64,000 nt of DNA, taken from Candidatus Poribacteria bacterium (GTDB taxonomy: Bacteria > Poribacteria > WGA-4E > GCA-2687025). The notes under the pieces are model-generated. The model was not told the origin of the DNA. It worked only from the letters and a program-made list of their open reading frames with translations, and did not search any database. The number at the start of each line of letters is the position of its first letter. Position 1 is the stretch's first letter. The translations under genes and the position numbers were made by a program. Location of the stretch: NCBI GenBank assembly GCA_028818695.1, contig JAPPNK010000029.1, positions 163,450 through 227,449 on the forward strand. The letters are read 5' to 3'. Positions 1-64,000 of the stretch are shown here, in pieces.

Positions 1-1
1 A

Positions 2-1165
2 TTCGTCAAGAAGGATGGACGCCCCCCGCGGCTGTCGGAGGTTTCATTCAAATACAATGAGGAATACGTGATGGAGGATTACGACGGTCCGCAGACCGTC
101 GAAGCTCTCATGGCGGAGTTCGATGAGTATCACAGCAAAGTACACACACCGCAGGGAAGCGAAATCGACATGCTCTTCCCGCGCGATGAATGGATTCAAC
201 GCGCGCTGGATCTAGGGGTTGTTTTTCTCGACTACTACGATTACTCAGGTGTTGTGGGTTTGCGTGGGCATTTTGCGCGGGTCCAAAGCGACCCGAAACG
301 GTACGCCCGGCTCTACCAAGCGAAAGGGCTTAAAGACGAAGCCAACTTCAACGCGTACATTGATGAGATGATCAAAGACGCCGCGATGGACAATATCTTG
401 TGGCGCGACGCGATACGCAAATTTCCGGACAGCTCTGGCGGCTTTCGTCTGGGGAACCGGTATGTCATGACCAAAGACAACCACATGCATGTCAAGATCG
501 CGACAGGGGACCCCGATCACACCGTTTTCATGTTAGGACCGCGCAAGAGAGACCTGACGGATGAAGAGATGCATCTCCTGAAATACCATGGCGTCGCTCC
601 TGAGGACATTGAGGTGTTTTACATTGACGAGAACAACGAAGTGATGCCTCCCGACAGCGAGCCGATGCGCCTGGACTGGAAGGACCGCGTCGCCGCCATG
701 TCGGAGCATAAGCGGCAGGAGGCTCTCCAAGAAGCGGTTGAATTCCTGAACTCCGACATGGTGAACCATATGACGATCGTCGATTGGATGACGCTGGCAG
801 ACTACACGGGCGCCCTGCTGGATTATACCGAGGGCGGACGCGCAGGAGTGTCCGACGCGCCGCCTGTTCCGCCTGCGCCGTCGGGCGTTGCCGCTTCGTC
901 GGAAGGGCAAGCTCCTCCGCCAAGCGAACAGGAGCTGCCGCGTCTCTTGCCGCCGGGCGTGGAACTGCCGAAGTCGCCGGGCAGGAGCCGAGAGGATGTG
1001 GACGCCTTCTTTGACTTTCTCGATCTGCATCTCATCGAGAACGCAGATGTGCCGGAGAATGTGCGCCGCGGCTTGAAGCAGCGTTACGAGGCGTATCTGA
1101 TGTGGAAGGATCAGGATCGGCTTCGGCGTCAGGAGCCGGCGCCGCCCAATGAAGACGACGAATGA
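2..1165 (+). CDS. Unrecognised protein, 5' end probably outside the window
   Basis: I do not recognise this protein. The reading frame is open from base 2, and the 22 codons before the first possible start (GTG at 68, ATG at 71) read like ordinary coding sequence, so the gene probably begins upstream of the window. An internal start at ATG 71 is also possible because GAGGA lies 7 bases before it. The first two thirds look globular and rich in charged and aromatic residues. Residues about 255-310 (counted from GTG 68) form a Pro/Ala/Ser-rich linker. A short charged helical C-terminus follows. No signal peptide or membrane segment is visible. The VWA gene follows after a 149-base gap in the same direction. 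Confidence 0.6.
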   Translation, partial: FVKKDGRPPRLSEVSFKYNEEYVMEDYDGPQTVEALMAEFDEYHSKVHTPQGSEIDMLFPRDEWIQRALDLGVVFLDYYDYSGVVGLRGHFARVQSDPKRYARLYQAKGLKDEANFNAYIDEMIKDAAMDNILWRDAIRKFPDSSGGFRLGNRYVMTKDNHMHVKIATGDPDHTVFMLGPRKRDLTDEEMHLLKYHGVAPEDIEVFYIDENNEVMPPDSEPMRLDWKDRVAAMSEHKRQEALQEAVEFLNSDMVNHMTIVDWMTLADYTGALLDYTEGGRAGVSDAPPVPPAPSGVAASSEGQAPPPSEQELPRLLPPGVELPKSPGRSREDVDAFFDFLDLHLIENADVPENVRRGLKQRYEAYLMWKDQDRLRRQEPAPPNEDDE

Positions 1166-1314
1166 GGACCGGGGAAGGTTGATGCCCTCGCGCCGGCGGA
1201 GGTCGGCCTTCCCTTGACGTCCGCGCCCGCATGTGTATCTTTGACCATAGCATGGGCGCGCGCCATGTTGCGGAGCGCGCCCTGCGGTCAACATCGGCTG
1301 GATATGGACGCATC

Positions 1315-2304
1315 ATGGTTTGGCAGCATCCTGCGGCGCTGGCGGCACTGGCGCTGGCGCCTCTTTACTGGGCGGCGGATGCGTATCTGTCGCGTTACGC
1401 CCCGGCGGCGCGGCATGGCAACGCGGACGCCCTGCCGGACGCATCCTCCTCAGGCGGGGCGCCGGGGTTGTTTCGGCGGTTGATGCGCAGCGCCGCCGTT
1501 GCGTTGATTGTCATGGCTCTTGCGCAGCCGAAATTGCCGGCAGACGACCGGCTAAACGTTGGCGCGGGCGTCTCCATCTGCCTCGCCTTAGACCTGTCCC
1601 GCTCCATGCGCGCCGAAGATTTTAGACCGAACCGACTCGAAGCGGCGAAAACGACGCTCCGCCGTTTTGTGAAGGCGCGCCCGGACGACCGCATCGGCAT
1701 GGTCGCGTTTTCAGGCGACGCCTTCTTGCAGTCGCCGCTCACGCTTGACCATACGGCGCTGGACAGGCTCATCGAACGGACCGATTTCAACCTTGTGGAC
1801 GCAAACGGAACCGCCATCGGCGACGCGCTCATCAAGGCGGCGGCGCGTTTGAAAGATGCGCCCGGTAAAAGCCGCGTCATTGTTCTTGTGACGGACGGGG
1901 AAAATAATGTCGGCCGCGTCGCCCCAGAAAGCGCGGCGGAAGCGGCCGCCGAGATGGATATACGAATCTTCGCTGTCGGCGTCGGAAGCGCGGAGGGCGC
2001 GCCGATCCCTCTCCGCGGCGGCTTTGTGCGCCGGGCGGACGGCTCGCGCATCATCACCCGCGTGGACGAAATGCTGCTGCGCCGAATCGCCGATTCGACC
2101 GGCGGCCGGTACTTCAACGCCGCCGACCAGCGCGCCCTAGACTCAGCAATGCGGGAGATCAACCGCCTAGAAAAAGCGCCGACCGCAGCCGCGCGCCTGA
2201 CAACGTATGAGAGCGCGGCGCACTGGTTCTACTTGGCGGCGTTCCTGCTCCTCGCTGTTGAGAGCGCGCTAGTCCGTACGTTTCTGCGCGTTCTTCCGGA
2301 ATGA
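1315..2304 (+). CDS. VWA-domain membrane protein, BatA/BatB-like
   Basis: This is a von Willebrand factor A protein of the Bat (aerotolerance) type, expected to bind a divalent metal through its MIDAS site and to mediate protein contacts in the periplasm. The MIDAS motif DLSRS is at residues 93-97, a conserved Thr lies in the NGTAIGD segment, and VTDGEN follows. Hydrophobic segments at about 5-22 and 58-73 and at the C-terminus (about 303-325) give the usual topology with the VWA domain outside. I chose ATG 1315 because it starts the first membrane helix; an upstream start at 1231 would add 28 unlikely residues. The 3' end overlaps the convergent lgt gene by 36 bases. No MoxR ATPase or BatD partner is present here. 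Confidence 0.85.
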   Translation: MVWQHPAALAALALAPLYWAADAYLSRYAPAARHGNADALPDASSSGGAPGLFRRLMRSAAVALIVMALAQPKLPADDRLNVGAGVSICLALDLSRSMRAEDFRPNRLEAAKTTLRRFVKARPDDRIGMVAFSGDAFLQSPLTLDHTALDRLIERTDFNLVDANGTAIGDALIKAAARLKDAPGKSRVIVLVTDGENNVGRVAPESAAEAAAEMDIRIFAVGVGSAEGAPIPLRGGFVRRADGSRIITRVDEMLLRRIADSTGGRYFNAADQRALDSAMREINRLEKAPTAAARLTTYESAAHWFYLAAFLLLAVESALVRTFLRVLPE

Positions 2305-3129
2305 CCTCCACAGGACGACCGCCCCTGCCGCCATGAGAAGAAGCGACCAGAGCTGATACTCGGAAATGCCGTCTATCAGAAGCGTTCCGTCAAACGCCCG
2401 CCCGTAGTAGATGTCCGCCAGCGAGCGCGATTCCCAGCCCATCGGCGTCGCCTTAAACGAAAAGACGTCGGTCAAGCGCCAAAACTCGGTGATGAACCGT
2501 TCCGCCGCCATGACGATCATCGCCAGCCCTGTCATCGCGCCGGGCGCCGCGTCGAGGCGTTTGCGAAGCGCCATTAAAGCGGAGAATCCGATCAGCAGCA
2601 GGACGATGTCGTAGAGCGGCGTTGGATGAACATGCAGCTCAACGCCGTCGACGACGCTTGGGACGACGCCTTTAGCAAAGCTCATCGCCCAGGGGGCGTC
2701 TGTGGGAGGACCGTAGTCCCCGTCGCCGGAGAGAAAGCATCCGACGCGGCCGAACGCCTGCCCGAGCGGCAGCGCGAGACCGATGGAGTCGAGAGGAGAA
2801 GCTAGGCGCCGTTCAGGGTCTGTTTCTTGGAGCAGTTTGCTGTTTTTGACAACCCATACGACCGCGACAGCTCCGCCCGTTAAACCCCCGTACCATGTGA
2901 AGCCGACGCCTGAAAACAGGGATTGCCAATCAAAACCCCCCATAACGAAGTGGTAGAGCTTCGCCCCGACGATGCCGCCGACAGCCGCGCCGAAGACGAT
3001 ACTGGCGGCTAGGTCGGGGTGAATGCCCTTGCGGATGTAATCGCGCCGTATGATGAAATGCGCGCCGAAGAACCCTGCCGCCATCATCAGCCCAAAGGTG
3101 TGGATGCCGAAGGGACCTATTTCGAACAA
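2269..3129 (-). CDS. lgt: Prolipoprotein diacylglyceryl transferase
   Basis: Lgt transfers diacylglycerol from phosphatidylglycerol to the lipobox cysteine of prolipoproteins in the inner membrane. The protein has 286 residues, the normal length, with about seven hydrophobic segments. The family signature GRVGCFLSGDGDYG is near residue 130, and an early GPFGIHTFGL segment is typical of the N-terminus. The first codon is TTG at 3129. No in-frame ATG precedes the conserved N-terminal motif and the ribosome site is weak, so the exact start is uncertain. The gene lies 51 bases downstream of the His-rich membrane protein on the same strand and may be transcribed with it. The C-terminus (about WRSFRKNAQKR) overlaps the convergent VWA gene. 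Confidence 0.92.
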   Translation of the reverse strand: MFEIGPFGIHTFGLMMAAGFFGAHFIIRRDYIRKGIHPDLAASIVFGAAVGGIVGAKLYHFVMGGFDWQSLFSGVGFTWYGGLTGGAVAVVWVVKNSKLLQETDPERRLASPLDSIGLALPLGQAFGRVGCFLSGDGDYGPPTDAPWAMSFAKGVVPSVVDGVELHVHPTPLYDIVLLLIGFSALMALRKRLDAAPGAMTGLAMIVMAAERFITEFWRLTDVFSFKATPMGWESRSLADIYYGRAFDGTLLIDGISEYQLWSLLLMAAGAVVLWRSFRKNAQKRTD

Positions 3130-3180
3130 GGTAGGGTAAATGTTCTCGCCTCCCGATTGCTGCGTCGTTGATCTTGTTGT

Positions 3181-4143
3181 TTAGCCTGCCAATTTCTCGC
3201 GCAGGCGTTTCCCTGAAAGCGCGGCGACGACCGGCATGACGACATCGCTCAAAACACACGGCAGAAACACCGAGATGAAGAGCGTCACAATGACCGCCGG
3301 CGCCAACCCCCATTCAAACCATGGAGTTCCCAAGCTCGCCAGCAGAAACAGCAGCGATGCAATCGCCGACAGGGTCGTATGCAGGGAATGGGCGATGATG
3401 GAGACAGGGAATTTGCCAATACGCGCCATGCCGATGAACGACCCTACGACAGCGAAAAAGAGCGTAAAAATGAGGTGTTTAAGATCAAGAAAATGATCGA
3501 GAGCCGAATGGCCGCCATGATCGTCATGAGCGCCCGATTCCGCATGGACATCCCCTTCCGCGTGGTCGCCTTCTTCCGCATGAGCGTCCGCTTCCGCATG
3601 GGCGTCTTGCAGGTCGAACAACTTTGCGCCGGCTTGCGGCAGCGCAGCGTCGCTGAATGTGCAGAACGCGATGGAAAAGACGATGCCGACCGACATGGCG
3701 ACAGCGACGTTGCGCAGCTGCCGAAAAGCGACAGCGGAAGAGACGATCGCGCTGATGAAAATATGCATCATATGCGCGCCTTTAAATTCTCTTTGCCATT
3801 CCCCTTCGCGGAAAAGAGAAATGACGCCGATCGCCACAACGACAGCGACCGTCACGCCGAGGGTGAACGGAAGATGCGTTTTCAATTCAGCCCATAGAGC
3901 GCTGCGTATTCCGCCTCCGCCGTCATGGCTGTGTCCGTGATGTCCATGACCGTGGCCATGGTGATGGTGTCCGTGATCATGCCCGTCCGGATGGTCATGC
4001 CCCTCCTTCCCGTGATCATGCCCATGCTCGCCATGGTCATGTCCGTCCGGATGGTCATGCCCATGCTCGCCATGATCATGCTCGCGGGGCTTGTCTTGTT
4101 CGTTGCGGGCGGGTTCTTGTCTGACGTCGCTCAAATCTCGCAT
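3181..4143 (-). CDS. Histidine-rich multi-pass membrane protein, possible metal transporter
   Basis: The N-terminal 80 or so residues are dominated by His, Asp and Gly in repeated DHGEHGHDHPDG-like units, and a second His/Ala/Glu-rich loop (units like DAHAEADAHAEEGDHAEG) lies between the membrane segments. About six hydrophobic segments make up the rest. Such loops bind Zn, Ni, Co or Cu in metal transporters, so metal transport or storage is a reasonable inference, but I cannot name the family. I chose ATG 4143 because GGAGGT stands just before it; the frame extends upstream to 4170 without a ribosome site. A promoter with a palindromic operator-like site lies immediately upstream. lgt follows on the same strand. 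Confidence 0.8.
   Translation of the reverse strand: MRDLSDVRQEPARNEQDKPREHDHGEHGHDHPDGHDHGEHGHDHGKEGHDHPDGHDHGHHHHGHGHGHHGHSHDGGGGIRSALWAELKTHLPFTLGVTVAVVVAIGVISLFREGEWQREFKGAHMMHIFISAIVSSAVAFRQLRNVAVAMSVGIVFSIAFCTFSDAALPQAGAKLFDLQDAHAEADAHAEEGDHAEGDVHAESGAHDDHGGHSALDHFLDLKHLIFTLFFAVVGSFIGMARIGKFPVSIIAHSLHTTLSAIASLLFLLASLGTPWFEWGLAPAVIVTLFISVFLPCVLSDVVMPVVAALSGKRLREKLAG
3925..4085 (-). repeat. In-gene tandem repeat encoding the His-rich segment
   Basis: The DNA coding for the N-terminal His-rich region of the membrane protein consists of reiterated short units built on CATGATCATG/CATGACCAT-type sequence, including two near-identical blocks of roughly 50 bases between about 3990 and 4085. 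The repetition is at DNA level as well as protein level, so copy number could vary by slippage. Confidence 0.7.
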
Positions 4144-4155
4144 ATGTACCTCCAA

Positions 4156-4196
4156 AATGGTGAACATCATTATGCATATTTTTTCGGCTCATGCAA
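4156..4196 (-). promoter_or_regulatory. Promoter with overlapping palindromic operator-like site
   Basis: Read on the minus strand, TTGCAT (4196-4191) and CATAAT (4174-4169) are separated by 16 bases, a fair sigma-70 promoter. An imperfect 16-base palindrome of the form AATGRTGNNCAYCATT occupies 4156-4171, overlapping the -10 box and ending close to the Shine-Dalgarno GGAGGT. Its position suits a repressor, and a metal-responsive one would fit the His-rich product. The regulator itself is not identified. Confidence 0.5.
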
Positions 4197-4305
4197 GCAT
4201 TTGAATCATACGGCGTTTAAAAGGTCTGGTCAATACAAGCGGCTTGACGGAGCCATGCGTTTCGTGTAAAACTGCTTCCATCCAAACTCAGGCGATAGGA
4301 AAACG

Positions 4306-4686
4306 ATGAGCATCAAACCGACCGGCCTTCACCATGTCTCCGTCGTCGTCACGGACTTAGACCGCGCCTGCGCGTTTTACCGCGACGTCCTCGCGCTGGA
4401 GGAGGTGCCGAAGCCGTCCACCTTTAATTTCACCGTCGCATGGTTCCATTTCGGCGACTGCCAGGTGCATCTGATACCGCGCGGCGAAGCGGACGACGAC
4501 AGCCCGCGCCATTTTGCGCTCCATGTTGAAGACGCGAAGGCGGCGCGCGAGCATATACGAGAACGCGGCTGCGAAGTCGCCGAGACGACGCCCATCCCCG
4601 GCGCCGACCGGTTCTTCACGCGCGATCCGGACGGCAACCTCATTGAGCTGATCCAGTGGCTTGAGGAGTACGTCCCGGGCGCCTAA
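4306..4686 (+). CDS. VOC-superfamily (glyoxalase-like) metalloprotein
   Basis: This 126-residue protein is a single-unit member of the vicinal oxygen chelate superfamily (glyoxalase/bleomycin resistance/dioxygenase fold). The opening GLHHVSVVVTDLDRACAFYRDVL is the classic first beta-alpha-beta unit. Likely metal ligands are His9 or His10, His55 (QVHLI), His73 (ALHVED) and Glu114 (NLIEL), and the closing DPDGNLIEL is diagnostic. The substrate cannot be told from sequence; glyoxalase I, lactoylglutathione lyase-like and ring-cleavage roles all exist in the family. The start ATG has AGGA 5 bases upstream. It stands alone between divergent and unrelated genes. Confidence 0.88.
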   Translation: MSIKPTGLHHVSVVVTDLDRACAFYRDVLALEEVPKPSTFNFTVAWFHFGDCQVHLIPRGEADDDSPRHFALHVEDAKAAREHIRERGCEVAETTPIPGADRFFTRDPDGNLIELIQWLEEYVPGA

Positions 4687-4767
4687 TTATTCAGCGCCTC
4701 AACGCGCGTTTCTTAAGCGCCGACGAGGCAAAACGCGCCGTAAAACCGCATTTTACGCTGAATCCTG

Positions 4768-4784
4768 TTGGCACACGCTTTGCG
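4768..4784 (+). promoter_or_regulatory. Sigma-54 (RpoN) promoter of the ammonium transporter
   Basis: TTGGCACACGCTTTGCG matches the -24/-12 consensus TGGCAC-N5-TTGC. The invariant GG (4770-4771) and GC (4782-4783) have exactly 10 bases between them. Transcription would begin near 4795, leaving a leader of about 37 bases before the amt start. This implies control by RpoN and a nitrogen-responsive activator such as NtrC, which is the known arrangement for amt genes. The activator's upstream sites were not identified. Confidence 0.8.
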
Positions 4785-4831
4785 CTAGAAAACGTCAAGC
4801 GTGAACTTCACCATGTGTCAGGAGGATTTAA

Positions 4832-6253
4832 ATGCGTCCTTTACATTTGCTTGCGGCAGCTCTGTTGACCGTTTCATTGGCAGGTCTCATCGGCTTCGCC
4901 CCTTCCGCTCTCGCAGACCATCATGAAACCATGGATGCGGCTGTTGAGGCAGAAGAAACGGCAGAGGCCGCCTCGCTCATCACAACAACCGAATACCAAG
5001 GCGACGGCGGCGATCATTCGTTCAACGACTATCTGTGGATGATGATCGCCGGTTTCCTCGTTTTCTTCATGCAGGCGGGCTTCGCCATGGTTGAGGCGGG
5101 CTTCACCCGCGCCAAAAACGCCTGCAACATCATCATGAAAAACCTTGTGGACTTCTCCGCCGGCACCATCATGTACTGGGCGGTCGGCTTTGCGTTCATG
5201 TACGGCGCCTCCAAAGGCGGCTTCATCGGAACAAGCAACTTTTTCCTGAGCGACGCTGTCCAGGGCGAGAACATCGACAGCTGGATATACGCCGAGTGGT
5301 TCTTCCAAGCGGTCTTCGCCGCCACCGCTGCGACGATCGTATCAGGAGCCATGGCGGAACGCACCAACTTCCGCGGCTACCTGCTCTACACCGTCTTCAT
5401 CACCGCGCTTATCTACCCGATACAGGGACATTGGACCTGGAACGGCGGCTTTTTAGCCGAGCTTGGCTTCCACGACTACGCCGGCTCAACGGTCGTTCAC
5501 AGCGTCGGCGGATGGGCGGCTCTCATGGGCGCGATCATCCTCGGTCCGAGGCGCGGCAAATTCGACAAGGAAGGAAAGCCGCGCGTCATCCCAGGGCATA
5601 GCATCGTCCTTGCGTCGCTCGGCGTCTTCATTCTCTGGCTCGGCTGGTTCGGGTTCAACCCAGGCTCAACGCTTGGCGCGGATGTCAGCTTCGCCCGCAT
5701 CGCCGTGACGACGAACCTTGCCGCCGCGGCCGGCGCTCTCGCCGCAATGTTCTTTGCTTGGGTCAAGGTCGGCAAACCGGACATCGGGCTGACGCTGAAC
5801 GGCGCGCTCTCTGGGCTGGTTGCAATCACCGCTCCGTGCGCAGTCGTGTCGCCTCTCTCGGCGGTCATTATCGGTCTCATCGCGGGCGTCCTGTGCGTCC
5901 TGTTCGTTCAGATTGTGGAAAGCGTCTTCAAGGTGGACGACCCGGTCGGCGCCTTCACCGTTCATGGCGTCAACGGCGTCTGGGGAACGCTTGCAGTCGG
6001 CCTCTTCGCCCAGGACCCGTATGCGAAAGGCTTATGCGAAGCAGGTCTTTTCTTCGGCGGCGGAGCTGGGCAGCTGTGGGCGCAGGTTATTGGCGTCGCG
6101 GCTGTCGCGGCGTGGACGCTCATCACGAGCGGCATCCTGTTCGGCGTTCTGAAAGCGGCGGGCGTCCTGCGCGTCAGCGAAGAAGAGGAATACAGCGGCT
6201 TGGACATCGGCGAACATGGCGCGTCCGCATATCATTTAGACGAGCGCATGTAA
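4832..6253 (+). CDS. amt: Ammonium transporter, Amt/MEP/Rh family
   Basis: This is an ammonium channel of the inner membrane, 473 residues. A signal peptide (about 1-28, ending ALA) is followed by an acidic segment rich in Glu/Ala and then eleven expected membrane helices. The twin pore histidines are in VVHSVGGWAALMG and FTVHGVNGVWG, and the early FFMQAGFAMVEAGF helix is typical. The ribosome site GGAGG is 6 bases before ATG. The sigma-54 promoter upstream indicates induction under nitrogen limitation. No P-II (glnK) gene is adjacent, unlike many bacteria, and a strong terminator follows. Confidence 0.95.
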   Translation: MRPLHLLAAALLTVSLAGLIGFAPSALADHHETMDAAVEAEETAEAASLITTTEYQGDGGDHSFNDYLWMMIAGFLVFFMQAGFAMVEAGFTRAKNACNIIMKNLVDFSAGTIMYWAVGFAFMYGASKGGFIGTSNFFLSDAVQGENIDSWIYAEWFFQAVFAATAATIVSGAMAERTNFRGYLLYTVFITALIYPIQGHWTWNGGFLAELGFHDYAGSTVVHSVGGWAALMGAIILGPRRGKFDKEGKPRVIPGHSIVLASLGVFILWLGWFGFNPGSTLGADVSFARIAVTTNLAAAAGALAAMFFAWVKVGKPDIGLTLNGALSGLVAITAPCAVVSPLSAVIIGLIAGVLCVLFVQIVESVFKVDDPVGAFTVHGVNGVWGTLAVGLFAQDPYAKGLCEAGLFFGGGAGQLWAQVIGVAAVAAWTLITSGILFGVLKAAGVLRVSEEEEYSGLDIGEHGASAYHLDERM

Positions 6254-6327
6254 ACCCGCTTGGCGCCGGCGCCCATCCTCCCGCTGGCGCCAGCGCCCCT
6301 GTTGGCGTTCATTTGGGGCGCGTAACC

Positions 6328-6362
6328 GGCCGCCTTGATGATTTTATCAAGGCGGCCTTTAC
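6328..6362 (+). terminator. Rho-independent terminator after amt
   Basis: GGCCGCCTTGAT (6328-6339) pairs with ATCAAGGCGGCC (6346-6357), a 12-bp perfect stem with a 6-base loop, followed by TTT and a T-rich stretch. It would end the amt transcript. It also faces the end of the convergent nuclease gene. Confidence 0.85.
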
Positions 6363-6366
6363 TCTT

Positions 6367-7308
6367 TTAAGACGCCTCCGCCTCGTCCGCGCCGTCCCTG
6401 TCTGGATCGTAAAGCCGGTACTTTCCAACGCCGACGCGCCAGTAAGACTTGTGCTTCCCGGAATGGTGCTTTTGGGAAGGATGATTCGGGCATCCGGGGG
6501 TGATTTGACCTAGGACTGTTGCGCGATTGAATTCTGGATATTTTTTTATAATGATCTCGAAAAGTTCTTTTGGCGTGAACTCCATCTCTGTATCTCCGCC
6601 AGTAAATTCATGGGCGGCTTCCCGTACCACTTCTTTTACAGGCTTGTCGCGCGACCAGCGGCCGCTTGGGGATTCGGACCGCTTTTGCTTTTTCGCAGGC
6701 GTAGACGTTTCATCGCCAACCGTCGATTCGATGCCCACCAGCATTTCGCCCGCCTCCGTTTGAAAGGTGGAGACGCTCAAGCAGCTGACATCCATGCCGT
6801 ATGTTGTACGCAAAAAACGGCAGACAGCGGCAACACTCGGCAGGATCTCTCCCGCGGCAATGAAGAGGCGCATGGCGCTGTTCAACGGCGGAATATCCTC
6901 GTCGTCGGGAATATCAAACGCTTCTCTGAAGGCGTTTTGAAAGGGCTTTTCAAGATACCCTTCAGCATGCGCATGGATCTGCTCTTCGGTCAGCTCGTTC
7001 GCCCAAGCCGCGTATTCAAGCAGCTGCGCGACCGTATCGCGCGGCGTCTTCGCCCGCTTCAGCTCCGCGACGATTAAATTGCCGTCGGCGTCAACGCCCA
7101 GAAGGTCTGGGAAGACGACGTTTTCTTCGGTGCGCGCGCTTGTCTGACGGCCGATCCATAGGACAATCTCGTCCGGTATCAACGCGCCTGGGCTGTTCTC
7201 TAGCCAGCTCTCTAAATGCTCTTCCAGTTGAAGATCGGTCTCCTGGGCGACAATCAGCTCCGCTTTGGAGAGATCGCCGTCCGTTTTTTCTAGTCTATAT
7301 ATCGGCAA
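6367..7308 (-). CDS. PD-(D/E)XK nuclease of the NucS/DUF91 type with C-terminal winged-helix-like module
   Basis: The central region PDLLGVDADGNLIVAELKRAK carries the D...ExK pattern of the PD-(D/E)XK fold and is followed by a QLLEYAAW helix, as in NucS/DUF91-type nucleases and other RecB-like nucleases. The C-terminal 90 residues, with NRATVLGQITPGCPNHPS and YWRVGVGKYRLYDP, resemble a small winged-helix module found at the ends of some restriction-type proteins. I chose TTG 7308 because AAGGCGG precedes it by about 6 bases and the protein then begins with a natural-looking LPIYRLEKTDGDL; the longer frame from 7530 runs over a dispersed repeat. Target and role are unknown; DNA repair or defence are both possible. 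Confidence 0.75.
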   Translation of the reverse strand: MPIYRLEKTDGDLSKAELIVAQETDLQLEEHLESWLENSPGALIPDEIVLWIGRQTSARTEENVVFPDLLGVDADGNLIVAELKRAKTPRDTVAQLLEYAAWANELTEEQIHAHAEGYLEKPFQNAFREAFDIPDDEDIPPLNSAMRLFIAAGEILPSVAAVCRFLRTTYGMDVSCLSVSTFQTEAGEMLVGIESTVGDETSTPAKKQKRSESPSGRWSRDKPVKEVVREAAHEFTGGDTEMEFTPKELFEIIIKKYPEFNRATVLGQITPGCPNHPSQKHHSGKHKSYWRVGVGKYRLYDPDRDGADEAEAS

Positions 7309-7467
7309 CGCCCGCCGCCTTTCCAATGAACCCGATGACCGCGCGTTATGAGTCGTTAGAGGATAGGGCGGACGGGCGAGCGCGTCAAGGAAGATGTCCG
7401 ACCTGCTCCCTTGAATTAGGACAATTCTGAATGCGAAGACGGACGCCGCGCTCCGAAGAACAACCCC

Positions 7468-7488
7468 GTTCCCCGCTTCCGCGGGAAT
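7468..7488. repeat. Degenerate ATTCCC/GGGAAT palindrome
   Basis: GTTCCC-N9-GGGAAT lies in the gap between the divergent nuclease and sugar transferase genes. It is a decayed copy of the palindrome found intact at 28646, 53437 and 57706. Confidence 0.55.
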
Positions 7489-7537
7489 AACGATTTCAAT
7501 AGTTGCAAATACGGCGGAATGATGTATCATAATCGTT

Positions 7538-8236
7538 ATGAATCAAGCGGCGCAGCAAATCCATTCGAAACGCTTGAAGGCGGCGGCCCCCGTCTCCCGC
7601 AGGTTAGGGTACGCCTTTACAAAACGCGCCTTTGACATTTTGTTCGCCTTGTTCATGCTCGCCGTTCTGTCGCCCGTCTTTTTGATAGCGGCGGCGCTGG
7701 CGAAGTTCCAATCGCCCGGGGGCGCATTCTTCTTGGGGGAGCGGATCGGTCGGCATGGCAAGCCGTTTCGCCTCGTCAAATTTCGTACGATGGTGAACGG
7801 GGCGCAGAACGGCTCCGCCATCACGACCGCCGACGATCAGCGCGTGACGCGCATCGGACGCTTCCTCCGCAAGACCAAAATAGACGAGCTGCCGAACCTG
7901 CTGAACGTATTGACAGGCGCCATGTCGATCGTCGGACCGAGGCCGGAGACGCCGAACTACGCCGCGCTCTACTCGGAACAGGACAGGCGGGTTTTGAACG
8001 CGCGCCCAGGCGTCACCGGCCCCGCGCAGCTGCATCTGCGCGACGAAGAGGAGCTGCTCGCGCGTCAGCCCGATCCTGAACAGTACTACATCCAACGCCT
8101 GATACCGTTGAAATTGCGCATGGACATCGCCTACCTTGAAACGCGCACGATGCGGAAAGACCTTTACTACATTCTGCGCACCGCCGGCGCCGTCCTCATC
8201 CGCTTCAAACGCAAACCGAAGGAGCCGCAGCCATGA
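7538..8236 (+). CDS. Bacterial sugar transferase (polyprenyl-phosphate sugar-1-phosphate transferase)
   Basis: Members of this family (PF02397) start exopolysaccharide, O-antigen or glycoprotein repeat units by moving a sugar-1-phosphate from a UDP-sugar onto undecaprenyl phosphate. The 232-residue protein has one hydrophobic segment near residues 30-50 and then the catalytic core with KFRTM, the stretch RIGRFLRKTKIDELPNLLNV, and MSIVGPRPE. It is the short form, lacking the extra N-terminal helices of WbaP/WcaJ. Its stop overlaps the galU start by ATGA, so supply of UDP-glucose and its use are likely coupled. The sugar used is not determined. Confidence 0.93.
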   Translation: MNQAAQQIHSKRLKAAAPVSRRLGYAFTKRAFDILFALFMLAVLSPVFLIAAALAKFQSPGGAFFLGERIGRHGKPFRLVKFRTMVNGAQNGSAITTADDQRVTRIGRFLRKTKIDELPNLLNVLTGAMSIVGPRPETPNYAALYSEQDRRVLNARPGVTGPAQLHLRDEEELLARQPDPEQYYIQRLIPLKLRMDIAYLETRTMRKDLYYILRTAGAVLIRFKRKPKEPQP

Positions 8237-9132
8237 TAGGCGACCGCAACGCGTCCGTTCGGAAGGCGGTCATACCAGCCGCCGGGGTCGGAACGCGACT
8301 GCTTCCCGCCACAAAATCGCAGCCCAAAGAGATGCTGCCTGTCGGACGCAAGCCCGTCATCCAATATGTCGTTGAAGAAATTGTGACGGCAGGGATTCTG
8401 GACATACTGATTGTCACGAGCCAGCAAAAGCGCGCTATCGAAGACCATTTTGACCCCGACCCGCACCTTGAGCAGCGGCTCGCCGAAAAAGGGGACGGGC
8501 ACCGATCTCTCGCTTATCTGGACGAGAATTGCCGCATGTTTTATGTCCGGCAAAGCGACCCGAAGGGACTCGCGGACGCCATCGCCAAGTCGGAGCAGTT
8601 TGTCGGGGGAGATCCGTTTGTCGTCTGCCTCGGCGATTCGATCATCCAGTCGAACGGGGATGTCGATGTACTTAAACGTCTAATGGACGTCCACGAACGG
8701 GAGAGCGCCGCCGCAACTATTCTGTTTGAGACGGTGCCGATGGACGAGGTGGTGCGGTACGGCATCGCGCAGCCGAAGCAGACTCCCGTTGGGGACATCT
8801 TTGCGGTCGCCGATCTGATTGAGAAGCCGACCGTTGAGCAGGCGCCGAGCAATCTTGCTATCGCGGCGCGGTATGTGTTCAGCCCCGATGTGTTCGACTT
8901 CATCCGAAAAACAGAACCGGGGCGCGGCGGCGAGATACAGATCACCGACACGATGCGGCTCATGCTGAAGGCGGGGCTGCCGGTATGGGGCGTCTCTATT
9001 GGACGCGGAGCGCGCCGGTTGGACATCGGCAACTATGAAAGTTACTTCAAAGCGTTTTTTGAGCTGTCCATCGCGGACGCTGAATTCGGGCAGGAGTTTC
9101 AGCAATTCGTTCAGGACCGGCTTCAAAAATGA
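8233..9132 (+). CDS. galU: UTP-glucose-1-phosphate uridylyltransferase
   Basis: GalU makes UDP-glucose from UTP and glucose-1-phosphate in the cytoplasm. The 299-residue length is normal. The nucleotide-binding signature AAGVGTRLLPATKSQPKEML is near the N-terminus, followed by KPVIQYVVEE, and later VCLGDSI, ADLIEKP and EIQITDTM. The start overlaps the previous gene and the stop overlaps the next (ATGA in both cases), so it is the second gene of a tightly coupled operon. UDP-glucose fits the sugar transferase upstream. Confidence 0.95.
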   Translation: MIGDRNASVRKAVIPAAGVGTRLLPATKSQPKEMLPVGRKPVIQYVVEEIVTAGILDILIVTSQQKRAIEDHFDPDPHLEQRLAEKGDGHRSLAYLDENCRMFYVRQSDPKGLADAIAKSEQFVGGDPFVVCLGDSIIQSNGDVDVLKRLMDVHERESAAATILFETVPMDEVVRYGIAQPKQTPVGDIFAVADLIEKPTVEQAPSNLAIAARYVFSPDVFDFIRKTEPGRGGEIQITDTMRLMLKAGLPVWGVSIGRGARRLDIGNYESYFKAFFELSIADAEFGQEFQQFVQDRLQK

Positions 9133-12131
9133 TCTTCATCGAACAGGTTCAGCTGGAGAATATCAAAAGCTATAAGGAGGCGCGCGTTCAGTTCCAAGAG
9201 GGAGTCAACTTCATCTGCGGCGTCAACGGAGCGGGCAAAACGACCATCGTGGAGGCGATCGGTTACGCTCTTTTTGACGCCGCGCCTGCGAAGCCGATCA
9301 AGGGGTTCATTAAACACGGCGCGCAAAGGGGAACCGTGCGCGTGACCTTCGTCGGCGCCGACAACAACCGGTATATCTCCGAGCGGGTCGTCTTCGGCAA
9401 AGGCGGCGGGCATTGGCGCATTTACGACGCGGAACGGGGCGACGCGCTTGACATGAACAATCAAGAGGAGATCCTGCAGTTTTTTCAAGAGGGGGCGATG
9501 CCGATTCGAGGCGGGAAATTGGACGACCTGTTTCAAACGATGATCGGGGTTCCGCAGGGGATGATCTGCGCCCCCTTTCTTGAGACGCCCGCCAAACGCA
9601 AACAAGCGTTCGACAGCATCCTGCAGGTGGACGGGTATAAGAAAGCGTATCAGAAAACGAGCGGCGTCGAATCGCATTTTAAAAATAGGCGGACCGAATT
9701 GAGTGAGCGGCGCGAGATATTCGAGCGTCAAGCGGAAGGGTATGACGCGGCGAAGGAGGGGATTCAAGAGCTGGAAACGGCGCAGGCTGAGCTGAAAAAG
9801 AGAGAAGAGAACGAAAAAGCGAAACGAAAAGAAGCGCAGGCTGAGCAACTTCGTATGGAAAAAAGGGAGCGAGAGATCAACGACGCGCGCAACAAGCAGA
9901 CGGAAGCGGCAGGAGAGGTTGAGGTCAAAAAAGCCAACGCCCGGAACCTAGCAGGCGAGCTAGAAAAGGCGGCGGAAGCAGAGCGCGTTTGCGATCAAAA
10001 CGCGGACGACCATGCGGCTCATACGGATGCGCGAAAGCGGATTGACGCCCTCGTTCAACAGCAGCATGAGAAGGACGCTCTTCTAAAAAACTTAAACGAA
10101 AAAGAGCAGGAACGCGCCTCGTTGGAGACGCGCATTCAGACCGTACAGGAGAGCGTTGATCAGAACGAAACGCAGCTGAAAGAGAAACTGGAGCGCGTTG
10201 AAAAGGAGATTGAAGCGGAGGCACCCGGGAAGCAGAAGACAGAATCGGCGGTCGCGGACGCCAGCGAGCGGCGCCGTTACTGGGAGGAAGCTTTCAAAAA
10301 GTCGGACGCGCTAACGGAGCGGCTGCCCAGTCTAAACGCGCTTCTTCAGGTTGGCAAAAGAGCCGCCGAGTCGATCCAACGATCGATTGAGCAGCGGGAA
10401 GAGCTGACGGCGTCTCTGAATGAATACGAGGCGGTGAAAGCGCTGTCCGAGACGTTCGATGCTGCTGAAGAAAAGCGGAACGCTTTGCGCGACCAGCTGA
10501 ACCAGCTTGAAGCGCAGGCGGAGGAATCGCAACGGCGTCAGAAGGAGGCGAAGGACGGACTCTGCCCCATTCTGCGGGAGCCTTGCCAGAATGTGGGCGG
10601 CGGCGACTTGAGCTTGCGCATTGTCTCCGATCTTGAACAGATGCGCGCGAAAATGCGCGAGCCGCAAACGGCGCTGGCGGCGGCTGAAGAGGAGATGAAA
10701 AAAGCGAGAGACGCCAAAGAGGAGCTGACCCGTTTGGAGAAGATACAAGATCAGGTTGCGTCTCATGAAACGGCGGAAAAGGAACGGCGGGATGAGGTGG
10801 AAACGGCAAGGGCTGAGATCGAGTGGGAGAGCTGGAAACGCGAGGCGGAAAGCCTGGAAACGGAGCTGGGCGAAGCGGCGCCTGAAGCGGCGGGGCTGCA
10901 ACGCTTCGTTCGCCATCTAGCGTCCGCTGAAAACGCTTCAACCGACAACCTAGAGATGTGGACGGCGCAGACCGAAGAGGCTCTGAAAAAAATTGATAAC
11001 TCGATAAACGATGTCAACGAATCGGTTGAGCGGCATGTTCAACGAGCTGAAAGCGCGCAGAACGACGGCAAATTAGAATTGCAGCGGCGCGTCGACAAGA
11101 TAACGAACTTAGAAAAAGAGAAAAGCGGCATCGAAGCGGACATGGAGAAGGCGAAGCAAACCCGCGCCCAGCTCAAAACGGACGTTGAAAATTTGACGGA
11201 GATGCAGAGCGAAATTGAGGCGCTGAACGAGAATCTCAAAGCGTATGAGCGCGTTGATGAGCGGATGCAAGAGGCGCGCAAGACCGCCAATGCCACAAGC
11301 GGCGGGTATCAGCTCTACCTGCAGCATGAGACGGCTGCGAAAGGGATCGACGCCGTGAGGAGTCGACTGGAGAAGGCGCGCCGTTCTCAACAGGCGGCGG
11401 AGGGAGCGCTTGCCGGCGCCGAAAAGGAGCTAGCCGATCTCCAGCGCGGCTTTGACCCTGAAAAGTTGACGGCGCTGCGCAAGCGGATTGAAACGCTGAA
11501 CGCCGCCGTCACAGAGATTAGCGCCAAGATCAGCGCGGGCGATGAGAATCTGAAAAACGCGCGGACGAATCTGGAGGACATGGAAGAGGCGCTGCGCGAA
11601 ATAGAAAAGATCGACAAAGAGATCAATCGCAACGAGCGCGCCGAAAAGCTGGCGGCGTTTGTGCGCAGCCGAATGCTCAACGTCGTCGGCGAGCGTATCA
11701 GCTATCTCTACCGGCGAAGAGTCGCCGAGCAAGGTTCCGATCTTTACCGGCAACTCTCCGGGGACCCGCAGGCGCTGCTGGACTGGAGCGACGATTACGA
11801 GCTGAACCTAACAGGCGGCCCCTCTCCCCGCTCCTTTAAACAGCTCTCCGGCGGCGAGCAGATGAGCGCGGCGCTTTCGGTGAGGCTGGCGCTGTTGGCG
11901 CTGCTGTCGGAGATTGGGATCGCCGTTTTTGACGAGCCGACCGCAAATCTGGACGACATGCGGCGCGAACGGCTGGCGGCAGCCCTTTCAAGGCTGCGCC
12001 AACAGCCCGGCGTTCAATGGCGGCAGCTGTTCATCATCAGCCACGACGACACCTTCGACAACGCCGTCGACACGGCGGTACGCATTGAAAAGGACCCGAT
12101 CAAAGGCAGCGGATTGGCGGCAGAACAATGA
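9129..12131 (+). CDS. Rad50/SbcC-like SMC ATPase with CX6C hook
   Basis: This 1000-residue protein has the SMC/Rad50 layout: Walker A GVNGAGKT (residues 31-38), two long charged coiled coils, a cysteine pair at the apex, and a C-terminal half with signature QLSGGEQ (about 903) and Walker B IAVFDEPTANLDD. Such ATPases tether DNA ends and drive a nuclease. The apex reads C479-PILREP-C486, six residues between the cysteines instead of the CxxC zinc hook of classical Rad50. No SbcD/Mre11 nuclease gene is next to it, so its partner lies elsewhere or differs. It sits in an operon with galU and a secreted protein, an odd setting for DNA repair. Confidence 0.88.
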   Translation: MIFIEQVQLENIKSYKEARVQFQEGVNFICGVNGAGKTTIVEAIGYALFDAAPAKPIKGFIKHGAQRGTVRVTFVGADNNRYISERVVFGKGGGHWRIYDAERGDALDMNNQEEILQFFQEGAMPIRGGKLDDLFQTMIGVPQGMICAPFLETPAKRKQAFDSILQVDGYKKAYQKTSGVESHFKNRRTELSERREIFERQAEGYDAAKEGIQELETAQAELKKREENEKAKRKEAQAEQLRMEKREREINDARNKQTEAAGEVEVKKANARNLAGELEKAAEAERVCDQNADDHAAHTDARKRIDALVQQQHEKDALLKNLNEKEQERASLETRIQTVQESVDQNETQLKEKLERVEKEIEAEAPGKQKTESAVADASERRRYWEEAFKKSDALTERLPSLNALLQVGKRAAESIQRSIEQREELTASLNEYEAVKALSETFDAAEEKRNALRDQLNQLEAQAEESQRRQKEAKDGLCPILREPCQNVGGGDLSLRIVSDLEQMRAKMREPQTALAAAEEEMKKARDAKEELTRLEKIQDQVASHETAEKERRDEVETARAEIEWESWKREAESLETELGEAAPEAAGLQRFVRHLASAENASTDNLEMWTAQTEEALKKIDNSINDVNESVERHVQRAESAQNDGKLELQRRVDKITNLEKEKSGIEADMEKAKQTRAQLKTDVENLTEMQSEIEALNENLKAYERVDERMQEARKTANATSGGYQLYLQHETAAKGIDAVRSRLEKARRSQQAAEGALAGAEKELADLQRGFDPEKLTALRKRIETLNAAVTEISAKISAGDENLKNARTNLEDMEEALREIEKIDKEINRNERAEKLAAFVRSRMLNVVGERISYLYRRRVAEQGSDLYRQLSGDPQALLDWSDDYELNLTGGPSPRSFKQLSGGEQMSAALSVRLALLALLSEIGIAVFDEPTANLDDMRRERLAAALSRLRQQPGVQWRQLFIISHDDTFDNAVDTAVRIEKDPIKGSGLAAEQ

Positions 12132-14578
12132 CACGGTTTGGACGAAGAGCGACGCTTCTTGCAGCGGTATGGGCATGGGCTTGCCTCTGCGCGTCTCCGA
12201 GCGCATGGGGCGGCGTTGATCTGATTGTGAGCGAGATACGCTTTTCGAACGAGCAACCGATTGAGGGCGATTTTGTGACGATCGTCGCTGTCATTGAGAA
12301 TATCGGGGACGAGCCGCTCACTTCCCACCATGACATCTCCGCGTGGATTTATGAGGACGACCCGGACGCCGGCGGGCTGCAGTTGAAGGTTCTCAACGAA
12401 CTCGCCGGGTTGGCGCCTGGCAAACCTAAAGAGATTGTCGCCCGTTTCCGGCCTCGCGCCGGTCGGTGGAACGTGCATGCGGTTGTCAACCCAGAGCCAG
12501 GCAGCGTCAAGTATCAAGAAACGAATCTCAACAACAACGAAGCGTCGCGCGAGCTGGTCGCCGGCCCGCGCATTTTTCCGTCGTCAACGCCGGAGGAGCG
12601 GAAGAAAGCGGTTGAACGCGCCGTCAAATGGCTCCTGAATGAGCAGGGGGAATTGTCGGTCAAATGCCCCCAAGACGGGATGCTCAATCCGAAAGTAGAG
12701 ACGCGGTGCGTCATCTGCCAGTTGAGTCTGAGCGGCATCCCTGTGCGCAAAAGACCGACGCCTGCTTGGAATCCGATTGGCGGTTCCGCCGCTGACACCG
12801 CTCTGGCTGTCTTGACGCTGCTGGCGGCAGGTCTAAGTCCGTCGGACGAAGCGGTCGATTCCGCGCTGCAGTATCTGCTGGAGGCTGACTGGAACCTGTT
12901 CTCGGTTTACGATTACGCGCTCGTTACGCTCGCGTTCACGGCGACGCAGCAGCCTGAAAAGTATATGGAAAGGGTGCAGTTTGCCGTAAACCGCCTGGGT
13001 GAGCTGCAGATCAAAGAGAAGAGCGATACGCCTCACGAAAGCGTCGGCGGATGGGGCTACGGACGTATCGCCGCCGCCGACGGGGCGCATATGCACTATG
13101 TCGTATATGCGCTTTACGCCGCTCGGCTATGGGGGGCGGAGGTGGACCGCGAGGTCTTGAAACGCGCTGAAAACTGGGTGCGCCGCGCTCAACATGCAGG
13201 CGGAGGGTGGAACTACAGCCTCAGCGTCCCAAGCCCCTGGGCGGAAGGACCCTACGGCAGCATGACCGCAACGGGGCTGATGGCTCTCAAAATGCTGGGC
13301 GCGCAGCCGTCGGACGAAGCGTTTCAACGCGGCGTTGATTGGATCGACCGTTATTATTCCGTCGCCAGCAATCCCGGCTCCTTCAGTTTCCATTACTACT
13401 ATCTTCTCGCCGTTCAGCGCGCTATGGACGCGCCGCCGAAGCAGGCGTCGCTTGCCGGTCGGGAATGGTTTGAAGAGATGGCGAATGTGTTTGTTGCGAC
13501 GCAGCGGTCCGACGGAAGTTGGGAGGATGCGGACGGGGAGATGTTTGGCGCAACCTGTTTCGGCATTCTTTTTTTGACGCGGTACACGCCTAAAGCGTCC
13601 GCGCCCGACCTGTCGATTGCGCCGAGCTCGCTGCGCTTGACGCCGAGCGCGCCGGCGGCGGGCGAAGACGCCGCGGTGAGAGCGACCGTCGTGAACGCCG
13701 GCAAACCTGTCGATTCGCTTGTCGCGCTTGTAGCGGTCTACGACGGACATCCTGATCAGGGCGGACAGCGGCTTGCCGAGCAAGAGATGCTTTTTCCAAA
13801 AAACAGAGCCGATATGACCGGCGATATCGTTTGGAAGGTTCCGCGCGAAGGCGAATACAACATCTATCTGAAGGTCGACCCTGACGACTCGTTTGAAGAC
13901 CTAGACCGATCCAATAACACCGCGTCTCTTCAGATAAAAGCCGCCGCGGAAGGAACTGCCGCTCAAGGGCGGAAACACGCGATGCGTGAAATCGCGCCGA
14001 AGGTGCATGAGATCGGACCGGTTGACAGGGCGGTACTGCTGGATCGTAACCGAATGGAAATTCGGATAAAAGGAAAATCGGTCGCCTCGTCGCGCCTTGT
14101 GGAATACCTTGCGACGACGCCGCTTGGAAAAGTGCATGAGACGGTCCTCACGCTCGATATTGAGCCTGTGCATCTGCAGGTGGCGCTTCTCGCATTGGGA
14201 CTAAAGCCGGAGAACAACCTGCGGCAGCAAGGAGACCCGCGCGTCCCTAAAGGCTCCCCTGTCGACATCTTCGTCGAATGGGAACGGAACGACAAGACGG
14301 AGCGGCGGCGCGCCGAAGAACTGATCTGGAACGGCAGTGAAAACCGCCCGATGAACGAAACGCCCTGGGTCTTTACCGGGAGCTATTTGAAGGAGGGGAA
14401 GCTGTTCATGGCGGACGCGACGCAGAGCCTGATCGCTTCGTTCCGCGACCCCGCCGCGATCTTGAATCATCCCCTTCCCGCCGGCGCCGACGACACCGTC
14501 TACCGCGCCAATTTGAGCGTCGTCCCGCCCAACGGATTTCCCGTTGAGCTGATCATCCGCCCCGCAGATGCTCCCTGA
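12128..14578 (+). CDS. Secreted CARDB / terpenoid-cyclase-toroid / YdjY-like protein
   Basis: An 816-residue exported protein of unknown function. A signal peptide (about 1-28) is followed by a CARDB-like beta domain (about 29-138, ending NLNNNEASREL), a helical prenyltransferase/squalene-oxidase-type toroid (about 155-490) with repeated GGWGYG, GGGWNYS and DGSWED motifs, a second CARDB domain (about 493-605, ending DRSNNTASLQI), and a C-terminal region of about 200 residues resembling YdjY (HLQVALLALGLKPENN). The toroid here looks like a secreted binding scaffold and not a lipid enzyme; no DxDD motif is visible. It overlaps the Rad50-like gene by ATGA. Planctomycete-like bacteria carry comparable modular secreted proteins. 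Confidence 0.8.
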   Translation: MTRFGRRATLLAAVWAWACLCASPSAWGGVDLIVSEIRFSNEQPIEGDFVTIVAVIENIGDEPLTSHHDISAWIYEDDPDAGGLQLKVLNELAGLAPGKPKEIVARFRPRAGRWNVHAVVNPEPGSVKYQETNLNNNEASRELVAGPRIFPSSTPEERKKAVERAVKWLLNEQGELSVKCPQDGMLNPKVETRCVICQLSLSGIPVRKRPTPAWNPIGGSAADTALAVLTLLAAGLSPSDEAVDSALQYLLEADWNLFSVYDYALVTLAFTATQQPEKYMERVQFAVNRLGELQIKEKSDTPHESVGGWGYGRIAAADGAHMHYVVYALYAARLWGAEVDREVLKRAENWVRRAQHAGGGWNYSLSVPSPWAEGPYGSMTATGLMALKMLGAQPSDEAFQRGVDWIDRYYSVASNPGSFSFHYYYLLAVQRAMDAPPKQASLAGREWFEEMANVFVATQRSDGSWEDADGEMFGATCFGILFLTRYTPKASAPDLSIAPSSLRLTPSAPAAGEDAAVRATVVNAGKPVDSLVALVAVYDGHPDQGGQRLAEQEMLFPKNRADMTGDIVWKVPREGEYNIYLKVDPDDSFEDLDRSNNTASLQIKAAAEGTAAQGRKHAMREIAPKVHEIGPVDRAVLLDRNRMEIRIKGKSVASSRLVEYLATTPLGKVHETVLTLDIEPVHLQVALLALGLKPENNLRQQGDPRVPKGSPVDIFVEWERNDKTERRRAEELIWNGSENRPMNETPWVFTGSYLKEGKLFMADATQSLIASFRDPAAILNHPLPAGADDTVYRANLSVVPPNGFPVELIIRPADAP

Positions 14579-15305
14579 CGCGCCTCGCTGGCTTCGGTTC
14601 GCCGCGCGTTCCGCCGTCGTTTACGGATTCTTCTCGGCGCTTGCCGTTTACTGGGGCTGGGGTCTCGGCTTCGGTTCAGCGCTGGATACGGCGCTGGTCG
14701 GCGCTGTCGTTCCGTCCGCGCTGGGAGGTTTGTACCTCGGCGCGCGGTTGCCGATGGAGGCGCTCGCTTGGAGATCGCGCCGTCTCCCGTTTCGCGCGCT
14801 CATTGAAGCGAGGGACGCAGACGCCGCAGGGCTGCGCATCGCCGCGGGGTTTTGGCTCATCGTTTTTTTGGCATGGGCTGTCGTTGTCGACAAGCCGATC
14901 ATGCATGTTCTTGCGGCGCATGGGATTCTTGCGGGGTCGTTTCTTGGGTCTATGGGCGTCGGCGCGCTTTGGAGCTTATGGACAAGCTCGATCCGTATGT
15001 CGGTTTTTTTAGGCGTCTTGACATGGGCGCCCGTATGGACGGCGTTTATCTGGATGCCCGCCGCATTCCCTCCGAGCATGCCTGTCCTGAACGCGGCGGT
15101 GAATATGAACCCGCTGATTGGGGTCATGATCGCGCTGAAGCAACGGGGCATTTTTTGGAATCCGCTTTTTTACGGACGCCTTCCTTACGCCGACTACGCC
15201 GTTCAGATGCGCGGGGCGTGGTTTCATTTTGGGCTGTGGGCGGCGGTCGGAATTCTCGGCGCGGGCGCCGCGTGTCTGATTCTCCGGCGAAAAACGGGCG
15301 CCTAA
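14568..15305 (+). CDS. Unrecognised integral membrane protein
   Basis: A 245-residue protein with about six hydrophobic segments, several rich in Trp, Gly and Ala, and the conserved-looking stretch NAAVNMNPLIGVM. I do not recognise a family. It begins inside the last 11 bases of the secreted toroid protein and is the last of five coupled genes starting at 7538, so it may anchor or export that protein; this is inference. Its end overlaps the convergent AI-2E-type gene by 4 bases. Confidence 0.7.
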   Translation: MLPDAPRWLRFAARSAVVYGFFSALAVYWGWGLGFGSALDTALVGAVVPSALGGLYLGARLPMEALAWRSRRLPFRALIEARDADAAGLRIAAGFWLIVFLAWAVVVDKPIMHVLAAHGILAGSFLGSMGVGALWSLWTSSIRMSVFLGVLTWAPVWTAFIWMPAAFPPSMPVLNAAVNMNPLIGVMIALKQRGIFWNPLFYGRLPYADYAVQMRGAWFHFGLWAAVGILGAGAACLILRRKTGA

Positions 15306-17032
15306 GCGTTCCAGCCTTCTAAAGCCGAACGGACGGCAATCAACCCCGGTATCGCGAGCAGAACCCCCCAGAAGCCGAACATGATGCCGCCCGTCAAAAT
15401 GCACAGCATGATCGCCAGCGGGTCGATATTCATCGCTCGGCTGAAGACGCGGGGGGAGATGAGCGCGTTGTCGACCGATTGAACCAGAAATACGGCGATC
15501 GGAATGAGAGCGGCGCGTATCAGATAACCGCGCAACCCGTCCGATTCGATAAAGAAAAGCAGGTTGGGGCGCAGCCCGGCGATCCATCCGATCGTGAGCG
15601 CAAAAAAGGCGGAGACGCCGGCCAGCGTCGGACCGATATTGGGAATCACATTTAATAAGCCGCCAAGAACGCCAATCAGCAGCGCAAACGGAATGCCCGC
15701 CAGAGCGTATGCGAGCGTCGAAAGCGCCGCGACAGCGATGATGATCATAAACTGGCTGCGCACAAACGCCTTCATGTTCGCATCGACCAATCGGGCAATG
15801 CGGCGGACGCGGCCGCGCTCCTTTTCAGGGAAGAGGTTCAATCCCGCTTTCAGATACCGGTCGTAGCCGGCGAGCAGATACGCCAGTATGATGAGCGAAA
15901 AGACGCCCATGACGAGAACGCCGACCGCGTCGGTGATGAGGCGCGTTGAAAAGCCAAGGGCGTCCGCCAGCGCCTTCGGAAACTGCCGGCTAAGCGCGGC
16001 AGTCATCTCGCGCGCCCATCGTTCCGCGCCGGCGAGAATCGGCTCCACATACTCCGGCCCGATCTCTTCAATGACAGCCGCCTGTATTCTCCGAATCCAT
16101 CCCCCGTCCTCGCGCCATTCCTGCAGATAGGATGGAGCTTTCACAGACGCCGTATTGACGCCGATCGATTCCAGCTTGTCAAGATAGGCGTTTGTGACGG
16201 CGGCTCCTTGCGCAAACTTTTCCCCGTCGTAGAAGTCGATCGTTTCAGCCAGCGTCAACGGGACGGAGTTTGTCCAGTCTTTAAGGAGCGCGCGCGCCTC
16301 GGCGAGCGGAATGCCGCCTTCCTGCTCGGAGTAGGAGGGCGATTGGACGGGCGCAGCCGCATGGCCGGACGCTTCCAGCGCGTTTAGCATCTCCGTCGTG
16401 ACGGGAGCTCCTTCGGCGTAGGTTGTTCCGTCCTGGGCGGCGGCCGCTTTTGCGAGCTTCGGCTGCGACAGCGACCATTCCGCGATCCTCGTCCGCGCCT
16501 CCTCCAGCGGGATTTTCCGCAGGCGGTAGTCGAACGCATGCGTGTATGCTGTGCGTATGCCGTCGACAAGCTGCGCCGTTTGACCCGCTAGGCTCGGCGC
16601 CGCCACTAAGCCAGCCAGCGCCGTTCCGCCGACAAGCATGAGCGCGATGAGCGTGTTGGCGGCATAAGCGGGCAGGCGCAGCTCGCGTCCGCCCGGCAGG
16701 CGCAGCGTTTGCAGCTCCTGGGACGCCATGCGGAGCAGGTAGCAGAGAACGAACGCGGTTGCGAACGGAATCCAGACGATGGAGAGCCGCCCTGCCAGCC
16801 ATACAGCGATAGCAGCTATTGCGAGCCAGACGCCTCGGCTGCATGCCGCGTTTTTTCTGAACGGCAGCAAAAAGAAGAGCAGCCCCGCGCCCGCGAGCGG
16901 ATGCGTCAGAGCGGACGGCTCAGGGCGCAGGAAGACGCGCGCCAGCCACACAAATGCGACCAGCAGCGCCAGCAATGCCGCCGCTTCGCGTTGTATTGAG
17001 GCGTTAGGTTTTGTTTCGGCAGGTTCAGGCAC
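15302..17032 (-). CDS. AI-2E family transporter with a duplicated soluble insert
   Basis: The C-terminal 260 residues match the AI-2E/PerM permease family (PF01594), with GLLNVIPNIGPTLAGVSA and the closing GIMFGFWGVLLAIPGL segments. The protein is 576 residues against about 350 for the family. The extra length is a soluble insert at about 172-311 made of two copies of a 67-71-residue unit: IPLEEAR...YAEGAPVTTEMLNALE (174-240) and IPLAEAR...FAQGAAVTNAYLDKLE (241-311). Each ends with a PSY motif. The start codon is GTG with GGAAGAA upstream. Substrate unknown; family members export AI-2 or exchange ions. Confidence 0.88.
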   Translation of the reverse strand: MPEPAETKPNASIQREAAALLALLVAFVWLARVFLRPEPSALTHPLAGAGLLFFLLPFRKNAACSRGVWLAIAAIAVWLAGRLSIVWIPFATAFVLCYLLRMASQELQTLRLPGGRELRLPAYAANTLIALMLVGGTALAGLVAAPSLAGQTAQLVDGIRTAYTHAFDYRLRKIPLEEARTRIAEWSLSQPKLAKAAAAQDGTTYAEGAPVTTEMLNALEASGHAAAPVQSPSYSEQEGGIPLAEARALLKDWTNSVPLTLAETIDFYDGEKFAQGAAVTNAYLDKLESIGVNTASVKAPSYLQEWREDGGWIRRIQAAVIEEIGPEYVEPILAGAERWAREMTAALSRQFPKALADALGFSTRLITDAVGVLVMGVFSLIILAYLLAGYDRYLKAGLNLFPEKERGRVRRIARLVDANMKAFVRSQFMIIIAVAALSTLAYALAGIPFALLIGVLGGLLNVIPNIGPTLAGVSAFFALTIGWIAGLRPNLLFFIESDGLRGYLIRAALIPIAVFLVQSVDNALISPRVFSRAMNIDPLAIMLCILTGGIMFGFWGVLLAIPGLIAVRSALEGWNA

Positions 17033-17258
17033 GGCTTCTTCCGTCTCAGCGTTGCTTATAAGATTATAACGTATGAGAGAATGAGCATGGTTGCAGGCGC
17101 AAGCGGCGGGGCGGCCGTTTCCGCCTTTTCATGCCGATTTGCGGAGCCATGCAAAATAACTTTTCTGAATCGTCCGTTTCGCCGTTTGAGGTTGACATGC
17201 GCTTGCTTAAAAAAAGCGCTATACTGCTTCAATCGAAAAGTCGAAATGGAGGCATGCC

Positions 17259-18029
17259 ATGTTTAAAAAAACGACTCTTTTAGGCGCGGCGTTGACGATA
17301 CTGGTCGCTTCTCCCGCGTTCTCCTCGCCGGACGACCATCTGGTCGGCTGGTGGAAATTTGACGATCTAACCGAAGAAACAGGCAACTGGGGCGATCTGG
17401 TTCTACACGGCGCCTCTCTGGAAGAGGGTCAGCTGGTTGTTGACCGCAACAAATGGGCGCACTGTCTGGAATATACAGGCGATACGATTGAGGAGCTCTC
17501 ACTGGTGACATGGGTCTCTCTAGACAGCCTTGACAAAACAAACGGCTCCGCTCTGACGCTCGACAAAGTGACCGTGGATCAATTCTGCGCAATCGTCTGG
17601 GCGGAACGAGTCAACCGTCAATGGATGGCTGGAAGCAGCCACTTTCGACGCACCGACGACTTTCCAAACGCGGTGACGGAACCGGACGACAGCCTTGGAA
17701 CGCAGGTGTATCTCGTCATCACCTACAAGGACAACGACGGCAAATACGACATCACGGGTTACCGCAACGGCGAGAGCCTTGGAACCTATACGACCGACCA
17801 AGCTCAACTTCGGCAGTGGCCCGCCGGCGACGCCGAAGCGACCTGGGGCAGACGACATGTGGACGCCAATCGAAACGGCCCGGGAGACCTGGTGGCGCAC
17901 ATTGACGAGTCGCGCATCTACGATACGGCGTTGACGCAAAACGAGGTGAACAGCCTGCGGCTGGGCGGTCTTTCCGTTGAGCCGAGCGGCAAGTTGGCGT
18001 CGCAGTGGGGGCGTCTGAAGTCCCGCTGA
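17259..18029 (+). CDS. Secreted LamG/concanavalin-like protein with WGRLK tail
   Basis: A 256-residue exported protein. After a signal peptide (about 1-22) comes a jelly-roll domain of the LamG type, recognisable from GWWKFDD at the start, LVTWVSLDS in the middle and HIDESRIYDTALTQNEVNSL at the end. The last residues, LSVEPSGKLASQWGRLKSR, closely match the C-terminus of another secreted LamG protein at 34494-35252. The domain usually binds glycans or proteins. ATG 17259 has GGAGG 6 bases upstream. A terminator follows. It is transcribed alone. Confidence 0.82.
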   Translation: MFKKTTLLGAALTILVASPAFSSPDDHLVGWWKFDDLTEETGNWGDLVLHGASLEEGQLVVDRNKWAHCLEYTGDTIEELSLVTWVSLDSLDKTNGSALTLDKVTVDQFCAIVWAERVNRQWMAGSSHFRRTDDFPNAVTEPDDSLGTQVYLVITYKDNDGKYDITGYRNGESLGTYTTDQAQLRQWPAGDAEATWGRRHVDANRNGPGDLVAHIDESRIYDTALTQNEVNSLRLGGLSVEPSGKLASQWGRLKSR

Positions 18030-18040
18030 CAGCGCAGGAG

Positions 18041-18101
18041 AACGGCCGATCCGAGCGCGCCGCTTTGACCGAATAGGCGCAACTTGGATCGGCCGTTTTT
18101 C
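18041..18101 (+). terminator. Rho-independent terminator after the LamG gene
   Basis: AACGGCCGATCC (18041-18052) pairs with GGATCGGCCGTT (18086-18097), followed by a run of T. The loop is long (33 bases) but the 12-bp stem is perfect. Confidence 0.75.
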
Positions 18102-18169
18102 GTATTGATTTCAGGCTCCGTTCGATGTATGATGGTTCCGATCCAAGATTCTAGGCGGAGAGTGTGAAG

Positions 18170-19051
18170 ATGAAGATAGCGATGCACAACTGGATGCGCC
18201 CCGAACCGCTTGAGACGACCGTCGCGCGCCTAAGCGACTGCGGATACGACGAGATCGAAATCAGCGGCGAGCCGGACAAATTCGACGTCGACGAAACGCG
18301 GGCAATTCTGGACAAATACGGCATCGGATGCTGGGGGGCTGTCTCGATCATGACGGAGGGGCGCGGCCTCACTCTCGGCGATAAGTACCTGCGCGAAGGC
18401 TCGATTCAATACCTGCAAGACTGCGCGCGCATGGTCGGCGGGCTGGGCGGAAAGATTTTGACGACCGTCCCCGCGACCGTCGGCAAAATATCGCCGGACG
18501 CCTCCATTGAGGAGGAGTGGGACTGGACGGTGGACGGCCTCAAGCGCGTCGCGGATGTGGCGCGGGAATGCGGCGTGACGATCGCCATTGAACCGATCAA
18601 CCGCTTTGAGACCTATTTCATCAACCGAGGCGATCAGGCGCTGGCGCTGGCGGAAGCGGTCGGCGAGGACATCTGCGTCTGCTTGGACGCTTTTCATATG
18701 AACATCGAGGAAACGGACGCGCTCGCAGCAATACGAGAAGCGGGCGGCAAACTGATCGATTTCCATGTGGCGGATACGAACAGGCGCCCGCCCGGCGAAG
18801 GCCATTACGACTGGGCAGGGACGATTGAGACGCTTCAAGAGATCGGCTACGAGGGCCGTCTGACGGTTGAGTTTGTGAACCCGATTGAACGGACGATACT
18901 CGGCGCGGGCAGGGAAGCCGCCTCGGCGGAAGGAGCGTCTGCGGCGGAGCTGAAGTTTATCGAAGACCATGGAGGAGGCGTTTTAACCGACGAGGAGTAT
19001 ACCGAGGCGACTCGATCATCGATCGATTATTTGAAGTCGCTGCTTCCATAA
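18170..19051 (+). CDS. Sugar phosphate isomerase/epimerase (xylose-isomerase-like TIM barrel)
   Basis: A 293-residue AP endonuclease 2-fold (PF01261) protein. Typical features are the opening KIAMHNWMRPEPLETT, a central VTIAIEPINRFETYF strand with the metal-ligand Glu, VCLDAFHMNIEE with Asp/His ligands, and LIDFHVADTNRRPPGEGHYDW carrying further ligands. Family members interconvert ketoses such as tagatose and psicose or cyclitol intermediates. I chose ATG 18170 because GGCGGAG lies 9 bases upstream; a GTG at 18164 would be too close to that site. The PAPS-reductase-like gene follows 162 bases later behind three hairpins, so it is probably a separate unit. Confidence 0.9.
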   Translation: MKIAMHNWMRPEPLETTVARLSDCGYDEIEISGEPDKFDVDETRAILDKYGIGCWGAVSIMTEGRGLTLGDKYLREGSIQYLQDCARMVGGLGGKILTTVPATVGKISPDASIEEEWDWTVDGLKRVADVARECGVTIAIEPINRFETYFINRGDQALALAEAVGEDICVCLDAFHMNIEETDALAAIREAGGKLIDFHVADTNRRPPGEGHYDWAGTIETLQEIGYEGRLTVEFVNPIERTILGAGREAASAEGASAAELKFIEDHGGGVLTDEEYTEATRSSIDYLKSLLP

Positions 19052-19065
19052 ACCCGTTTTTAGAG

Positions 19066-19184
19066 CTTGCCGGGCTGTCTTTGTGCATTTCACACCCGGC
19101 AAGGGGGAAAGCCGAGGCGCCGCTACCCCCCAGCGGCGCGCGGTCGACTAGAGGGCGGGGCATCCCCCCTTTCAAACCCCGCCC
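19066..19184 (+). other. Three consecutive hairpins before the PP-loop gene
   Basis: Three perfect inverted repeats follow one another: CTTGCCGGG/CCCGGCAAG (19066-19103), GCGCCGCT/AGCGGCGC (19117-19139) and GGGCGGGG/CCCCGCCC (19153-19184). None is followed by a T-run, so they are not standard terminators. They occupy almost all the gap between the sugar isomerase and the PP-loop gene and could form a structured leader for the latter. Confidence 0.5.
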
Positions 19185-19213
19185 TCACCTCCCCCTACAC
19201 ATGGAGAGCCGCA

Positions 19214-20599
19214 ATGCCGCTGATTGACATCCCGCAGCTTGACATCGCAGACGGACCTCCTCCCGCGCCTCCCTCGCTTTTAGAACAGGCAGACTCTCCA
19301 GAAACGAATTCATCGGATGAAGCGCGCCTCTTCCGATACCGCGATCCGTCGCACGAGAAGCTGCCGCATATCGTGAAATACTCAGGCGGCTTGTCGAGCG
19401 GGCTGCTGCTGTTTACGCTGCTTGAACGCAAGATACTAAAAGCCGAGCGCGGCGATGCGATCATTTTCAACAACACCTCCGCCGAACATCCCCAAACCTA
19501 TCTCTTCGCCCGGCGATGCAAGCAGGAATGCGAGGAGCATTACGACGTTCCGTTCTTTTGGGTTGAGTATATGACCTATGAGGATGAGCATAGGGGTGAG
19601 TACATACGCAAAGCCTCGTATCGGCTGACGAATGACCGGCCGCATTCCAAAGACGTCAACGAGGACGGGTTCCACTGGCGCGGCGAAGTGTTTGAGGAGC
19701 TGCTCTCATGGTCGGGGTATGTGCCGAATCAATTTAGCCGTTCCTGTACGAGCCAAATGAAGTTGGAAACGACTCGGCGTTTCCTAAAGGACTGGCTTGC
19801 TGGAAAAGATCGTATACTGCGTCAAGGACATGGCGGCGAGACCTCTAGGATTGACATGGACGTTCTTTATGAGCGGCATAAACGGTATCGCGGAAAGGTT
19901 CCAGAGGAGATTTACAGAGATAAGAAAGCGTTTGCGCTGAACCGTCCCCATGTTCGTCCAGAGCAGGTCTACGCCGACTACAGCCCTAATTGGGACAGCT
20001 TCGAAAATGACGCGCTGGAGGGCAAAATCATCGGCGGTCAGGCTGATTTTAACAAGGGCGCCGAATATGTCGCGTTTGTCGGCCTTCGAGGCGACGAGCC
20101 GCTGCGCGTTCAGCGGGTGAAGGCGAGGGCGCACAACGCCGGCCCCGGCGCCTCCGGCTACAAGGGCGAGCATGTGTATATGCCGCTCGCCAGTATGGGC
20201 ATCAAGCGGGCGGATGTGAACGCCTTCTGGGAAAAGCAGAAGTGGCGGTTCGAAATCCCGACGAGCGGCCATCTCTCCAACTGCGTTTTTTGTTATTTAA
20301 AAGGAGGCGCAAACCTGAAAAGCGTTCGGAATATAATGCGGGAGCCGTCCAAGATGCGATCGCCGGAATTCGGCTCTTTGAAAGGTACGCCGTCCGACAT
20401 CGATTGGTGGATGGACATGGAGAAGAAATACGGGCGGAATCTGATCAAAGAAGGCGTTGAGCAGAAGAATAAGTCGGTGAAGTTTATCGGCTTTTTTGGC
20501 GCGAATAGAGACTTTTCCTACAAGGTTTTAGCGAAAAGCGACGACGAGGAGATTGACCGCATCGGCGCAAAAGTGCTTCCCTGCGATTGCACCGAATGA
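19214..20599 (+). CDS. PAPS-reductase/DndC-like PP-loop protein with Cys cluster
   Basis: A 461-residue protein of the adenine-nucleotide alpha-hydrolase (PP-loop) superfamily. The loop is KYSGGLSSG (residues 56-63), a variant of the SGGKDS of PAPS reductase and DndC, closer to the SGGRTS type of accessory and phage proteins. IIFNNTSAEHPQTY follows. Cysteines suited to an Fe-S cluster are at 178 (SRSCTSQMK) and 357/360 (NCVFCYLK), with a CDC at 457-459. ATG 19214 has GGAG 7 bases upstream. Its stop overlaps the cysteine desulfurase start by ATGA. DndC/SspD work with such desulfurases to put sulfur into DNA, so sulfur transfer to a nucleic acid is my inference; tRNA thiolation or sulfonucleotide reduction remain possible. 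Confidence 0.82.
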   Translation: MPLIDIPQLDIADGPPPAPPSLLEQADSPETNSSDEARLFRYRDPSHEKLPHIVKYSGGLSSGLLLFTLLERKILKAERGDAIIFNNTSAEHPQTYLFARRCKQECEEHYDVPFFWVEYMTYEDEHRGEYIRKASYRLTNDRPHSKDVNEDGFHWRGEVFEELLSWSGYVPNQFSRSCTSQMKLETTRRFLKDWLAGKDRILRQGHGGETSRIDMDVLYERHKRYRGKVPEEIYRDKKAFALNRPHVRPEQVYADYSPNWDSFENDALEGKIIGGQADFNKGAEYVAFVGLRGDEPLRVQRVKARAHNAGPGASGYKGEHVYMPLASMGIKRADVNAFWEKQKWRFEIPTSGHLSNCVFCYLKGGANLKSVRNIMREPSKMRSPEFGSLKGTPSDIDWWMDMEKKYGRNLIKEGVEQKNKSVKFIGFFGANRDFSYKVLAKSDDEEIDRIGAKVLPCDCTE

Positions 20600-21762
20600 G
20601 CGGCTTGCCTGTCTATCTTGACGTTCAATCGACGGCGCCGATGGATCCGCGCGTCTTTAACGCGATGCGCGCTTTTTTTGACAATCGGTTCGGCAACCCG
20701 CACTCGATACATCACGTCTACGGCTGGGACGCGGCTCAAGCCTTGGAGGTTGCCCGCGCCTGCGCCGCGCATTTCATCGGCGCCAGGACAGACGAGCTGT
20801 ACTTCGCCTCCGGCGCAACCGAGTCGTGCAACCTCGCCCTGCGCGGAGTCGCCAAAGCGGCCGCCAACAGCTCCAACAGCGGACGAAACCGCATCGTCAC
20901 GGTCGCGACAGAACATCCCGCCGTGTACGAAACGGCCGCCGATCTGTCTCAAAACGGGTTTGAAACGGTTGTCCTATCGGTCGATTCGGACGGGCTGCTG
21001 CGTTTAGAGGAGCTAGAAAACGCGCTGGATGAACGAACGCTCATCGTTTCTGTCATGGCGGTCAACAACGAGATCGGGGTTCTACAGCCGCTGCGCGAAA
21101 TCGGCGAGATGTGCCGCAGCGTCGGCGCGCTGTTTCACACCGACGCGGCGCAGGCAGCAGGGCGCATCCGCGTCGATGTGAACGCATGGGGCGTTGACCT
21201 GCTCAGCTTCTCCGCTCATAAGATGTATGGACCGAAGGGCGTCGGCGGGCTGTATGCGCGGTCGGGAATTCCCATCGAGCCTGTTGTCGCGGGCGGCGGG
21301 CAGGAGGGCGGACTGCGTTCTGGGACGGTTGCTGTTCCGTTGGCGGTCGGTTTTGGGGAGGCGTGCCGCATCGCCGACGCCGAATGGGAACAGGACGCGC
21401 AGCGGATGCGCAAACTGACAAGGAGGCTGCAAGAGGGCTTTCTGGAGATGCGTCCGGACGCCCAATTTTTTGGCAGTATGCGCAGACGGGCGCCTGGCAG
21501 CTTGAGCGTTGGTTTCCCTGGCATGTCGGCGGAAGCGGTCATTGAAAGCGTCCATGAGCAGGTCGCCGTATCAAGCGGCTCTGCCTGTTCGTCGGCGTCG
21601 GCGGAGCCGTCCCGAGTATTGCTGGCTCTTGGGCTGTCTCCTGAGACGGCGGCGGAGGCATTTCGAGTCAGTTTAGGGCGTTTCACGACAGCGGCGGAGA
21701 TTGAAACGGCTTTAGAAGCGTTTTCAGACGCCCTGCGTCCATTACCATTGCCACCGAAATAG
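20596..21762 (+). CDS. Cysteine desulfurase (IscS/NifS/DndA family)
   Basis: A 388-residue PLP enzyme that takes sulfur from cysteine as an enzyme-bound persulfide. The start YLDVQSTAPMDPRV, the cofactor lysine K209 in SAHKMYGPKG, and the catalytic C331 in SGSACSSASAEPS are clear. The loop around the Cys is the longer, IscS-like type. Translation is coupled to the PP-loop gene by an ATGA overlap (start at 20596). No iscU, sufBCD or iscA gene follows, which argues against a general Fe-S assembly role and for a dedicated sulfur donor to the upstream protein. That is inference. Confidence 0.92.
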   Translation: MSGLPVYLDVQSTAPMDPRVFNAMRAFFDNRFGNPHSIHHVYGWDAAQALEVARACAAHFIGARTDELYFASGATESCNLALRGVAKAAANSSNSGRNRIVTVATEHPAVYETAADLSQNGFETVVLSVDSDGLLRLEELENALDERTLIVSVMAVNNEIGVLQPLREIGEMCRSVGALFHTDAAQAAGRIRVDVNAWGVDLLSFSAHKMYGPKGVGGLYARSGIPIEPVVAGGGQEGGLRSGTVAVPLAVGFGEACRIADAEWEQDAQRMRKLTRRLQEGFLEMRPDAQFFGSMRRRAPGSLSVGFPGMSAEAVIESVHEQVAVSSGSACSSASAEPSRVLLALGLSPETAAEAFRVSLGRFTTAAEIETALEAFSDALRPLPLPPK

Positions 21763-21829
21763 TGTATTCTGACGAAGGAGTGCGGCGGTGAATGAAAAAA
21801 GTTGCAACGGGTCATGGATAAAGATAAAC

Positions 21830-21859
21830 TTGCATTGACAGCGCATGTTCTGGTACAAT
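21830..21859 (+). promoter_or_regulatory. Extended -10 promoter of the DUF262 gene
   Basis: TGGTACAAT (21851-21859) is an extended -10 box, with TTGCAT (21830-21835) 18 bases upstream of the hexamer as -35. This gives the DUF262/HNH gene its own promoter, separate from the desulfurase operon. Confidence 0.5.
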
Positions 21860-21908
21860 CTATGCCAGATAGCGCGATGCTTGACCGAAACTAAGGAAAG
21901 AAGGCAAA

Positions 21909-23708
21909 ATGCTGAAGAGTGTTGATGATCTGACTTATAGTCCCAGAGAGTTGAGCAAGTGGATGTGGAGACTTGCGTCCGGGCAGCTTGCATTGCCAAC
22001 ATTTCAAAGAGGTTATGCATGGAACACGCCTAAAACCAGAGAGTTGGTTAAATCTCTGTTGCAGGGCCATCCTGTGGGATCATTGCTACTGATACCCGAC
22101 AATAAAGCTCGGTTCGATTCACGCCCTTTAAAAGGAGTAAAGCCGACGATTAGCCCAGACGACGACGTTGCTGACGAGCTCGTTCTTGACGGCCAACAGC
22201 GATTGACAGCGCTTTGGAAAGCATTTAGGAGCGATCCTGCTGAAAAAGACCCTGAACTTTTTGTCGAGGTAGTGAGCTGGCACGATGATTCTCTGAAAAT
22301 GAAGGAAATCCATACAAGTTCTGGAATTGAAGCAAAGATGCCTGAATCAGACCGTCCATTTGCTTTGTATCAAAAACGGCTCTTTCCATTCAAAATTCTT
22401 GGGATTCAGGGCGTAACAACGCACGATCAAGCAGCTTGCAGATCCTGGTGCATCAAAGCTAGGAAAAACGACGCCGACGCAAGCATGGAGTTGTACGACA
22501 GGATACGGGAAGATTTACTCATTCCGCTCCACAATCAGAAGATCTGGTACCAGATGTTGCCAAAAAACATGTCATGGGAAGACGCCATTGGAATATTCAT
22601 CAAAACTAATCAGGTCGCCGCAATAATCAAGAAATATGATATATGTGTCGCGAAATTCGACGAAGTAAACAAAGGAATATCTTTTCGGAACGAAGTAAGT
22701 AAAATGATTGAACATAATAAAGGTTTAATTCATTGGTATTATGGCCAAGATGACAAAATCTCCGACAAATTCGGCGAGCTACTGGTTAAAGTCGCATGTC
22801 TGTGGGCGAGTCGGGCTCCAACAGAAGGTGCCTACTTAACAGAAAATGTTCAGAAAATTCTTAAAGATAGGAGACAAGAGTTTCCTGATTCTCTGGCGTG
22901 GTCCCTTAATTTTTATGCTCAAGAAGGCATTCTAGGGGATAAGTTTGCTCCTTCCGAAGTTCCGCTTAGGGTGCTTCCTGCGTTATATCCCGTATTCAAG
23001 AACGTTCCTGAGCAATACGAAGCAAGAGCGTTTCGTATGATTCGCGCCTATCTCTGGAGTGCTTTTTTGACTGAAAGATATCGTGTTGACGCAAACAGGA
23101 GGCTTCATAAAGATTTTGAGGCTTTAGAAGAAATTCTCAAAAATCCAGGAAAATTAGCCTTTTCAGTAGCTAAAATGTCTGTTCCCATCTTCAATAAGGA
23201 AAAATATCCATTGCCCCCATTGAAGGAACTTTATGACCTCGAGAATCCTGTACGGCCTCCTACGCAACAAAGTATGCGGTCTCGCGCAATCTTCGCTATC
23301 ACGATGCGGGAAGCAAAAGATTTTGCAACAGGGAAGCAGTTCATACGCACTGCAGGCCGAGGTCAGTACCATCATCTATTTCCCATAGCATATCTCAGCA
23401 AAAACGGCTTAAGCAAAAAGCAAATTGATCACTGCCTCAACTTTGCGCTTATTACCGACACAACAAACCGAGTTATCGGCAAGACCGAGCCATATAAATA
23501 TCTTGCGCCGAATTCGAAGCTGTCCCACAGCCAAGGAGCTGATGAACTCCAAAAGCTGGTAGAATCGCACTTCATACCGTTTAAAGCACTTGACCAGAAG
23601 CCTGACAACGTAGCAGAAACGTACCGGGCCTTTATCGAAGCTCGGGCTAAACTAATATACCCCGCAATGGAAACACTAATCGACGGCGGTACGCCAAGCC
23701 CATTTTAG
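21909..23708 (+). CDS. DUF262 plus HNH/DUF1524-like protein (GmrSD/SspE type)
   Basis: A 599-residue protein with an N-terminal DUF262 domain and a C-terminal nuclease-like domain. DUF262 motifs are [10 protein letters not shown] (about 29-38) and [13 protein letters not shown] (about 92-104), the latter typical of the nucleotide-hydrolysing ParB-like core. The C-terminus has [10 protein letters not shown] (about 487) and later [16 protein letters not shown], an HNH/DUF1524 pattern. This architecture is found in GmrSD, which restricts modified DNA, and SspE, which senses phosphorothioate DNA. The gene is visibly more AT-rich than its neighbours, with many AAA, TTT and ATA codons, suggesting recent transfer. 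It overlaps the convergent ABC gene by 4 bases. Confidence 0.88.
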
Positions 23709-24691
23709 CGCATCCAGCAACGCACAGCCCGCCCTTCCCCGACCTCCTTCAGCTCAGGCTCTTCCCTGCAGACCTCCGCCCGCTCCGGGCATCTGGGCGA
23801 AAAGGCGCACCCTTGCGGCAGCTCTAGCGGATGGGGCGCGCGTCCGGGCAGCGACCGCATTCTTCCCTCTCCCGATCCGCTCAGCGTCGGGACGGACGCC
23901 AGCAGCCCCTGCGTGTAGGGATGCAGCGGGCTGGAAAACGCCGCCTCCGCCCCGCAAATCTCCGCCGCCCGACCGGCGTATAACACCGCCACCTCGTCCG
24001 CCATCGACGCGACAACGCCCAGATCATGCGTGATGAGCAGCAGCGCCATGCCCATCTCCTCCTGCAGCCCGCGCAGCAGATCCAGAACCTGCGCCTGTAT
24101 CGTCACATCCAGCGCCGTCGTCGGCTCGTCCGCGATGAGCAGGCTGGGGCGGCACGACAACGCCATCGCGATCATCGCGCGCTGCCGCATCCCGCCCGAC
24201 AGCTGATGCGGGTATGCGTCCATGCGCTCCTCCGCATCCGGTATGCCGACCCGCTTCAACATCGACACGGCGGCTTGGCGCGCCTCCTTGCGGTTGCGCC
24301 GCTGATGAAGCCGCACCGCTTCGCCTATCTGATTCCCGATCGTGTAAACGGGGTTCAGCGACGTCATCGGCTCCTGAAAAATCATGGCGATCTCGTTGCC
24401 GCGTATGGAGCGCATCCGTTCGCCTTTCGGCGGCAGCTGCGTCAGATCGATGGGGTCGGCGGCTCCGTCGGGGCAGTACCGTATCGATCCCGATTCAATG
24501 CGCCCCGGCGGCGGGACGAGGCGCATGATGGAAAGCGCGGTCATGCTTTTGCCGCATCCGCTTTCGCCGACGACCGCAAGCGTCTTGCCATGCGGTATCG
24601 AAAAGCTGACGTCGTCCACCGCGCGGAGGGTCCCTTTATCGGTTGGGAAAGCGACGCGCAGCCCTTCAACTTCAAGCAGCGGCGAAGGCAT
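23705..24691 (-). CDS. Oligopeptide/dipeptide ABC transporter ATP-binding protein (OppD/DppD-like)
   Basis: This is the cytoplasmic ATPase of a peptide or nickel-type importer. Walker [11 protein letters not shown], signature [12 protein letters not shown], Walker [13 protein letters not shown] and the OppD-specific C-terminal segment [14 protein letters not shown] plus CAFSPRCP (with Cys residues) are all present. I chose ATG 24691, with AGGGAG upstream; a TTG at 24709 overlapping the DUF1015 stop is an alternative that adds six residues. It is an orphan here: no permease, second ATPase or binding protein is in the window. It follows the DUF1015 gene closely on the same strand. Confidence 0.93.
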
Positions 24692-24705
24692 GATCTCCCT
24701 GCCTT

Positions 24706-25953
24706 TCAAAAAAGCCTGAGCGCGACCAGCCCGGACGCCAGCTTCGGATAAAAATAGGTCGATTTTTGAGGCATCGCGCAGCCCGCCCGCGCCGTTTTTT
24801 CCACGGTCGACATCGGCATCGGGCGCGTCAACGCCGCCAGCTGCGCCTCTCCGCCGCGGACCTTATCCAGAGCCTCCGCCCGCCGGGGCGTGTAGGACAC
24901 CTGCCGCTGCCCCGCTTCCTTGTTCGTGTCGATATGAAGCGTCTCCCGCAGCAGAACCGCATGCAGCTTCGACACCGAAAGCTCGGCGAGCGCCGGCGGC
25001 AAATCTGCCAACGCGCCGGCGGCGTCCCCGCGCAGCTCCGCGTCCAGCAGCTCCTCCCCGCCCATGTAAAGCGAGAAGTCGACCTTTTCGTCGGTCAATT
25101 TTTTGTCAAGCCGCCGCCGCCGAATGTGGAACGATTGCTTCAAATTCTCGGCGAGCGTTGAAAGCCGTTCAGACGCGACTCCAGACACGAGGCGGTGAAT
25201 CGGCAAAATGACAAGATCCTCCGCGCCGCTGGAGGTCAAGCCGATGAGCGCGAAATCTGCCGCGCCGTTCGGATGCCGGCTGCGGTACGCCAGCGCCGTC
25301 TCGTACCGGTGATGGCCGTCCGCGATGGTGACGCCCGCGCCGTCAAAAGCATGCTGTATCCGCTCCGTTTCGCTCGGCTTATGGACGACCCATAGCCTGT
25401 GCCGCTGCCCGAGCGCGTCGACAGCGTCAACCGCCGGCTCAGAGGCGTCCGCCGTTTCACGAAGCGCGTTGTTGAAGATCCCATGCGGGTCCTGCGCGAC
25501 GCCCAGTATCGGCGACAGGTTCGCCCTGCACGCTTCCATGAGGCGCATCCGATCAGCCTTCGGCGCGGCGAGCGTGCGCTCATGCGGATAGACGCCGTTC
25601 CCCCACGGTTCCAGCTGGATCGCGGCAAAGGCGGTCAGTCGGCGCCGTTCCATCTGCTCCGCTTCGGGCAGCTTGAAGGTCTGCTCATACACATAAAACG
25701 CGGGGCTGTTCTCCTCAATGAGCGTTCCATCTTCAAGCCATGCGTTCATCAGCCGCCGCGCCGAAGCGTATCGGTCCTTGCCGCCGCCATGTTTGCCGTA
25801 TTCTAGTCGGACAAAGTTAGCGGGATGGCAATCGTAAAGTTCCTGCTGCGCTTCTGGCGAAATCACATCATACGGAGGCGAAATCACATCTGCGATGGAA
25901 CCGACCGCCTCTGCGTTGTATCTCATGCCTCGAAACGGCTCAATGCGCGTCAT
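24706..25953 (-). CDS. DUF1015 family protein
   Basis: A 415-residue protein of the DUF1015 (SerC-associated) family, whose biochemical role is not known to me. Diagnostic stretches are the opening [42 protein letters not shown], then [21 protein letters not shown] with its conserved His pair, and the late [33 protein letters not shown]. It is cytoplasmic. It lies directly upstream of the OppD-like gene, spacing about 14 bases, suggesting one transcript, though no functional link is obvious. The ATG has AGGGAAG just upstream. Confidence 0.9.
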
Positions 25954-26084
25954 AGCTTCCCTTTCGCTTCAGGGTCTCCGATGCGTTTGCGTCCACATGC
26001 ATATCATAGCAAATGGAGAGCGTTTTGGGCGGATTAAATCGCTCTGGGCGCAGGAATGGCGAACTTGCTGCCGGCGGCATGCGC

Positions 26085-26113
26085 TTGACAAAACGCAAAA
26101 AAAGGGGCATGAT
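26085..26113 (+). promoter_or_regulatory. Promoter of the methyltransferase pair
   Basis: TTGACA (26085-26090) and CATGAT (26108-26113) are separated by 17 bases, a consensus -35 with a fair -10 box. Transcription would start near 26120 and run into the two methyltransferase genes. Confidence 0.5.
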
Positions 26114-26154
26114 ACGAAAAGCATGCGGCGAGAAAGGGGGCGTTCCATTCGAAT

Positions 26155-26994
26155 ATGCAGCATATCAACGACCTTGACCTGAAAAACTGGCGCGAATACG
26201 GCGACCTTCTCACCGACAGCCTCTGGATCATCGGCGACCGCGACAGGTCGGGCGCGCACAACAACGCCTATCACGGCAACTTCATTCCGCAGATTCCGCG
26301 CCAGCTGATGCGCCGGTTCACAAAGCGGGGCGACGTCGTCCTCGATCCGTTTCTCGGACACGGCACGACGCTCATCGAAGCGAAACGGCTGAAACGGCAC
26401 GGGATCGGCGTGGAGCTGACGCCCGAAACGGCGCAGGCGGCGCGCGTCAATATCCACAGCGAGCTGTCTCCTGCCGACGGTCCGCTCTCGGAAGTGATTG
26501 TCGCCGACAGCTCAACGCAAGAGGCGCGCTGTCAGGTCGAAGAGGCTCTCAACCGTATCGGCGCCAGCAGCGTTCATCTGATCATCCTGCATCCGCCGTA
26601 CCATGACATCATCCAATTCAGCGAGCGGGAGGAAGACCTCTGCAATGCGCCGTCCGTCGACTCGTTTGCGTCCAAGTTTGGAGATATCGTCGCCAACTTT
26701 GCGGATCTGCTCGCGCCGCAGAGGCATCTTGCCGTCGTCATCGGCGACAAATACGCCAAAAGCGAATGGGTGCCGCTCGGCTTTTATCTGATGCAGGAGA
26801 CGATGCGGCGCGTCGAAGACCTGCGGCTGAAAAGCGTCGTCGTCAAGAACATGTCGGGCAACCGCGCCAAGCTGAACCAAGAAAACCTGTGGCGGTATCG
26901 GGCTTTGCGCTTCGGGTTTTATATCTTCAAGCATGAGTATATCTTCATCTTCAAAAAGCGCGGCAAGTCGAAGAAGAAACGGCATGAAAAATAA
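26155..26994 (+). CDS. DNA methyltransferase (amino-group type, motif I before motif IV)
   Basis: A 279-residue S-adenosylmethionine-dependent enzyme expected to methylate adenine N6 or cytosine N4. The SAM/motif I region VVLDPFLGHGTTLIEAKRL (about 62-80) precedes the catalytic LHPPYHD (about 142-148). This motif order differs from that of the next gene. The protein is short and has little room for a target-recognition domain, so it may need a partner. The C-terminus is very basic (KKRGKSKKKRHEK). It overlaps the following methyltransferase gene by 11 bases. A purine-rich GGGGG tract is about 14 bases upstream of ATG, so the start is moderately certain. Confidence 0.85.
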   Translation: MQHINDLDLKNWREYGDLLTDSLWIIGDRDRSGAHNNAYHGNFIPQIPRQLMRRFTKRGDVVLDPFLGHGTTLIEAKRLKRHGIGVELTPETAQAARVNIHSELSPADGPLSEVIVADSSTQEARCQVEEALNRIGASSVHLIILHPPYHDIIQFSEREEDLCNAPSVDSFASKFGDIVANFADLLAPQRHLAVVIGDKYAKSEWVPLGFYLMQETMRRVEDLRLKSVVVKNMSGNRAKLNQENLWRYRALRFGFYIFKHEYIFIFKKRGKSKKKRHEK

Positions 26995-28480
26995 GCTCTA
27001 CTTCGGCGACAACCTTGAGGTCATGCGGGAGTTTGAATCCGACTCGGTCGACCTGATTGCGACCGATCCGCCGTTCAATTCGGGGCGCGACTACAACATC
27101 TTTCTCGCCGATTCAAAGGCGCAGAAAAAAGCGTTCGCGGACATCTGGACATGGGACGACGCCGCCAAAGACCAACGCGCCGAGATTGAAAAGCGCGCCC
27201 AACGCGGCGGGGCATATGAAGCTTTAAACAACGCGCTTAAAGGGTACGACCTCGTTTTACAAAACGCCGTCTCCGGCAACAAAGCCGCCATGCGCGCCTA
27301 TCTCGCCTTCATGGGACCAAGGCTTGCCGAGATATGGCGCATCTTGAAGCCGTCCGGCAGCGTTTACCTCCATTGCGATCCGAGCGCGAGCCACTACCTG
27401 AAAGGGATCATGGACGCGGTCTGGGATCAAGGCAACCGCAAGAAAAACGAGCATTTTAGAAATGAGATCGTCTGGGCGTACCGCACGGGGGGCGTGAGCA
27501 AAGCTTGGTTTGGCAGAAAACATGACATCATCCTTTTCTATACGAAGTCGCCCAAACGAGAGCATATCTTCAACCTAAAGAAGGAGCGCTCTTACAATCG
27601 AGATTTCAAGCCTTATAAATTCAAGGGCGTATCGGAATACCAAGATGAAGAAGGCAAATGGTACACAATGGCAGCGTTGCGCGATGTTTGGGAAATCAAC
27701 GCGGTTGGCAGATCGTCAGGCGAGCGACTCGGCTATCCGACGCAAAAGCCGATTGAGCTGTATCAGCGCATCATCGAAGTGTCGTCTCATGAGGGTTGCG
27801 TCGTTCTAGACCCGTTTGCCGGGTGCGGAACGACCATAGACGCCGCGCACGCTCTCAACCGGCGGTGGATCGGCATTGACCTGACCATCTTAGCGTTGGA
27901 ACCGATGCAAAAACGGCTGCTTGAACGGCATGGCATCAAGCCGCATGTGGACTATCAAATCTTTGGCTATCCGACGAATCTGCAGGAGGCGCGGAAGCTG
28001 GCGGAACATCCGCGGCGCAAGCATGACTTTGCGAACTGGGCGGTGACGCGGCTCGGCCTCCGCCCGACGCCGGATGTTGGCGACGGCGGCTTTGACGGCG
28101 TTGCGTCCATGCAGGTTTGGACGATCTACGAAAAAGAGGATGCGCAGATCATCGCGGAGGTGAAGTCGGGGAATCCGACGCTGACGCAGGTTCGCGCCTT
28201 CTGCCATACCATTCGCAAGAACAAGGCGAAGATGGGCGTCTTCATCACGCTCGGCAAGATCACAAACGGGATGCGGCAAGAAGCCGAAGATATGGGGACG
28301 TTTGAACACAACAAGCAGACCTACCCCCGCTTTCAATTTTGGGAGATTGACGAAGCGTACTTTGACGACCCCGCATCGATCAAGAAGCAGATACGCATAC
28401 CTGAGCAGTGGATCATAGAGCCTGGGCGGAAGGCGGAACGGCATGTTAAAGACACGCAAGGGGGGCTGATCAAGCATTAG
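26984..28480 (+). CDS. Beta-class DNA methyltransferase fused to an Mrr-like endonuclease domain
   Basis: A 498-residue fusion. The N-terminal half is a DNA adenine/cytosine amino methyltransferase with the catalytic DLIATDPPFNSGRDY near the start and the SAM-binding VVLDPFAGCGTTIDAAH after it. The last 150 residues, from FANWAVTRL through DVGDGGFDG and IIAEVKSGN to MGVFITL, show the D...ExK pattern of the Mrr/PD-(D/E)XK fold. It thus looks like a one-protein restriction-modification enzyme. ATG 26984 lies inside the end of the previous methyltransferase gene (11-base overlap); a start at 26933 would add an odd Ser-rich leader. A paralogue with the same two domains is at 45668-47263. Confidence 0.87.
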   Translation: MKNKLYFGDNLEVMREFESDSVDLIATDPPFNSGRDYNIFLADSKAQKKAFADIWTWDDAAKDQRAEIEKRAQRGGAYEALNNALKGYDLVLQNAVSGNKAAMRAYLAFMGPRLAEIWRILKPSGSVYLHCDPSASHYLKGIMDAVWDQGNRKKNEHFRNEIVWAYRTGGVSKAWFGRKHDIILFYTKSPKREHIFNLKKERSYNRDFKPYKFKGVSEYQDEEGKWYTMAALRDVWEINAVGRSSGERLGYPTQKPIELYQRIIEVSSHEGCVVLDPFAGCGTTIDAAHALNRRWIGIDLTILALEPMQKRLLERHGIKPHVDYQIFGYPTNLQEARKLAEHPRRKHDFANWAVTRLGLRPTPDVGDGGFDGVASMQVWTIYEKEDAQIIAEVKSGNPTLTQVRAFCHTIRKNKAKMGVFITLGKITNGMRQEAEDMGTFEHNKQTYPRFQFWEIDEAYFDDPASIKKQIRIPEQWIIEPGRKAERHVKDTQGGLIKH

Positions 28481-28594
28481 TTCTGGAGGCAGACGCTTGA
28501 GTCTGTACAACTCTGGATATGGACGCGGACATCGTCTATCTGTCTCTGGATTCCCTCCCGCTTTCACGGGGCAGACTATTAGGCGCCTGTCGTT

Positions 28595-28611
28595 CCCCCT
28601 TGAAAAGGGGG
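28595..28611. repeat. C5/G5 inverted repeat in the gap
   Basis: CCCCCTT (28595-28601) and AAGGGGG (28605-28611) form a short hairpin, followed by GGTTAGGGGG. It looks like a dispersed intergenic element of the kind common in environmental genomes. No T-run follows. Confidence 0.4.
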
Positions 28612-28645
28612 GTTAGGGGGTTTAAGCCGCAAGGGAGGACTCTGG

Positions 28646-28665
28646 ATTCCCGCTTGCGCGGGAAT
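28646..28665. repeat. ATTCCC-N8-GGGAAT palindrome (dRS3-like)
   Basis: ATTCCC GCTTGCGC GGGAAT with flanking CTCTGG and GACG. It matches the pattern of the Neisseria dRS3 element, known there as a repeat and phage integration target. Intact copies recur at 53437 and 57706. Confidence 0.75.
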
Positions 28666-28701
28666 GACGATTTGCCGGGCGGCTTGTCTGCTGAACTCTG
28701 G

Positions 28702-28733
28702 ATTCCCGTGCGTTTTACCGCAAGGGCGGGAAT
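28702..28733. repeat. Expanded ATTCCC/GGGAAT palindrome
   Basis: ATTCCC (28702-28707) and GGGAAT (28728-28733) are separated by 20 bases in place of 8, with the same CTCTGG and GACA flanks as the copy at 28646. It appears to be a variant copy. The rest of the 278-base gap shows no gene. Confidence 0.6.
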
Positions 28734-28758
28734 GACAAGCTGGTTGGCAAATCCTTTT

Positions 28759-29862
28759 CTATAACCAGATCCGTTCGCCGCCCCGTTCATCCGACAGGTT
28801 CGCGCCGAGGACGGCGGCAAGGCTGTTCATGGAGCCGCCGAAGGTACTGCGTATGCCGGACGCATCCCCTGCCGCAGCCGCTTTCAAAAAGGAGCGGTGG
28901 ATCTCGACCGTCGGGTCGCAGGGGGGCGGACTTGGCAGCAGGCGGCGCAGCGATTCTATAGAGGGGCGCATCGGCGGCGGATCGGCTCCGTCGTAAAAGT
29001 AGGCGGCGGCTCCGTCCGCTTCAAACTTGATATGCCCGTTCGTCCAGAGAACGCTCGCATACGCATCGGAGTAGTAGGTTCTGCGCAGCCGCGAGAGGAT
29101 CAGGTTGCCCGCCGCGCCAGATTCAAACCCCAGCGCGACGCGGTAGGCGTAAGGGTTGTCCGCCCCGTCTTGGATATCGCTCTCGTCCCGATGGACGTAG
29201 GTCGCTTCAACCCAGGCGATGTCGCCCGCCCAGTAGCGCATCAGGTCGACCTGATGTATGCCCGCTTCAACGACGGTTGTTCCCGACCATGCGCGGTTCG
29301 CCGCCCATACGCGGTTCTTCGGTCCGCCTTGGCGCTCGGCGGCGGTGTGCTTCACCGAGTGATGTTCCAGCGCGCCATTGTGGATTGCGGTCATCATGAC
29401 GACGCGCTTGTCGGCGAGGAAGTTGTGAACGGCTTCGTTGGCGGGTACATACCGCTGCTGAAATCCGACCGCCGAGACAACGCCCGCCTTGTCGATGGCG
29501 CGGCGCATCTCTTCCGCCTCTTCGATGCGGAGGCTCATCGGCTTTTCAACAAAGAGATGGATTCCCTTCTCCGCCGCGGCGACCGCTTCTCCTTGGTGCA
29601 TAGACGGGGGAATGGCAATGTAAAGCGCATCGAAACGGCTCGACTCGAACGCGTCATGAATGTTTGTAAAACGCGCGGCGCGGGAGATGTCCAGCGCGGG
29701 GGCGTATCGGGCGAGCTTCTCGGCGCGCAGGTTCTCTTCGTTCACATCGATGAGCGCCGTTATCTGCGCAAGCTCCTGCAGCGGCGGCGACGTCAGCGCG
29801 TTCAGATGCTGCAAGCCGCGTTGACCGACGCCCGCCAGCGCAACGCGCGCAGGGGTTTTCAT
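28759..29862 (-). CDS. Gfo/Idh/MocA family oxidoreductase
   Basis: A 367-residue NAD(P)-dependent sugar or cyclitol dehydrogenase. The Rossmann opening ARVALAGVGQRGLQHL, the IAIPPSMH loop, and the family signature FVEKPMS are clear, with the second alpha/beta domain containing VVEAGIHQVDLMRYW. The substrate is not determinable; members act on glucose, inositol, N-acetyl sugars and their phosphates. The start overlaps the stop of the upstream amidohydrolase gene by ATGA, so the two likely act in one pathway of sugar-acid or aromatic breakdown. Confidence 0.92.
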   Translation of the reverse strand: MKTPARVALAGVGQRGLQHLNALTSPPLQELAQITALIDVNEENLRAEKLARYAPALDISRAARFTNIHDAFESSRFDALYIAIPPSMHQGEAVAAAEKGIHLFVEKPMSLRIEEAEEMRRAIDKAGVVSAVGFQQRYVPANEAVHNFLADKRVVMMTAIHNGALEHHSVKHTAAERQGGPKNRVWAANRAWSGTTVVEAGIHQVDLMRYWAGDIAWVEATYVHRDESDIQDGADNPYAYRVALGFESGAAGNLILSRLRRTYYSDAYASVLWTNGHIKFEADGAAAYFYDGADPPPMRPSIESLRRLLPSPPPCDPTVEIHRSFLKAAAAGDASGIRSTFGGSMNSLAAVLGANLSDERGGERIWL

Positions 29863-30698
29863 GTCTGCCCAAACAGCCGACTCGCGTTTTCATACGCGAT
29901 TGCCCTGCGCGCCTTCTCTGACAGATTCGCCTTCGCAAACATCTCAAACTGCGGGATCGGCTGATTGGGGCGGAGAAAATCGGTGCCGAACAGCAGGCGC
30001 GTATGCCGCCTCTCTAAAAACGCCTCCCCGAACGCCCAGTCGCGCGTGATCGCGTTATGCCCCGACCCGGCGGACAGATCGGCGTAGAGGTTGCCGTAGG
30101 CGTCCATGAGCCGATCCACCGCCCCGCCCGGCGCGACGGGCCGCTTCGGGTATCCGCTCATCTCTTCTTGCCGCGCGTCGCCGGAGACCGCCGCCCAGAA
30201 CCCCTGCGCATGCCCGATGAACTGGACGTTCGGATACGCCGCAAGCATCGCCTCAAGCCCCGTCAGCTGCGGATCGTCTGTGCAGCGGATATGGTCGCAG
30301 TGAAACAGCAGCGGCAGACGGAACTCGTCGCACGCCGCGTAGAGCGCCTGCATCTTCGGGTCGTTGAACGGCAGCCCCGCTTTCAGCTCGCCGAACCCTT
30401 TGGCGCCTTCCTCCGCATACTGCTTGACGATGTTGCGGACGCTGCGTTTTCCGTCGGAGACGGCGACGCGCGGGTCGACAACGCAGAACGGAATGAACCT
30501 GTCCGGATGCTGTTTGCAGAGGGCGAGCATGTCGCGCGTCAAGATGTAGTAGCTGGAGCTTTCGGGGCTTTCAAGCGGCAGTGGAACCGCCGCTTCGATC
30601 TCGTTCGCATCCATCCAGCGCAGCATGATGTCGACCGTCATAGGCGGGTAAGCGTCCCACAACCGCCCGACATGGACATGGACGTCGATCCATTTCAT
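29859..30698 (-). CDS. Amidohydrolase family (metal-dependent TIM-barrel hydrolase)
   Basis: A 279-residue amidohydrolase-2 (PF04909) protein. The HxH metal motif is in IDVHVHVG at the N-terminus, with LLFHCDH, FIGHAQGFW and the late LFGTDFL providing further ligands and the catalytic Asp. Members hydrolyse lactones or decarboxylate aromatic acids. GGGAGACGCC stands before the ATG. It is the first gene of a two-gene operon with the Gfo/Idh/MocA oxidoreductase. The exact reaction is unknown. Confidence 0.9.
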   Translation of the reverse strand: MKWIDVHVHVGRLWDAYPPMTVDIMLRWMDANEIEAAVPLPLESPESSSYYILTRDMLALCKQHPDRFIPFCVVDPRVAVSDGKRSVRNIVKQYAEEGAKGFGELKAGLPFNDPKMQALYAACDEFRLPLLFHCDHIRCTDDPQLTGLEAMLAAYPNVQFIGHAQGFWAAVSGDARQEEMSGYPKRPVAPGGAVDRLMDAYGNLYADLSAGSGHNAITRDWAFGEAFLERRHTRLLFGTDFLRPNQPIPQFEMFAKANLSEKARRAIAYENASRLFGQT

Positions 30699-30835
30699 AG
30701 GCGTCTCCCTGCGTTTTTAGACGGGCGCATTGTACGGGTTTGGCGTCGGCGGCGCAAGAGAACGTCTGCGCCGCCAACAACTCCGCTTGACGTACTGCCG
30801 GCGAACAAGATATGAGCAAATGGACGTCCCCGCCC

Positions 30836-30864
30836 TTGAGAGAACCGCGTCCGCCTTGTAAAAT
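30836..30864 (+). promoter_or_regulatory. Sigma-70-type promoter
   Basis: TTGAGA (30836-30841) and TAAAAT (30859-30864) are 17 bases apart. The start point would be near 30871, giving a leader of about 44 bases before the small gene at 30915. Confidence 0.5.
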
Positions 30865-30914
30865 AAAGCGGCGTCAGTTCCGTCTTATCAGCATTCTACA
30901 AAGAAAGAGCGATC

Positions 30915-31226
30915 ATGGAAATTATGGACGACATGATGGAATCCACCGGAACGGCTATGGTGGAAATTTTAGGCGCCCAATACAGAGCGAGGGCGCCCAA
31001 AACGCAGCTGAAAGCTCTAGAGCAAGCCATGCGCGAGGTGCAAGATCAAACAACCCGATTGAGCGGACCTGGACGCTCCAATGAGCGCATCGCCGTCCAA
31101 GCCGCCGTCGCCATCGCGTTCAACGCCCTTATGACCGAGCGCGGCGTGCAAAGCCGTCTCGATAAGCTGACCCATCAGATGGATGTCGCTTTGGAGGAGA
31201 GCGGGGATGGAGGATGGAGCGGTTGA
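30915..31226 (+). CDS. Small unrecognised helical protein
   Basis: A 103-residue protein I do not recognise. It is acidic at the N-terminus and predicted to be almost wholly helical, with regular spacing of hydrophobic residues in LKALEQAMREVQDQTTRL and IAVQAAVAIAFNALM. There is no signal peptide or membrane segment. A good promoter stands upstream and a purine-rich AAAGAAAGAG site precedes the ATG. Codon usage matches neighbours. It is probably a real gene transcribed alone or with the sugar isomerase 123 bases downstream. Confidence 0.6.
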   Translation: MEIMDDMMESTGTAMVEILGAQYRARAPKTQLKALEQAMREVQDQTTRLSGPGRSNERIAVQAAVAIAFNALMTERGVQSRLDKLTHQMDVALEESGDGGWSG

Positions 31227-31349
31227 GATCGGCGCGGGATGAAGATTTGCCGCGCAATCGCCGGAAAAGGACGCCGCCGCATAGAGCTTTTATTTTTCAA
31301 TCGAAGGCGGTATCCTAGCGGGGCGTTATTCTCGTGAAAGGAGAACCGC

Positions 31350-32138
31350 TTGAAAAAAGGCATTTGTATCGGGACAGTCCCAGGCGGGCTGTCCGACGAC
31401 GGATTCGCGCTCGCAAAAGAAGCGGGATTTGACGGCATAGAGCTCGGAACCATGAACGACAGCGAAACGCGCGCCAAAGCGGCGGCGCTCGCCAAGAAAC
31501 ATGCGCTCGCCGTCCCAAGCATCATGAACGCCGTTCACTGGGGAAAACCGCTCTCAGACCCAGACCCCGATGTCCGCAAAGCGTCTGTGGAGGGCATGCT
31601 CGCCTCGTTTGAATCGGCTGAAGCGACCGGCGCCGAGACGGTGCTGCTTGTGCCGGCGGTTGTGACGGATCAGGTGACCTATTCGGATGCCTGGATACGC
31701 TCGCAGGCGGAGATACTGGAGCTGCGGGCTGTCGCTGAAGAGAAACAGGTTGACATCGCGCTTGAGAATGTATGGAACCGATTCTTGCTCAGCCCCTCCG
31801 AGTTCGCCCAGTATATCGACCAGTTCAACAGCCCGATGGTGACCGCCTATTTTGACGTCGGCAACATCGCGCTGTACGGCGTTCCGCACCATTGGATACG
31901 CGCCTTGGGCAGCCGCATCAGCAAGGTGCATGTGAAGGGGTTCGACACCGGCTCGCGCCAGTTCACCTCAACGCTTCTCGGCGGAAACCTGAACTGGAAC
32001 GCGGCGATGCAGGCGCTGGAAGAGATTGGCTACGAAGGATGGGTCACAGCCGAGATGCCGCAGAACCGCGACGATCCGCGCGCGGGCATCTTCCATCTCA
32101 GCGAGGAGATGGACGCCATTTTTGCTGGAAAGGTCTAA
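31350..32138 (+). CDS. Sugar phosphate isomerase/epimerase (xylose-isomerase-like)
   Basis: A 262-residue PF01261 TIM-barrel protein, distinct from the one at 18170. Motifs are FDGIELGTM, VDIALENVWNRFLLSP with the metal-binding Glu, VTAYFDVGNIALYG, ISKVHVKGFD and the closing YEGWVTAEMP. The start is TTG at 31350, with GGAGA 6 bases upstream and no suitable ATG nearby. Family members isomerise or epimerise ketoses and related polyols. comEC follows 16 bases later on the same strand. Confidence 0.9.
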   Translation: MKKGICIGTVPGGLSDDGFALAKEAGFDGIELGTMNDSETRAKAAALAKKHALAVPSIMNAVHWGKPLSDPDPDVRKASVEGMLASFESAEATGAETVLLVPAVVTDQVTYSDAWIRSQAEILELRAVAEEKQVDIALENVWNRFLLSPSEFAQYIDQFNSPMVTAYFDVGNIALYGVPHHWIRALGSRISKVHVKGFDTGSRQFTSTLLGGNLNWNAAMQALEEIGYEGWVTAEMPQNRDDPRAGIFHLSEEMDAIFAGKV

Positions 32139-32154
32139 CTTTCAACGCCGTCCG

Positions 32155-34497
32155 ATGATCCCGCTGGCGGCGGCGTTCGCGGCGGGAGTTCTGGGCGGCT
32201 GCTATTCGATCCACTCGGCGCTAGCGCTGGGCGCGGTTGCGGCGGCCGCGCTTGGGTCATGGCATGCGCGCAACTGGAAAATTGCCGCGTATGCGCTCCT
32301 TGCGTTCATCGGCTGGGCGCGCTGGCATGCGCATGTGGAAACCCCCGTTCGCGCGCTTGAAGACCGTCAGTCTGTCCAAGCGGAAGGGTATGTCGTTGAA
32401 CGGGCGGAACGCGCCTTCAGCGTGGATCTGACGATTGTCGGTCAGGTTTTGCCGTCTGGAGAGCGCGGAAGGCTGCTGCTGCGCTGTCCGGCGGAACTGT
32501 CGGCGGAGTTTTCAGCCGGCGCAATGGTTTCAGCAAGCGGAGAGCTGCGCCAACCGACGCCGATGCGCAACCCGAACGGCTTCAACCAGGAGCTGTTTTT
32601 CAACGCGAAAGGAATCGACTCCGCCGTTCGGATTCGCAACCTGTCCGATATAGAAAGGATCGGCGTCGGCGGGCCGTTCTGGATGCGCGCGGCGTACCGC
32701 ATTCGGCAGGGGCTGCTCGCGCGTTTTTCCTCCGCGCTGAGCCCGCCAAACGACGCCCTTTTAGCGGGCATCCTGATTGGGGAGCGGCGCGCCATTCCCG
32801 AACAGATATTGGAAGCGTTCCGCGACGGCGGCGTCATCCATGTTCTCGTTGTGTCCGGCGCCAATTTCGCGCTCGTCGTCTCCATCGCGTATGTGCTCTT
32901 GCGGGCGGCGGGCGCGCCGCTGCGCGCGGTGTACGCCGCCTCGCTGTTTTTATGCTGGGCGTTCGCCTTGCTTGTCGGCTTTCATCCGTCCGTCGCGCGG
33001 GCGGGGACGCTCATCGCGCTTTTGATGCTTGGGCGTCTGCTGAATCGGGAAGCGGACATGATGAACCTGTTGGCGGCTAGCGCGCTGGCTCTGCTCATCT
33101 ACCGCCCCGCCAATATGTTTGACATCGGCTTTCAGCTCTCCTTCGCCGCGACCTTCGGCATCGTCTTTTTTCTGCCGAAATGGAACGACGCGCTTGAGCC
33201 GACGCGCCTCCGCCTCTTGGAACTGCCCGGCGGAAAACTGCTGTGGACATGGGGCGTTCAAACGGCGCTCGTTTCTTCGGCGGCGCATATTGCGACGATG
33301 CCGATCATCGGCTTTCATTTTCAAAAAGTATATCTGGCGGGCTTCGCGGCAAACCTGATTGTGGTTGCAATGATCGCGCTCATCACCGCGTCCGGCCTTG
33401 TCACGGCAGCGGCGGCGTTGTTATGGACGCCGCTCGGACGCTTTTACGGCGGAGCGACGGAGCTGGGATTCGATCTGCTGCTGCCGATTGTGCGCGCCTT
33501 TTCAGAGCTGCCTTATGCTGTGCTGAACGCGCCTCGGACATGGGCGGGATACTACTTCGTCTGCCTGTTTCTTCTTTTTTCGATCACATACGCCCGCTAC
33601 GTTCAGATGCGTCTGCGCGAGTGGACGCTGCTCGCGGGCGCGTGCATCCTGCTCTTGGCGCAAAGCCAGACCGCCGACGCGCCGAACGGTCTGCTGGAAG
33701 CGACTTTTTTGGATGTCGGTCAGGGAGACGCCGCCTTTATCCAACTCCCCGACAACACGCGCATTCTTATCGATGCAGGCTCCGCCTCTGAGTTCTGGGA
33801 CAACGGCGAGCGGGTCGTTGTTCCGTATCTGTTGAGCCGCGGAATCGACCGCCTTGACGCGGCTCTCATCACCCATGCCGACATCGACCATGCGGGCGGC
33901 ATCCCGTACGCGATACGCAATTTGCGAATCGACACGGTTCTGGGGGCGCCGCCTGGGAAAAGTGGGCTTGTCGAAGAAGCGGCGCGGGAGAGAGGAAGCC
34001 GCGTTCGTTACGGCGCAGGAGAAACGATCGCAGAAGGCATAGCGCGCGGGATGCCCTTTAGCGTCAAGACGCTTTATCCGCGCTCGGAGGCGGAGGTTGA
34101 CCTTGAGGACTCAAACCATAACGCAGATTCGTTTGTCGTCATGCTGGAGTACGGCGATTGCCGAATCTTGATGACAGGCGACATCGACGCGCAGACGGAG
34201 GCGGAGCTGACAAGGCGGCATCATCGCGGCGAGATTGACCTGTCGGCGGATATACTGAAAACGCCGCATCATGGCAGCAAGTCTTCCAGCGGAGAGCCGT
34301 TTTTGCGCGCCGTGTCGCCGCGCGCCGCGGTCATTTCAGCCGGACGCGGGAATATATACGGACATCCGCATCCGTCCGTTTTAGAGCGGCATGCGGCTTT
34401 AGGCGTTCAGACCTACCGAACCGACCTGTCTGGAGCTGTGCGCATCCTCACGGACGGACGGCGGATATGGGTCAAGCCGACGATACGCAAACCTTAG
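32155..34497 (+). CDS. comEC: ComEC/Rec2 DNA-uptake channel protein
   Basis: A 780-residue inner-membrane protein for passage of single-stranded DNA during natural transformation. It has an N-terminal membrane pair and OB-like DUF4131 region, the Competence domain with GILIGERRAIPEQ, VIHVLVVSGANFALV and MNLLAASALALLIYRP, and a C-terminal metallo-beta-lactamase-like domain with FLDVGQGDAAFI, DAALITHADIDHAGG and LKTPHHGSKSS. All parts are present, so the gene looks intact. ATG 32155 begins the first membrane segment; a longer frame from 32026 overlaps the isomerase and is not convincing. No other competence genes are in the window. Confidence 0.94.
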   Translation: MIPLAAAFAAGVLGGCYSIHSALALGAVAAAALGSWHARNWKIAAYALLAFIGWARWHAHVETPVRALEDRQSVQAEGYVVERAERAFSVDLTIVGQVLPSGERGRLLLRCPAELSAEFSAGAMVSASGELRQPTPMRNPNGFNQELFFNAKGIDSAVRIRNLSDIERIGVGGPFWMRAAYRIRQGLLARFSSALSPPNDALLAGILIGERRAIPEQILEAFRDGGVIHVLVVSGANFALVVSIAYVLLRAAGAPLRAVYAASLFLCWAFALLVGFHPSVARAGTLIALLMLGRLLNREADMMNLLAASALALLIYRPANMFDIGFQLSFAATFGIVFFLPKWNDALEPTRLRLLELPGGKLLWTWGVQTALVSSAAHIATMPIIGFHFQKVYLAGFAANLIVVAMIALITASGLVTAAAALLWTPLGRFYGGATELGFDLLLPIVRAFSELPYAVLNAPRTWAGYYFVCLFLLFSITYARYVQMRLREWTLLAGACILLLAQSQTADAPNGLLEATFLDVGQGDAAFIQLPDNTRILIDAGSASEFWDNGERVVVPYLLSRGIDRLDAALITHADIDHAGGIPYAIRNLRIDTVLGAPPGKSGLVEEAARERGSRVRYGAGETIAEGIARGMPFSVKTLYPRSEAEVDLEDSNHNADSFVVMLEYGDCRILMTGDIDAQTEAELTRRHHRGEIDLSADILKTPHHGSKSSSGEPFLRAVSPRAAVISAGRGNIYGHPHPSVLERHAALGVQTYRTDLSGAVRILTDGRRIWVKPTIRKP

Positions 34498-35252
34498 CGG
34501 CGTTTCAGCCGTCCCCAGATTTCGGCGGCTTTGCCTTTGGGCGAAACGGAAAGTCCGCTGTTTGTCATATTCTCCTGAAGATCGTCTAGACTCAGCGCGC
34601 GGTTGTAGATGGCGACCTCGTCCATCCGACCCATCATGGATTTCAGGTTCGTCTGTCCCTGCCCGATACGGTATGGGATATCAATGCTGTCCAGCGGCGC
34701 GGCGACCGGAACCGTCGCGTCCAGCTCGTTGTTGATGTACTGTCGCGCCTCCGTCCCGTCATACACAGCCGCGATGTAATGCCATTCGTTCAACGGCGGG
34801 GAAATGGACTGCTTATTCCGCGTGCCGTTCCATCCGCCTTTGTGCCACCATGTTTCAATCTGCGGCGACCCAGTGAACTGGGAACTCCACTGCATGGCGT
34901 GCCCGCCTTGGTTGCCGGCGTTGCGCCTGCCCATGATAGAGGAATCGTCCTGGTCCTGAGTCGGATGTATCCAAACGGTGATCGTGAGCTCCTCGGTCAG
35001 GTCAAGTATCGGCGTTGGGTCAATGAGTATGTGGTCGCCTGCCTCATCGAATTCGACGCATCCGTCCTTTAATCCCTCATCTGACCAGTTGACGCCGTTC
35101 AGAACGCCGACCAGTTCGCTGCCGCTCAAGTCCCCAGCCATGTCGCCGGCGCCTTCGTCAAACGGGAAGTAGAGAACCAACCCGTCCTCCTGTATTGCAA
35201 GAGCTGTCCATGCTGTCATGACGAGCGCGGTTATGATCATGATTTGTTTCAT
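34494..35252 (-). CDS. Secreted LamG-domain protein with WGRLK tail
   Basis: A 252-residue exported protein. A signal peptide (about 1-19) is followed by a LamG/concanavalin-like domain: GLVLYFPFDEGAGDMAGDLSG, LTITVWIHPTQD, EWHYIAAVYDG and MDEVAIYNRALSLDDLQ are typical of the family in Planctomycetes and Poribacteria. It ends with LSVSPKGKAAEIWGRLKRR, very like the tail of the secreted protein at 17259-18029. AGGAGA lies 5 bases before the ATG. It is the last gene of a three-gene unit after two Gfo/Idh/MocA oxidoreductases, which suggests a role in carbohydrate binding. Confidence 0.88.
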   Translation of the reverse strand: MKQIMIITALVMTAWTALAIQEDGLVLYFPFDEGAGDMAGDLSGSELVGVLNGVNWSDEGLKDGCVEFDEAGDHILIDPTPILDLTEELTITVWIHPTQDQDDSSIMGRRNAGNQGGHAMQWSSQFTGSPQIETWWHKGGWNGTRNKQSISPPLNEWHYIAAVYDGTEARQYINNELDATVPVAAPLDSIDIPYRIGQGQTNLKSMMGRMDEVAIYNRALSLDDLQENMTNSGLSVSPKGKAAEIWGRLKRR

Positions 35253-35265
35253 GTTGTCTCCTATC

Positions 35266-36255
35266 TTAATCGAGCCTCACTTCTCTGCCGGTTTCAGACG
35301 ATTGTTCAACCGCAAGCAGTATTTCAACGACATGCTTCGAATGTTCATTTGAAATCGGGGGCGGCGCGCTTTTTTCAATCGCTTCAACAAACGCGGCTAT
35401 TTCTGCGACAACGCCGCCTCCCTTTGGAACCTCAACAGGCTCATATTCCTCATCCGTCATGAGCCAGACGTTTCCGCGGTACGGCTCGGTTCGGACGCAT
35501 CCCTCCGATCCGACAATTTCGCCGATATATCCAGGCTTTTCCATCATTCTCTCAGGCCGGCGATGCCCAGCGTGAACGATGACGGCGTACGCTCCATTTT
35601 CAAACTGGAGCAGCGCGGCAGCCGCGTCGTCCGCGTCCAGACGCATGATTTTACGGGAGACCATGCCTTTCACCGCGGCGACTCGGCTTTCAAAAAGAAA
35701 AAGGAGACGGTCCACCATGTGCGACCCGTTCATGAGCCACATTCCGCCGCCTTTCGCCCGGTCGTTGAACCATGCGGGCCGCGCCGCCAAGCCGTAGGAT
35801 TTATGCCAGGACTCGTCCGCCATGACGATTTCGCCGATTTGCCCGCTGCGCAGCAGCCGGCGCGTGACAAGATTCGCCTGAAAAAACTGCTGCGTATGGC
35901 CGACCATGAGCTGAACGCGGTTGGCGTCCGCCGCCTCCATCATAGCGCCGCACTCTTTAACGGAGACCGCCATCGGTTTCTCGACGAGCGTGTGAACGCC
36001 GGCGTTGAGGCAGTCGATGGCGATGGGCGCGTGGAGCCAGTGGGGCAACCCCAACAGCGCTAGATCAATCTCCCCGTCCGAAAGCATCTCGCGGTGGTCG
36101 GCGTAGGCGGCAGCGGCTCCGTGTCGTTGGACGAACGCTTCGCGCCGCTCCTCATGCGGTTCAGACACTGCATGCAGCCGCAGCCCTGGAACCGATTTTG
36201 CGGCGGCGGCATGCCCGCCCGATACGCGGCCTGCGCCGATGACGCCTACGCGCAT
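35266..36255 (-). CDS. Gfo/Idh/MocA family oxidoreductase
   Basis: A 329-residue NAD(P)-dependent dehydrogenase. The Rossmann motif VGVIGAGRVSGGHAAAA starts the protein, TLVEKPMAVS is the family signature, and WLMNGSHMVDRLLFLF is in the second domain. It lies 12 bases downstream of another member of the family and 13 bases upstream of the LamG gene. The two oxidoreductases are clearly different proteins and not recent copies. Substrate not determinable. Confidence 0.92.
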   Translation of the reverse strand: MRVGVIGAGRVSGGHAAAAKSVPGLRLHAVSEPHEERREAFVQRHGAAAAYADHREMLSDGEIDLALLGLPHWLHAPIAIDCLNAGVHTLVEKPMAVSVKECGAMMEAADANRVQLMVGHTQQFFQANLVTRRLLRSGQIGEIVMADESWHKSYGLAARPAWFNDRAKGGGMWLMNGSHMVDRLLFLFESRVAAVKGMVSRKIMRLDADDAAAALLQFENGAYAVIVHAGHRRPERMMEKPGYIGEIVGSEGCVRTEPYRGNVWLMTDEEYEPVEVPKGGGVVAEIAAFVEAIEKSAPPPISNEHSKHVVEILLAVEQSSETGREVRLD

Positions 36256-36267
36256 CCCGTCTTCTCC

Positions 36268-37392
36268 TCAGAACATCTTGTGCCAATACGCCGCTTCGGC
36301 GATCAGCTGTTTCACTTCGGCGCGCGAGGAGCCTTCCGCGGCGATCAGCTCGTCCGCGTCGACATGGTTCTTCGCGTCCGGTCCCCGCCCGGCGTCCAAA
36401 ATACAATTCGTGAGCCAGCTGGTGCGGATTCCGTTGACGCCGGAAGTGTAATTCGTGTTGTAATCGCCTTTGACAAGACCGACCAGCTGGTCGACCTTGC
36501 TGCGCGGGTACCCTTCCGGGCGGGAAGTTGGAACCGACTCGCGCTTGCCGTCGGGCGAGATGAGCGTCAGTCCGCCGCGTATTTCCAGCGTCGCCTCTTC
36601 GCCTTCCAGAATGACCCATTCTTGGAATCCGACATGCGTGTTGCCGCAGATGGTGATTGTTCCTTCGGCGCCGTTTTCCATGACCACATCCGAGTAGGAG
36701 TTGATCTCAACATACTTGTCGATGACCTTCCCGTTCTCTTCAAAGATCTTGTCGGTTTTGCCGTAGACCGATTTTGGAAGAAAACCTGTCATCCACATGA
36801 AGATGTCTTGGAGATGGCTGCCGGAGTCGTTCGGCTGTCCGCCGCCTGAGAATCGCGGGTCGCCGCGCCAGCCGCCGGCTCCCCATCGCTGCGCCATGTA
36901 CACTTCGAACCGCTTCAACTCGCCCAGTTTGCCGGACTGGACGACGCTTCTGCCCGTCACATAGGCGGGTTCGTAATGGCGCTGGTATCCGCCGACAAGA
37001 TGATGTCCGCCGCCGACCGCCATTTTATGCATGTGGACGGCGTCGCCGACTCGGTTCGCCATCGGTTTTTCGACGATGACGGAGCATCCCGCGCGGAAGG
37101 CGGCGCGAACCTGGATGTCATGCAGCGAGTGGGGCGAGAAGATGCCGACCATGTCCAGGTCTTCTTTGTCGAGCATTTCCAGGTATTCGTATTCGCCGAT
37201 GTAGCGGGCTACGCCGCCTTTTTTGAACCCTTTGACCCGCTGCTCCATCGCATTTTCGAGCGCGTCAATGCTGCTGGGGCTGACGTCGGCGGCGGCGATC
37301 ACTTCGCAATCGTCTCGCGTCGCAAATCCGAGCGTGTTGCCTCGTCCGGCTCCTCCTGGTCCGATGACGCCAACTTTCAATTTCTCTGCCAT
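36268..37392 (-). CDS. Gfo/Idh/MocA family oxidoreductase
   Basis: A 374-residue NAD(P)-dependent dehydrogenase, first gene of the unit ending with the LamG protein. KVGVIGPGGAGRGNTLGF is the nucleotide-binding loop and VIVEKPMANRVGDA the family signature; NDSGSHLQDIFMWM is in the C-terminal domain, where the His is usually catalytic. It is a little longer than average. Substrate unknown; a role in handling sugars bound or released outside the cell is possible from the neighbouring LamG gene. Confidence 0.92.
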   Translation of the reverse strand: MAEKLKVGVIGPGGAGRGNTLGFATRDDCEVIAAADVSPSSIDALENAMEQRVKGFKKGGVARYIGEYEYLEMLDKEDLDMVGIFSPHSLHDIQVRAAFRAGCSVIVEKPMANRVGDAVHMHKMAVGGGHHLVGGYQRHYEPAYVTGRSVVQSGKLGELKRFEVYMAQRWGAGGWRGDPRFSGGGQPNDSGSHLQDIFMWMTGFLPKSVYGKTDKIFEENGKVIDKYVEINSYSDVVMENGAEGTITICGNTHVGFQEWVILEGEEATLEIRGGLTLISPDGKRESVPTSRPEGYPRSKVDQLVGLVKGDYNTNYTSGVNGIRTSWLTNCILDAGRGPDAKNHVDADELIAAEGSSRAEVKQLIAEAAYWHKMF

Positions 37393-37539
37393 GGTTCTCC
37401 GTTTTCTGCTGATAACCGTATTGAGCGTTCAGGTTGGAGTCTATATGAGGATGGGCGGCATGTCAACGGGCGGCGCTTTCATGCGCGGCTGTTTGCGAAT
37501 CTGCTCCCGGCATGTTATGATATCAAAGGAGGGCAGATG

Positions 37540-37785
37540 ATGGGGCGGCCAAAGAGTATCCGTGAAAGCGACTTTAGAGCGGTGAGGGGCAATTACCAGT
37601 ACCTTGCGCTCAAAGTGTTAGACAATGCGCTGCGCGACGCAGCGGGAACGCGCCAAACCTCGCATGAAACGCAGCGGGAAGCGCGCGAGTTTATCCATTC
37701 AAAAGAAGCCGAATTCTGGGCTGACGCATCCGGCGTCAACATTCGAAAGCTGCGCCAAGCATACAAGCAGCGCCTGCTTCAATAG
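37540..37785 (+). CDS. Small basic protein of unknown function
   Basis: An 81-residue protein (82 if the ATG at 37537 is used) that I do not recognise. The strong ribosome site AAAGGAGGGCAG directly upstream shows this to be the true start of a frame that otherwise runs back antisense through the oxidoreductase gene. It opens GRPKSIRESDFRAVRGNYQYLAL and ends with the basic helix SGVNIRKLRQAYKQRLLQ, suggesting a small helical, perhaps nucleic-acid-binding protein. It is divergent from the oxidoreductase operon and transcribed alone. Confidence 0.65.
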   Translation: MGRPKSIRESDFRAVRGNYQYLALKVLDNALRDAAGTRQTSHETQREAREFIHSKEAEFWADASGVNIRKLRQAYKQRLLQ

Positions 37786-37993
37786 CCGGCGGCGTCAAGC
37801 GCGAGAACGGCGGTACGGAACCTACAGAGGCAAAGCGTTCAGGATTCGCCATAATAGGCGTTTGCATCCATTTTTAAAGCGTTCGTTTCAATCGCAGGCT
37901 ATGTTTGAGCAGCGCAAAAGCGGGGAATAATTCAGCTGTTTTTACTGCGGATCTCCTCCCGCGCCGCCTCGCCAGTCCGCTAAACAGCCCCGC

Positions 37994-38848
37994 CTACAGA
38001 GCCGCCAACAGCGCCTGCCGCATCGTCTCCACCGGCGCTTTCAGCCCTGTCCACCTCTCCAACGCAATCGCCCCTTGGTGCGTTAGCATGCCGAGTCCGT
38101 TCAGGGTTTTGCACCCGTTCTGCGCCGCCGTCTTCAGCAACCCTGTCTGCGGCGGAGAATAGACGATGTCATACACCGCAAGCGGCGGGCGGAGCGCATC
38201 AGCGTCTATAGGAAGCCCAGCCGAGCCGTCCATCCCCGCAGATGTCGCGTTCACCAGAAGAGCGGTTCCGTCCAGAGCCGACGCAATCCCCGCTTCCGTC
38301 AGCGGTTCCGCCCGCGCCGATACGCCGATCGCCGCGTCCGCCTCCGCCGCAAGAGCCTCCGCCTTCTCGAAGGTGCGGTTCACAATAACAATCTTCCGCG
38401 CCTTCGCCTTCGCCAGCGCCGCCGCAACCGCGCGAGCCGCTCCGCCCGCCCCCATCACAGCCGCTTTTTCGCCCGCAGGAGGCGCGATGCCGCTCTCATC
38501 CATCGCCCGCAGGAAACCTTCTGCGTCCGTGTTGTAGCCGATGGAGCGCCCATCCTCATGAAATAGAACCGTGTTGACAGCCCCGATAAACGCCGCCTCG
38601 CCGCTCACCTCGTCCAGCAGCGGCAGCAGGCTCTCCTTGTGCGGTATCGTCGCGTTGAAGCCGCGCGCCCCAACCGCTTGAAGACCCCGCACCGCCTCCG
38701 GCAAACGATCGGGAGCGACCGGAAACGGCGCATAAACCCAGTCCAAGCCAAGCTCCGCAATCGCCGCGTTATGCATCGCCGGCGACAGCGTATGCGACAC
38801 CGGGTAGCCGATCACCCCGACAAGCTGCGTCTTCCCCGTGATCCTCAT
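37994..38848 (-). CDS. aroE: Shikimate dehydrogenase
   Basis: AroE reduces 3-dehydroshikimate to shikimate with NADPH in aromatic amino acid synthesis. The 284-residue protein has VIGYPVSHTLSPAMHNAAI for substrate binding, the catalytic Lys in FNATIPHKESLLPLLDE, NTDAEGFLRAM, and the NADPH loop MGAGGAARAVAAAL with NRTFEKA. Its start overlaps the stop of the upstream oxidoreductase gene by 4 bases, and it is the last gene in a six-gene unit. The pairing with a 2-oxoacid:ferredoxin oxidoreductase may reflect a shared link to aromatic compounds. Confidence 0.95.
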   Translation of the reverse strand: MRITGKTQLVGVIGYPVSHTLSPAMHNAAIAELGLDWVYAPFPVAPDRLPEAVRGLQAVGARGFNATIPHKESLLPLLDEVSGEAAFIGAVNTVLFHEDGRSIGYNTDAEGFLRAMDESGIAPPAGEKAAVMGAGGAARAVAAALAKAKARKIVIVNRTFEKAEALAAEADAAIGVSARAEPLTEAGIASALDGTALLVNATSAGMDGSAGLPIDADALRPPLAVYDIVYSPPQTGLLKTAAQNGCKTLNGLGMLTHQGAIALERWTGLKAPVETMRQALLAAL

Positions 38849-41800
38849 TCCCCGCCCAGCAGCCTTTCAACGCGCCGGCGAGCCTCCTCCATCTTCGGAT
38901 AACGCACCTCTCGATACCCCCGCGCCTCCTCCGGACACTCCAGCGCCTCCGTCATGCGCTTGTAGCTCGCCTCATCCTCATAGCTGAACCGCTCCACCAG
39001 CGCGATGTACCAGTCCCGAAACTCTTTCTCCCTGCGGTGCCAAGACGGCATCCAACGGCGCAAAAACTTCATCCGCCGCATCATGCGCAACTGCCAGTTG
39101 CGCGTGTTCATATTGAAGGCGATGTCTTTGCCAAGAATCGTGAAAACGGGGCGGTTCAGATGCAGATACCGCAGCCGATCGCCGTTCGAACGGTTGATGT
39201 TGTAGCGCGCCTCATCGCGCCGCCGCTTCTCCTCGCTTGTCAACAGATGCGAGACATAAATCTCGTCCTTGATGCACATCGTTTTATGAAGATAGCGGAT
39301 CGCCGCCTTTGTCGCCGCCAACCCGTATTCAAGCGCGTCTTTCTGGTACACACCCAGAACCAGGTCAGCATACCGGCGCGCATAGTCGATATTCTCAAAC
39401 TGAACGAGATCGTATGCGCGGATCGCAAAGTGGCGCAGCTCCTCCTCGTCCAGCGCCTCCATCTGCGCCGCCGACTCTTCAACCAGCTTGCGGTAGCGTT
39501 TCGCGGTTCGCGCGTTTTGGTCTTCGGTTAAAATCGCGGTTTTGTCGGCAAGCGTTTCGGCGTAATCGGGCGCCTTTTCATCCGCAAAACGCTCCGGCTC
39601 CAGAACAATCAGGCGCCCGATGTTGAAGGCGTTCATATTCGCCTCAAGGTCGTACGGGGGAACGCTGTTCTGAACCGCCCAGATCAGATTGTCAAGATCG
39701 AACGGAAGAAGTCCGCGCTGATACGCCGCGCCCAGCATCATCAGGTTGCCGTAGATCTTGTTGCCGAGATGCTTTTCGGAGATCTCAAAAAAGTCGGCGG
39801 CGAGGAAACCGTCCGGACGCGCCCGGCTCTCCAGCAGACTGATCGCCCCTTCCGTATCCGACTCCGCCCGCCCAATGAGCATCGGAATCGTTTCCGTCTC
39901 CGATTGGTTTAAAATCACCGCCGTCCGATCCGGCGACGCGATTCGAACAGAGCCGCGCGTGTCGGCGGCGCGCGCCGCTTCCAGCGGATCCATCCCCAAG
40001 ATCACATTCGCCTTCCCCGCCGGTATCAAGGTTGAGACAACCGTCTCCTTCGACTTCGTGAAAAGCATGTGCGCATACACGCCGCCGTTGCGTATCGCCA
40101 GCCCTTTCTTGTCGCAAAAATGAACCTGATACCCCTCTTTATAGCCTGCCAGCGCCAGAGCCGCCGAAATGACGCCGATGCCCATTCCGCCAACTCCCGC
40201 TGAATAGATGCAGTAGGAATCCTCAAAGTCAAGACGAGGCGGATCCGCCTCAACCGCCGTCGGAATGCTCGGCAGCGCCGGCGGCCCCTTCCGATGCACA
40301 ACAACCCGCTCAAACGACGGGCAATGCTTGCCTTTGACGCATGCCTCGTCCGCGACGCACTTGGACAGGTCGGTCTCGACCTTCTTTCCGTAATCGGTGT
40401 CGATGAATTTCAAGGCGGGACAGCCGGTCGCCATCGTGCATTCCAAGCAGAATTCGCACACTTCAGGGGTGACGTTGATGTGCGTCTCCTTCGGCAGGTA
40501 CCCTTTTTTCTTTACAATCTGCCGTTTCTCGCGCCGCTGCTTGCGGTGGTAGGTGATGCCGCACTCTTTGTCGGCGATGATGAATTTGACGCCGTCCTGC
40601 AGGATCGCCCGTTCCAACAGCGCCCGGTACGCCTCATGATCGCCCGGATGCGCTCCGATGATGAGTATATCATCGCCGCCTGCCAAGCCGCGCAGCGCCG
40701 CCTCGATGTCCTGCGTCCGCGTCGGCTCGCCCATCAGATCGTATTCCAGCCCTGGCGTCGTCTGATGCCCTGTCATTCCGGTCGTCTTGTTGTCTAAAAG
40801 AATGTAGGCGATGTCCTGGTTGTGCTTGATCGAATCGGAGATGCCGGCAAGCCCGCTGTGAAAAAATGTCGAATCGCCCATAAACACAATCTGCTTATTC
40901 GTGATGAACGGATCCGCCCCGGCGCCCGCCCCTCCGCCTCCAAGACCCATGCCGGACAGGTTATGCATCAAGTTGTCGAACGGCTCATACAGAAACATGC
41001 TGTAACAGCCGATGTCCCCATGAAAGACGAGGTTGATCGGCTCAACGCCGTGCGTCTTGCGCATATACTCAGGGTCTTTGAAGTCCTGAACGATGCGTTC
41101 AAGAAGCGTTCCGGAATCGCGGTGCGGACATCCTGGACAAAAGCCGGGCGTCCGAGACGGCAGCACCGGCAGCTGCATCGACTCAAAATCGGCGCCCTTC
41201 GGTTTAACTTCCGGCGGGGGCGTCTTCAGCAGCGACTCCTCATAATTCAGACGCGCGGGATCCACCCCGATTTCCGGGAACGCTCGAAACAGCGGTATCA
41301 GCCGTTCAAGAACGTTCGACGGGTCCAGACCCAACACGGACGGAAAACCTTCCACGCCCCGCGGCAGCTGCTTCCCCCATACCGGCGGAAGGCGCATGCT
41401 CTCGTCCCGCTGCTTCAGATCGGCAAAGAGCGTCTTGATCTGCCCCTCCAAGAGCGGGCGCCGCTCCTCCACCACAACGAGATTCTCCGTCAGCTCTGCA
41501 AACTCAAGAACGGTCGCCTCGTCCAACGGATAGGTGATTCCCATCTTCAACAGCGGAAACGACCCTTGCGCGCCGAGCTCATGGAGCGCATGCTGCAGAT
41601 ACAGATATGCGCCGCCCGCCGCAACGAAACCGATCGGCGCCCCCCGGCGCGGATTCTCGATGCGGTTCAGGCGCAGCTCCCGCGCCCGGCGCAGCAGCTC
41701 CGGAAATCGCCGTTCCGTGACGTCGATCTCCATCTTCGCCGTCCCAGGCGGCAAGATAATCCGCTCCTCTTTAACAATTTCAGTCGGGTCTAAAGTCGCC

Positions 41801-42396
41801 TGCTTTTCAGGGGTGGTATCCAGCGGCGGATGCGGAAACAGCTCCACAATGCTCCCGCCGTCCGCCTGATGCGTCGTGATGATATAGGCGATATACAGAT
41901 TCGTTTCCGCCGACAGATCAAACGCCGTATTGATCCAGTCCTTCAGCTCCTGAAAGGTCGCCGGCTCCATGATCGGCATGAAAAGATGCTGCGCTAGATA
42001 GCGCGAATCGGTCGGCACCTGGGTCGAGTTGGAATGCGGGTCCTCTCCCATGACAGCGACGGCGCCTCCGATGGCTCCAGCCATATTGCTGATGGCGAGC
42101 GCGTCGCTGGCGACATGAACCCCAACGCTTTTCATGACCGTCATGGCGCGCAGGTTCGCCATCTGCGCGCCGTTGAGCCGGGCGGCTCCCAGCGCCTCGT
42201 TGTTCGCCAGCTGAGCGAGAACGCCGCGCTCCTTCAGCTGCGGAGCATGCCGCTCAATGATGTCGAAAAATTCGGATATGGGCGAACCTGGGTATCCTGT
42301 CAAAAGATTCGCTTTTCCTTCAAGCGCACCTTTCAGCAGCAGCTCGCATCCGGTGTAGATGTTGCGTCCGTCTTCTTGGAACAGTCGACTTGGCAT
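38845..42396 (-). CDS. Fused 2-oxoacid:ferredoxin oxidoreductase (indolepyruvate type)
   Basis: An 1183-residue single-chain enzyme that would oxidatively decarboxylate aryl- or other 2-oxoacids to acyl-CoA with a low-potential acceptor. In order: a pyrimidine-binding domain (LLTGYPGSPISEFF, NNEALGAARLNGAQ), a linker, a TPP domain with FCPGCPHRDSG, HGDIGCYSM and FMGDSTFFHSGL, a ferredoxin-like part around residue 650 with CEFCLECTMATGCP and a second, atypically spaced CVADEACVKGKHCP, and a gamma domain starting GVGGMGIGVISAALALAGY. Its ATG overlaps the recN stop (TAATG) with GAGGAG inside recN. The best match is indolepyruvate oxidoreductase, but the substrate is not proven. Confidence 0.88.
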   Translation of the reverse strand: MPSRLFQEDGRNIYTGCELLLKGALEGKANLLTGYPGSPISEFFDIIERHAPQLKERGVLAQLANNEALGAARLNGAQMANLRAMTVMKSVGVHVASDALAISNMAGAIGGAVAVMGEDPHSNSTQVPTDSRYLAQHLFMPIMEPATFQELKDWINTAFDLSAETNLYIAYIITTHQADGGSIVELFPHPPLDTTPEKQATLDPTEIVKEERIILPPGTAKMEIDVTERRFPELLRRARELRLNRIENPRRGAPIGFVAAGGAYLYLQHALHELGAQGSFPLLKMGITYPLDEATVLEFAELTENLVVVEERRPLLEGQIKTLFADLKQRDESMRLPPVWGKQLPRGVEGFPSVLGLDPSNVLERLIPLFRAFPEIGVDPARLNYEESLLKTPPPEVKPKGADFESMQLPVLPSRTPGFCPGCPHRDSGTLLERIVQDFKDPEYMRKTHGVEPINLVFHGDIGCYSMFLYEPFDNLMHNLSGMGLGGGGAGAGADPFITNKQIVFMGDSTFFHSGLAGISDSIKHNQDIAYILLDNKTTGMTGHQTTPGLEYDLMGEPTRTQDIEAALRGLAGGDDILIIGAHPGDHEAYRALLERAILQDGVKFIIADKECGITYHRKQRREKRQIVKKKGYLPKETHINVTPEVCEFCLECTMATGCPALKFIDTDYGKKVETDLSKCVADEACVKGKHCPSFERVVVHRKGPPALPSIPTAVEADPPRLDFEDSYCIYSAGVGGMGIGVISAALALAGYKEGYQVHFCDKKGLAIRNGGVYAHMLFTKSKETVVSTLIPAGKANVILGMDPLEAARAADTRGSVRIASPDRTAVILNQSETETIPMLIGRAESDTEGAISLLESRARPDGFLAADFFEISEKHLGNKIYGNLMMLGAAYQRGLLPFDLDNLIWAVQNSVPPYDLEANMNAFNIGRLIVLEPERFADEKAPDYAETLADKTAILTEDQNARTAKRYRKLVEESAAQMEALDEEELRHFAIRAYDLVQFENIDYARRYADLVLGVYQKDALEYGLAATKAAIRYLHKTMCIKDEIYVSHLLTSEEKRRRDEARYNINRSNGDRLRYLHLNRPVFTILGKDIAFNMNTRNWQLRMMRRMKFLRRWMPSWHRREKEFRDWYIALVERFSYEDEASYKRMTEALECPEEARGYREVRYPKMEEARRRVERLLGGE

Positions 42397-44126
42397 TACT
42401 CCTCTTTTCCGGCCCGAAGGCTCGATAGGGCGCGTTTCAATAAGTTAACGGCATGGGCATGGCTCGTATCGGCGTCGCCTCCCAGCATATGAGCCAACTC
42501 AGCGACGCGGCTGCCGTCGTCTAAGAGAAAAGCGGCGGCGGTTGTCCGCTCCCCTGTTTCGTTCTTTTCGACATGGAAATGCCGGTCTGCCATGGCGGCG
42601 ATCTGGGGCGAATGGGTGACGCAGATCGTCTGCCGCTGGTTCGAGAGTTGCCGCAGTTTCTCGCCCACCATCGCAGCCGCGGCTCCGCCGATGCCGGCGT
42701 CCACCTCGTCAAACACCAGCGTCGAGACGGTGTCCACCTCCGCCAGGACGGTCTTCAGCGCCAACGTGACGCGGGAGAGCTCGCCCCCGGAGGCGATCTG
42801 CCCAAGACCTTTCGGCTCAATGCCGACATTCGGAGCGATCAAAAACTGCACTTTATCCATTCCGTTGCGCGTCAATTTATACCGAACGCCGCCGATTCGC
42901 ACCAACCCTGAACTCGACTCTTCATGGACAGCCTCCACCGCAAAACGCGCTTTCGGCATGCCGAGGTCGCGCAAGATCGGCTGCGTCTGCTTCTCGAGAT
43001 CAACCGCGGCGTCTCTCCGCCGCTCCGAAAGACGACGCGCCGCTTCGGTCGCTTCCGCCAGCGCCTCGCGCAGCGCCTCTTTCACCTCAACCGCCCGGTC
43101 GGCGGCCGTCTCCATACTGTTGAGACGCTCCTCCGCCTGCCGCTGGTACTGAAGTATAGCGGGTATTGCGCCTCCGTACTTGCGCTTCAGCAAAAAGATT
43201 TGGCTCAAACGCGCTTCGATCTCTTCAAGCCGCGCGGTTCCGCTCTCCAACGGCGACGCATGCTTGCGAAGCTGCAGCCCCGCATCTTCCAGCTCATGCA
43301 GAAGCGATTCGATGCGCGCCTCTATCGGTTTGACGGACGGGTCCAACTCGCGCAGCTCCTGTAGCTCCGACAACGACTGTCGAATCTGATCGGACGCGGA
43401 CGACTCGCTCTCAAACAGCCGACCCGACACAGAATGCGCAAGCTCCTCGATTCTTTCGGCGTTCATTAAGCGCCGGCGCTCCGTTTCAAGCCGCTCATCC
43501 TCGCCAGGCTGGAGAGCGGCGCCGCGCAGCTCGGCGATCTCATGCTCCGTCCGCTCCCGTTCGCGCTCCGCCGCCGCCGCCGCTTCGTTCAACGCCGACA
43601 GCTCCGCCCGCAGCGCGCTGAACCTGTCATACGCTTCTTTCACCCTCTGACGCAGAAAACCGCATCGGGCGAAAGCGTCCAGCAATTCCATATGCGTACT
43701 CAACTGAAACAGCGACTGCCGCTCATGCTGACCATGTATATCAACCCATTCATCTCCCAGCGTTTTCAAAAGGCTGTTCGTTACCATGCGCCCGTTTAAC
43801 AGCGCGCGGCTCCGCCCGTTCGCATAGACGCGCCTTGAGGCGATGAACGGCTCCCCGCCGCTCCATTCGATGCCGGCGTCTTGCAGCGCCTGATAGGTTT
43901 CGCTTTTCAGATCGGGCGCCTCAAAAGCTGCCTCAACATGGGCAAAATCGGCGCCAGGGCGCGCCATATCGGAGTTCGCTTTCTCTCCCGTAACAAGACC
44001 AAGCGCGCCCAAGATGATCGATTTCCCCGCCCCTGTTTCTCCTGTCAGCACATTCATACCGTCTGTAAATTCCAGCTCGGCGCTTTCTATTAGGGCTAGG
44101 TTTTGAATGCGCAGTTCCAGCAGCAT
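42396..44126 (-). CDS. recN: DNA repair protein RecN
   Basis: RecN is an SMC-like ATPase acting in double-strand break repair. The 576-residue protein has the opening MLLELRIQNLALIESAELEF, Walker A GETGAGKS (29-36), a DIHGQHERQSL segment typical of RecN, two coiled coils, the signature ASGGELSRVTLALK and Walker B LVFDEVDAGIGGAAA, then VTHSPQIAAMADRHF. It starts 3 bases after the nadK stop, the usual nadK-recN order seen in many bacteria, and its stop overlaps the next start by one base. Confidence 0.97.
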   Translation of the reverse strand: MLLELRIQNLALIESAELEFTDGMNVLTGETGAGKSIILGALGLVTGEKANSDMARPGADFAHVEAAFEAPDLKSETYQALQDAGIEWSGGEPFIASRRVYANGRSRALLNGRMVTNSLLKTLGDEWVDIHGQHERQSLFQLSTHMELLDAFARCGFLRQRVKEAYDRFSALRAELSALNEAAAAAERERERTEHEIAELRGAALQPGEDERLETERRRLMNAERIEELAHSVSGRLFESESSASDQIRQSLSELQELRELDPSVKPIEARIESLLHELEDAGLQLRKHASPLESGTARLEEIEARLSQIFLLKRKYGGAIPAILQYQRQAEERLNSMETAADRAVEVKEALREALAEATEAARRLSERRRDAAVDLEKQTQPILRDLGMPKARFAVEAVHEESSSGLVRIGGVRYKLTRNGMDKVQFLIAPNVGIEPKGLGQIASGGELSRVTLALKTVLAEVDTVSTLVFDEVDAGIGGAAAAMVGEKLRQLSNQRQTICVTHSPQIAAMADRHFHVEKNETGERTTAAAFLLDDGSRVAELAHMLGGDADTSHAHAVNLLKRALSSLRAGKEE

Positions 44127-44129
44127 CGT

Positions 44130-44987
44130 TCATCCCCGCAGCAGTTTGGCGCGCAGCACGGCGTAGAAGTCGCGTTTGCGCGAGCGCACCAGAGCGATCG
44201 TTTTGGAATCGCGCCGCACGCGCACCACGCTGCCCTCTTTGAGAGGCAGCTGCTCCTGCCCGTCCGCCCGAAGCGCGCCGCTCGGAGCCTTGGACATAAC
44301 GGCGATCTCCACGCGCGCTCCGCCCGGCGCCGCCATTGGACGCATGCCCAGCGTGAACGGCGAAATTGGCGTCAAAATGATCGCGTCGCAATTTGGATGC
44401 ATGATCGGGCCGCCGGCAGCGACCGAATACGCGGTTGACCCGGTCGGCGTGGCGACAATCATTCCGTCCGCGCGTATCGTAAAACAGCTTTCGTCGTTCA
44501 CCTGTATTTGAAGCGTGATGAGATGCGCGTTGTCTTTGATGACAAGGTCGTTCAGCGCGGAGCCGCTGATCGTTTCGCTGTCGTCGCTTTCCATCTCGTA
44601 ATGGAGCATCCACCGCTCGTCCGTTTCATAATCGCCTTCCAAAACGCGCAGGAGGGCGGAATTCATCTCGGCGCGGGTTACGGAGGTCAAAAAGCCGAGG
44701 TTGCCAAGGTTGACCGCCAAAATGGGGACGTTGTCGGAACCTGCAGCGCGCGCGACGCCGAGCAGCGTCCCGTCCCCGCCCAGAGTCACGAGCAGATCGG
44801 CCGCGGCGGTGACCGATTCCAACGGCTCCGCGCCGTCTATCTGATTGTCCGCCCCGGGCGCGTTCACGGCTCCAACAGAGGAACTCAGCCCCTTTGAAGC
44901 GAGCCAGACGCGCGTCTCCTGGGCGACCGCAGACGCTTCAGGTATTCCAGGATTCACGATGATGCCGATATGACGAAAACGGCTCAA
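44130..44987 (-). CDS. nadK: NAD kinase
   Basis: NadK phosphorylates NAD to NADP in the cytoplasm. The 285-residue protein shows the GGDG motif (LVTLGGDGTLL, residues 67-76), NLGNLGFLTSV, then NDLVIKDN and the DGMIVATPTGSTAYSVAAGGPI block, all diagnostic. It overlaps the DedA-like gene by 4 bases and is followed by recN at 3 bases, so all three are co-transcribed. Confidence 0.96.
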   Translation of the reverse strand: MSRFRHIGIIVNPGIPEASAVAQETRVWLASKGLSSSVGAVNAPGADNQIDGAEPLESVTAAADLLVTLGGDGTLLGVARAAGSDNVPILAVNLGNLGFLTSVTRAEMNSALLRVLEGDYETDERWMLHYEMESDDSETISGSALNDLVIKDNAHLITLQIQVNDESCFTIRADGMIVATPTGSTAYSVAAGGPIMHPNCDAIILTPISPFTLGMRPMAAPGGARVEIAVMSKAPSGALRADGQEQLPLKEGSVVRVRRDSKTIALVRSRKRDFYAVLRAKLLRG

Positions 44988-45661
44988 AACAACGCCTTCA
45001 CCACAATAAAACCAATGATAAGCAGCGCGGCAAACGCGACCGCCAGTATGTCAAAATAACGGTCGACCCAGGGCATCACCTTGGGACCGACGATGCGGAC
45101 GATGCCTGCGACCAGGAAGAACCGCGCTCCCCGCCCGACGATGGACGCGCCGAGAAGCGTCGGCAGTCCTACGGTCTCATTCAACCCCGCCACGATTGTG
45201 AAGACTTTATAAGGTATCGGCGTGAAACCCGCAACCATGATCCATCCAACCGCGTTTTCTTGATACTTGATCAAAACCGTATTCACCTTGTCGCTGATGT
45301 GGAGCGTCTGCAGTATCCATTCGCCAATTGTATCGTAAAAGAGATACCCGATGTACCAGCCGAGAACAGCTCCGAGAACAGAACCGATCGTACAGATGAG
45401 CGCAAATCGGAGCGCGCGTCGAGGAGCGGCGGCCGCCAACGGAAGCAGGAGGACGTCCGGCGGTATGATGAAAAAGGACGACTCCACAAACGCGACGCCA
45501 AAAAGCCACCAGGACGCATACGGCGATTCTGCCAAAAGCTCCACGCGCCGCTTCAAACGGCGGAGCCATCCGAAAAAGCCGCGCGCCTCGGTCGGGTCGG
45601 TTGTTGTAGGCGGTTGAGTCATTCTTCCGCCTCCTTGCTGCGAGGTGTCCCGTTCATTCAT
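44984..45661 (-). CDS. DedA/YqaA family membrane protein (SNARE-associated)
   Basis: A 225-residue inner-membrane protein of the VTT/DedA superfamily, YqaA branch. After a soluble N-terminus of about 45 residues come the motifs ASWWLFGVAFVESSFFIIPPDVLLLPLA, GSVLGAVLGWYIGYLFYD and WIMVAGFTPIPYKVFTIVAGL, where the Pro/Lys and acidic residues are conserved. These proteins act in lipid scrambling and envelope homeostasis. It lies 6 bases after the methyltransferase stop and overlaps nadK. Confidence 0.9.
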   Translation of the reverse strand: MNERDTSQQGGGRMTQPPTTTDPTEARGFFGWLRRLKRRVELLAESPYASWWLFGVAFVESSFFIIPPDVLLLPLAAAAPRRALRFALICTIGSVLGAVLGWYIGYLFYDTIGEWILQTLHISDKVNTVLIKYQENAVGWIMVAGFTPIPYKVFTIVAGLNETVGLPTLLGASIVGRGARFFLVAGIVRIVGPKVMPWVDRYFDILAVAFAALLIIGFIVVKALF

Positions 45662-45667
45662 TTCTTT

Positions 45668-47263
45668 CTAAAACAGGCTCAAGGTTTGGTCGAGAACTTT
45701 GCCCGTGTACGGGTTTGTCATGACTGGCATCTCCGGCCGCTTGCTGTTGAAATAGTCGCGTATCGACCAGAGCTGCAGGCGCCCGTATTCCACTCCCAAA
45801 ACGGACGCCTTGCCGCATTTGGCAGCCTCCGCCCGCGCCTCCCGCGACTCAACAGGTTCCAGCGTGATGAAGCAGCCGACAGCCGCCTGATCCCGATTCA
45901 TAACCCCAATAAAATCGCGCAACGCGCTAAGGCTGAACCTTCCCCCTTTAACCTGAGCCAGCGCCAAACGCGACTCGCCGTCGTCCGGCATATGCGCCAA
46001 GGTCGCCCGACCGTCAATGCCCCGGTCGCCGACCTTCTTCGTGTTCGGAGCGAAACCCGGAAGCCGCGTGATCGCCCACGACTCAAAATCGAACGGCTTC
46101 TCCCGCGCCAGCATACGCGCGGAAACCATGTCGAACGGCATGCCTTTTGCCGGTATCGCCGGCTCTTTCAAACGCACATTGCGGATCAGATCTATGGCGA
46201 AGGAGGAGATGTCGATGCCCGCCCAGCGCCTGTTGAGACGCATCGCCGCTTCAATCGCGGTTCCGCAGCCGCAGAACGGATCTAAGACGACATCCCCCTC
46301 GTTGCTGCTTGCTTTCACAATCCGCTCCAACAGAGCAAGCGGTTTCTGCGTCGGATATCCGATCCGTTCATTGCCTGCGGCGGGGTTGATGTCGTCCCAA
46401 TTGTTGCCGATAGGCAGCCCTCTGTAATCTTCCTCGTACTTTCGGCGTTCCAACTTTCCATCATCGCGGATTACGATATTTCCCTTTTGATATTCTTCCT
46501 CTAGTCGGGCTTTCGACAGGCGCCATCCTGATGGATGGGGGTTTTTAAAGCCTCTCCATTCGTAGCACAGGTTGGGTCGCGCTCCCATATTGGGATTGCG
46601 CCATATATGGGCGCTGTCGTCATAATATCTCCTGCCGCGGTCGTCCGTTTTGTTGAATTTTGACTTGCGCTCTTTTTCGGTCAGCTTCTGAAAAGGTTTC
46701 AGCTGCGCGTCTCTTGTCTTAGCGAAATGGAGAATGATGTCGCGGTTGCTTCCCCATCGCCGAGGCGCATGCTGCGACCCTTTCTGACTTGAGGTGGCGC
46801 GCTTCCAAGAAATCTCGCCTCTAAAATTGCCGGTTCCAAAAATCGCGTCCATGACGATTTTAAGATAGTGGCTCGCTGTCGGATCGCAATGCAAATAGAT
46901 GGAGCCGGTCGGCTTCAAAAGACGGCGCATATGTTCAAGACGTTCCGCCATGTAGGTTATATATGCCAGCATACCGCTCTCGCCTAAAACGCGGTAAAGC
47001 CCAACAACCGCCCCATGCGCCGGACGCGCGACCGCGTCTCTGAACGCCGCGTAGCGTTCCGCAGCAGCGGCGTCCCAATGCCATGTGTCGTTGAACGCCC
47101 GATACTGCGCCTTTTCACCGCTATCAACTGCGTTGGAAAAAAGGATGTTGTAGTTCGCGTTCGAGTTGAACGGCGGATCAAGATAGATCAGGTCAACGCA
47201 CTCGTCCGGCCACTGCTCCATCCATTCAAGGCAATCGCCGTAGTATAATGTGTCAAGATTCAT
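45668..47263 (-). CDS. Beta-class DNA methyltransferase fused to an Mrr-like endonuclease domain
   Basis: A 531-residue paralogue of the fusion at 26984-28480. The N-terminal part has LIYLDPPFNSNANYN first and VVLDPFCGCGTAIEAAMRL later, the order of beta-class amino methyltransferases; GRRWAGIDISSFA-like sequence follows. The C-terminus (FESWAITRL, KVGDRGIDG, LALAQVKGG, VGCFITLE) matches the Mrr-like nuclease pattern, with QxK where the other copy has ExK. It would modify, and perhaps cut, its own target. It is the first gene of a housekeeping operon (DedA, nadK, recN and others), which is unusual. Confidence 0.87.
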   Translation of the reverse strand: MNLDTLYYGDCLEWMEQWPDECVDLIYLDPPFNSNANYNILFSNAVDSGEKAQYRAFNDTWHWDAAAAERYAAFRDAVARPAHGAVVGLYRVLGESGMLAYITYMAERLEHMRRLLKPTGSIYLHCDPTASHYLKIVMDAIFGTGNFRGEISWKRATSSQKGSQHAPRRWGSNRDIILHFAKTRDAQLKPFQKLTEKERKSKFNKTDDRGRRYYDDSAHIWRNPNMGARPNLCYEWRGFKNPHPSGWRLSKARLEEEYQKGNIVIRDDGKLERRKYEEDYRGLPIGNNWDDINPAAGNERIGYPTQKPLALLERIVKASSNEGDVVLDPFCGCGTAIEAAMRLNRRWAGIDISSFAIDLIRNVRLKEPAIPAKGMPFDMVSARMLAREKPFDFESWAITRLPGFAPNTKKVGDRGIDGRATLAHMPDDGESRLALAQVKGGRFSLSALRDFIGVMNRDQAAVGCFITLEPVESREARAEAAKCGKASVLGVEYGRLQLWSIRDYFNSKRPEMPVMTNPYTGKVLDQTLSLF

Positions 47264-47300
47264 GTTTTCGTTCCGTTTTCATACGCGGCGGTCCCTAACG

Positions 47301-48257
47301 TTACGAAAACGGAACCCCCTGCGCTTCAACATAAAGAGCGTAAAGCGATCGGCTCGCCGTCATAAACAGCCTCTTGCGCTTGAGACCTCCAAAGCACAGA
47401 TTTGCGCACGGCTCAGGAAGAAGTATCTGTCCAATTCGGTCGCCGTCGGGGGCGTACACATGGACGCCGTCAAACCCGTCCCCTCCCCAGCCGGCGCCGA
47501 CCCACAGGTTCCCGTCCATGTCGCATCGGACGCCGTCTGCGATGCCGGGCGACATATCGCAAAACTCGCGCCCGTTCCGGATGCGCCGCCCGTCAACCTC
47601 ATACACATAGACGGCGCGCGGATGTCCAGGCTTATGCGTCACGCCCGTATCCACAACATACAGCAGGCTAAAATCGGGCGAAAACGCAAGCCCGTTGGGA
47701 CGCTCCAGCTCCTCCGTCAACACAACGGCTTCCCCGGTTTCAGGGTCAAGCCGATAAACGGCGGTCGGCAGCTCCGGCTCCGCCTGATGCCCCTCATAAT
47801 CCATCAGTATCCCGTAGCCAGGGTCGGTGAACCAGATCGATCCGTCGGGATGGACGACAACATCGTTGGGAGCGTTCAGCCTCTTGTTCTCATACGAATT
47901 CATCAGAACCGTCACGCGTCCGTCCAGCTCGGTGCGGGTCACGCGGCGCGACCCATGCTCGCATGTGATGAGCCGCCCCTGCCGGTCGCGCGTGTTTCCG
48001 TTGCTGAAATGAGACGGGCTGCGGAAGACGCTCACCTGCCCGTCCTCCTCTTTCCAGCGGAGTATGCGGTCGTTCGGTATATCGCTCCAGAGAAGGCAGC
48101 GGCTGTCTCCAAACCAGACAGGTCCCTCCGCCCACCTGCAGCCGGTATAAAGCCGCTCCACGCCCGCGTTGCCGATCGCATACTTTTTAAAGCGGTCGTC
48201 TAGGGCGGCCACATTCGGGTCCGGATAAGCGGCGTTCTCTGTGTAAAAAAGGGACAT
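47301..48257 (-). CDS. SMP-30/gluconolactonase family protein
   Basis: A 318-residue six-bladed beta-propeller of the SMP-30/gluconolactonase family, likely hydrolysing a sugar lactone with a bound Ca or Zn. Recognisable parts are CRWAEGPVWFGDSRCLLWSDIPNDRILRW (with the metal-binding Glu), RLNAPNDVVVHPDGSIWFTDPGYG (Asn ligand), NGLAFSPDFSLLYVVDT and IADGVRCDMDGNLWVG (Asp ligand). No signal peptide is seen. I chose ATG 48257; a start at 48278 would overlap the upstream gene. It follows the duplicated-domain protein by 10 bases. Confidence 0.92.
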   Translation of the reverse strand: MSLFYTENAAYPDPNVAALDDRFKKYAIGNAGVERLYTGCRWAEGPVWFGDSRCLLWSDIPNDRILRWKEEDGQVSVFRSPSHFSNGNTRDRQGRLITCEHGSRRVTRTELDGRVTVLMNSYENKRLNAPNDVVVHPDGSIWFTDPGYGILMDYEGHQAEPELPTAVYRLDPETGEAVVLTEELERPNGLAFSPDFSLLYVVDTGVTHKPGHPRAVYVYEVDGRRIRNGREFCDMSPGIADGVRCDMDGNLWVGAGWGGDGFDGVHVYAPDGDRIGQILLPEPCANLCFGGLKRKRLFMTASRSLYALYVEAQGVPFS

Positions 48258-48267
48258 GGCGCCTCGT

Positions 48268-48885
48268 TTACTCCTCAATCACCTGTCCGAGCTGGGCAAT
48301 GGCGACCTTTCCGCCTTTATAATGCAGATGCCGCTCCCCGACGATCGGCTGACTGCTGACCACTTCCACGACGCCCTGGACCGCGCCGCCCATCGCCTTG
48401 TCGCCCACCTGCCACCATCCCCACGGTTTGACCGAATGGCTGCGCTGCACAATCACCTTCGCCGTCTTCACCTCTCGAACGACGAAAGAGATATGCGCGT
48501 CCGCTTCACCCACATTCAGAAACCGGAACCAGTCGCTGGCGCCAGCCGCCAACTCAGGAAAAAACATGCGCCGACCGACCGTGCGTCCAAATTCAGAAGC
48601 GCCGGGCAGGTCCAGCACCTGCGTGTCCTTGTGGCAGTGCCGTTCCCCGACGATCGGCTCCCCGTCGCTCTTCACCTCCATCGAGATGTCCACCTTCGGC
48701 TTGTCCACCTTCGGCGTCCATGTTTCAAACGGAGACGTCTCTCCTTCGTCTGTCCAAACGATTTCACCCTTATTGTTTCTGCCGATGGCGGTCAGCTTCG
48801 CCTGCTCATTTCCGATATTGACGATCTGCACCCAGTCGTGCCATTGCGGGTGGAGGTGGGCAAAATAGAGCGTTGTTGACGGCAT
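48268..48885 (-). CDS. Unrecognised protein made of two repeated units
   Basis: A 205-residue protein I cannot name. It is built of two related halves: residues about 3-86 with HDWVQIVNIG and PIVGERHCHK, and residues about 106-190 with SDWFRFLNVG and PIVGERHLHY. Each half looks like a beta sandwich. Histidines repeat at the same place in each unit, hinting at metal or ligand binding. There is no signal peptide at the chosen start (ATG 48885, with AAGGAGA upstream). It is transcribed just before the SMP-30 lactonase gene, so a role in the same sugar pathway is possible. Confidence 0.75.
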   Translation of the reverse strand: MPSTTLYFAHLHPQWHDWVQIVNIGNEQAKLTAIGRNNKGEIVWTDEGETSPFETWTPKVDKPKVDISMEVKSDGEPIVGERHCHKDTQVLDLPGASEFGRTVGRRMFFPELAAGASDWFRFLNVGEADAHISFVVREVKTAKVIVQRSHSVKPWGWWQVGDKAMGGAVQGVVEVVSSQPIVGERHLHYKGGKVAIAQLGQVIEE

Positions 48886-49017
48886 AATCGGTCTCCTTCC
48901 GTTGAGGACGCGCAAGTTGTCGGCGCTTATTCGGCAATCGTATTATACCATAAAACTTCGCCCCTGTCCCTTCTCATCTCCGACATGGCTCATTCAAACA
49001 GATCGTCATCCCCGCGC

Positions 49018-49037
49018 AAGTACGGCGCGCCGTACTT
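49018..49037. repeat. Perfect 20-bp palindrome
   Basis: AAGTACGGCGCGCCGTACTT is a perfect 20-base palindrome in the gap between the duplicated-domain gene and leuS. It is preceded by GTCATCCCCGCGCA, which resembles one arm of the ATTCCC/GGGAAT repeat. No T-run follows, so it is not a terminator. The remainder of this 276-base gap holds no gene that I see. Confidence 0.7.
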
Positions 49038-49161
49038 GATACACGGAAAATCCGCTGAAAACTGCAGAACCCGTCGGCGCTCAACCGCCAACATCCGTAC
49101 ACGTCAACTTGAACAAACGCGGCGGCAACGGCTATGATTAACGCAGCAGATTGGAGTTGAC

Positions 49162-51642
49162 ATGAACGCGCCTCCGTACCGTTTCAACGAGATCGAAAAA
49201 AGATGGCAAACCCGCTGGGATGAATCGAACGCCTTCCAAGCCGACGAAGACCCCAGCAAACAAAAGTTCTATCTGCTGGAGATGTTCCCTTACCCGTCCG
49301 GCGATCTCCACATGGGGCATGTGCGCAACTATGTCATCGGCGACGCGCTCGCGCGGTATAAGGCGCTGGAGGGGCATTCCGTCCTGCATCCGATGGGATG
49401 GGACGCATTCGGGCTGCCGGCTGAAAACGCCGCCATCGAACGCAAAATACACCCCTCTGAATGGACAAACCGCAACATCTCTCGCGCAAAGGCGCAGTTC
49501 AAGCTGCTCGGCATCTCGTACGACTGGAACCGCGAACTCTCCACGCATAAACCCGACTACTACAAATGGACGCAATGGCTCTTCCTGCTGCTGTATGAGC
49601 GCGGACTGGCGTATCGACAAGGGGGGCTTGTCAACTGGGACCCTGTCGACGAAACGGTCCTCGCCAATGAGCAGGTGAAAGACGGGCATGGATGGCGGTC
49701 GGGCGCGCCTGTCGAAAAACGGCGCCTAGAGCAGTGGTACTTCCGCGTCTCCGACTACGCCGAGCGCCTCCTGAACGACCTGGACAGACTCAAAGGCTGG
49801 CCCGAACGGGTTGTGCGGCAGCAGCGAAACTGGATCGGACGCTCCGAGGGCGCCGAGATCATATTCACCATCGAATCGACAGGGGAACCGCTGCCCGTTT
49901 TCACGACGCGCCCCGACACGCTTTACGGCGCCACCTTCATGGCTCTCGCCCCTGAACATTCCCTCATCGAAGAGCTGATCGCAGACTCGCCCCATGCGGC
50001 GCGCGTGATGCCCGAAGCGCAGCGCATGCGCAATCAGACGCATCAGGCGCGCTCCTCTGCCGACGCCGAAAAAGAGGGCGTCTTCACCGGCTTTTACGCG
50101 GTCAATCCGGTCAACAGCGAGCGCATACCGATCTGGATCGCGAACTACGCGCTCATGGAGTACGGCTCCGGCGCGCTCATGGCGGTTCCCGCGCATGACG
50201 AACGCGACTTTGAATTCGCGCGAAAATACGACATACCGGTACGCCCCGTCATCCAGCCCCGCGACGCCGAATTGGACGCAAACCGCATGATCGAAGCGTA
50301 TGTGGAGGACGGCGTCCAGACCAACTCCGGCCCGTTCAACGGGATGCCGAACCGGCAGGCGGGCAAGGCGATCGTCGCGCGTCTCCAAGAACGCGGACTC
50401 GGCAAAGAGACGGTCAACTACAGGCTGCGCGACTGGCTCGTCAGCCGACAGCGGTACTGGGGCGTCCCGATACCGATCATCTACGAGCAGGACGGAACTC
50501 TCACCCCCGTTTCTCAAGACCAGCTCCCGGTGATGCATCCAAGCAAAATGCAGATGAGCGGCAAGGGCGGAAACCCGCTCGCGAGCGACGAAAACTTCGT
50601 CAACTGCGTCTCTCCCCGAACAGGAAAACCCGCCCGCCGCGAAACCGACACGATGGACACCTTTGTCGACTCCTCTTGGTACTATCTGCGTTTCTGCTCG
50701 CCGCAGTTCAACGATGGGTATGTCAACCAGGACGCCGCTCAATACTGGATGGCGGTTGATCAGTATGTCGGCGGAATCGAGCATGCGGTCTTGCATCTTC
50801 TCTATTCGCGGTTCATCTCGAAGGCGCTCTACGACGCCGGGCTTTCTCCTGTGGACGAGCCGTTTGAAAACCTATTCACGCAGGGGATGGTCACGATGAA
50901 CGGGACGAAGATGTCTAAATCGGCGGGAAATGTGGTCGCGCCGAATGAGATCGTCTCCAAATACGGCGCAGACACCGCCCGCCTCTTCTCGCTTTTTGCC
51001 GCGCCGCCTGAAATGGACCTGGAATGGAACGATTCCTCCGTTGAAGGATGCTTCCGCTTTTTGAACCGCGTCTGGCGAACCTTCCACCGCCTCCTGGAAG
51101 ACGCCGCCCCATCCGCCGAATATGACGTACAGGCGTTGAACGCCGATGAGCGCGCCTTTCGCCGGCTGCTCCATAAAACAATTCAGCGCGTCTCGACCGA
51201 CATCTCGGACCGGTTCAAGTTCAATACCGCCATCGCCGCTTGCATGGAATTTGTGAACGCGCTTCAAAATGAAAAGGCGCCGTTCTCTCCCGCCCGCTCC
51301 GCTCTCATGCGCGAGGCGCTGGAAACGCTGCCGCGCCTTCTCAGCCCCTTCGCGCCGCATATTGCCGAAGAAATGTGGGAAGCCCTGAATACGGGCGAAA
51401 GCTTGCGCGGCGCCGGCTGGCCTGTCTTTGACGAAAGCGCGCTCATTGAAGAAGAATCGCTCATCGTCGTTCAGGTGAACGGAAAGGTGCGCGCTCAATT
51501 GAGAATGCCCGCCGATTCAGCGGAAGAGGCGGTCGCAGCCGCCGCCAAAGAAGAACCGAACGCCGCGCGGCATCTAGACGGCAAAACGGTTCGCCGCGTC
51601 ATCTACATACCGAACAAACTCATCAATTTTGTGGTCAGCTAA
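49162..51642 (+). CDS. leuS: Leucyl-tRNA synthetase
   Basis: LeuRS charges tRNA-Leu. The 826-residue length is normal for bacteria. The HIGH-type motif is in [16 protein letters not shown], the editing (CP1) domain contains [19 protein letters not shown], and the KMSKS loop is [13 protein letters not shown]. The C-terminal anticodon-binding domain and the final [11 protein letters not shown] segment are intact. GGAG stands 6 bases before the ATG. RNase J follows 55 bases downstream. Confidence 0.98.
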
Positions 51643-51697
51643 ACGAACCGCGCGACAAATTCGACCGCCAAAAGGAGAAGGAGACGGCAAACAACAG

Positions 51698-53356
51698 ATG
51701 AGCAACCCAACGAACGTATCGATCATCCCTCTCGGCGGACTCGGCGAATTCGGCATGAACGCGATGCTTGTCGAATGCGGCGGCGACATGATTCTCATCG
51801 ACATCGGCATGACGCCCAGCCGGCGCTTCGGCATCGACATGGCGCTGCCCGACATCGGCTACCTGATCGAACGGCGCGAACAGCTGCGCGGCATCGTCCT
51901 GACGCACGGACATGAAGACCATATCGGCTCCCTCTGGCATGTGTTGAAGCATGCCCCCGCGCCCGTTTACGGAACCGATCTGACGCTTGAGCTGGCAAAA
52001 AACAGGCTGAAAGAGTGGGGCGTCCTCGCCGACGCCGATCTGAACGTCATTGACGCAGACGACAGGCTCGAGTTTGGCAACATCGCCTGCGATTTTCTGC
52101 GCGTCTCCCACAGCTTCCCAAACACCCTTGCCGCCGTCCTGCGAACGCCTATCGGCACAATCCTCCACACCTCCGACTTCAAGCTGGGCGGCCCTCTGGA
52201 CGCTGACCAGTTTGACGCCGCCGGGTTTGCGCTTCTGGGCGAAGAGGGGATTCTCGCCCTGCTGTCCGACAGCACGAATACGGAATCGCCCGGCTTCTCC
52301 CCGCCGGAGAGCTCCGTCCGTCCGCAGCTGACCGAAATCTTCCGTTCGTCCCGACGGCGCATCATCGCCTCCACCTTTGCGTCAAGCCTGCGCCGCATTC
52401 AGCAGCTGATCGATCTTGCGGCGGAGTTTGGGCGGCAGATCGCCGTCGCCGGACGCAGCATGGTCAACAACACGCGCGCCGCGTCGGAGCTCGGGCATCT
52501 CTGGCTTCCGTCCAACGCGACGATCGATCTCCGCCGCGCGAAGGAACTGCCCCCGGACGAAGTGATGGTTCTCATGACAGGCAGCCAAGGAGAGCCGTTC
52601 TCGGCGCTCTCCATGATGGCGGACGGCTCCTACGGCAGATTCCGCATCGAAAAGGGCGACTCCGTCATCCTTTCGGCGCGCGTCATTCCAGGCTGTGAAA
52701 AGGATGTCGCGCGCGTCGTCGACAACCTCTACCGGCTTGGCGCCGATGTGTATTACAGCGGCAACTGCGACGGGCTTCATGCCTCTGGGCATGGGTATCG
52801 AGAAGACCTGCGCATGATGATTCAACTGACGCGGCCGCGCTACTTCATCCCAATTCATGGCGACTACCGCCAGCTCCATCAGCATGCCCTGCTGGCGGAA
52901 GAATCGGGCGTATCGCCTCAACATATCCATGTGATTGAGAACGGCGATCGGCTTGAAATCTCCGAAGAGCGGTGCGAAGTCGTCGAAAAGGTGCGCGCGG
53001 GGCGGGTTCTGGTGGACGGACAGATGCTGGAGCGGCTGGACGAGATCGTGCTGCGCGACCGGCGGCAGCTGTCCGAGGACGGGATGGCAATCGCGATACT
53101 TGTACGCTGCCAAGAGACGGGAGAGCCGCTGGCGGAGCCTGAAATCGTCTCGCGCGGGTTTGTGTATATGGACGAGTCGGAGGAGCTGGTGAATCAGGCG
53201 AAGGCGGTCGCGCTGGAGGCGCTGAAAGCGATGCCGCCCGAAGAACGCGCCCATAAGGAAGCGGCGCAGGAGGCGGTGCGCGTCGCCCTTCGCCGCTATT
53301 TTTCAAAAAACACCGACAGGCGGCCTGTCATTTTGCCTGTCGTGCTGGATGTGTAA
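51698..53356 (+). CDS. rnj: Ribonuclease J
   Basis: RNase J is a metallo-beta-lactamase/beta-CASP nuclease with 5'-3' exonuclease and endonuclease activity in mRNA decay and rRNA maturation. The 552-residue protein has VSIIPLGGLGEFGMNAMLVE at the start, the metal motif LTHGHEDHIGSL, the beta-CASP segments STNTESPG and MTGSQGEPFSAL, and IPIHGDYRQLHQHALL near the C-terminus. I start at ATG 51698 because the conserved sequence begins shortly after; the upstream frame (to 51629) overlaps leuS and is not conserved-looking. The nearest GGAG is about 13 bases away. Confidence 0.95.
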   Translation: MSNPTNVSIIPLGGLGEFGMNAMLVECGGDMILIDIGMTPSRRFGIDMALPDIGYLIERREQLRGIVLTHGHEDHIGSLWHVLKHAPAPVYGTDLTLELAKNRLKEWGVLADADLNVIDADDRLEFGNIACDFLRVSHSFPNTLAAVLRTPIGTILHTSDFKLGGPLDADQFDAAGFALLGEEGILALLSDSTNTESPGFSPPESSVRPQLTEIFRSSRRRIIASTFASSLRRIQQLIDLAAEFGRQIAVAGRSMVNNTRAASELGHLWLPSNATIDLRRAKELPPDEVMVLMTGSQGEPFSALSMMADGSYGRFRIEKGDSVILSARVIPGCEKDVARVVDNLYRLGADVYYSGNCDGLHASGHGYREDLRMMIQLTRPRYFIPIHGDYRQLHQHALLAEESGVSPQHIHVIENGDRLEISEERCEVVEKVRAGRVLVDGQMLERLDEIVLRDRRQLSEDGMAIAILVRCQETGEPLAEPEIVSRGFVYMDESEELVNQAKAVALEALKAMPPEERAHKEAAQEAVRVALRRYFSKNTDRRPVILPVVLDV

Positions 53357-53436
53357 CGGATCCAAGCGTTCCCTTCTTTCGGTAGCCTCTACAGGCGATG
53401 ATAGACGAAAATCCTGTTCAAATCGGGCAGGTCGTC

Positions 53437-53456
53437 ATTCCCGCGAAAGCGGGAAT
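53437..53456. repeat. ATTCCC-N8-GGGAAT palindrome (dRS3-like)
   Basis: ATTCCC GCGAAAGC GGGAAT, flanked by GTCGTC and CCAGAG, is a full match to the 20-base pattern. It lies in the 281-base gap between RNase J and the metal exporter. Flanks match the copies at 28646 and 57706 in opposite orientation. Confidence 0.8.
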
Positions 53457-53545
53457 CCAGAGTTCTCCCAGCCAGCCTCAACATTCTAAAACAGCTCTTT
53501 AAAATCAAATCATTGTCTATAGAGACCGCCCTTCTTTCATGCCGT

Positions 53546-53575
53546 TTGACATGACGCATTCTATATGCTTTACTA
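53546..53575 (+). promoter_or_regulatory. Possible promoter of the CDF exporter
   Basis: TTGACA (53546-53551) is a consensus -35 box. The best -10 at acceptable distance is TTACTA (53570-53575, spacing 18) in an AT-rich stretch. The -35 is strong and the -10 weak. Confidence 0.3.
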
Positions 53576-53637
53576 ATAATGCGGCATCCTCCGCGCAGCG
53601 TTAACAGGATCATCGCAGACGATTGGCGGAGTCTGAT

Positions 53638-54642
53638 ATGCAAAACAGCGAAGCTCTCACCGATCCTTTTCATGAACATCGGCCGCTCACTGCGGAGAGT
53701 CATGGCGCTCATGCGCATGGACATCATCATGATCATGGGCATTCGCATGCCGGCGGGCATCATCATCATTTTCATCATCATGCCGATCAGCTTCACCGCC
53801 CGGCGCAGCGGCGCGCGTTTTTGATCTGCATTCTGCTGACGGTTGCCATGATGATCGTCGAAACAGTCGGCGGCTATCTCTTCCGCAGCCTCATGCTCCA
53901 CAGCGACGCGATTCATATGTTCTCCCACGCCGCCGCGCTGGGCGTCAGCTACGCTGCCATCCTGCTGGCATCCCGCCGGACAAGCGAGAACTACTCTTTC
54001 GGCTTGTTCCGCATCGAAATACTGGGCGCGTTCATCAACGGCGTTCTGCTGGTTTTTTTCACCGTCTGGATCGTATACGAAGCGATCCACCATATCGCGC
54101 ATCCAGAGCATATTCGCGTCAAGGAGATGTTTATCGTCGCCGTCCTTGGGCTTTTCGTGAACCTGGGAACCGCAGTCATTCTTTACCGCTCCGGCGTGGA
54201 AGACCTGAACACCAAAAGCGCTTTTCTGCATATGCTGGGCGACACGCTCTCCTCCATCGGCATCGTTGTCGGGGCGGGAGTCGTCTGGCTCACCGGCTGG
54301 ACGATTATCGATCCGCTTCTGAGCCTTGTCATTGCGCTGGTGATTGGGCGATGGGCGCATTCCCTGCTGCGCGATTCGATACGCATTCTCATGGAGCGGA
54401 AGCCGGACGGAATCGATCTGGACGAGGTGAAGGAGAGCATGCGCGCCCGCTCGCCCGAGGAAGTGAAGGTCGCAGACCTGCATATCTGGGAGATCACATC
54501 GCAGTATGTGTGCCTGTCGGCGCGTCTTGAAGTGAAAGACATGTCGGTTCAGGAGGCGTCTCATCTGCGGATTGCGCTTGCCGAAGAGCTGCGCGACCGG
54601 TTCGGCATCGCCCACGCGACGCTCTGGTTCGTCGAGTCGTAA
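53638..54642 (+). CDS. Cation diffusion facilitator metal exporter, His-rich N-terminus
   Basis: A 334-residue CDF-family inner-membrane antiporter (CzcD/ZitB type) exporting Zn, Co or Cd. The N-terminal 50 residues are a cytoplasmic His-rich tail (HGAHAHGHHHDHGHSHAGGHHHH-like). Six membrane helices follow, then a cytoplasmic domain from about 245. The helix-5 metal site reads HMLGD, as expected (HxxxD), but the helix-2 site reads HMFSH, where the family normally has HxxxD. I chose ATG 53638 because GGCGGAG is 6 bases upstream. It is transcribed alone, convergent with the sorbosone-dehydrogenase-like gene. Confidence 0.93.
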   Translation: MQNSEALTDPFHEHRPLTAESHGAHAHGHHHDHGHSHAGGHHHHFHHHADQLHRPAQRRAFLICILLTVAMMIVETVGGYLFRSLMLHSDAIHMFSHAAALGVSYAAILLASRRTSENYSFGLFRIEILGAFINGVLLVFFTVWIVYEAIHHIAHPEHIRVKEMFIVAVLGLFVNLGTAVILYRSGVEDLNTKSAFLHMLGDTLSSIGIVVGAGVVWLTGWTIIDPLLSLVIALVIGRWAHSLLRDSIRILMERKPDGIDLDEVKESMRARSPEEVKVADLHIWEITSQYVCLSARLEVKDMSVQEASHLRIALAEELRDRFGIAHATLWFVES

Positions 54643-54657
54643 TGCGCCTCTGCGCTC

Positions 54658-55881
54658 TCATTCTTTGGGCGCGTCCGCCTCCTCCGGATTCGCATACGAG
54701 ACGCGCCAGATCTTGTCGCCGCCATCCTCCAAAATGAGCAGCGACCCGTCCAACAGCTGCGCCAATCCGACAGGGCGCCCCCATACCTCTTTGGAGTCCG
54801 GGTTCACGCTCCATCCTGAAATAAAGTCTTCGTAGCTGCCGACAGCGGTTCCGTCCGGGTTCATATGCGCGCGGATGATCTTGTAGCCTGTGCGGCGGGC
54901 GCGGTTCCATGAGCCATGCAGCGCGACGAGCAGCTCGCCTTCATATTTCGCCGGGAACATGCCGCCCGTATAAAACAGCAGACCAAGCGCCGCCGAATGC
55001 GACTGTATGAGAACATCCGGAACAAGCGTCTTCTCGACCAGGTCCATCCTCTTCCCGTTGAGCCGCGGGTCCGCGTTTGGACCGATGTAGGCGTAGGGCC
55101 AGCCGTAAAATCCGCCGTCCTGGATGGAGGTTACATAGTCGGGCGGCAGATCGTCTCCGAGGCCGTCCCGCTCGTTCACCGTCGTCCAGAGCGCGCCCGT
55201 CGCCGGATGAAAACGCAGCCCGACAGCGTTCCGCAGACCGGACGCATAGACGCGCCCGCCGCTGCCGTCCGGGTTATACTCCATCACCGTCGCGCGCGGC
55301 AGCGGCTCCTCGTCAATGTTCGATCTGGAACCGATGGAAACATACATCTTGGAGCCGTCCGGCGAAAAGATGACGTCGCGCGTCCAGTGTCCGCCTGTCG
55401 GGATGTCCGGCACGACAACCTCCAGCTCGCCTTCCGCCTTCTCTTGCCCAGGCGCATACGGCAAACGAACGACGTTGTGCGTGTTCGCAATGTAAAGATA
55501 GCCGTTGTGAACGTCAATGCCGAAGGGGCGCTGAAGGCCTGTCAAAAACTCGGAGCGGAACTCCGCTTTGCCGTCGTTGTCGGCGTCGCGCAGGAGCGTT
55601 ACCTTTCCGCCGCCCGACTCGACGACCAAGACGTCGCCGTTCGGCGCGATGTACGCTTGCCGCGGCAGCCGAAACCCTTCAGCCCAAAGCTCCACTTTAA
55701 ACCCGTCCGGCATGGAAAGCCTGTCGACGTTCATTTTTGGAATGACGATCGGCGCGTTGTTGACCGAGTCGCTGTGAAACGGCTTCGGCAGGTCGGACGG
55801 ACGGATATGAATCGTTTCCGCGTATGCTGAAAGCGTCATGATGAACGCTAACAGGACAAGAAACGCATTTTTCTTAAGCAT
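54658..55881 (-). CDS. PQQ-dependent sugar dehydrogenase-like protein (sorbosone dehydrogenase family)
   Basis: A 407-residue exported beta-propeller. A signal peptide (about 1-21) is followed by VDRLSMPDGFKVELWAEG, PRQAYIAPNGDVLVVESGGGKVTLLRD, GGHWTRDVIFSPDGSKMYVSIGSRSN, GLRNAVGLRFHPATGALWTTVNERD and ALHGSWNRARRTGYK, all typical of glucose/sorbosone dehydrogenases. These use PQQ to oxidise sugars in the periplasm, though some relatives lack activity. ATG 55881 has AGGGG upstream. It overlaps the stop of the small upstream gene by 8 bases. Confidence 0.9.
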   Translation of the reverse strand: MLKKNAFLVLLAFIMTLSAYAETIHIRPSDLPKPFHSDSVNNAPIVIPKMNVDRLSMPDGFKVELWAEGFRLPRQAYIAPNGDVLVVESGGGKVTLLRDADNDGKAEFRSEFLTGLQRPFGIDVHNGYLYIANTHNVVRLPYAPGQEKAEGELEVVVPDIPTGGHWTRDVIFSPDGSKMYVSIGSRSNIDEEPLPRATVMEYNPDGSGGRVYASGLRNAVGLRFHPATGALWTTVNERDGLGDDLPPDYVTSIQDGGFYGWPYAYIGPNADPRLNGKRMDLVEKTLVPDVLIQSHSAALGLLFYTGGMFPAKYEGELLVALHGSWNRARRTGYKIIRAHMNPDGTAVGSYEDFISGWSVNPDSKEVWGRPVGLAQLLDGSLLILEDGGDKIWRVSYANPEEADAPKE

Positions 55882-56158
55882 GATCAACCCCTGTGACAAG
55901 AAACGCGACGCCGCCAGCCCGCATGAGCGCCTTGCAATACACCGTCAATACATTTCCCCCGCCAGACGTCCACAGCACAGGATCGCCCTCTTTCGGATAG
56001 GCGAGCAGCTGAACGTACGCAAAATCGGGCTGAGCGCCTTGATCGGGGTAGTCGTTAGAAACGCGGTCGACGCGCAGACGCGCGCGGCGAACCGGACCCT
56101 CATGCGGCAATGAAACGGACGCCGGCGCTCCGCGTATGCGCAATTTTGAAACTGCCAT
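55874..56158 (-). CDS. Small unrecognised beta-rich protein
   Basis: A 94-residue protein without a family I can name. It starts MAVSKLRIRGAPASVSL and contains alternating hydrophobic strands (ARLRVDRVSNDYPD, FAYVQLLAY, VLTVYCKALM). ATG 56158 has AGAGGCG just before it; the frame extends upstream into the TPR gene without support. It sits between a TPR protein gene (16 bases upstream) and the sorbosone-dehydrogenase-like gene (8-base overlap), so the three form an operon. Confidence 0.65.
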   Translation of the reverse strand: MAVSKLRIRGAPASVSLPHEGPVRRARLRVDRVSNDYPDQGAQPDFAYVQLLAYPKEGDPVLWTSGGGNVLTVYCKALMRAGGVAFLVTGVDHA

Positions 56159-56174
56159 TGTAACGCCTCTGATG

Positions 56175-56498
56175 TTAAAACTCGTCCAGTTGATCAAGCG
56201 CATCCCGCGCCTCGTTTTTGACGCGCAGATCGCCGTTCGCTGTCGCATGCTTCGCCGACTGCTCAAACGCCCCGCGCGCCTTCTCTTCGTCGTCCGCGCC
56301 GAGATGCGCCCTGCCGAGCTCCAACCATGCCGCGCTGTAACCTTTATCCAGCTCGACCGCTTTTTTCAGAGCCTTCTGCGCCTCTTCAAAACGCTCCTCG
56401 TCCAGGTATAATTTCCCCAGAGTAAAAAACAACATCGGATCGTCTGGGTCTTGCTCTATGACCTCTAAAATCAGCTGCTCGCGCGTTTGGTCAACCAT
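56175..56498 (-). CDS. Small TPR-repeat protein
   Basis: A 107-residue cytoplasmic protein made of two tetratricopeptide repeats and part of a third: PMLFFTLGKLYLDEERFEEAQKALKKAVELD and SAAWLELGRAHLGADDEEKARGAFEQSAKHA match the TPR consensus. Such proteins are adaptors. GAGGAG precedes the ATG. It is the first gene of the operon that ends with the sorbosone-dehydrogenase-like protein, and it is divergent from the glycosyltransferase gene. Confidence 0.85.
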   Translation of the reverse strand: MVDQTREQLILEVIEQDPDDPMLFFTLGKLYLDEERFEEAQKALKKAVELDKGYSAAWLELGRAHLGADDEEKARGAFEQSAKHATANGDLRVKNEARDALDQLDEF

Positions 56499-56579
56499 AT
56501 CAACTCCTCGCCGTCGAATGAACCTCAGGCGTTACGATACGCTTCCTGACGCGCGAATGCAACCGACGCGCCGACGCGC

Positions 56580-57641
56580 ATGAACTGGCGGCGCATTCTT
56601 CTCATAAGGAGCGACAGGCTGGGCGACATGGTCTGCGCGCTCCCCGCCATCGACGCGCTGCGCGCCGCCCGCCCCGACGCCAAGATCGACCTGCTTGCCA
56701 GTCCGCTGAACGCGCAGCTGGCAGAGGAGAGGCCGTCCGTCTCGGAGATTCTGCTGGACGGCGGCGAGCCGCTCCCGCGTTTGATTCGGCGGCTGCGCTC
56801 TCGGCGGTATGACGCCGTCTTTGCGCTTCAATCCTGCGCGCGAACGCATCTCATCGCGGGGCTGTCTGGGGCGCGGGAGCGGTTCGGCTATACGGGCAAA
56901 CGGTTCCATCGGCTGTTGACGCGAACGCTCCCCGGCGGCGGGCCGGACGAAGCGATCCATGAAACGGAGCGGAACCTGCGGCTTCTGGAAGCGGCGGGCG
57001 TTCAACCGTCCAACCGCATCCCGCGCCTGACGCTGAACGAGCAGGAGCATGCGTTTGCGGAGAAATGGCTCCAAAAACGCGGCTTAGAAACGAACGCGGC
57101 GTTGATCGGAGCGCACCCAGGGGCAAGCGACCCGTCGCGGCAATACCCTGTTGAGCGGTTTGCATTCGCGGCGGACGCCCTAGCAAAACGCGCGGACGGC
57201 GCGGCGCTGATCGCGTTCGCCGGCCCAGCGGACATCGCAGAGGCGCGCCGTTTCGTTGAGGCAGCCGCAACGCGCGCCGAAATCGCCCAGAACATGTCGA
57301 TACGCGAAGCGGCGGCGCTCATGAGCCGATGCCGCCTGCTGTTCGTCAACGCTTCTGGACCGATGCATATCGCGGGGGCGTTGAACGTTCCGCTTGTCGC
57401 CGTTTTTGGACCGACCGACCCTAGACGGTGGGGTCCTGTCGGGTCGGTCAATCGCGTTGTAGAGCCGAGCGCGCTGAATGAAAACGCCAGCCCGCGGCAG
57501 CGGCGTCGACAAACGCGCGCGCGGCGCATTGAAGATGTAAAGGCGGAGGCGGTCGCGGAGGCGGGGATCAGCCTGTATGAGGAAACGGAAGGCGCGCTAG
57601 ACCTCCGTTGTCAAATGCTGCTAGACCGACCTCATGCGTAA
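56580..57641 (+). CDS. Glycosyltransferase family 9 (heptosyltransferase-like)
   Basis: A 353-residue GT9 enzyme, expected to add heptose or another sugar to the LPS core from an ADP-sugar at the inner face of the membrane. Motifs are ILLIRSDRLGDMVCALPAIDALR at the start, IGAHPGASDPSRQYPVERF for the nucleotide sugar, and MSRCRLLFVNASGPMHIAGALNVPLVAVFGPTDPRRWGPVG at the C-terminal domain, with the D/H pair that binds the donor. It agrees with a Gram-negative envelope and the lipid A genes at the end of the window. It is transcribed alone. Confidence 0.92.
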   Translation: MNWRRILLIRSDRLGDMVCALPAIDALRAARPDAKIDLLASPLNAQLAEERPSVSEILLDGGEPLPRLIRRLRSRRYDAVFALQSCARTHLIAGLSGARERFGYTGKRFHRLLTRTLPGGGPDEAIHETERNLRLLEAAGVQPSNRIPRLTLNEQEHAFAEKWLQKRGLETNAALIGAHPGASDPSRQYPVERFAFAADALAKRADGAALIAFAGPADIAEARRFVEAAATRAEIAQNMSIREAAALMSRCRLLFVNASGPMHIAGALNVPLVAVFGPTDPRRWGPVGSVNRVVEPSALNENASPRQRRRQTRARRIEDVKAEAVAEAGISLYEETEGALDLRCQMLLDRPHA

Positions 57642-57705
57642 AGTTGGGACATTTGAACGAGTGATCGCTCTATTTACAGGAAGAGGCGCCGCCAACCAGG
57701 CAGTC

Positions 57706-57725
57706 ATTCCCGCGCAAGCGGGAAT
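57706..57725. repeat. ATTCCC-N8-GGGAAT palindrome (dRS3-like)
   Basis: ATTCCC GCGCAAGC GGGAAT with CAGTC and CCAGAGG flanks, another intact copy of the dispersed 20-base palindrome. It lies in the 315-base gap between the GT9 gene and the tandem paralogues, which also contains a gene remnant at its right-hand end. Confidence 0.8.
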
Positions 57726-57869
57726 CCAGAGGCGCCGCAGAAACCGTCCGCGTTCGCCAGGTGGAATGTCCTAACTAAAGCGCTAAGGTCAGCTGCTAGA
57801 CAGGCTTGTAGGAAGCGGGGTTGTGAAGGCGCGCAAGCGTTTCGTCGGCTTTAGGCGCGTCGCCTGCGA

Positions 57870-57925
57870 TCAGGGAGTAACGCCGCGCCAAGAATCCAGT
57901 ACGCTCGTTTAGATGGATCCACCGC
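57870..57925 (-). pseudogene. 5' remnant of a third copy of the tandem membrane-anchored gene
   Basis: On the minus strand, this stretch matches the first 18 or so codons of the two genes to the right: the part coding KRAYWVLG is nearly identical at DNA level (CGAGCGTACTGGATTCTTGG against CGAGCGTACTGGGTTCTTGG). The start codon has been lost and an in-frame stop TAA stands just before the matching part. The sequence between it and the next gene (about 57925-57956) matches the 38-base spacer between the two intact copies. It is therefore the broken start of a third tandem copy. Confidence 0.65.
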
Positions 57926-57956
57926 TCATTCTCCTTTTGGGGAAGAATCCCATACG

Positions 57957-58841
57957 TCATCGCCAACTTTCTTTCATCATCTCTATCTCCTCTTCTGAGA
58001 ACCCTGAAAGGTCCGGCTCCGAATCGGCGAGAACGTACTCTTTTGTTCCGCCGCTTGGGAGATCCACGGAACGCACAAGAGAGCCGTCGCTTTTGCGGCG
58101 GTAGTATGTGATCTGAAGCCCGCTGTCAAACTTGATGGTTCCCATACTAGAACTGCCAGAATAGCTAGTACTTGGAACGGTATGCATGTTCTGTTCGTTA
58201 ATGGCAACGTGTTCTTCCAAGAGCGCGTTGTACCGCTCAACGAAGTTTGGAGCGACATAGACGACCTTTCCTTCATCAATCTCTTGGCGGATGTAATCGC
58301 CTTTTGGCTCTCTGGAAAGAAGCCCATCCTCTACAGCCTTCAACATCTCTTCCTCTAACTCGCTCACACGCCGGCGAGCCGCTTCGGTGGGGCGGTATAT
58401 TTTCCCAAACCCTTCTTCTCGCTGAACGATACCGACCTCCATAAGATCGTCTCCGTAGTGAGAATCCCAGTGAGAATAGTCTTCTCTCCAATCTTCTGGA
58501 GGTTCGCCTACGCCGCCGGCAACATCGTATAAAATGGAAGGCTTATGTGCAGAGAGCGATTCGTCAGCGTCAACGTTTTGCTGCGTTTCCGCTCCATGTT
58601 GGCGATTCTGATCACTCTTAGGCTCAGACGTTTCCGCCGTTTCGATGCGCGGAGTTTGCAGATTTTCTTGCTTCGGTTGGACGCGCGGACTCTGACCTGC
58701 CTCATCCAAGAGAGCGGTACCTCGCCCGTCATCTGTATCTGTATCTCCGCCGTTTGAAACAACGGAAACATAAATGACGACCGCAATCAGCGCCAGCAAT
58801 CCCATGCCAAGAACCCAGTACGCTCGCTTCGTTCGATTCAT
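57957..58841 (-). CDS. Membrane-anchored protein of unknown function, tandem paralogue A
   Basis: A 294-residue protein with one membrane helix near the N-terminus (about 9-29, YWVLGMGLLALIAVVIYVSVV) preceded by a basic stretch, so the rest should lie outside the cytoplasm. A low-complexity Asp/Glu/Gln-rich linker (about 30-95) leads to a globular domain with RRRVSELEEEMLKAVEDGLL and RYNALLEEHVAINEQ, probably helical, and a C-terminal strand region with TYYRRKSDGSLVRSVDLPSGGTKEYV. I do not recognise the family. It is a close copy of the gene just upstream (58880-59728), differing mainly in the linker, where it has about 12 extra residues. Confidence 0.78.
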   Translation of the reverse strand: MNRTKRAYWVLGMGLLALIAVVIYVSVVSNGGDTDTDDGRGTALLDEAGQSPRVQPKQENLQTPRIETAETSEPKSDQNRQHGAETQQNVDADESLSAHKPSILYDVAGGVGEPPEDWREDYSHWDSHYGDDLMEVGIVQREEGFGKIYRPTEAARRRVSELEEEMLKAVEDGLLSREPKGDYIRQEIDEGKVVYVAPNFVERYNALLEEHVAINEQNMHTVPSTSYSGSSSMGTIKFDSGLQITYYRRKSDGSLVRSVDLPSGGTKEYVLADSEPDLSGFSEEEIEMMKESWR

Positions 58842-58879
58842 CGCTCATTCTCTTTTTGGGAGGGGAAGAATCCCATACG

Positions 58880-59728
58880 TCATCGCCAACTTTTTTTTAT
58901 CATCTCTATCTCCTCATCCGAGAATCCTGAAAGGTCCGGCTCCGAATCGGCGAGAACATACTCTTTTGTTCCGCCGCTTGGGAGATCCACGGAACGCACA
59001 AGAGAGCCATCGCCCTTGCGGCGATAGTAGTCAATCTGAAGCCCGCTGTCAAACTTGATGGTTCCCAAACTAGGAGTGGAAGAATAGCCAGCTTTTGGAA
59101 CGGTATGCATGTGCTGTTCGTTAATGGCAACGTATTCTTCCAAGAGCGCGTTGTACTGGTCAACAAAGTTTGGAGCGACATAGACGACCTTTCCTGCCTC
59201 AATTTCTTGGCGGATGTAGTCGCCTTTTGGCTCTCTGGAAAGAAGACCATCCTCGGCAGCTTTCAACATCTCTTCCTCTAACTCGCTCTCACGCCGGCGA
59301 GCCGCTTCGGTGGGGCGGTATATTATATCAATCCCTTCTTCTCGCTCGATCATACCGACCTTCACAAGCTCGTCTCCGAAGTTAGAATCCCAGTGAGAAT
59401 AGTCTTCTTTCCAATCTTCTGGAGGTTCGCCGACGCCGCCGGCGACATCGTATAAAATGGCTGGGGGGATTTCAGAGAGCGATTCGTCAGCGTCAACGTT
59501 TTGCTGCGTTTCCGCTTCATGTTGGCGGTTCTGATCATTCTTAGGCTCAGACGTTTCCGCCGTTTCGATGCGCGAACTTTGACCCGCCTCATCCAAGAGA
59601 GCGGTACTTCGCCCGTCATCTGTATCTGTATCTCCGCCGTTTGAAACAACGGAAACGTAAATGACGACCGCAACCAGCGCCAGCAATCCCATGCCAAGAA
59701 CCCAGTACGCTCGCTTCGTTCGATTCAT
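58880..59728 (-). CDS. Membrane-anchored protein of unknown function, tandem paralogue B
   Basis: A 282-residue near-copy of the next gene downstream: the same N-terminal membrane helix, acidic linker, helical RRRESELEEEMLKAAEDGLL segment, and end region with DYYRRKGDGSLVRSVDL. Differences are scattered substitutions and a shorter linker. Only 38 bases separate the two genes. No enzymatic motif is visible. The copies have stayed intact and full length, suggesting that both are functional. An extracytoplasmic structural or regulatory role is possible, but this is a guess. Confidence 0.78.
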   Translation of the reverse strand: MNRTKRAYWVLGMGLLALVAVVIYVSVVSNGGDTDTDDGRSTALLDEAGQSSRIETAETSEPKNDQNRQHEAETQQNVDADESLSEIPPAILYDVAGGVGEPPEDWKEDYSHWDSNFGDELVKVGMIEREEGIDIIYRPTEAARRRESELEEEMLKAAEDGLLSREPKGDYIRQEIEAGKVVYVAPNFVDQYNALLEEYVAINEQHMHTVPKAGYSSTPSLGTIKFDSGLQIDYYRRKGDGSLVRSVDLPSGGTKEYVLADSEPDLSGFSDEEIEMIKKSWR

Positions 59729-59883
59729 CGTTCACTCTCCTTCCGTTTGCGCGAAGTTCTAAAGCATTTGCCGCCTCTTTACAGACCGCATGGGTATCTT
59801 AACATGAGCCGCAAGCCGTTCGCAAGCGATTCGGCAACACTTTCGCCGCTCATGGCAAAACTTCAACCAAGCCTTTAAAGGCG

Positions 59884-60858
59884 TCAGCCCTTGAAGGTCG
59901 TCTCCAAGACGGCGCGCTTGTCGTTCGCCTCCCGCGCCAAGAGCGACACCTCCAGCGATTTCACCGCGTCCGCGTAATCGACGCGCAGCGCCGAGCGGTC
60001 CCCCGTTTTGACGGCGTCGATAAACGCGCGGTCTTCCGACTCGTACATGTTGTTGTTCGGGTCGAACTCATGCGACTCGCCGCCTGCATGGACGCGCGTC
60101 TTGCCGTAGGTGAACTCTGCCGTGTAGCCTTTCGCAAAGATGTCGAGACCCGTCTTGAAGCCGCGCCCCAGCATGCATGCCGACATGACCGCCCCGACGG
60201 CGCCGTTTTCAAAAAACAGATGCGCGATGGAGACGTTCTCAATGTCCGCCGAGTCGTCCAGCGGCGTCTGCGCGGCAAACGCCCCGCCCACCGCCGCGAC
60301 ATCTCCGACCAGATACCGCGCCGTGTCGACGATATGCGTCGTCTGCTCCACGAGCTGCCCGCCCGACTTATTCAGCTGCCGCCACCAGCCGCCCGGCGCC
60401 CCGCCCATGTAGTACCCCAGCGCCATGTCGATCTGGACGCCCTCCAGCGTTCGCGCGACATCGTCCACCGTGCTGAGGTAGCGCACGCAGTAGCCGACCG
60501 TGTTGAGAATGCCCGCGTCCCGTATCGCCTCATGCTTGCGTACCGCCGGCTCCATATGCAGCTCCACCGGTTTTTCAACAAACAGAGCCGTCCCCGCCGC
60601 CGCGATCTCTTCTTCAATTTGCCCATGCGCAAACGGCGGAACGCACACATAGACAGCGTCCAGCTCCTCCGCCGACAGCATCTCTCGGTAGTCCGTGTAG
60701 GCGTTTGCGACGCCGAACGCTTCGGCGCGCCCTTTTAATCGCCCCTCGTCAATGTCGCACAGCGCAGCGAGCTCCGCGTCCTCAAAGCCGTTCAGTATGT
60801 TGAGATGCCCTCCCGCGACGCCGCCGACGCCGATAAAACCTACGCGCGCTTGATCCAT
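59884..60858 (-). CDS. Gfo/Idh/MocA family oxidoreductase
   Basis: A 324-residue NAD(P)-dependent dehydrogenase. ARVGFIGVGGVAGGHLNIL is the Rossmann loop, VPPFAHGQIEEE and LFVEKPVELHME the family signature, and LVEQTTHIVDTARYL is in the second domain with the catalytic-site His. ATG 60858 has AAGGGA upstream; the extension to 60903 is not supported. It follows lpxI by 80 bases on the same strand. Substrate unknown. Confidence 0.92.
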   Translation of the reverse strand: MDQARVGFIGVGGVAGGHLNILNGFEDAELAALCDIDEGRLKGRAEAFGVANAYTDYREMLSAEELDAVYVCVPPFAHGQIEEEIAAAGTALFVEKPVELHMEPAVRKHEAIRDAGILNTVGYCVRYLSTVDDVARTLEGVQIDMALGYYMGGAPGGWWRQLNKSGGQLVEQTTHIVDTARYLVGDVAAVGGAFAAQTPLDDSADIENVSIAHLFFENGAVGAVMSACMLGRGFKTGLDIFAKGYTAEFTYGKTRVHAGGESHEFDPNNNMYESEDRAFIDAVKTGDRSALRVDYADAVKSLEVSLLAREANDKRAVLETTFKG

Positions 60859-60938
60859 ACAGAAGTCCCTTCTGGTTCGGATTTTAAAATGAACGTATGT
60901 CAACGCGCGGCTATCCTACCGAAATCGGCGCCGCGCGT

Positions 60939-61757
60939 CTAGTTAGAGGGAGCAAGGGCAAGAACAACGATGCCGGCGCGGTCCGCTTTTTGGGCAAAAG
61001 CCTCGCGGTCCAGCATGAACACGCGCCCAGCTTCCAGCGCCAGCGCGTCCGCTTTCGCCTCGATAAGCGCGTCCAGCGTCTTCAACCCGACGGTCGGCGT
61101 GTCGAAACGGAAGTCATGGTCGGGTCGGCATGCCTTTCCGACGACGACGCCTTTGCCGGCGAGCTCTCCGCCTCGGCGAATGGCGGCGTCGGTCCCTTCC
61201 ATTCCTTCGATAGCGACCGGCGCGCCGCTCTTGACAACCGCCGTTTGGCCGATGTCCAGCGCGGCGGCTGAACGCGCCAGATGCAGGGCGTATTCGGCGT
61301 CGGCTCGCTGGGCGCGGGACGGCTTCCGCCGCGTCAAAACGCCCTTCGTCAGCGTCAGCGACGGGAGATAGGTTCGCTGGTCGGCGATCGTCATCCCCCG
61401 CGACTCAAACTCCGCGGCAATGGCTTCAAAGAGCGACTGGTCGCCGCGCGTCTTCGCTTTCGCCAGTATCTTCAACGCGAGCCAGTCGAGGCGGCGCGGT
61501 TTAAACAGCTCCGATTTCTGCGCCCCGCCGATGATCGCCAGCTCCGTTGCGCCCTGCGACTCAAAGATCGACATGATGCGGCTCGCCTTGCCGACCGCCG
61601 TACGCTCAAAAAACTCCGACCGCCGCTCCAGTTCAGGCTGCGGCTCATTTGAAATGGCGGCGACAATGAGAGGGCGGGAGCCGGCCGTTTCGCGCGCCAG
61701 AAGAACAGGAAGCTGTCCGCTGCCGGCGACAAGCCCCAGCGGTTTCGCGCGCTTCAT
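60939..61757 (-). CDS. lpxI: UDP-2,3-diacylglucosamine pyrophosphatase LpxI
   Basis: LpxI hydrolyses UDP-2,3-diacylglucosamine to lipid X in lipid A synthesis; it replaces LpxH in many lineages. The 272-residue protein of the DUF1009 family has GLVAGSGQLPVLLARE at the N-terminus, IIGGAQKSELFKP in the first domain, and the C-terminal domain with DIGQTAVVKSGAPVAIEGMEGTDAAIRRGGEL, VVVGKACRPDHDFRFDTPTVG. Its start overlaps the lpxA stop by ATGA, giving the order lpxC-fabZ, lpxA, lpxI. Confidence 0.95.
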   Translation of the reverse strand: MKRAKPLGLVAGSGQLPVLLARETAGSRPLIVAAISNEPQPELERRSEFFERTAVGKASRIMSIFESQGATELAIIGGAQKSELFKPRRLDWLALKILAKAKTRGDQSLFEAIAAEFESRGMTIADQRTYLPSLTLTKGVLTRRKPSRAQRADAEYALHLARSAAALDIGQTAVVKSGAPVAIEGMEGTDAAIRRGGELAGKGVVVGKACRPDHDFRFDTPTVGLKTLDALIEAKADALALEAGRVFMLDREAFAQKADRAGIVVLALAPSN

Positions 61758-62563
61758 TCAGCGGGAGCTCGACGGCGCACGCCCCGCTTCGATGAACGCA
61801 CAAACTGAATCAGATGCGCCGCATGCGGGTCTTCCCCCGCCGTCTCTTCCGCCTGATCAAGCGCGTCCGCCAACTTCAAATCGGAACGAAAAATCAAACG
61901 AAACGCCCGTTTCAACGCCGAAATCGACTCCTCCGGCACATCCGCCATCGGGTGGCTCTTCACAACGCCACGCCCAATCAGGTTCAGGCTGCGCGCCCAA
62001 GCGGGGTTGCCCTCCGTGAGGCTGTACGGCGGCGCATCCTGCGTCACCTTCGAGTATCCGCCGATCATGGAGCCGCGCCCGACGCGCACGAACTGATGAA
62101 ATCCGGCAAGCGCGCCGATGCGGCACGGTCCCTCAATTTCAACATGTCCGCCCAGCGACACAAAGTTCGCCATGATGATCCCGTCCCCGATAACGCAGTC
62201 ATGGGCGATGTTTGTCCAATGCATGAGCAGGTTGCCGTTTCCGATCATGGTCGCTTTTCCGTCGAAGGAGGAGGCGGAAATGGTTACATACTCGCGGATA
62301 ATGTTATGGTCTCCAATCACAGCTCTGCAGTCGCCGCCTTTAAATTTGAGGTCGACGGAGGAGTGGCCTATAGCGGCGCCCTGATGGATTCGACATTCCG
62401 AGCCGATCGTCGCCGCGCCGTGTATGCGCACATGCGAATCGATCCATGTGTTCTTGCCGATGGACGCGCCGGCGTCAACGATGCTGTAAGCTCCAATCTC
62501 GACGCCGTCTGCCAGTTTTGCATCGGGGCTGACGATGGCGGTAGGATGTATCTGGGAGCTCAT
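61754..62563 (-). CDS. lpxA: UDP-N-acetylglucosamine acyltransferase
   Basis: LpxA adds the first acyl chain to UDP-GlcNAc. The 269-residue protein starts IHPTAIVSPDAKLADGVEIG, the left-handed beta-helix hexapeptide pattern, with the catalytic His in NLLMHWTNIAHDCVIGDG and FVSLGGHVEIEG further on; the helical C-terminus has AYSKVTQD-like and EGNPAWARSLNLIG segments. It overlaps its neighbours by 4 bases on both sides. The acyl chain length is not predictable. Confidence 0.96.
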   Translation of the reverse strand: MSSQIHPTAIVSPDAKLADGVEIGAYSIVDAGASIGKNTWIDSHVRIHGAATIGSECRIHQGAAIGHSSVDLKFKGGDCRAVIGDHNIIREYVTISASSFDGKATMIGNGNLLMHWTNIAHDCVIGDGIIMANFVSLGGHVEIEGPCRIGALAGFHQFVRVGRGSMIGGYSKVTQDAPPYSLTEGNPAWARSLNLIGRGVVKSHPMADVPEESISALKRAFRLIFRSDLKLADALDQAEETAGEDPHAAHLIQFVRSSKRGVRRRAPAE

Positions 62564-63867
62564 TTAGACGCCTCCTTTTCGCGGTTGACCAGCGCGAAGC
62601 TGAAATCTGCCTCCGCGGTCCGTTTTGCATTGATGTAAGCGGTTCCGCGTAAAAAACCGATCGAACGGCGCAGGCGGGTTATTTCGACTCTCAATTCGAT
62701 CTGATCGCCGGGAACCGCCGGCGCCCGAAACTTCACATTGTTCATCGTCATAAGATACGCAATCTTGCCCTCAAAATCGGCGTGTCGACTCACCAACACC
62801 CCCGCTGTTTGCGCAAGCGCCTCCGCAATCAACACGCCCGGCATGACCGGATGCCCCGGAAAATGCCCCTGAAAAAACGGCTCATTATACGACACACACT
62901 TAATCCCGGTAATGCGCTTGCCCTCTTCGATAGCAACGATGCGGTCAACCAGCAAAAACGGGAACCGGTGCGGTATCGCCGCCTCAATCTCCGCAGGTCC
63001 CATCGGCGGATTCAGCCGAAAACGCTCCTCGTCGATCCGATCGCGCAGCTGCTGCGCCAAACGGTGATTCAGCGCATGCTGCGAACGCGCCGCCAGCGCA
63101 TACCCCCGCGGCATCCGCCCCGCCAAACGCAGATCTCCGATCAGGTCAAGCAGCTTGTGGCGCGCCAGCTCGTTCTCAAAGCGAAACCGCCCCTTGCGCA
63201 AGCCGCGTTCATCGATCACCATCACATTCTCGTCGTTGGCGCCTTTGCCGAGACCTGCCGCCTTGAGCGTCTCAATCTCATCCGCAAAACAGAAGGTGCG
63301 CGCCGGGGCGATTTCACGCGCATATGTCTCCGGCGCGATGTTGAAGGTCGCGGTCTGGCTTTCGACGCCCCTTCGGTCGTATTTGTCGAACACGAAGCCG
63401 GCGCGGAACCCGTCCTCTGGATACAGCGTCACGGAGCGGTCGCCGTCCACAGCGGCCGTCGGCGCGTGGACCTCAATATAACGCCGCGGGGCGTCCTGCG
63501 TCTGTATGCCTGCCTTCTGAATCGCCTCGACAAACGGAAGCGCGCTCCCGTCGCCGATGGGCGGCTCCGGCGCGTTCAGCTCGGCGACGCAGTTGTCGAT
63601 GCCCATCCCTGTCAGCGCTGACAAAAGATGCTCTATCGTTTGAACGCGGGCGCCGTCCCGCTCAAGGGCGGCGCTGCGCCCCGCCCCGACGATGGAGCTC
63701 TCGCTGTTGACCGGTATTTCAGGACAGTCGGGCATATCTGTCCGCACAAACACAATGCCTGCGTCGGGAGATGCCGGCTTGAGCGTCAAGAGCGCGTCAA
63801 TTCCGAGCATCAGTCCAACGCCCGACACCTGTACCGGATCTGACAAGGTCTGCTGCGCCGCATTCAA
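62560..63867 (-). CDS. LpxC-FabZ fusion (deacetylase plus hydroxyacyl-ACP dehydratase)
   Basis: A bifunctional enzyme of 435 residues joining LpxC (about 1-285; UDP-3-O-acyl-GlcNAc deacetylase) to FabZ (about 288-430). LpxC zinc and catalytic residues are seen in VQTIEHLLSALTGMGIDN, FENELARHKLLDLIGDLRL and SQHALNHRLA. FabZ has FFQGHFPGHPVMPGVLIAEALAQ with its catalytic His and Glu. The fusion is known in Bacteroidetes and some other phyla. Oddly, the first LpxC loop has GVGLMLG for the usual GVGLHSG. The start codon is TTG 63867 with GAGGAG 7 bases upstream. The remaining 133 bases to the window edge show no gene. Confidence 0.93.
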   Translation of the reverse strand: MNAAQQTLSDPVQVSGVGLMLGIDALLTLKPASPDAGIVFVRTDMPDCPEIPVNSESSIVGAGRSAALERDGARVQTIEHLLSALTGMGIDNCVAELNAPEPPIGDGSALPFVEAIQKAGIQTQDAPRRYIEVHAPTAAVDGDRSVTLYPEDGFRAGFVFDKYDRRGVESQTATFNIAPETYAREIAPARTFCFADEIETLKAAGLGKGANDENVMVIDERGLRKGRFRFENELARHKLLDLIGDLRLAGRMPRGYALAARSQHALNHRLAQQLRDRIDEERFRLNPPMGPAEIEAAIPHRFPFLLVDRIVAIEEGKRITGIKCVSYNEPFFQGHFPGHPVMPGVLIAEALAQTAGVLVSRHADFEGKIAYLMTMNNVKFRAPAVPGDQIELRVEITRLRRSIGFLRGTAYINAKRTAEADFSFALVNREKEASK

Positions 63868-64000
63868 CGTGTTTCTCCTCTTCTCGCCATTTCAAACGAC
63901 AACCCATCTTAGCAAAGGAGCTAACGCGGCGCAACCGAATCTGTTGAAAGGCGGCGTTTGTTTGCGGCGGTTGGATATGGTATGGTCAATCTGACACAAG

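Follow-up and report, generated by a model that had tools for sequence, protein, structure and literature searches.

Among the ECF sigma factors, IutY of Pseudomonas putida (ECF243) is a sigma/anti-sigma hybrid whose sigma part is freed by proteolysis (PMC5411451; PMC8999054), and the accessible part of a 2022 review names it as the sole ECF sigma factor with this activation route that had been characterised experimentally (PMC8999054). IutY is a single protein with an ECF sigma domain, one transmembrane segment and a domain on the outside (PMC5411451; PMC8999054), a layout that is also predicted for the fusions that we report here from a Poribacteria genome. Unlike IutY, these fusions number at least 12 in one genome, their outside domains have no match in the libraries searched, and they come with a conserved internal start site and with sigma-less gene copies such as genes A and B described below; no mention of an internal start or Shine-Dalgarno sequence of IutY was found in the accessible sections of PMC5411451. 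The ECF48, ECF52 and ECF53 groups of Actinobacteria likewise consist of a sigma factor with a C-terminal transmembrane extension, and in SCO4117 the last domain is preceded by a proline-rich outside region, but according to the same part of the review these groups have a zinc-finger anti-sigma part together with one or two helices (PMC8999054), and none of the groups was matched here. Some phage endolysins resemble the dual product proposed below in having two in-frame overlapping ORFs with a common stop codon, as given in the accessible text of PMC9430671, but they are not regulators, and the internal product of the present fusions is a putative one. A search by title and abstract opening, which had most subscription journals outside its coverage and is thus weak evidence of absence, found no literature on Poribacteria genes of this kind or on ECF sigma fusions with an internal start.

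The locus lies on contig JAPPNK010000029.1 within a 64,000-nt stretch (the window, i.e., the whole stretch of DNA that was analysed), and its features are collected in Table 1. The original prediction of two intact ORFs in tandem with a 38-base gap was confirmed, both genes being on the minus strand (A, 282 aa; B, 294 aa), while their description as near-identical captured a real duplication but was slightly generous, as the proteins share 85% identity and differ by 12 codons in frame. Direct repeats at the locus comprise 300 nt at 91%, 182 nt at 93% and a 66-nt family in three copies, the third of which falls within the remnant of a further gene (57876-57941). The ATG of A is preceded by an AAGGAG Shine-Dalgarno sequence, and no Shine-Dalgarno match of at least 4 letters was found 5' of the ATG of B. 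The predicted membrane anchoring also fits the translations of both genes, in which a short basic N-terminus is followed by one hydrophobic stretch, with about 8 residues preceding the putative helix. A low-confidence AlphaFold model of A (B as sole companion sequence; mean pLDDT 48.4, pTM 0.30) has a helix at residues 3-30. The element upstream of A was found at four places in the genome at ≤ 3 mismatches (reversed control pattern: 0) and was rejected as a regulon motif because it has these four places only. Since it is limited to A and three genes of an array on contig C14, it travels with the gene unit, and units have thus moved between loci. Elsewhere in the window (62560-63867), one ORF reads by eye as what we take to be LpxC fused to FabZ. 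Of 80 hits to its protein, which served to place the organism, the top two belong to Poribacteria MAGs (47 and 46% identity) and the third (46%) carries a Negativicutes label, so that the organism is Poribacteria-like.

Table 1. Coordinates of features at the A/B locus (positions in the window)
Feature	Position	Strand	Description
Gene A	58880..59728	minus	282 aa, sigma-less family member; predicted membrane-anchored; basis: ORF
Gene B	57957..58841	minus	294 aa, duplicate of A; predicted membrane-anchored; basis: ORF
A/B spacer	58842..58879	minus	38 bases; repeated 3' of B
Predicted membrane anchor of A	59642..59707	minus	residues ~8-29; hydrophobic stretch in translation
Upstream element of A	59789..59814	minus	otherwise only at C14_1, C14_2, C14_3
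QSSR in A	59570..59581	minus	at the position of QSPR of most members; proline absent
QSPR in B	58683..58694	minus	predicted outside the membrane
Remnant, 5' part	57876..57956	minus	spacer copy, SD-like AAGGAG, GTG, ~15 codons of family N-terminus; alignment to B and C14 copies
Remnant, 3' part	57832..~57875-57879	minus	last codons/stop region and 3' flank, C14_1-like; out-of-frame joint after internal deletion

The third, decayed copy with its spacer downstream of the pair is real and longer than originally described, with a total of about 125 bases in which 5' sequence of a family gene runs directly into a 3' end with its 3' flank. The start of a third copy had been noticed correctly, but a C14_1-like end and flank are present as well, the switch between the two lying at about 57875. 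The similarity extends well beyond some 20 bases: aligned to the spacer and start of B the remnant scores 91, compared with 27 for the best of 200 mononucleotide shuffles, its 3' part scores 71 against the end and 3' flank of C14_1 (best of 200 shuffles, 27), and an 18-nt core of this 3' part occurs free of mismatches at two genome places only, the remnant and C14_1. The spacer copy 3' of B is 4 nt shorter than the A/B spacer. The start codon, thought to be lost, is GTG (57922-57920) where A and B have ATG; the change is there, but GTG can start translation, so the start is not clearly lost. The in-frame stop was also found, located past the deletion joint, where it would close a 23-residue peptide. 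Judged from these alignments, the remnant is an internal-deletion scar of a third gene and, because its coding part can be aligned further to the C14 copies than to A or B, probably an older paralogue and not a fresh copy of B. A short palindromic stretch (ttcccgcgcaagcgggaa, 57704-57735) adjoins it and is possibly a dispersed repeat.

Ten clear family members were found in the source genome (3.57 Mb, 35 contigs), namely A and B, four in tandem on C14, two on C16, one on C9 and one on C3, so that repeated duplication and loss, as proposed for the locus, holds genome-wide (groups of 2, 4, 2, 1, and 1, plus the scar). Between A and B, dS was 0.136 and dN 0.076, giving an omega of 0.56 (anchor part 0.22, linker 0.48, ectodomain 0.63), and pN was lower than pS (47/656 vs. 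24/189; Fisher p = 0.024 on rounded counts). The two genes thus look maintained by weak constraint, and this omega together with pN < pS gives no sign of positive selection on the pair. A constant anchor with a variable ectodomain, a pattern not seen in A/B, characterizes C14 copies 2, 3, and 4 (dS 0.085-0.181 in the anchors, 1.18-3.27 in the ectodomains) and the C16 pair (0.115 vs. 1.18), for which either the anchors may have been homogenised by gene conversion or the ectodomains swapped under a common anchor. The selection on dosage or variation that had been suggested for the locus is accordingly without evidence here as to dosage, whereas variation is better supported in other arrays, as in C14 copies 2-4.

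At E ≤ 0.001, family members were present in two of the 84 genomes of the phylum, the source genome and G007, and none was confirmed outside the phylum among 32 pattern matches in genome contigs and 27 in viral contigs. The G007 members (L045 3128-6903; L047 694-3405) adjoin what we take by eye to be pieces of an STT3-type oligosaccharyltransferase and a GT2 glycosyltransferase. The anchor combined with a QSPR-like motif gave 35 matches in the source genome, seven of them weaker than 1e-6 and possibly due to chance and 11 of the remaining 28 in fusions, as compared to one weak match in the 83 other genomes (E ≤ 0.001), and is nearly private to the source genome. Stand-alone sigma-less members occur in several arrays. 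A second array (L161, C13:248218-252437) consists of six anchor-QSPR genes without sigma; their ectodomain looks helical and is similar to those of the sigma fusions on C21 and C35.

The designation as an unknown surface protein misses the main point, namely that the family corresponds to ECF sigma-anchor-ectodomain fusions without their sigma part. Residues 34-282 of A match the C3 member (E = 1.3e-24), which forms the C-terminal portion of a protein of 488 residues that starts with an ECF sigma factor (TIGR02937, E = 5.7e-23). The same model matched all four fusions scanned (E = 8.6e-20, 9e-25, 3.8e-21, and the C3 value) as a complete N-terminal sigma module, and the sigma modules of eight fusions were aligned. 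No sigma match was found in A or B with NCBIfam or Pfam, which makes them sigma-less relatives and not tethered sigma factors, and the start of the sigma-less genes corresponds to the Met located after the sigma module in the fusions. With the N-terminal anchor as query, further fusions were found in tandem on C21 and C19 and singly on C35, while the sigma-anchor linker added others on C2, C9, and C35 and had matches in 11 of the 84 genomes. A broader profile recovered fusions in 15 of the 84 (families f1, f3, f5, f6, and f7; none in 58 genomes of f2). Twelve fusions of the source genome were examined, with the exclusion of a fragment at C26:273263 (168-residue open frame). A hydropathy peak of 1.6-3.0, predicted as a single helix, follows the sigma module in all 32 fusions of a first set, and was not found after the joint in two of the 33 fusions of a further set (L236 and L237). 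Four sigma fusions stand in a row at L159 (C19:28485-35889), with a sigma-less fragment with a disrupted anchor among them (33560-33745); the ectodomains of three are presumably SnoaL/NTF2-like, judged by eye. The site-2 protease family PF02163 was detected in 20/20 genomes and 14/14 controls and is uninformative as evidence for a proteolysis partner, being present wherever it was searched.

The joint between sigma module and anchor was scored for a GGAGG or AGGAG followed, at a distance of 4-12 nt, by an in-frame ATG or GTG. Such a site was present in 45 of 65 fusions (15 genomes) vs. 61 of 1127 other in-frame starts, counts that are not independent, as the fusions are related. Because a start anywhere in a joint zone of 17 or 24 codons was counted, the chance rate per fusion is closer to 10% than to the 5% of a single control start. 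Split by set, the figures were 24/32 vs. 28/544 other in-frame starts of the same ORFs in the first set (11/12 fusions of the source genome and 13/20 from ten other genomes) and 21/33 vs. 33/583 in the further set, with at least one scoring fusion in each of the 15 genomes; 20 of the 65, including seven of the first-set relatives, had no scored site. Of the 76 matches to the broader profile, 32 first-set and 33 further ones were scored and the remainder was not fetched or was dropped, the further set leaving out repeats, duplicates of junctions in the first set, and matches that started after profile position 12 or ended before 50. Most fusions of the source genome read GGAGGA, nine bases and ATG, in frame, at the joint, and many relatives have AGGAGG(T) before ATG. 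The Gly-Gly pair at the joint is coded as GGAGG in 24/27 cases of the first set and 21/21 of the further set, as opposed to 7/40 and 18/52 elsewhere, and this far higher usage implies that the bases are kept beyond the need for the amino acids. As the long-form starts of 11 fusions of the source genome have Shine-Dalgarno matches of 4 to 6 letters and the internal site has 5, the internal site seems comparable with them and not clearly stronger.

A QSPR-like motif predicted to lie outside the membrane was found in 27 of 32 members, sigma-less and fused, despite their different ectodomains, in a set that was partly chosen by this motif; A is one of the five without it. It might serve these proteins as a common site of processing or docking. 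The ectodomains had no match above chance in Pfam, NCBIfam or PDB sequences, and among the Pfam matches of 11 members (E ≤ 1) there was no classical anti-sigma domain, whether cytoplasmic or FecR-like outside, so that an anti-sigma role for the ectodomain is supported by no domain.

We propose, with a probability of roughly one in two, that A and B are separate gene copies, lacking sigma, of the anchor-ectodomain half of proteins whose fused genes yield both a tethered sigma factor and a sigma-less form. Homology, fusion, the shared start position, the conserved internal Shine-Dalgarno sequence, duplication and the scar are observed; that the short form is produced, the orientation in the membrane, proteolysis and partnering are the parts that we infer. 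A fusion would keep its sigma factor at the inner membrane and read, through its ectodomain, a signal outside the cytoplasm, and cleavage near the membrane would, by analogy with IutY, free the sigma factor. The conserved internal ribosome-binding site at the joint may additionally produce a sigma-less ectodomain form, of which A and B would be gene copies. With only about 8 cytoplasmic residues, they should not signal inward alone, and since a sigma-less protein cannot release sigma, they would act as partners or decoys; pairing with sigma-bearing forms, or competing with them for a ligand, partner or protease, may be their likeliest role and would set the threshold of those forms. The locus itself grows by duplication of whole units (A/B) and shrinks by deletion (the remnant).

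Several observations could be accommodated differently. We doubt a reading in which A and B encode adhesin- or receptor-like envelope proteins of the ordinary sort, diversified by duplication and by swapping of modules, that share with sigma factors a domain history only: the lack of a sigma part in both, the family arrays at several loci, and the constant anchors with divergent ectodomains on C14 and C16 would suit such proteins, but in tandem arrays both modules also occur attached to complete ECF sigma factors, and the constant/variable pattern is absent from A and B themselves. The scar beside B, a 174-residue stand-alone fragment among the C19 fusions (frame at L159 9530), and an A/B omega only moderately below 1 are what would be expected if the sigma-less genes were broken-off ends of fusions, copied and lost neutrally without a role. 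We regard this as quite improbable, given that A and B are both open with an in-frame length change and pN < pS (p = 0.024), and that stand-alone members occur in more than one array.

The GGAGG at the joint might moreover be no start at all, but a pause site that aids helix insertion or a DNA site of module recombination, as it stands directly 5' of the hydrophobic helix in most fusions and modules were seemingly exchanged at the joint. This is unlikely in our view, because the spacing to ATG/GTG is start-like, the sigma-less genes begin at that very codon, and L236 and L237 keep the site though the helix is absent there. Returning to the dual-product reading, its extension beyond the locus is more tentative than the proposal for A and B: in several Poribacteria families, ECF sigma genes may make two in-frame proteins, the shorter one from the conserved internal ribosome-binding site; in a single lineage this twin would have been freed as separate genes, A and B included, and spread into arrays with anchors homogenised by recombination and diverging ectodomains, as co-receptors or decoys that tune many tethered sigma factors.

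The setting, tethered ECF sigma factors, is of a known kind, and the conserved internal start is its surprising part. Tethered sigma factors lead from an outside signal to transcription within one protein, and the source genome shows the birth, duplication, anchor homogenisation and loss of such modules side by side. A conserved second start, if true, would be a built-in setting of the ratio between sigma-bearing and sigma-less receptors, and would account for the existence of separate sigma-less genes like A and B.
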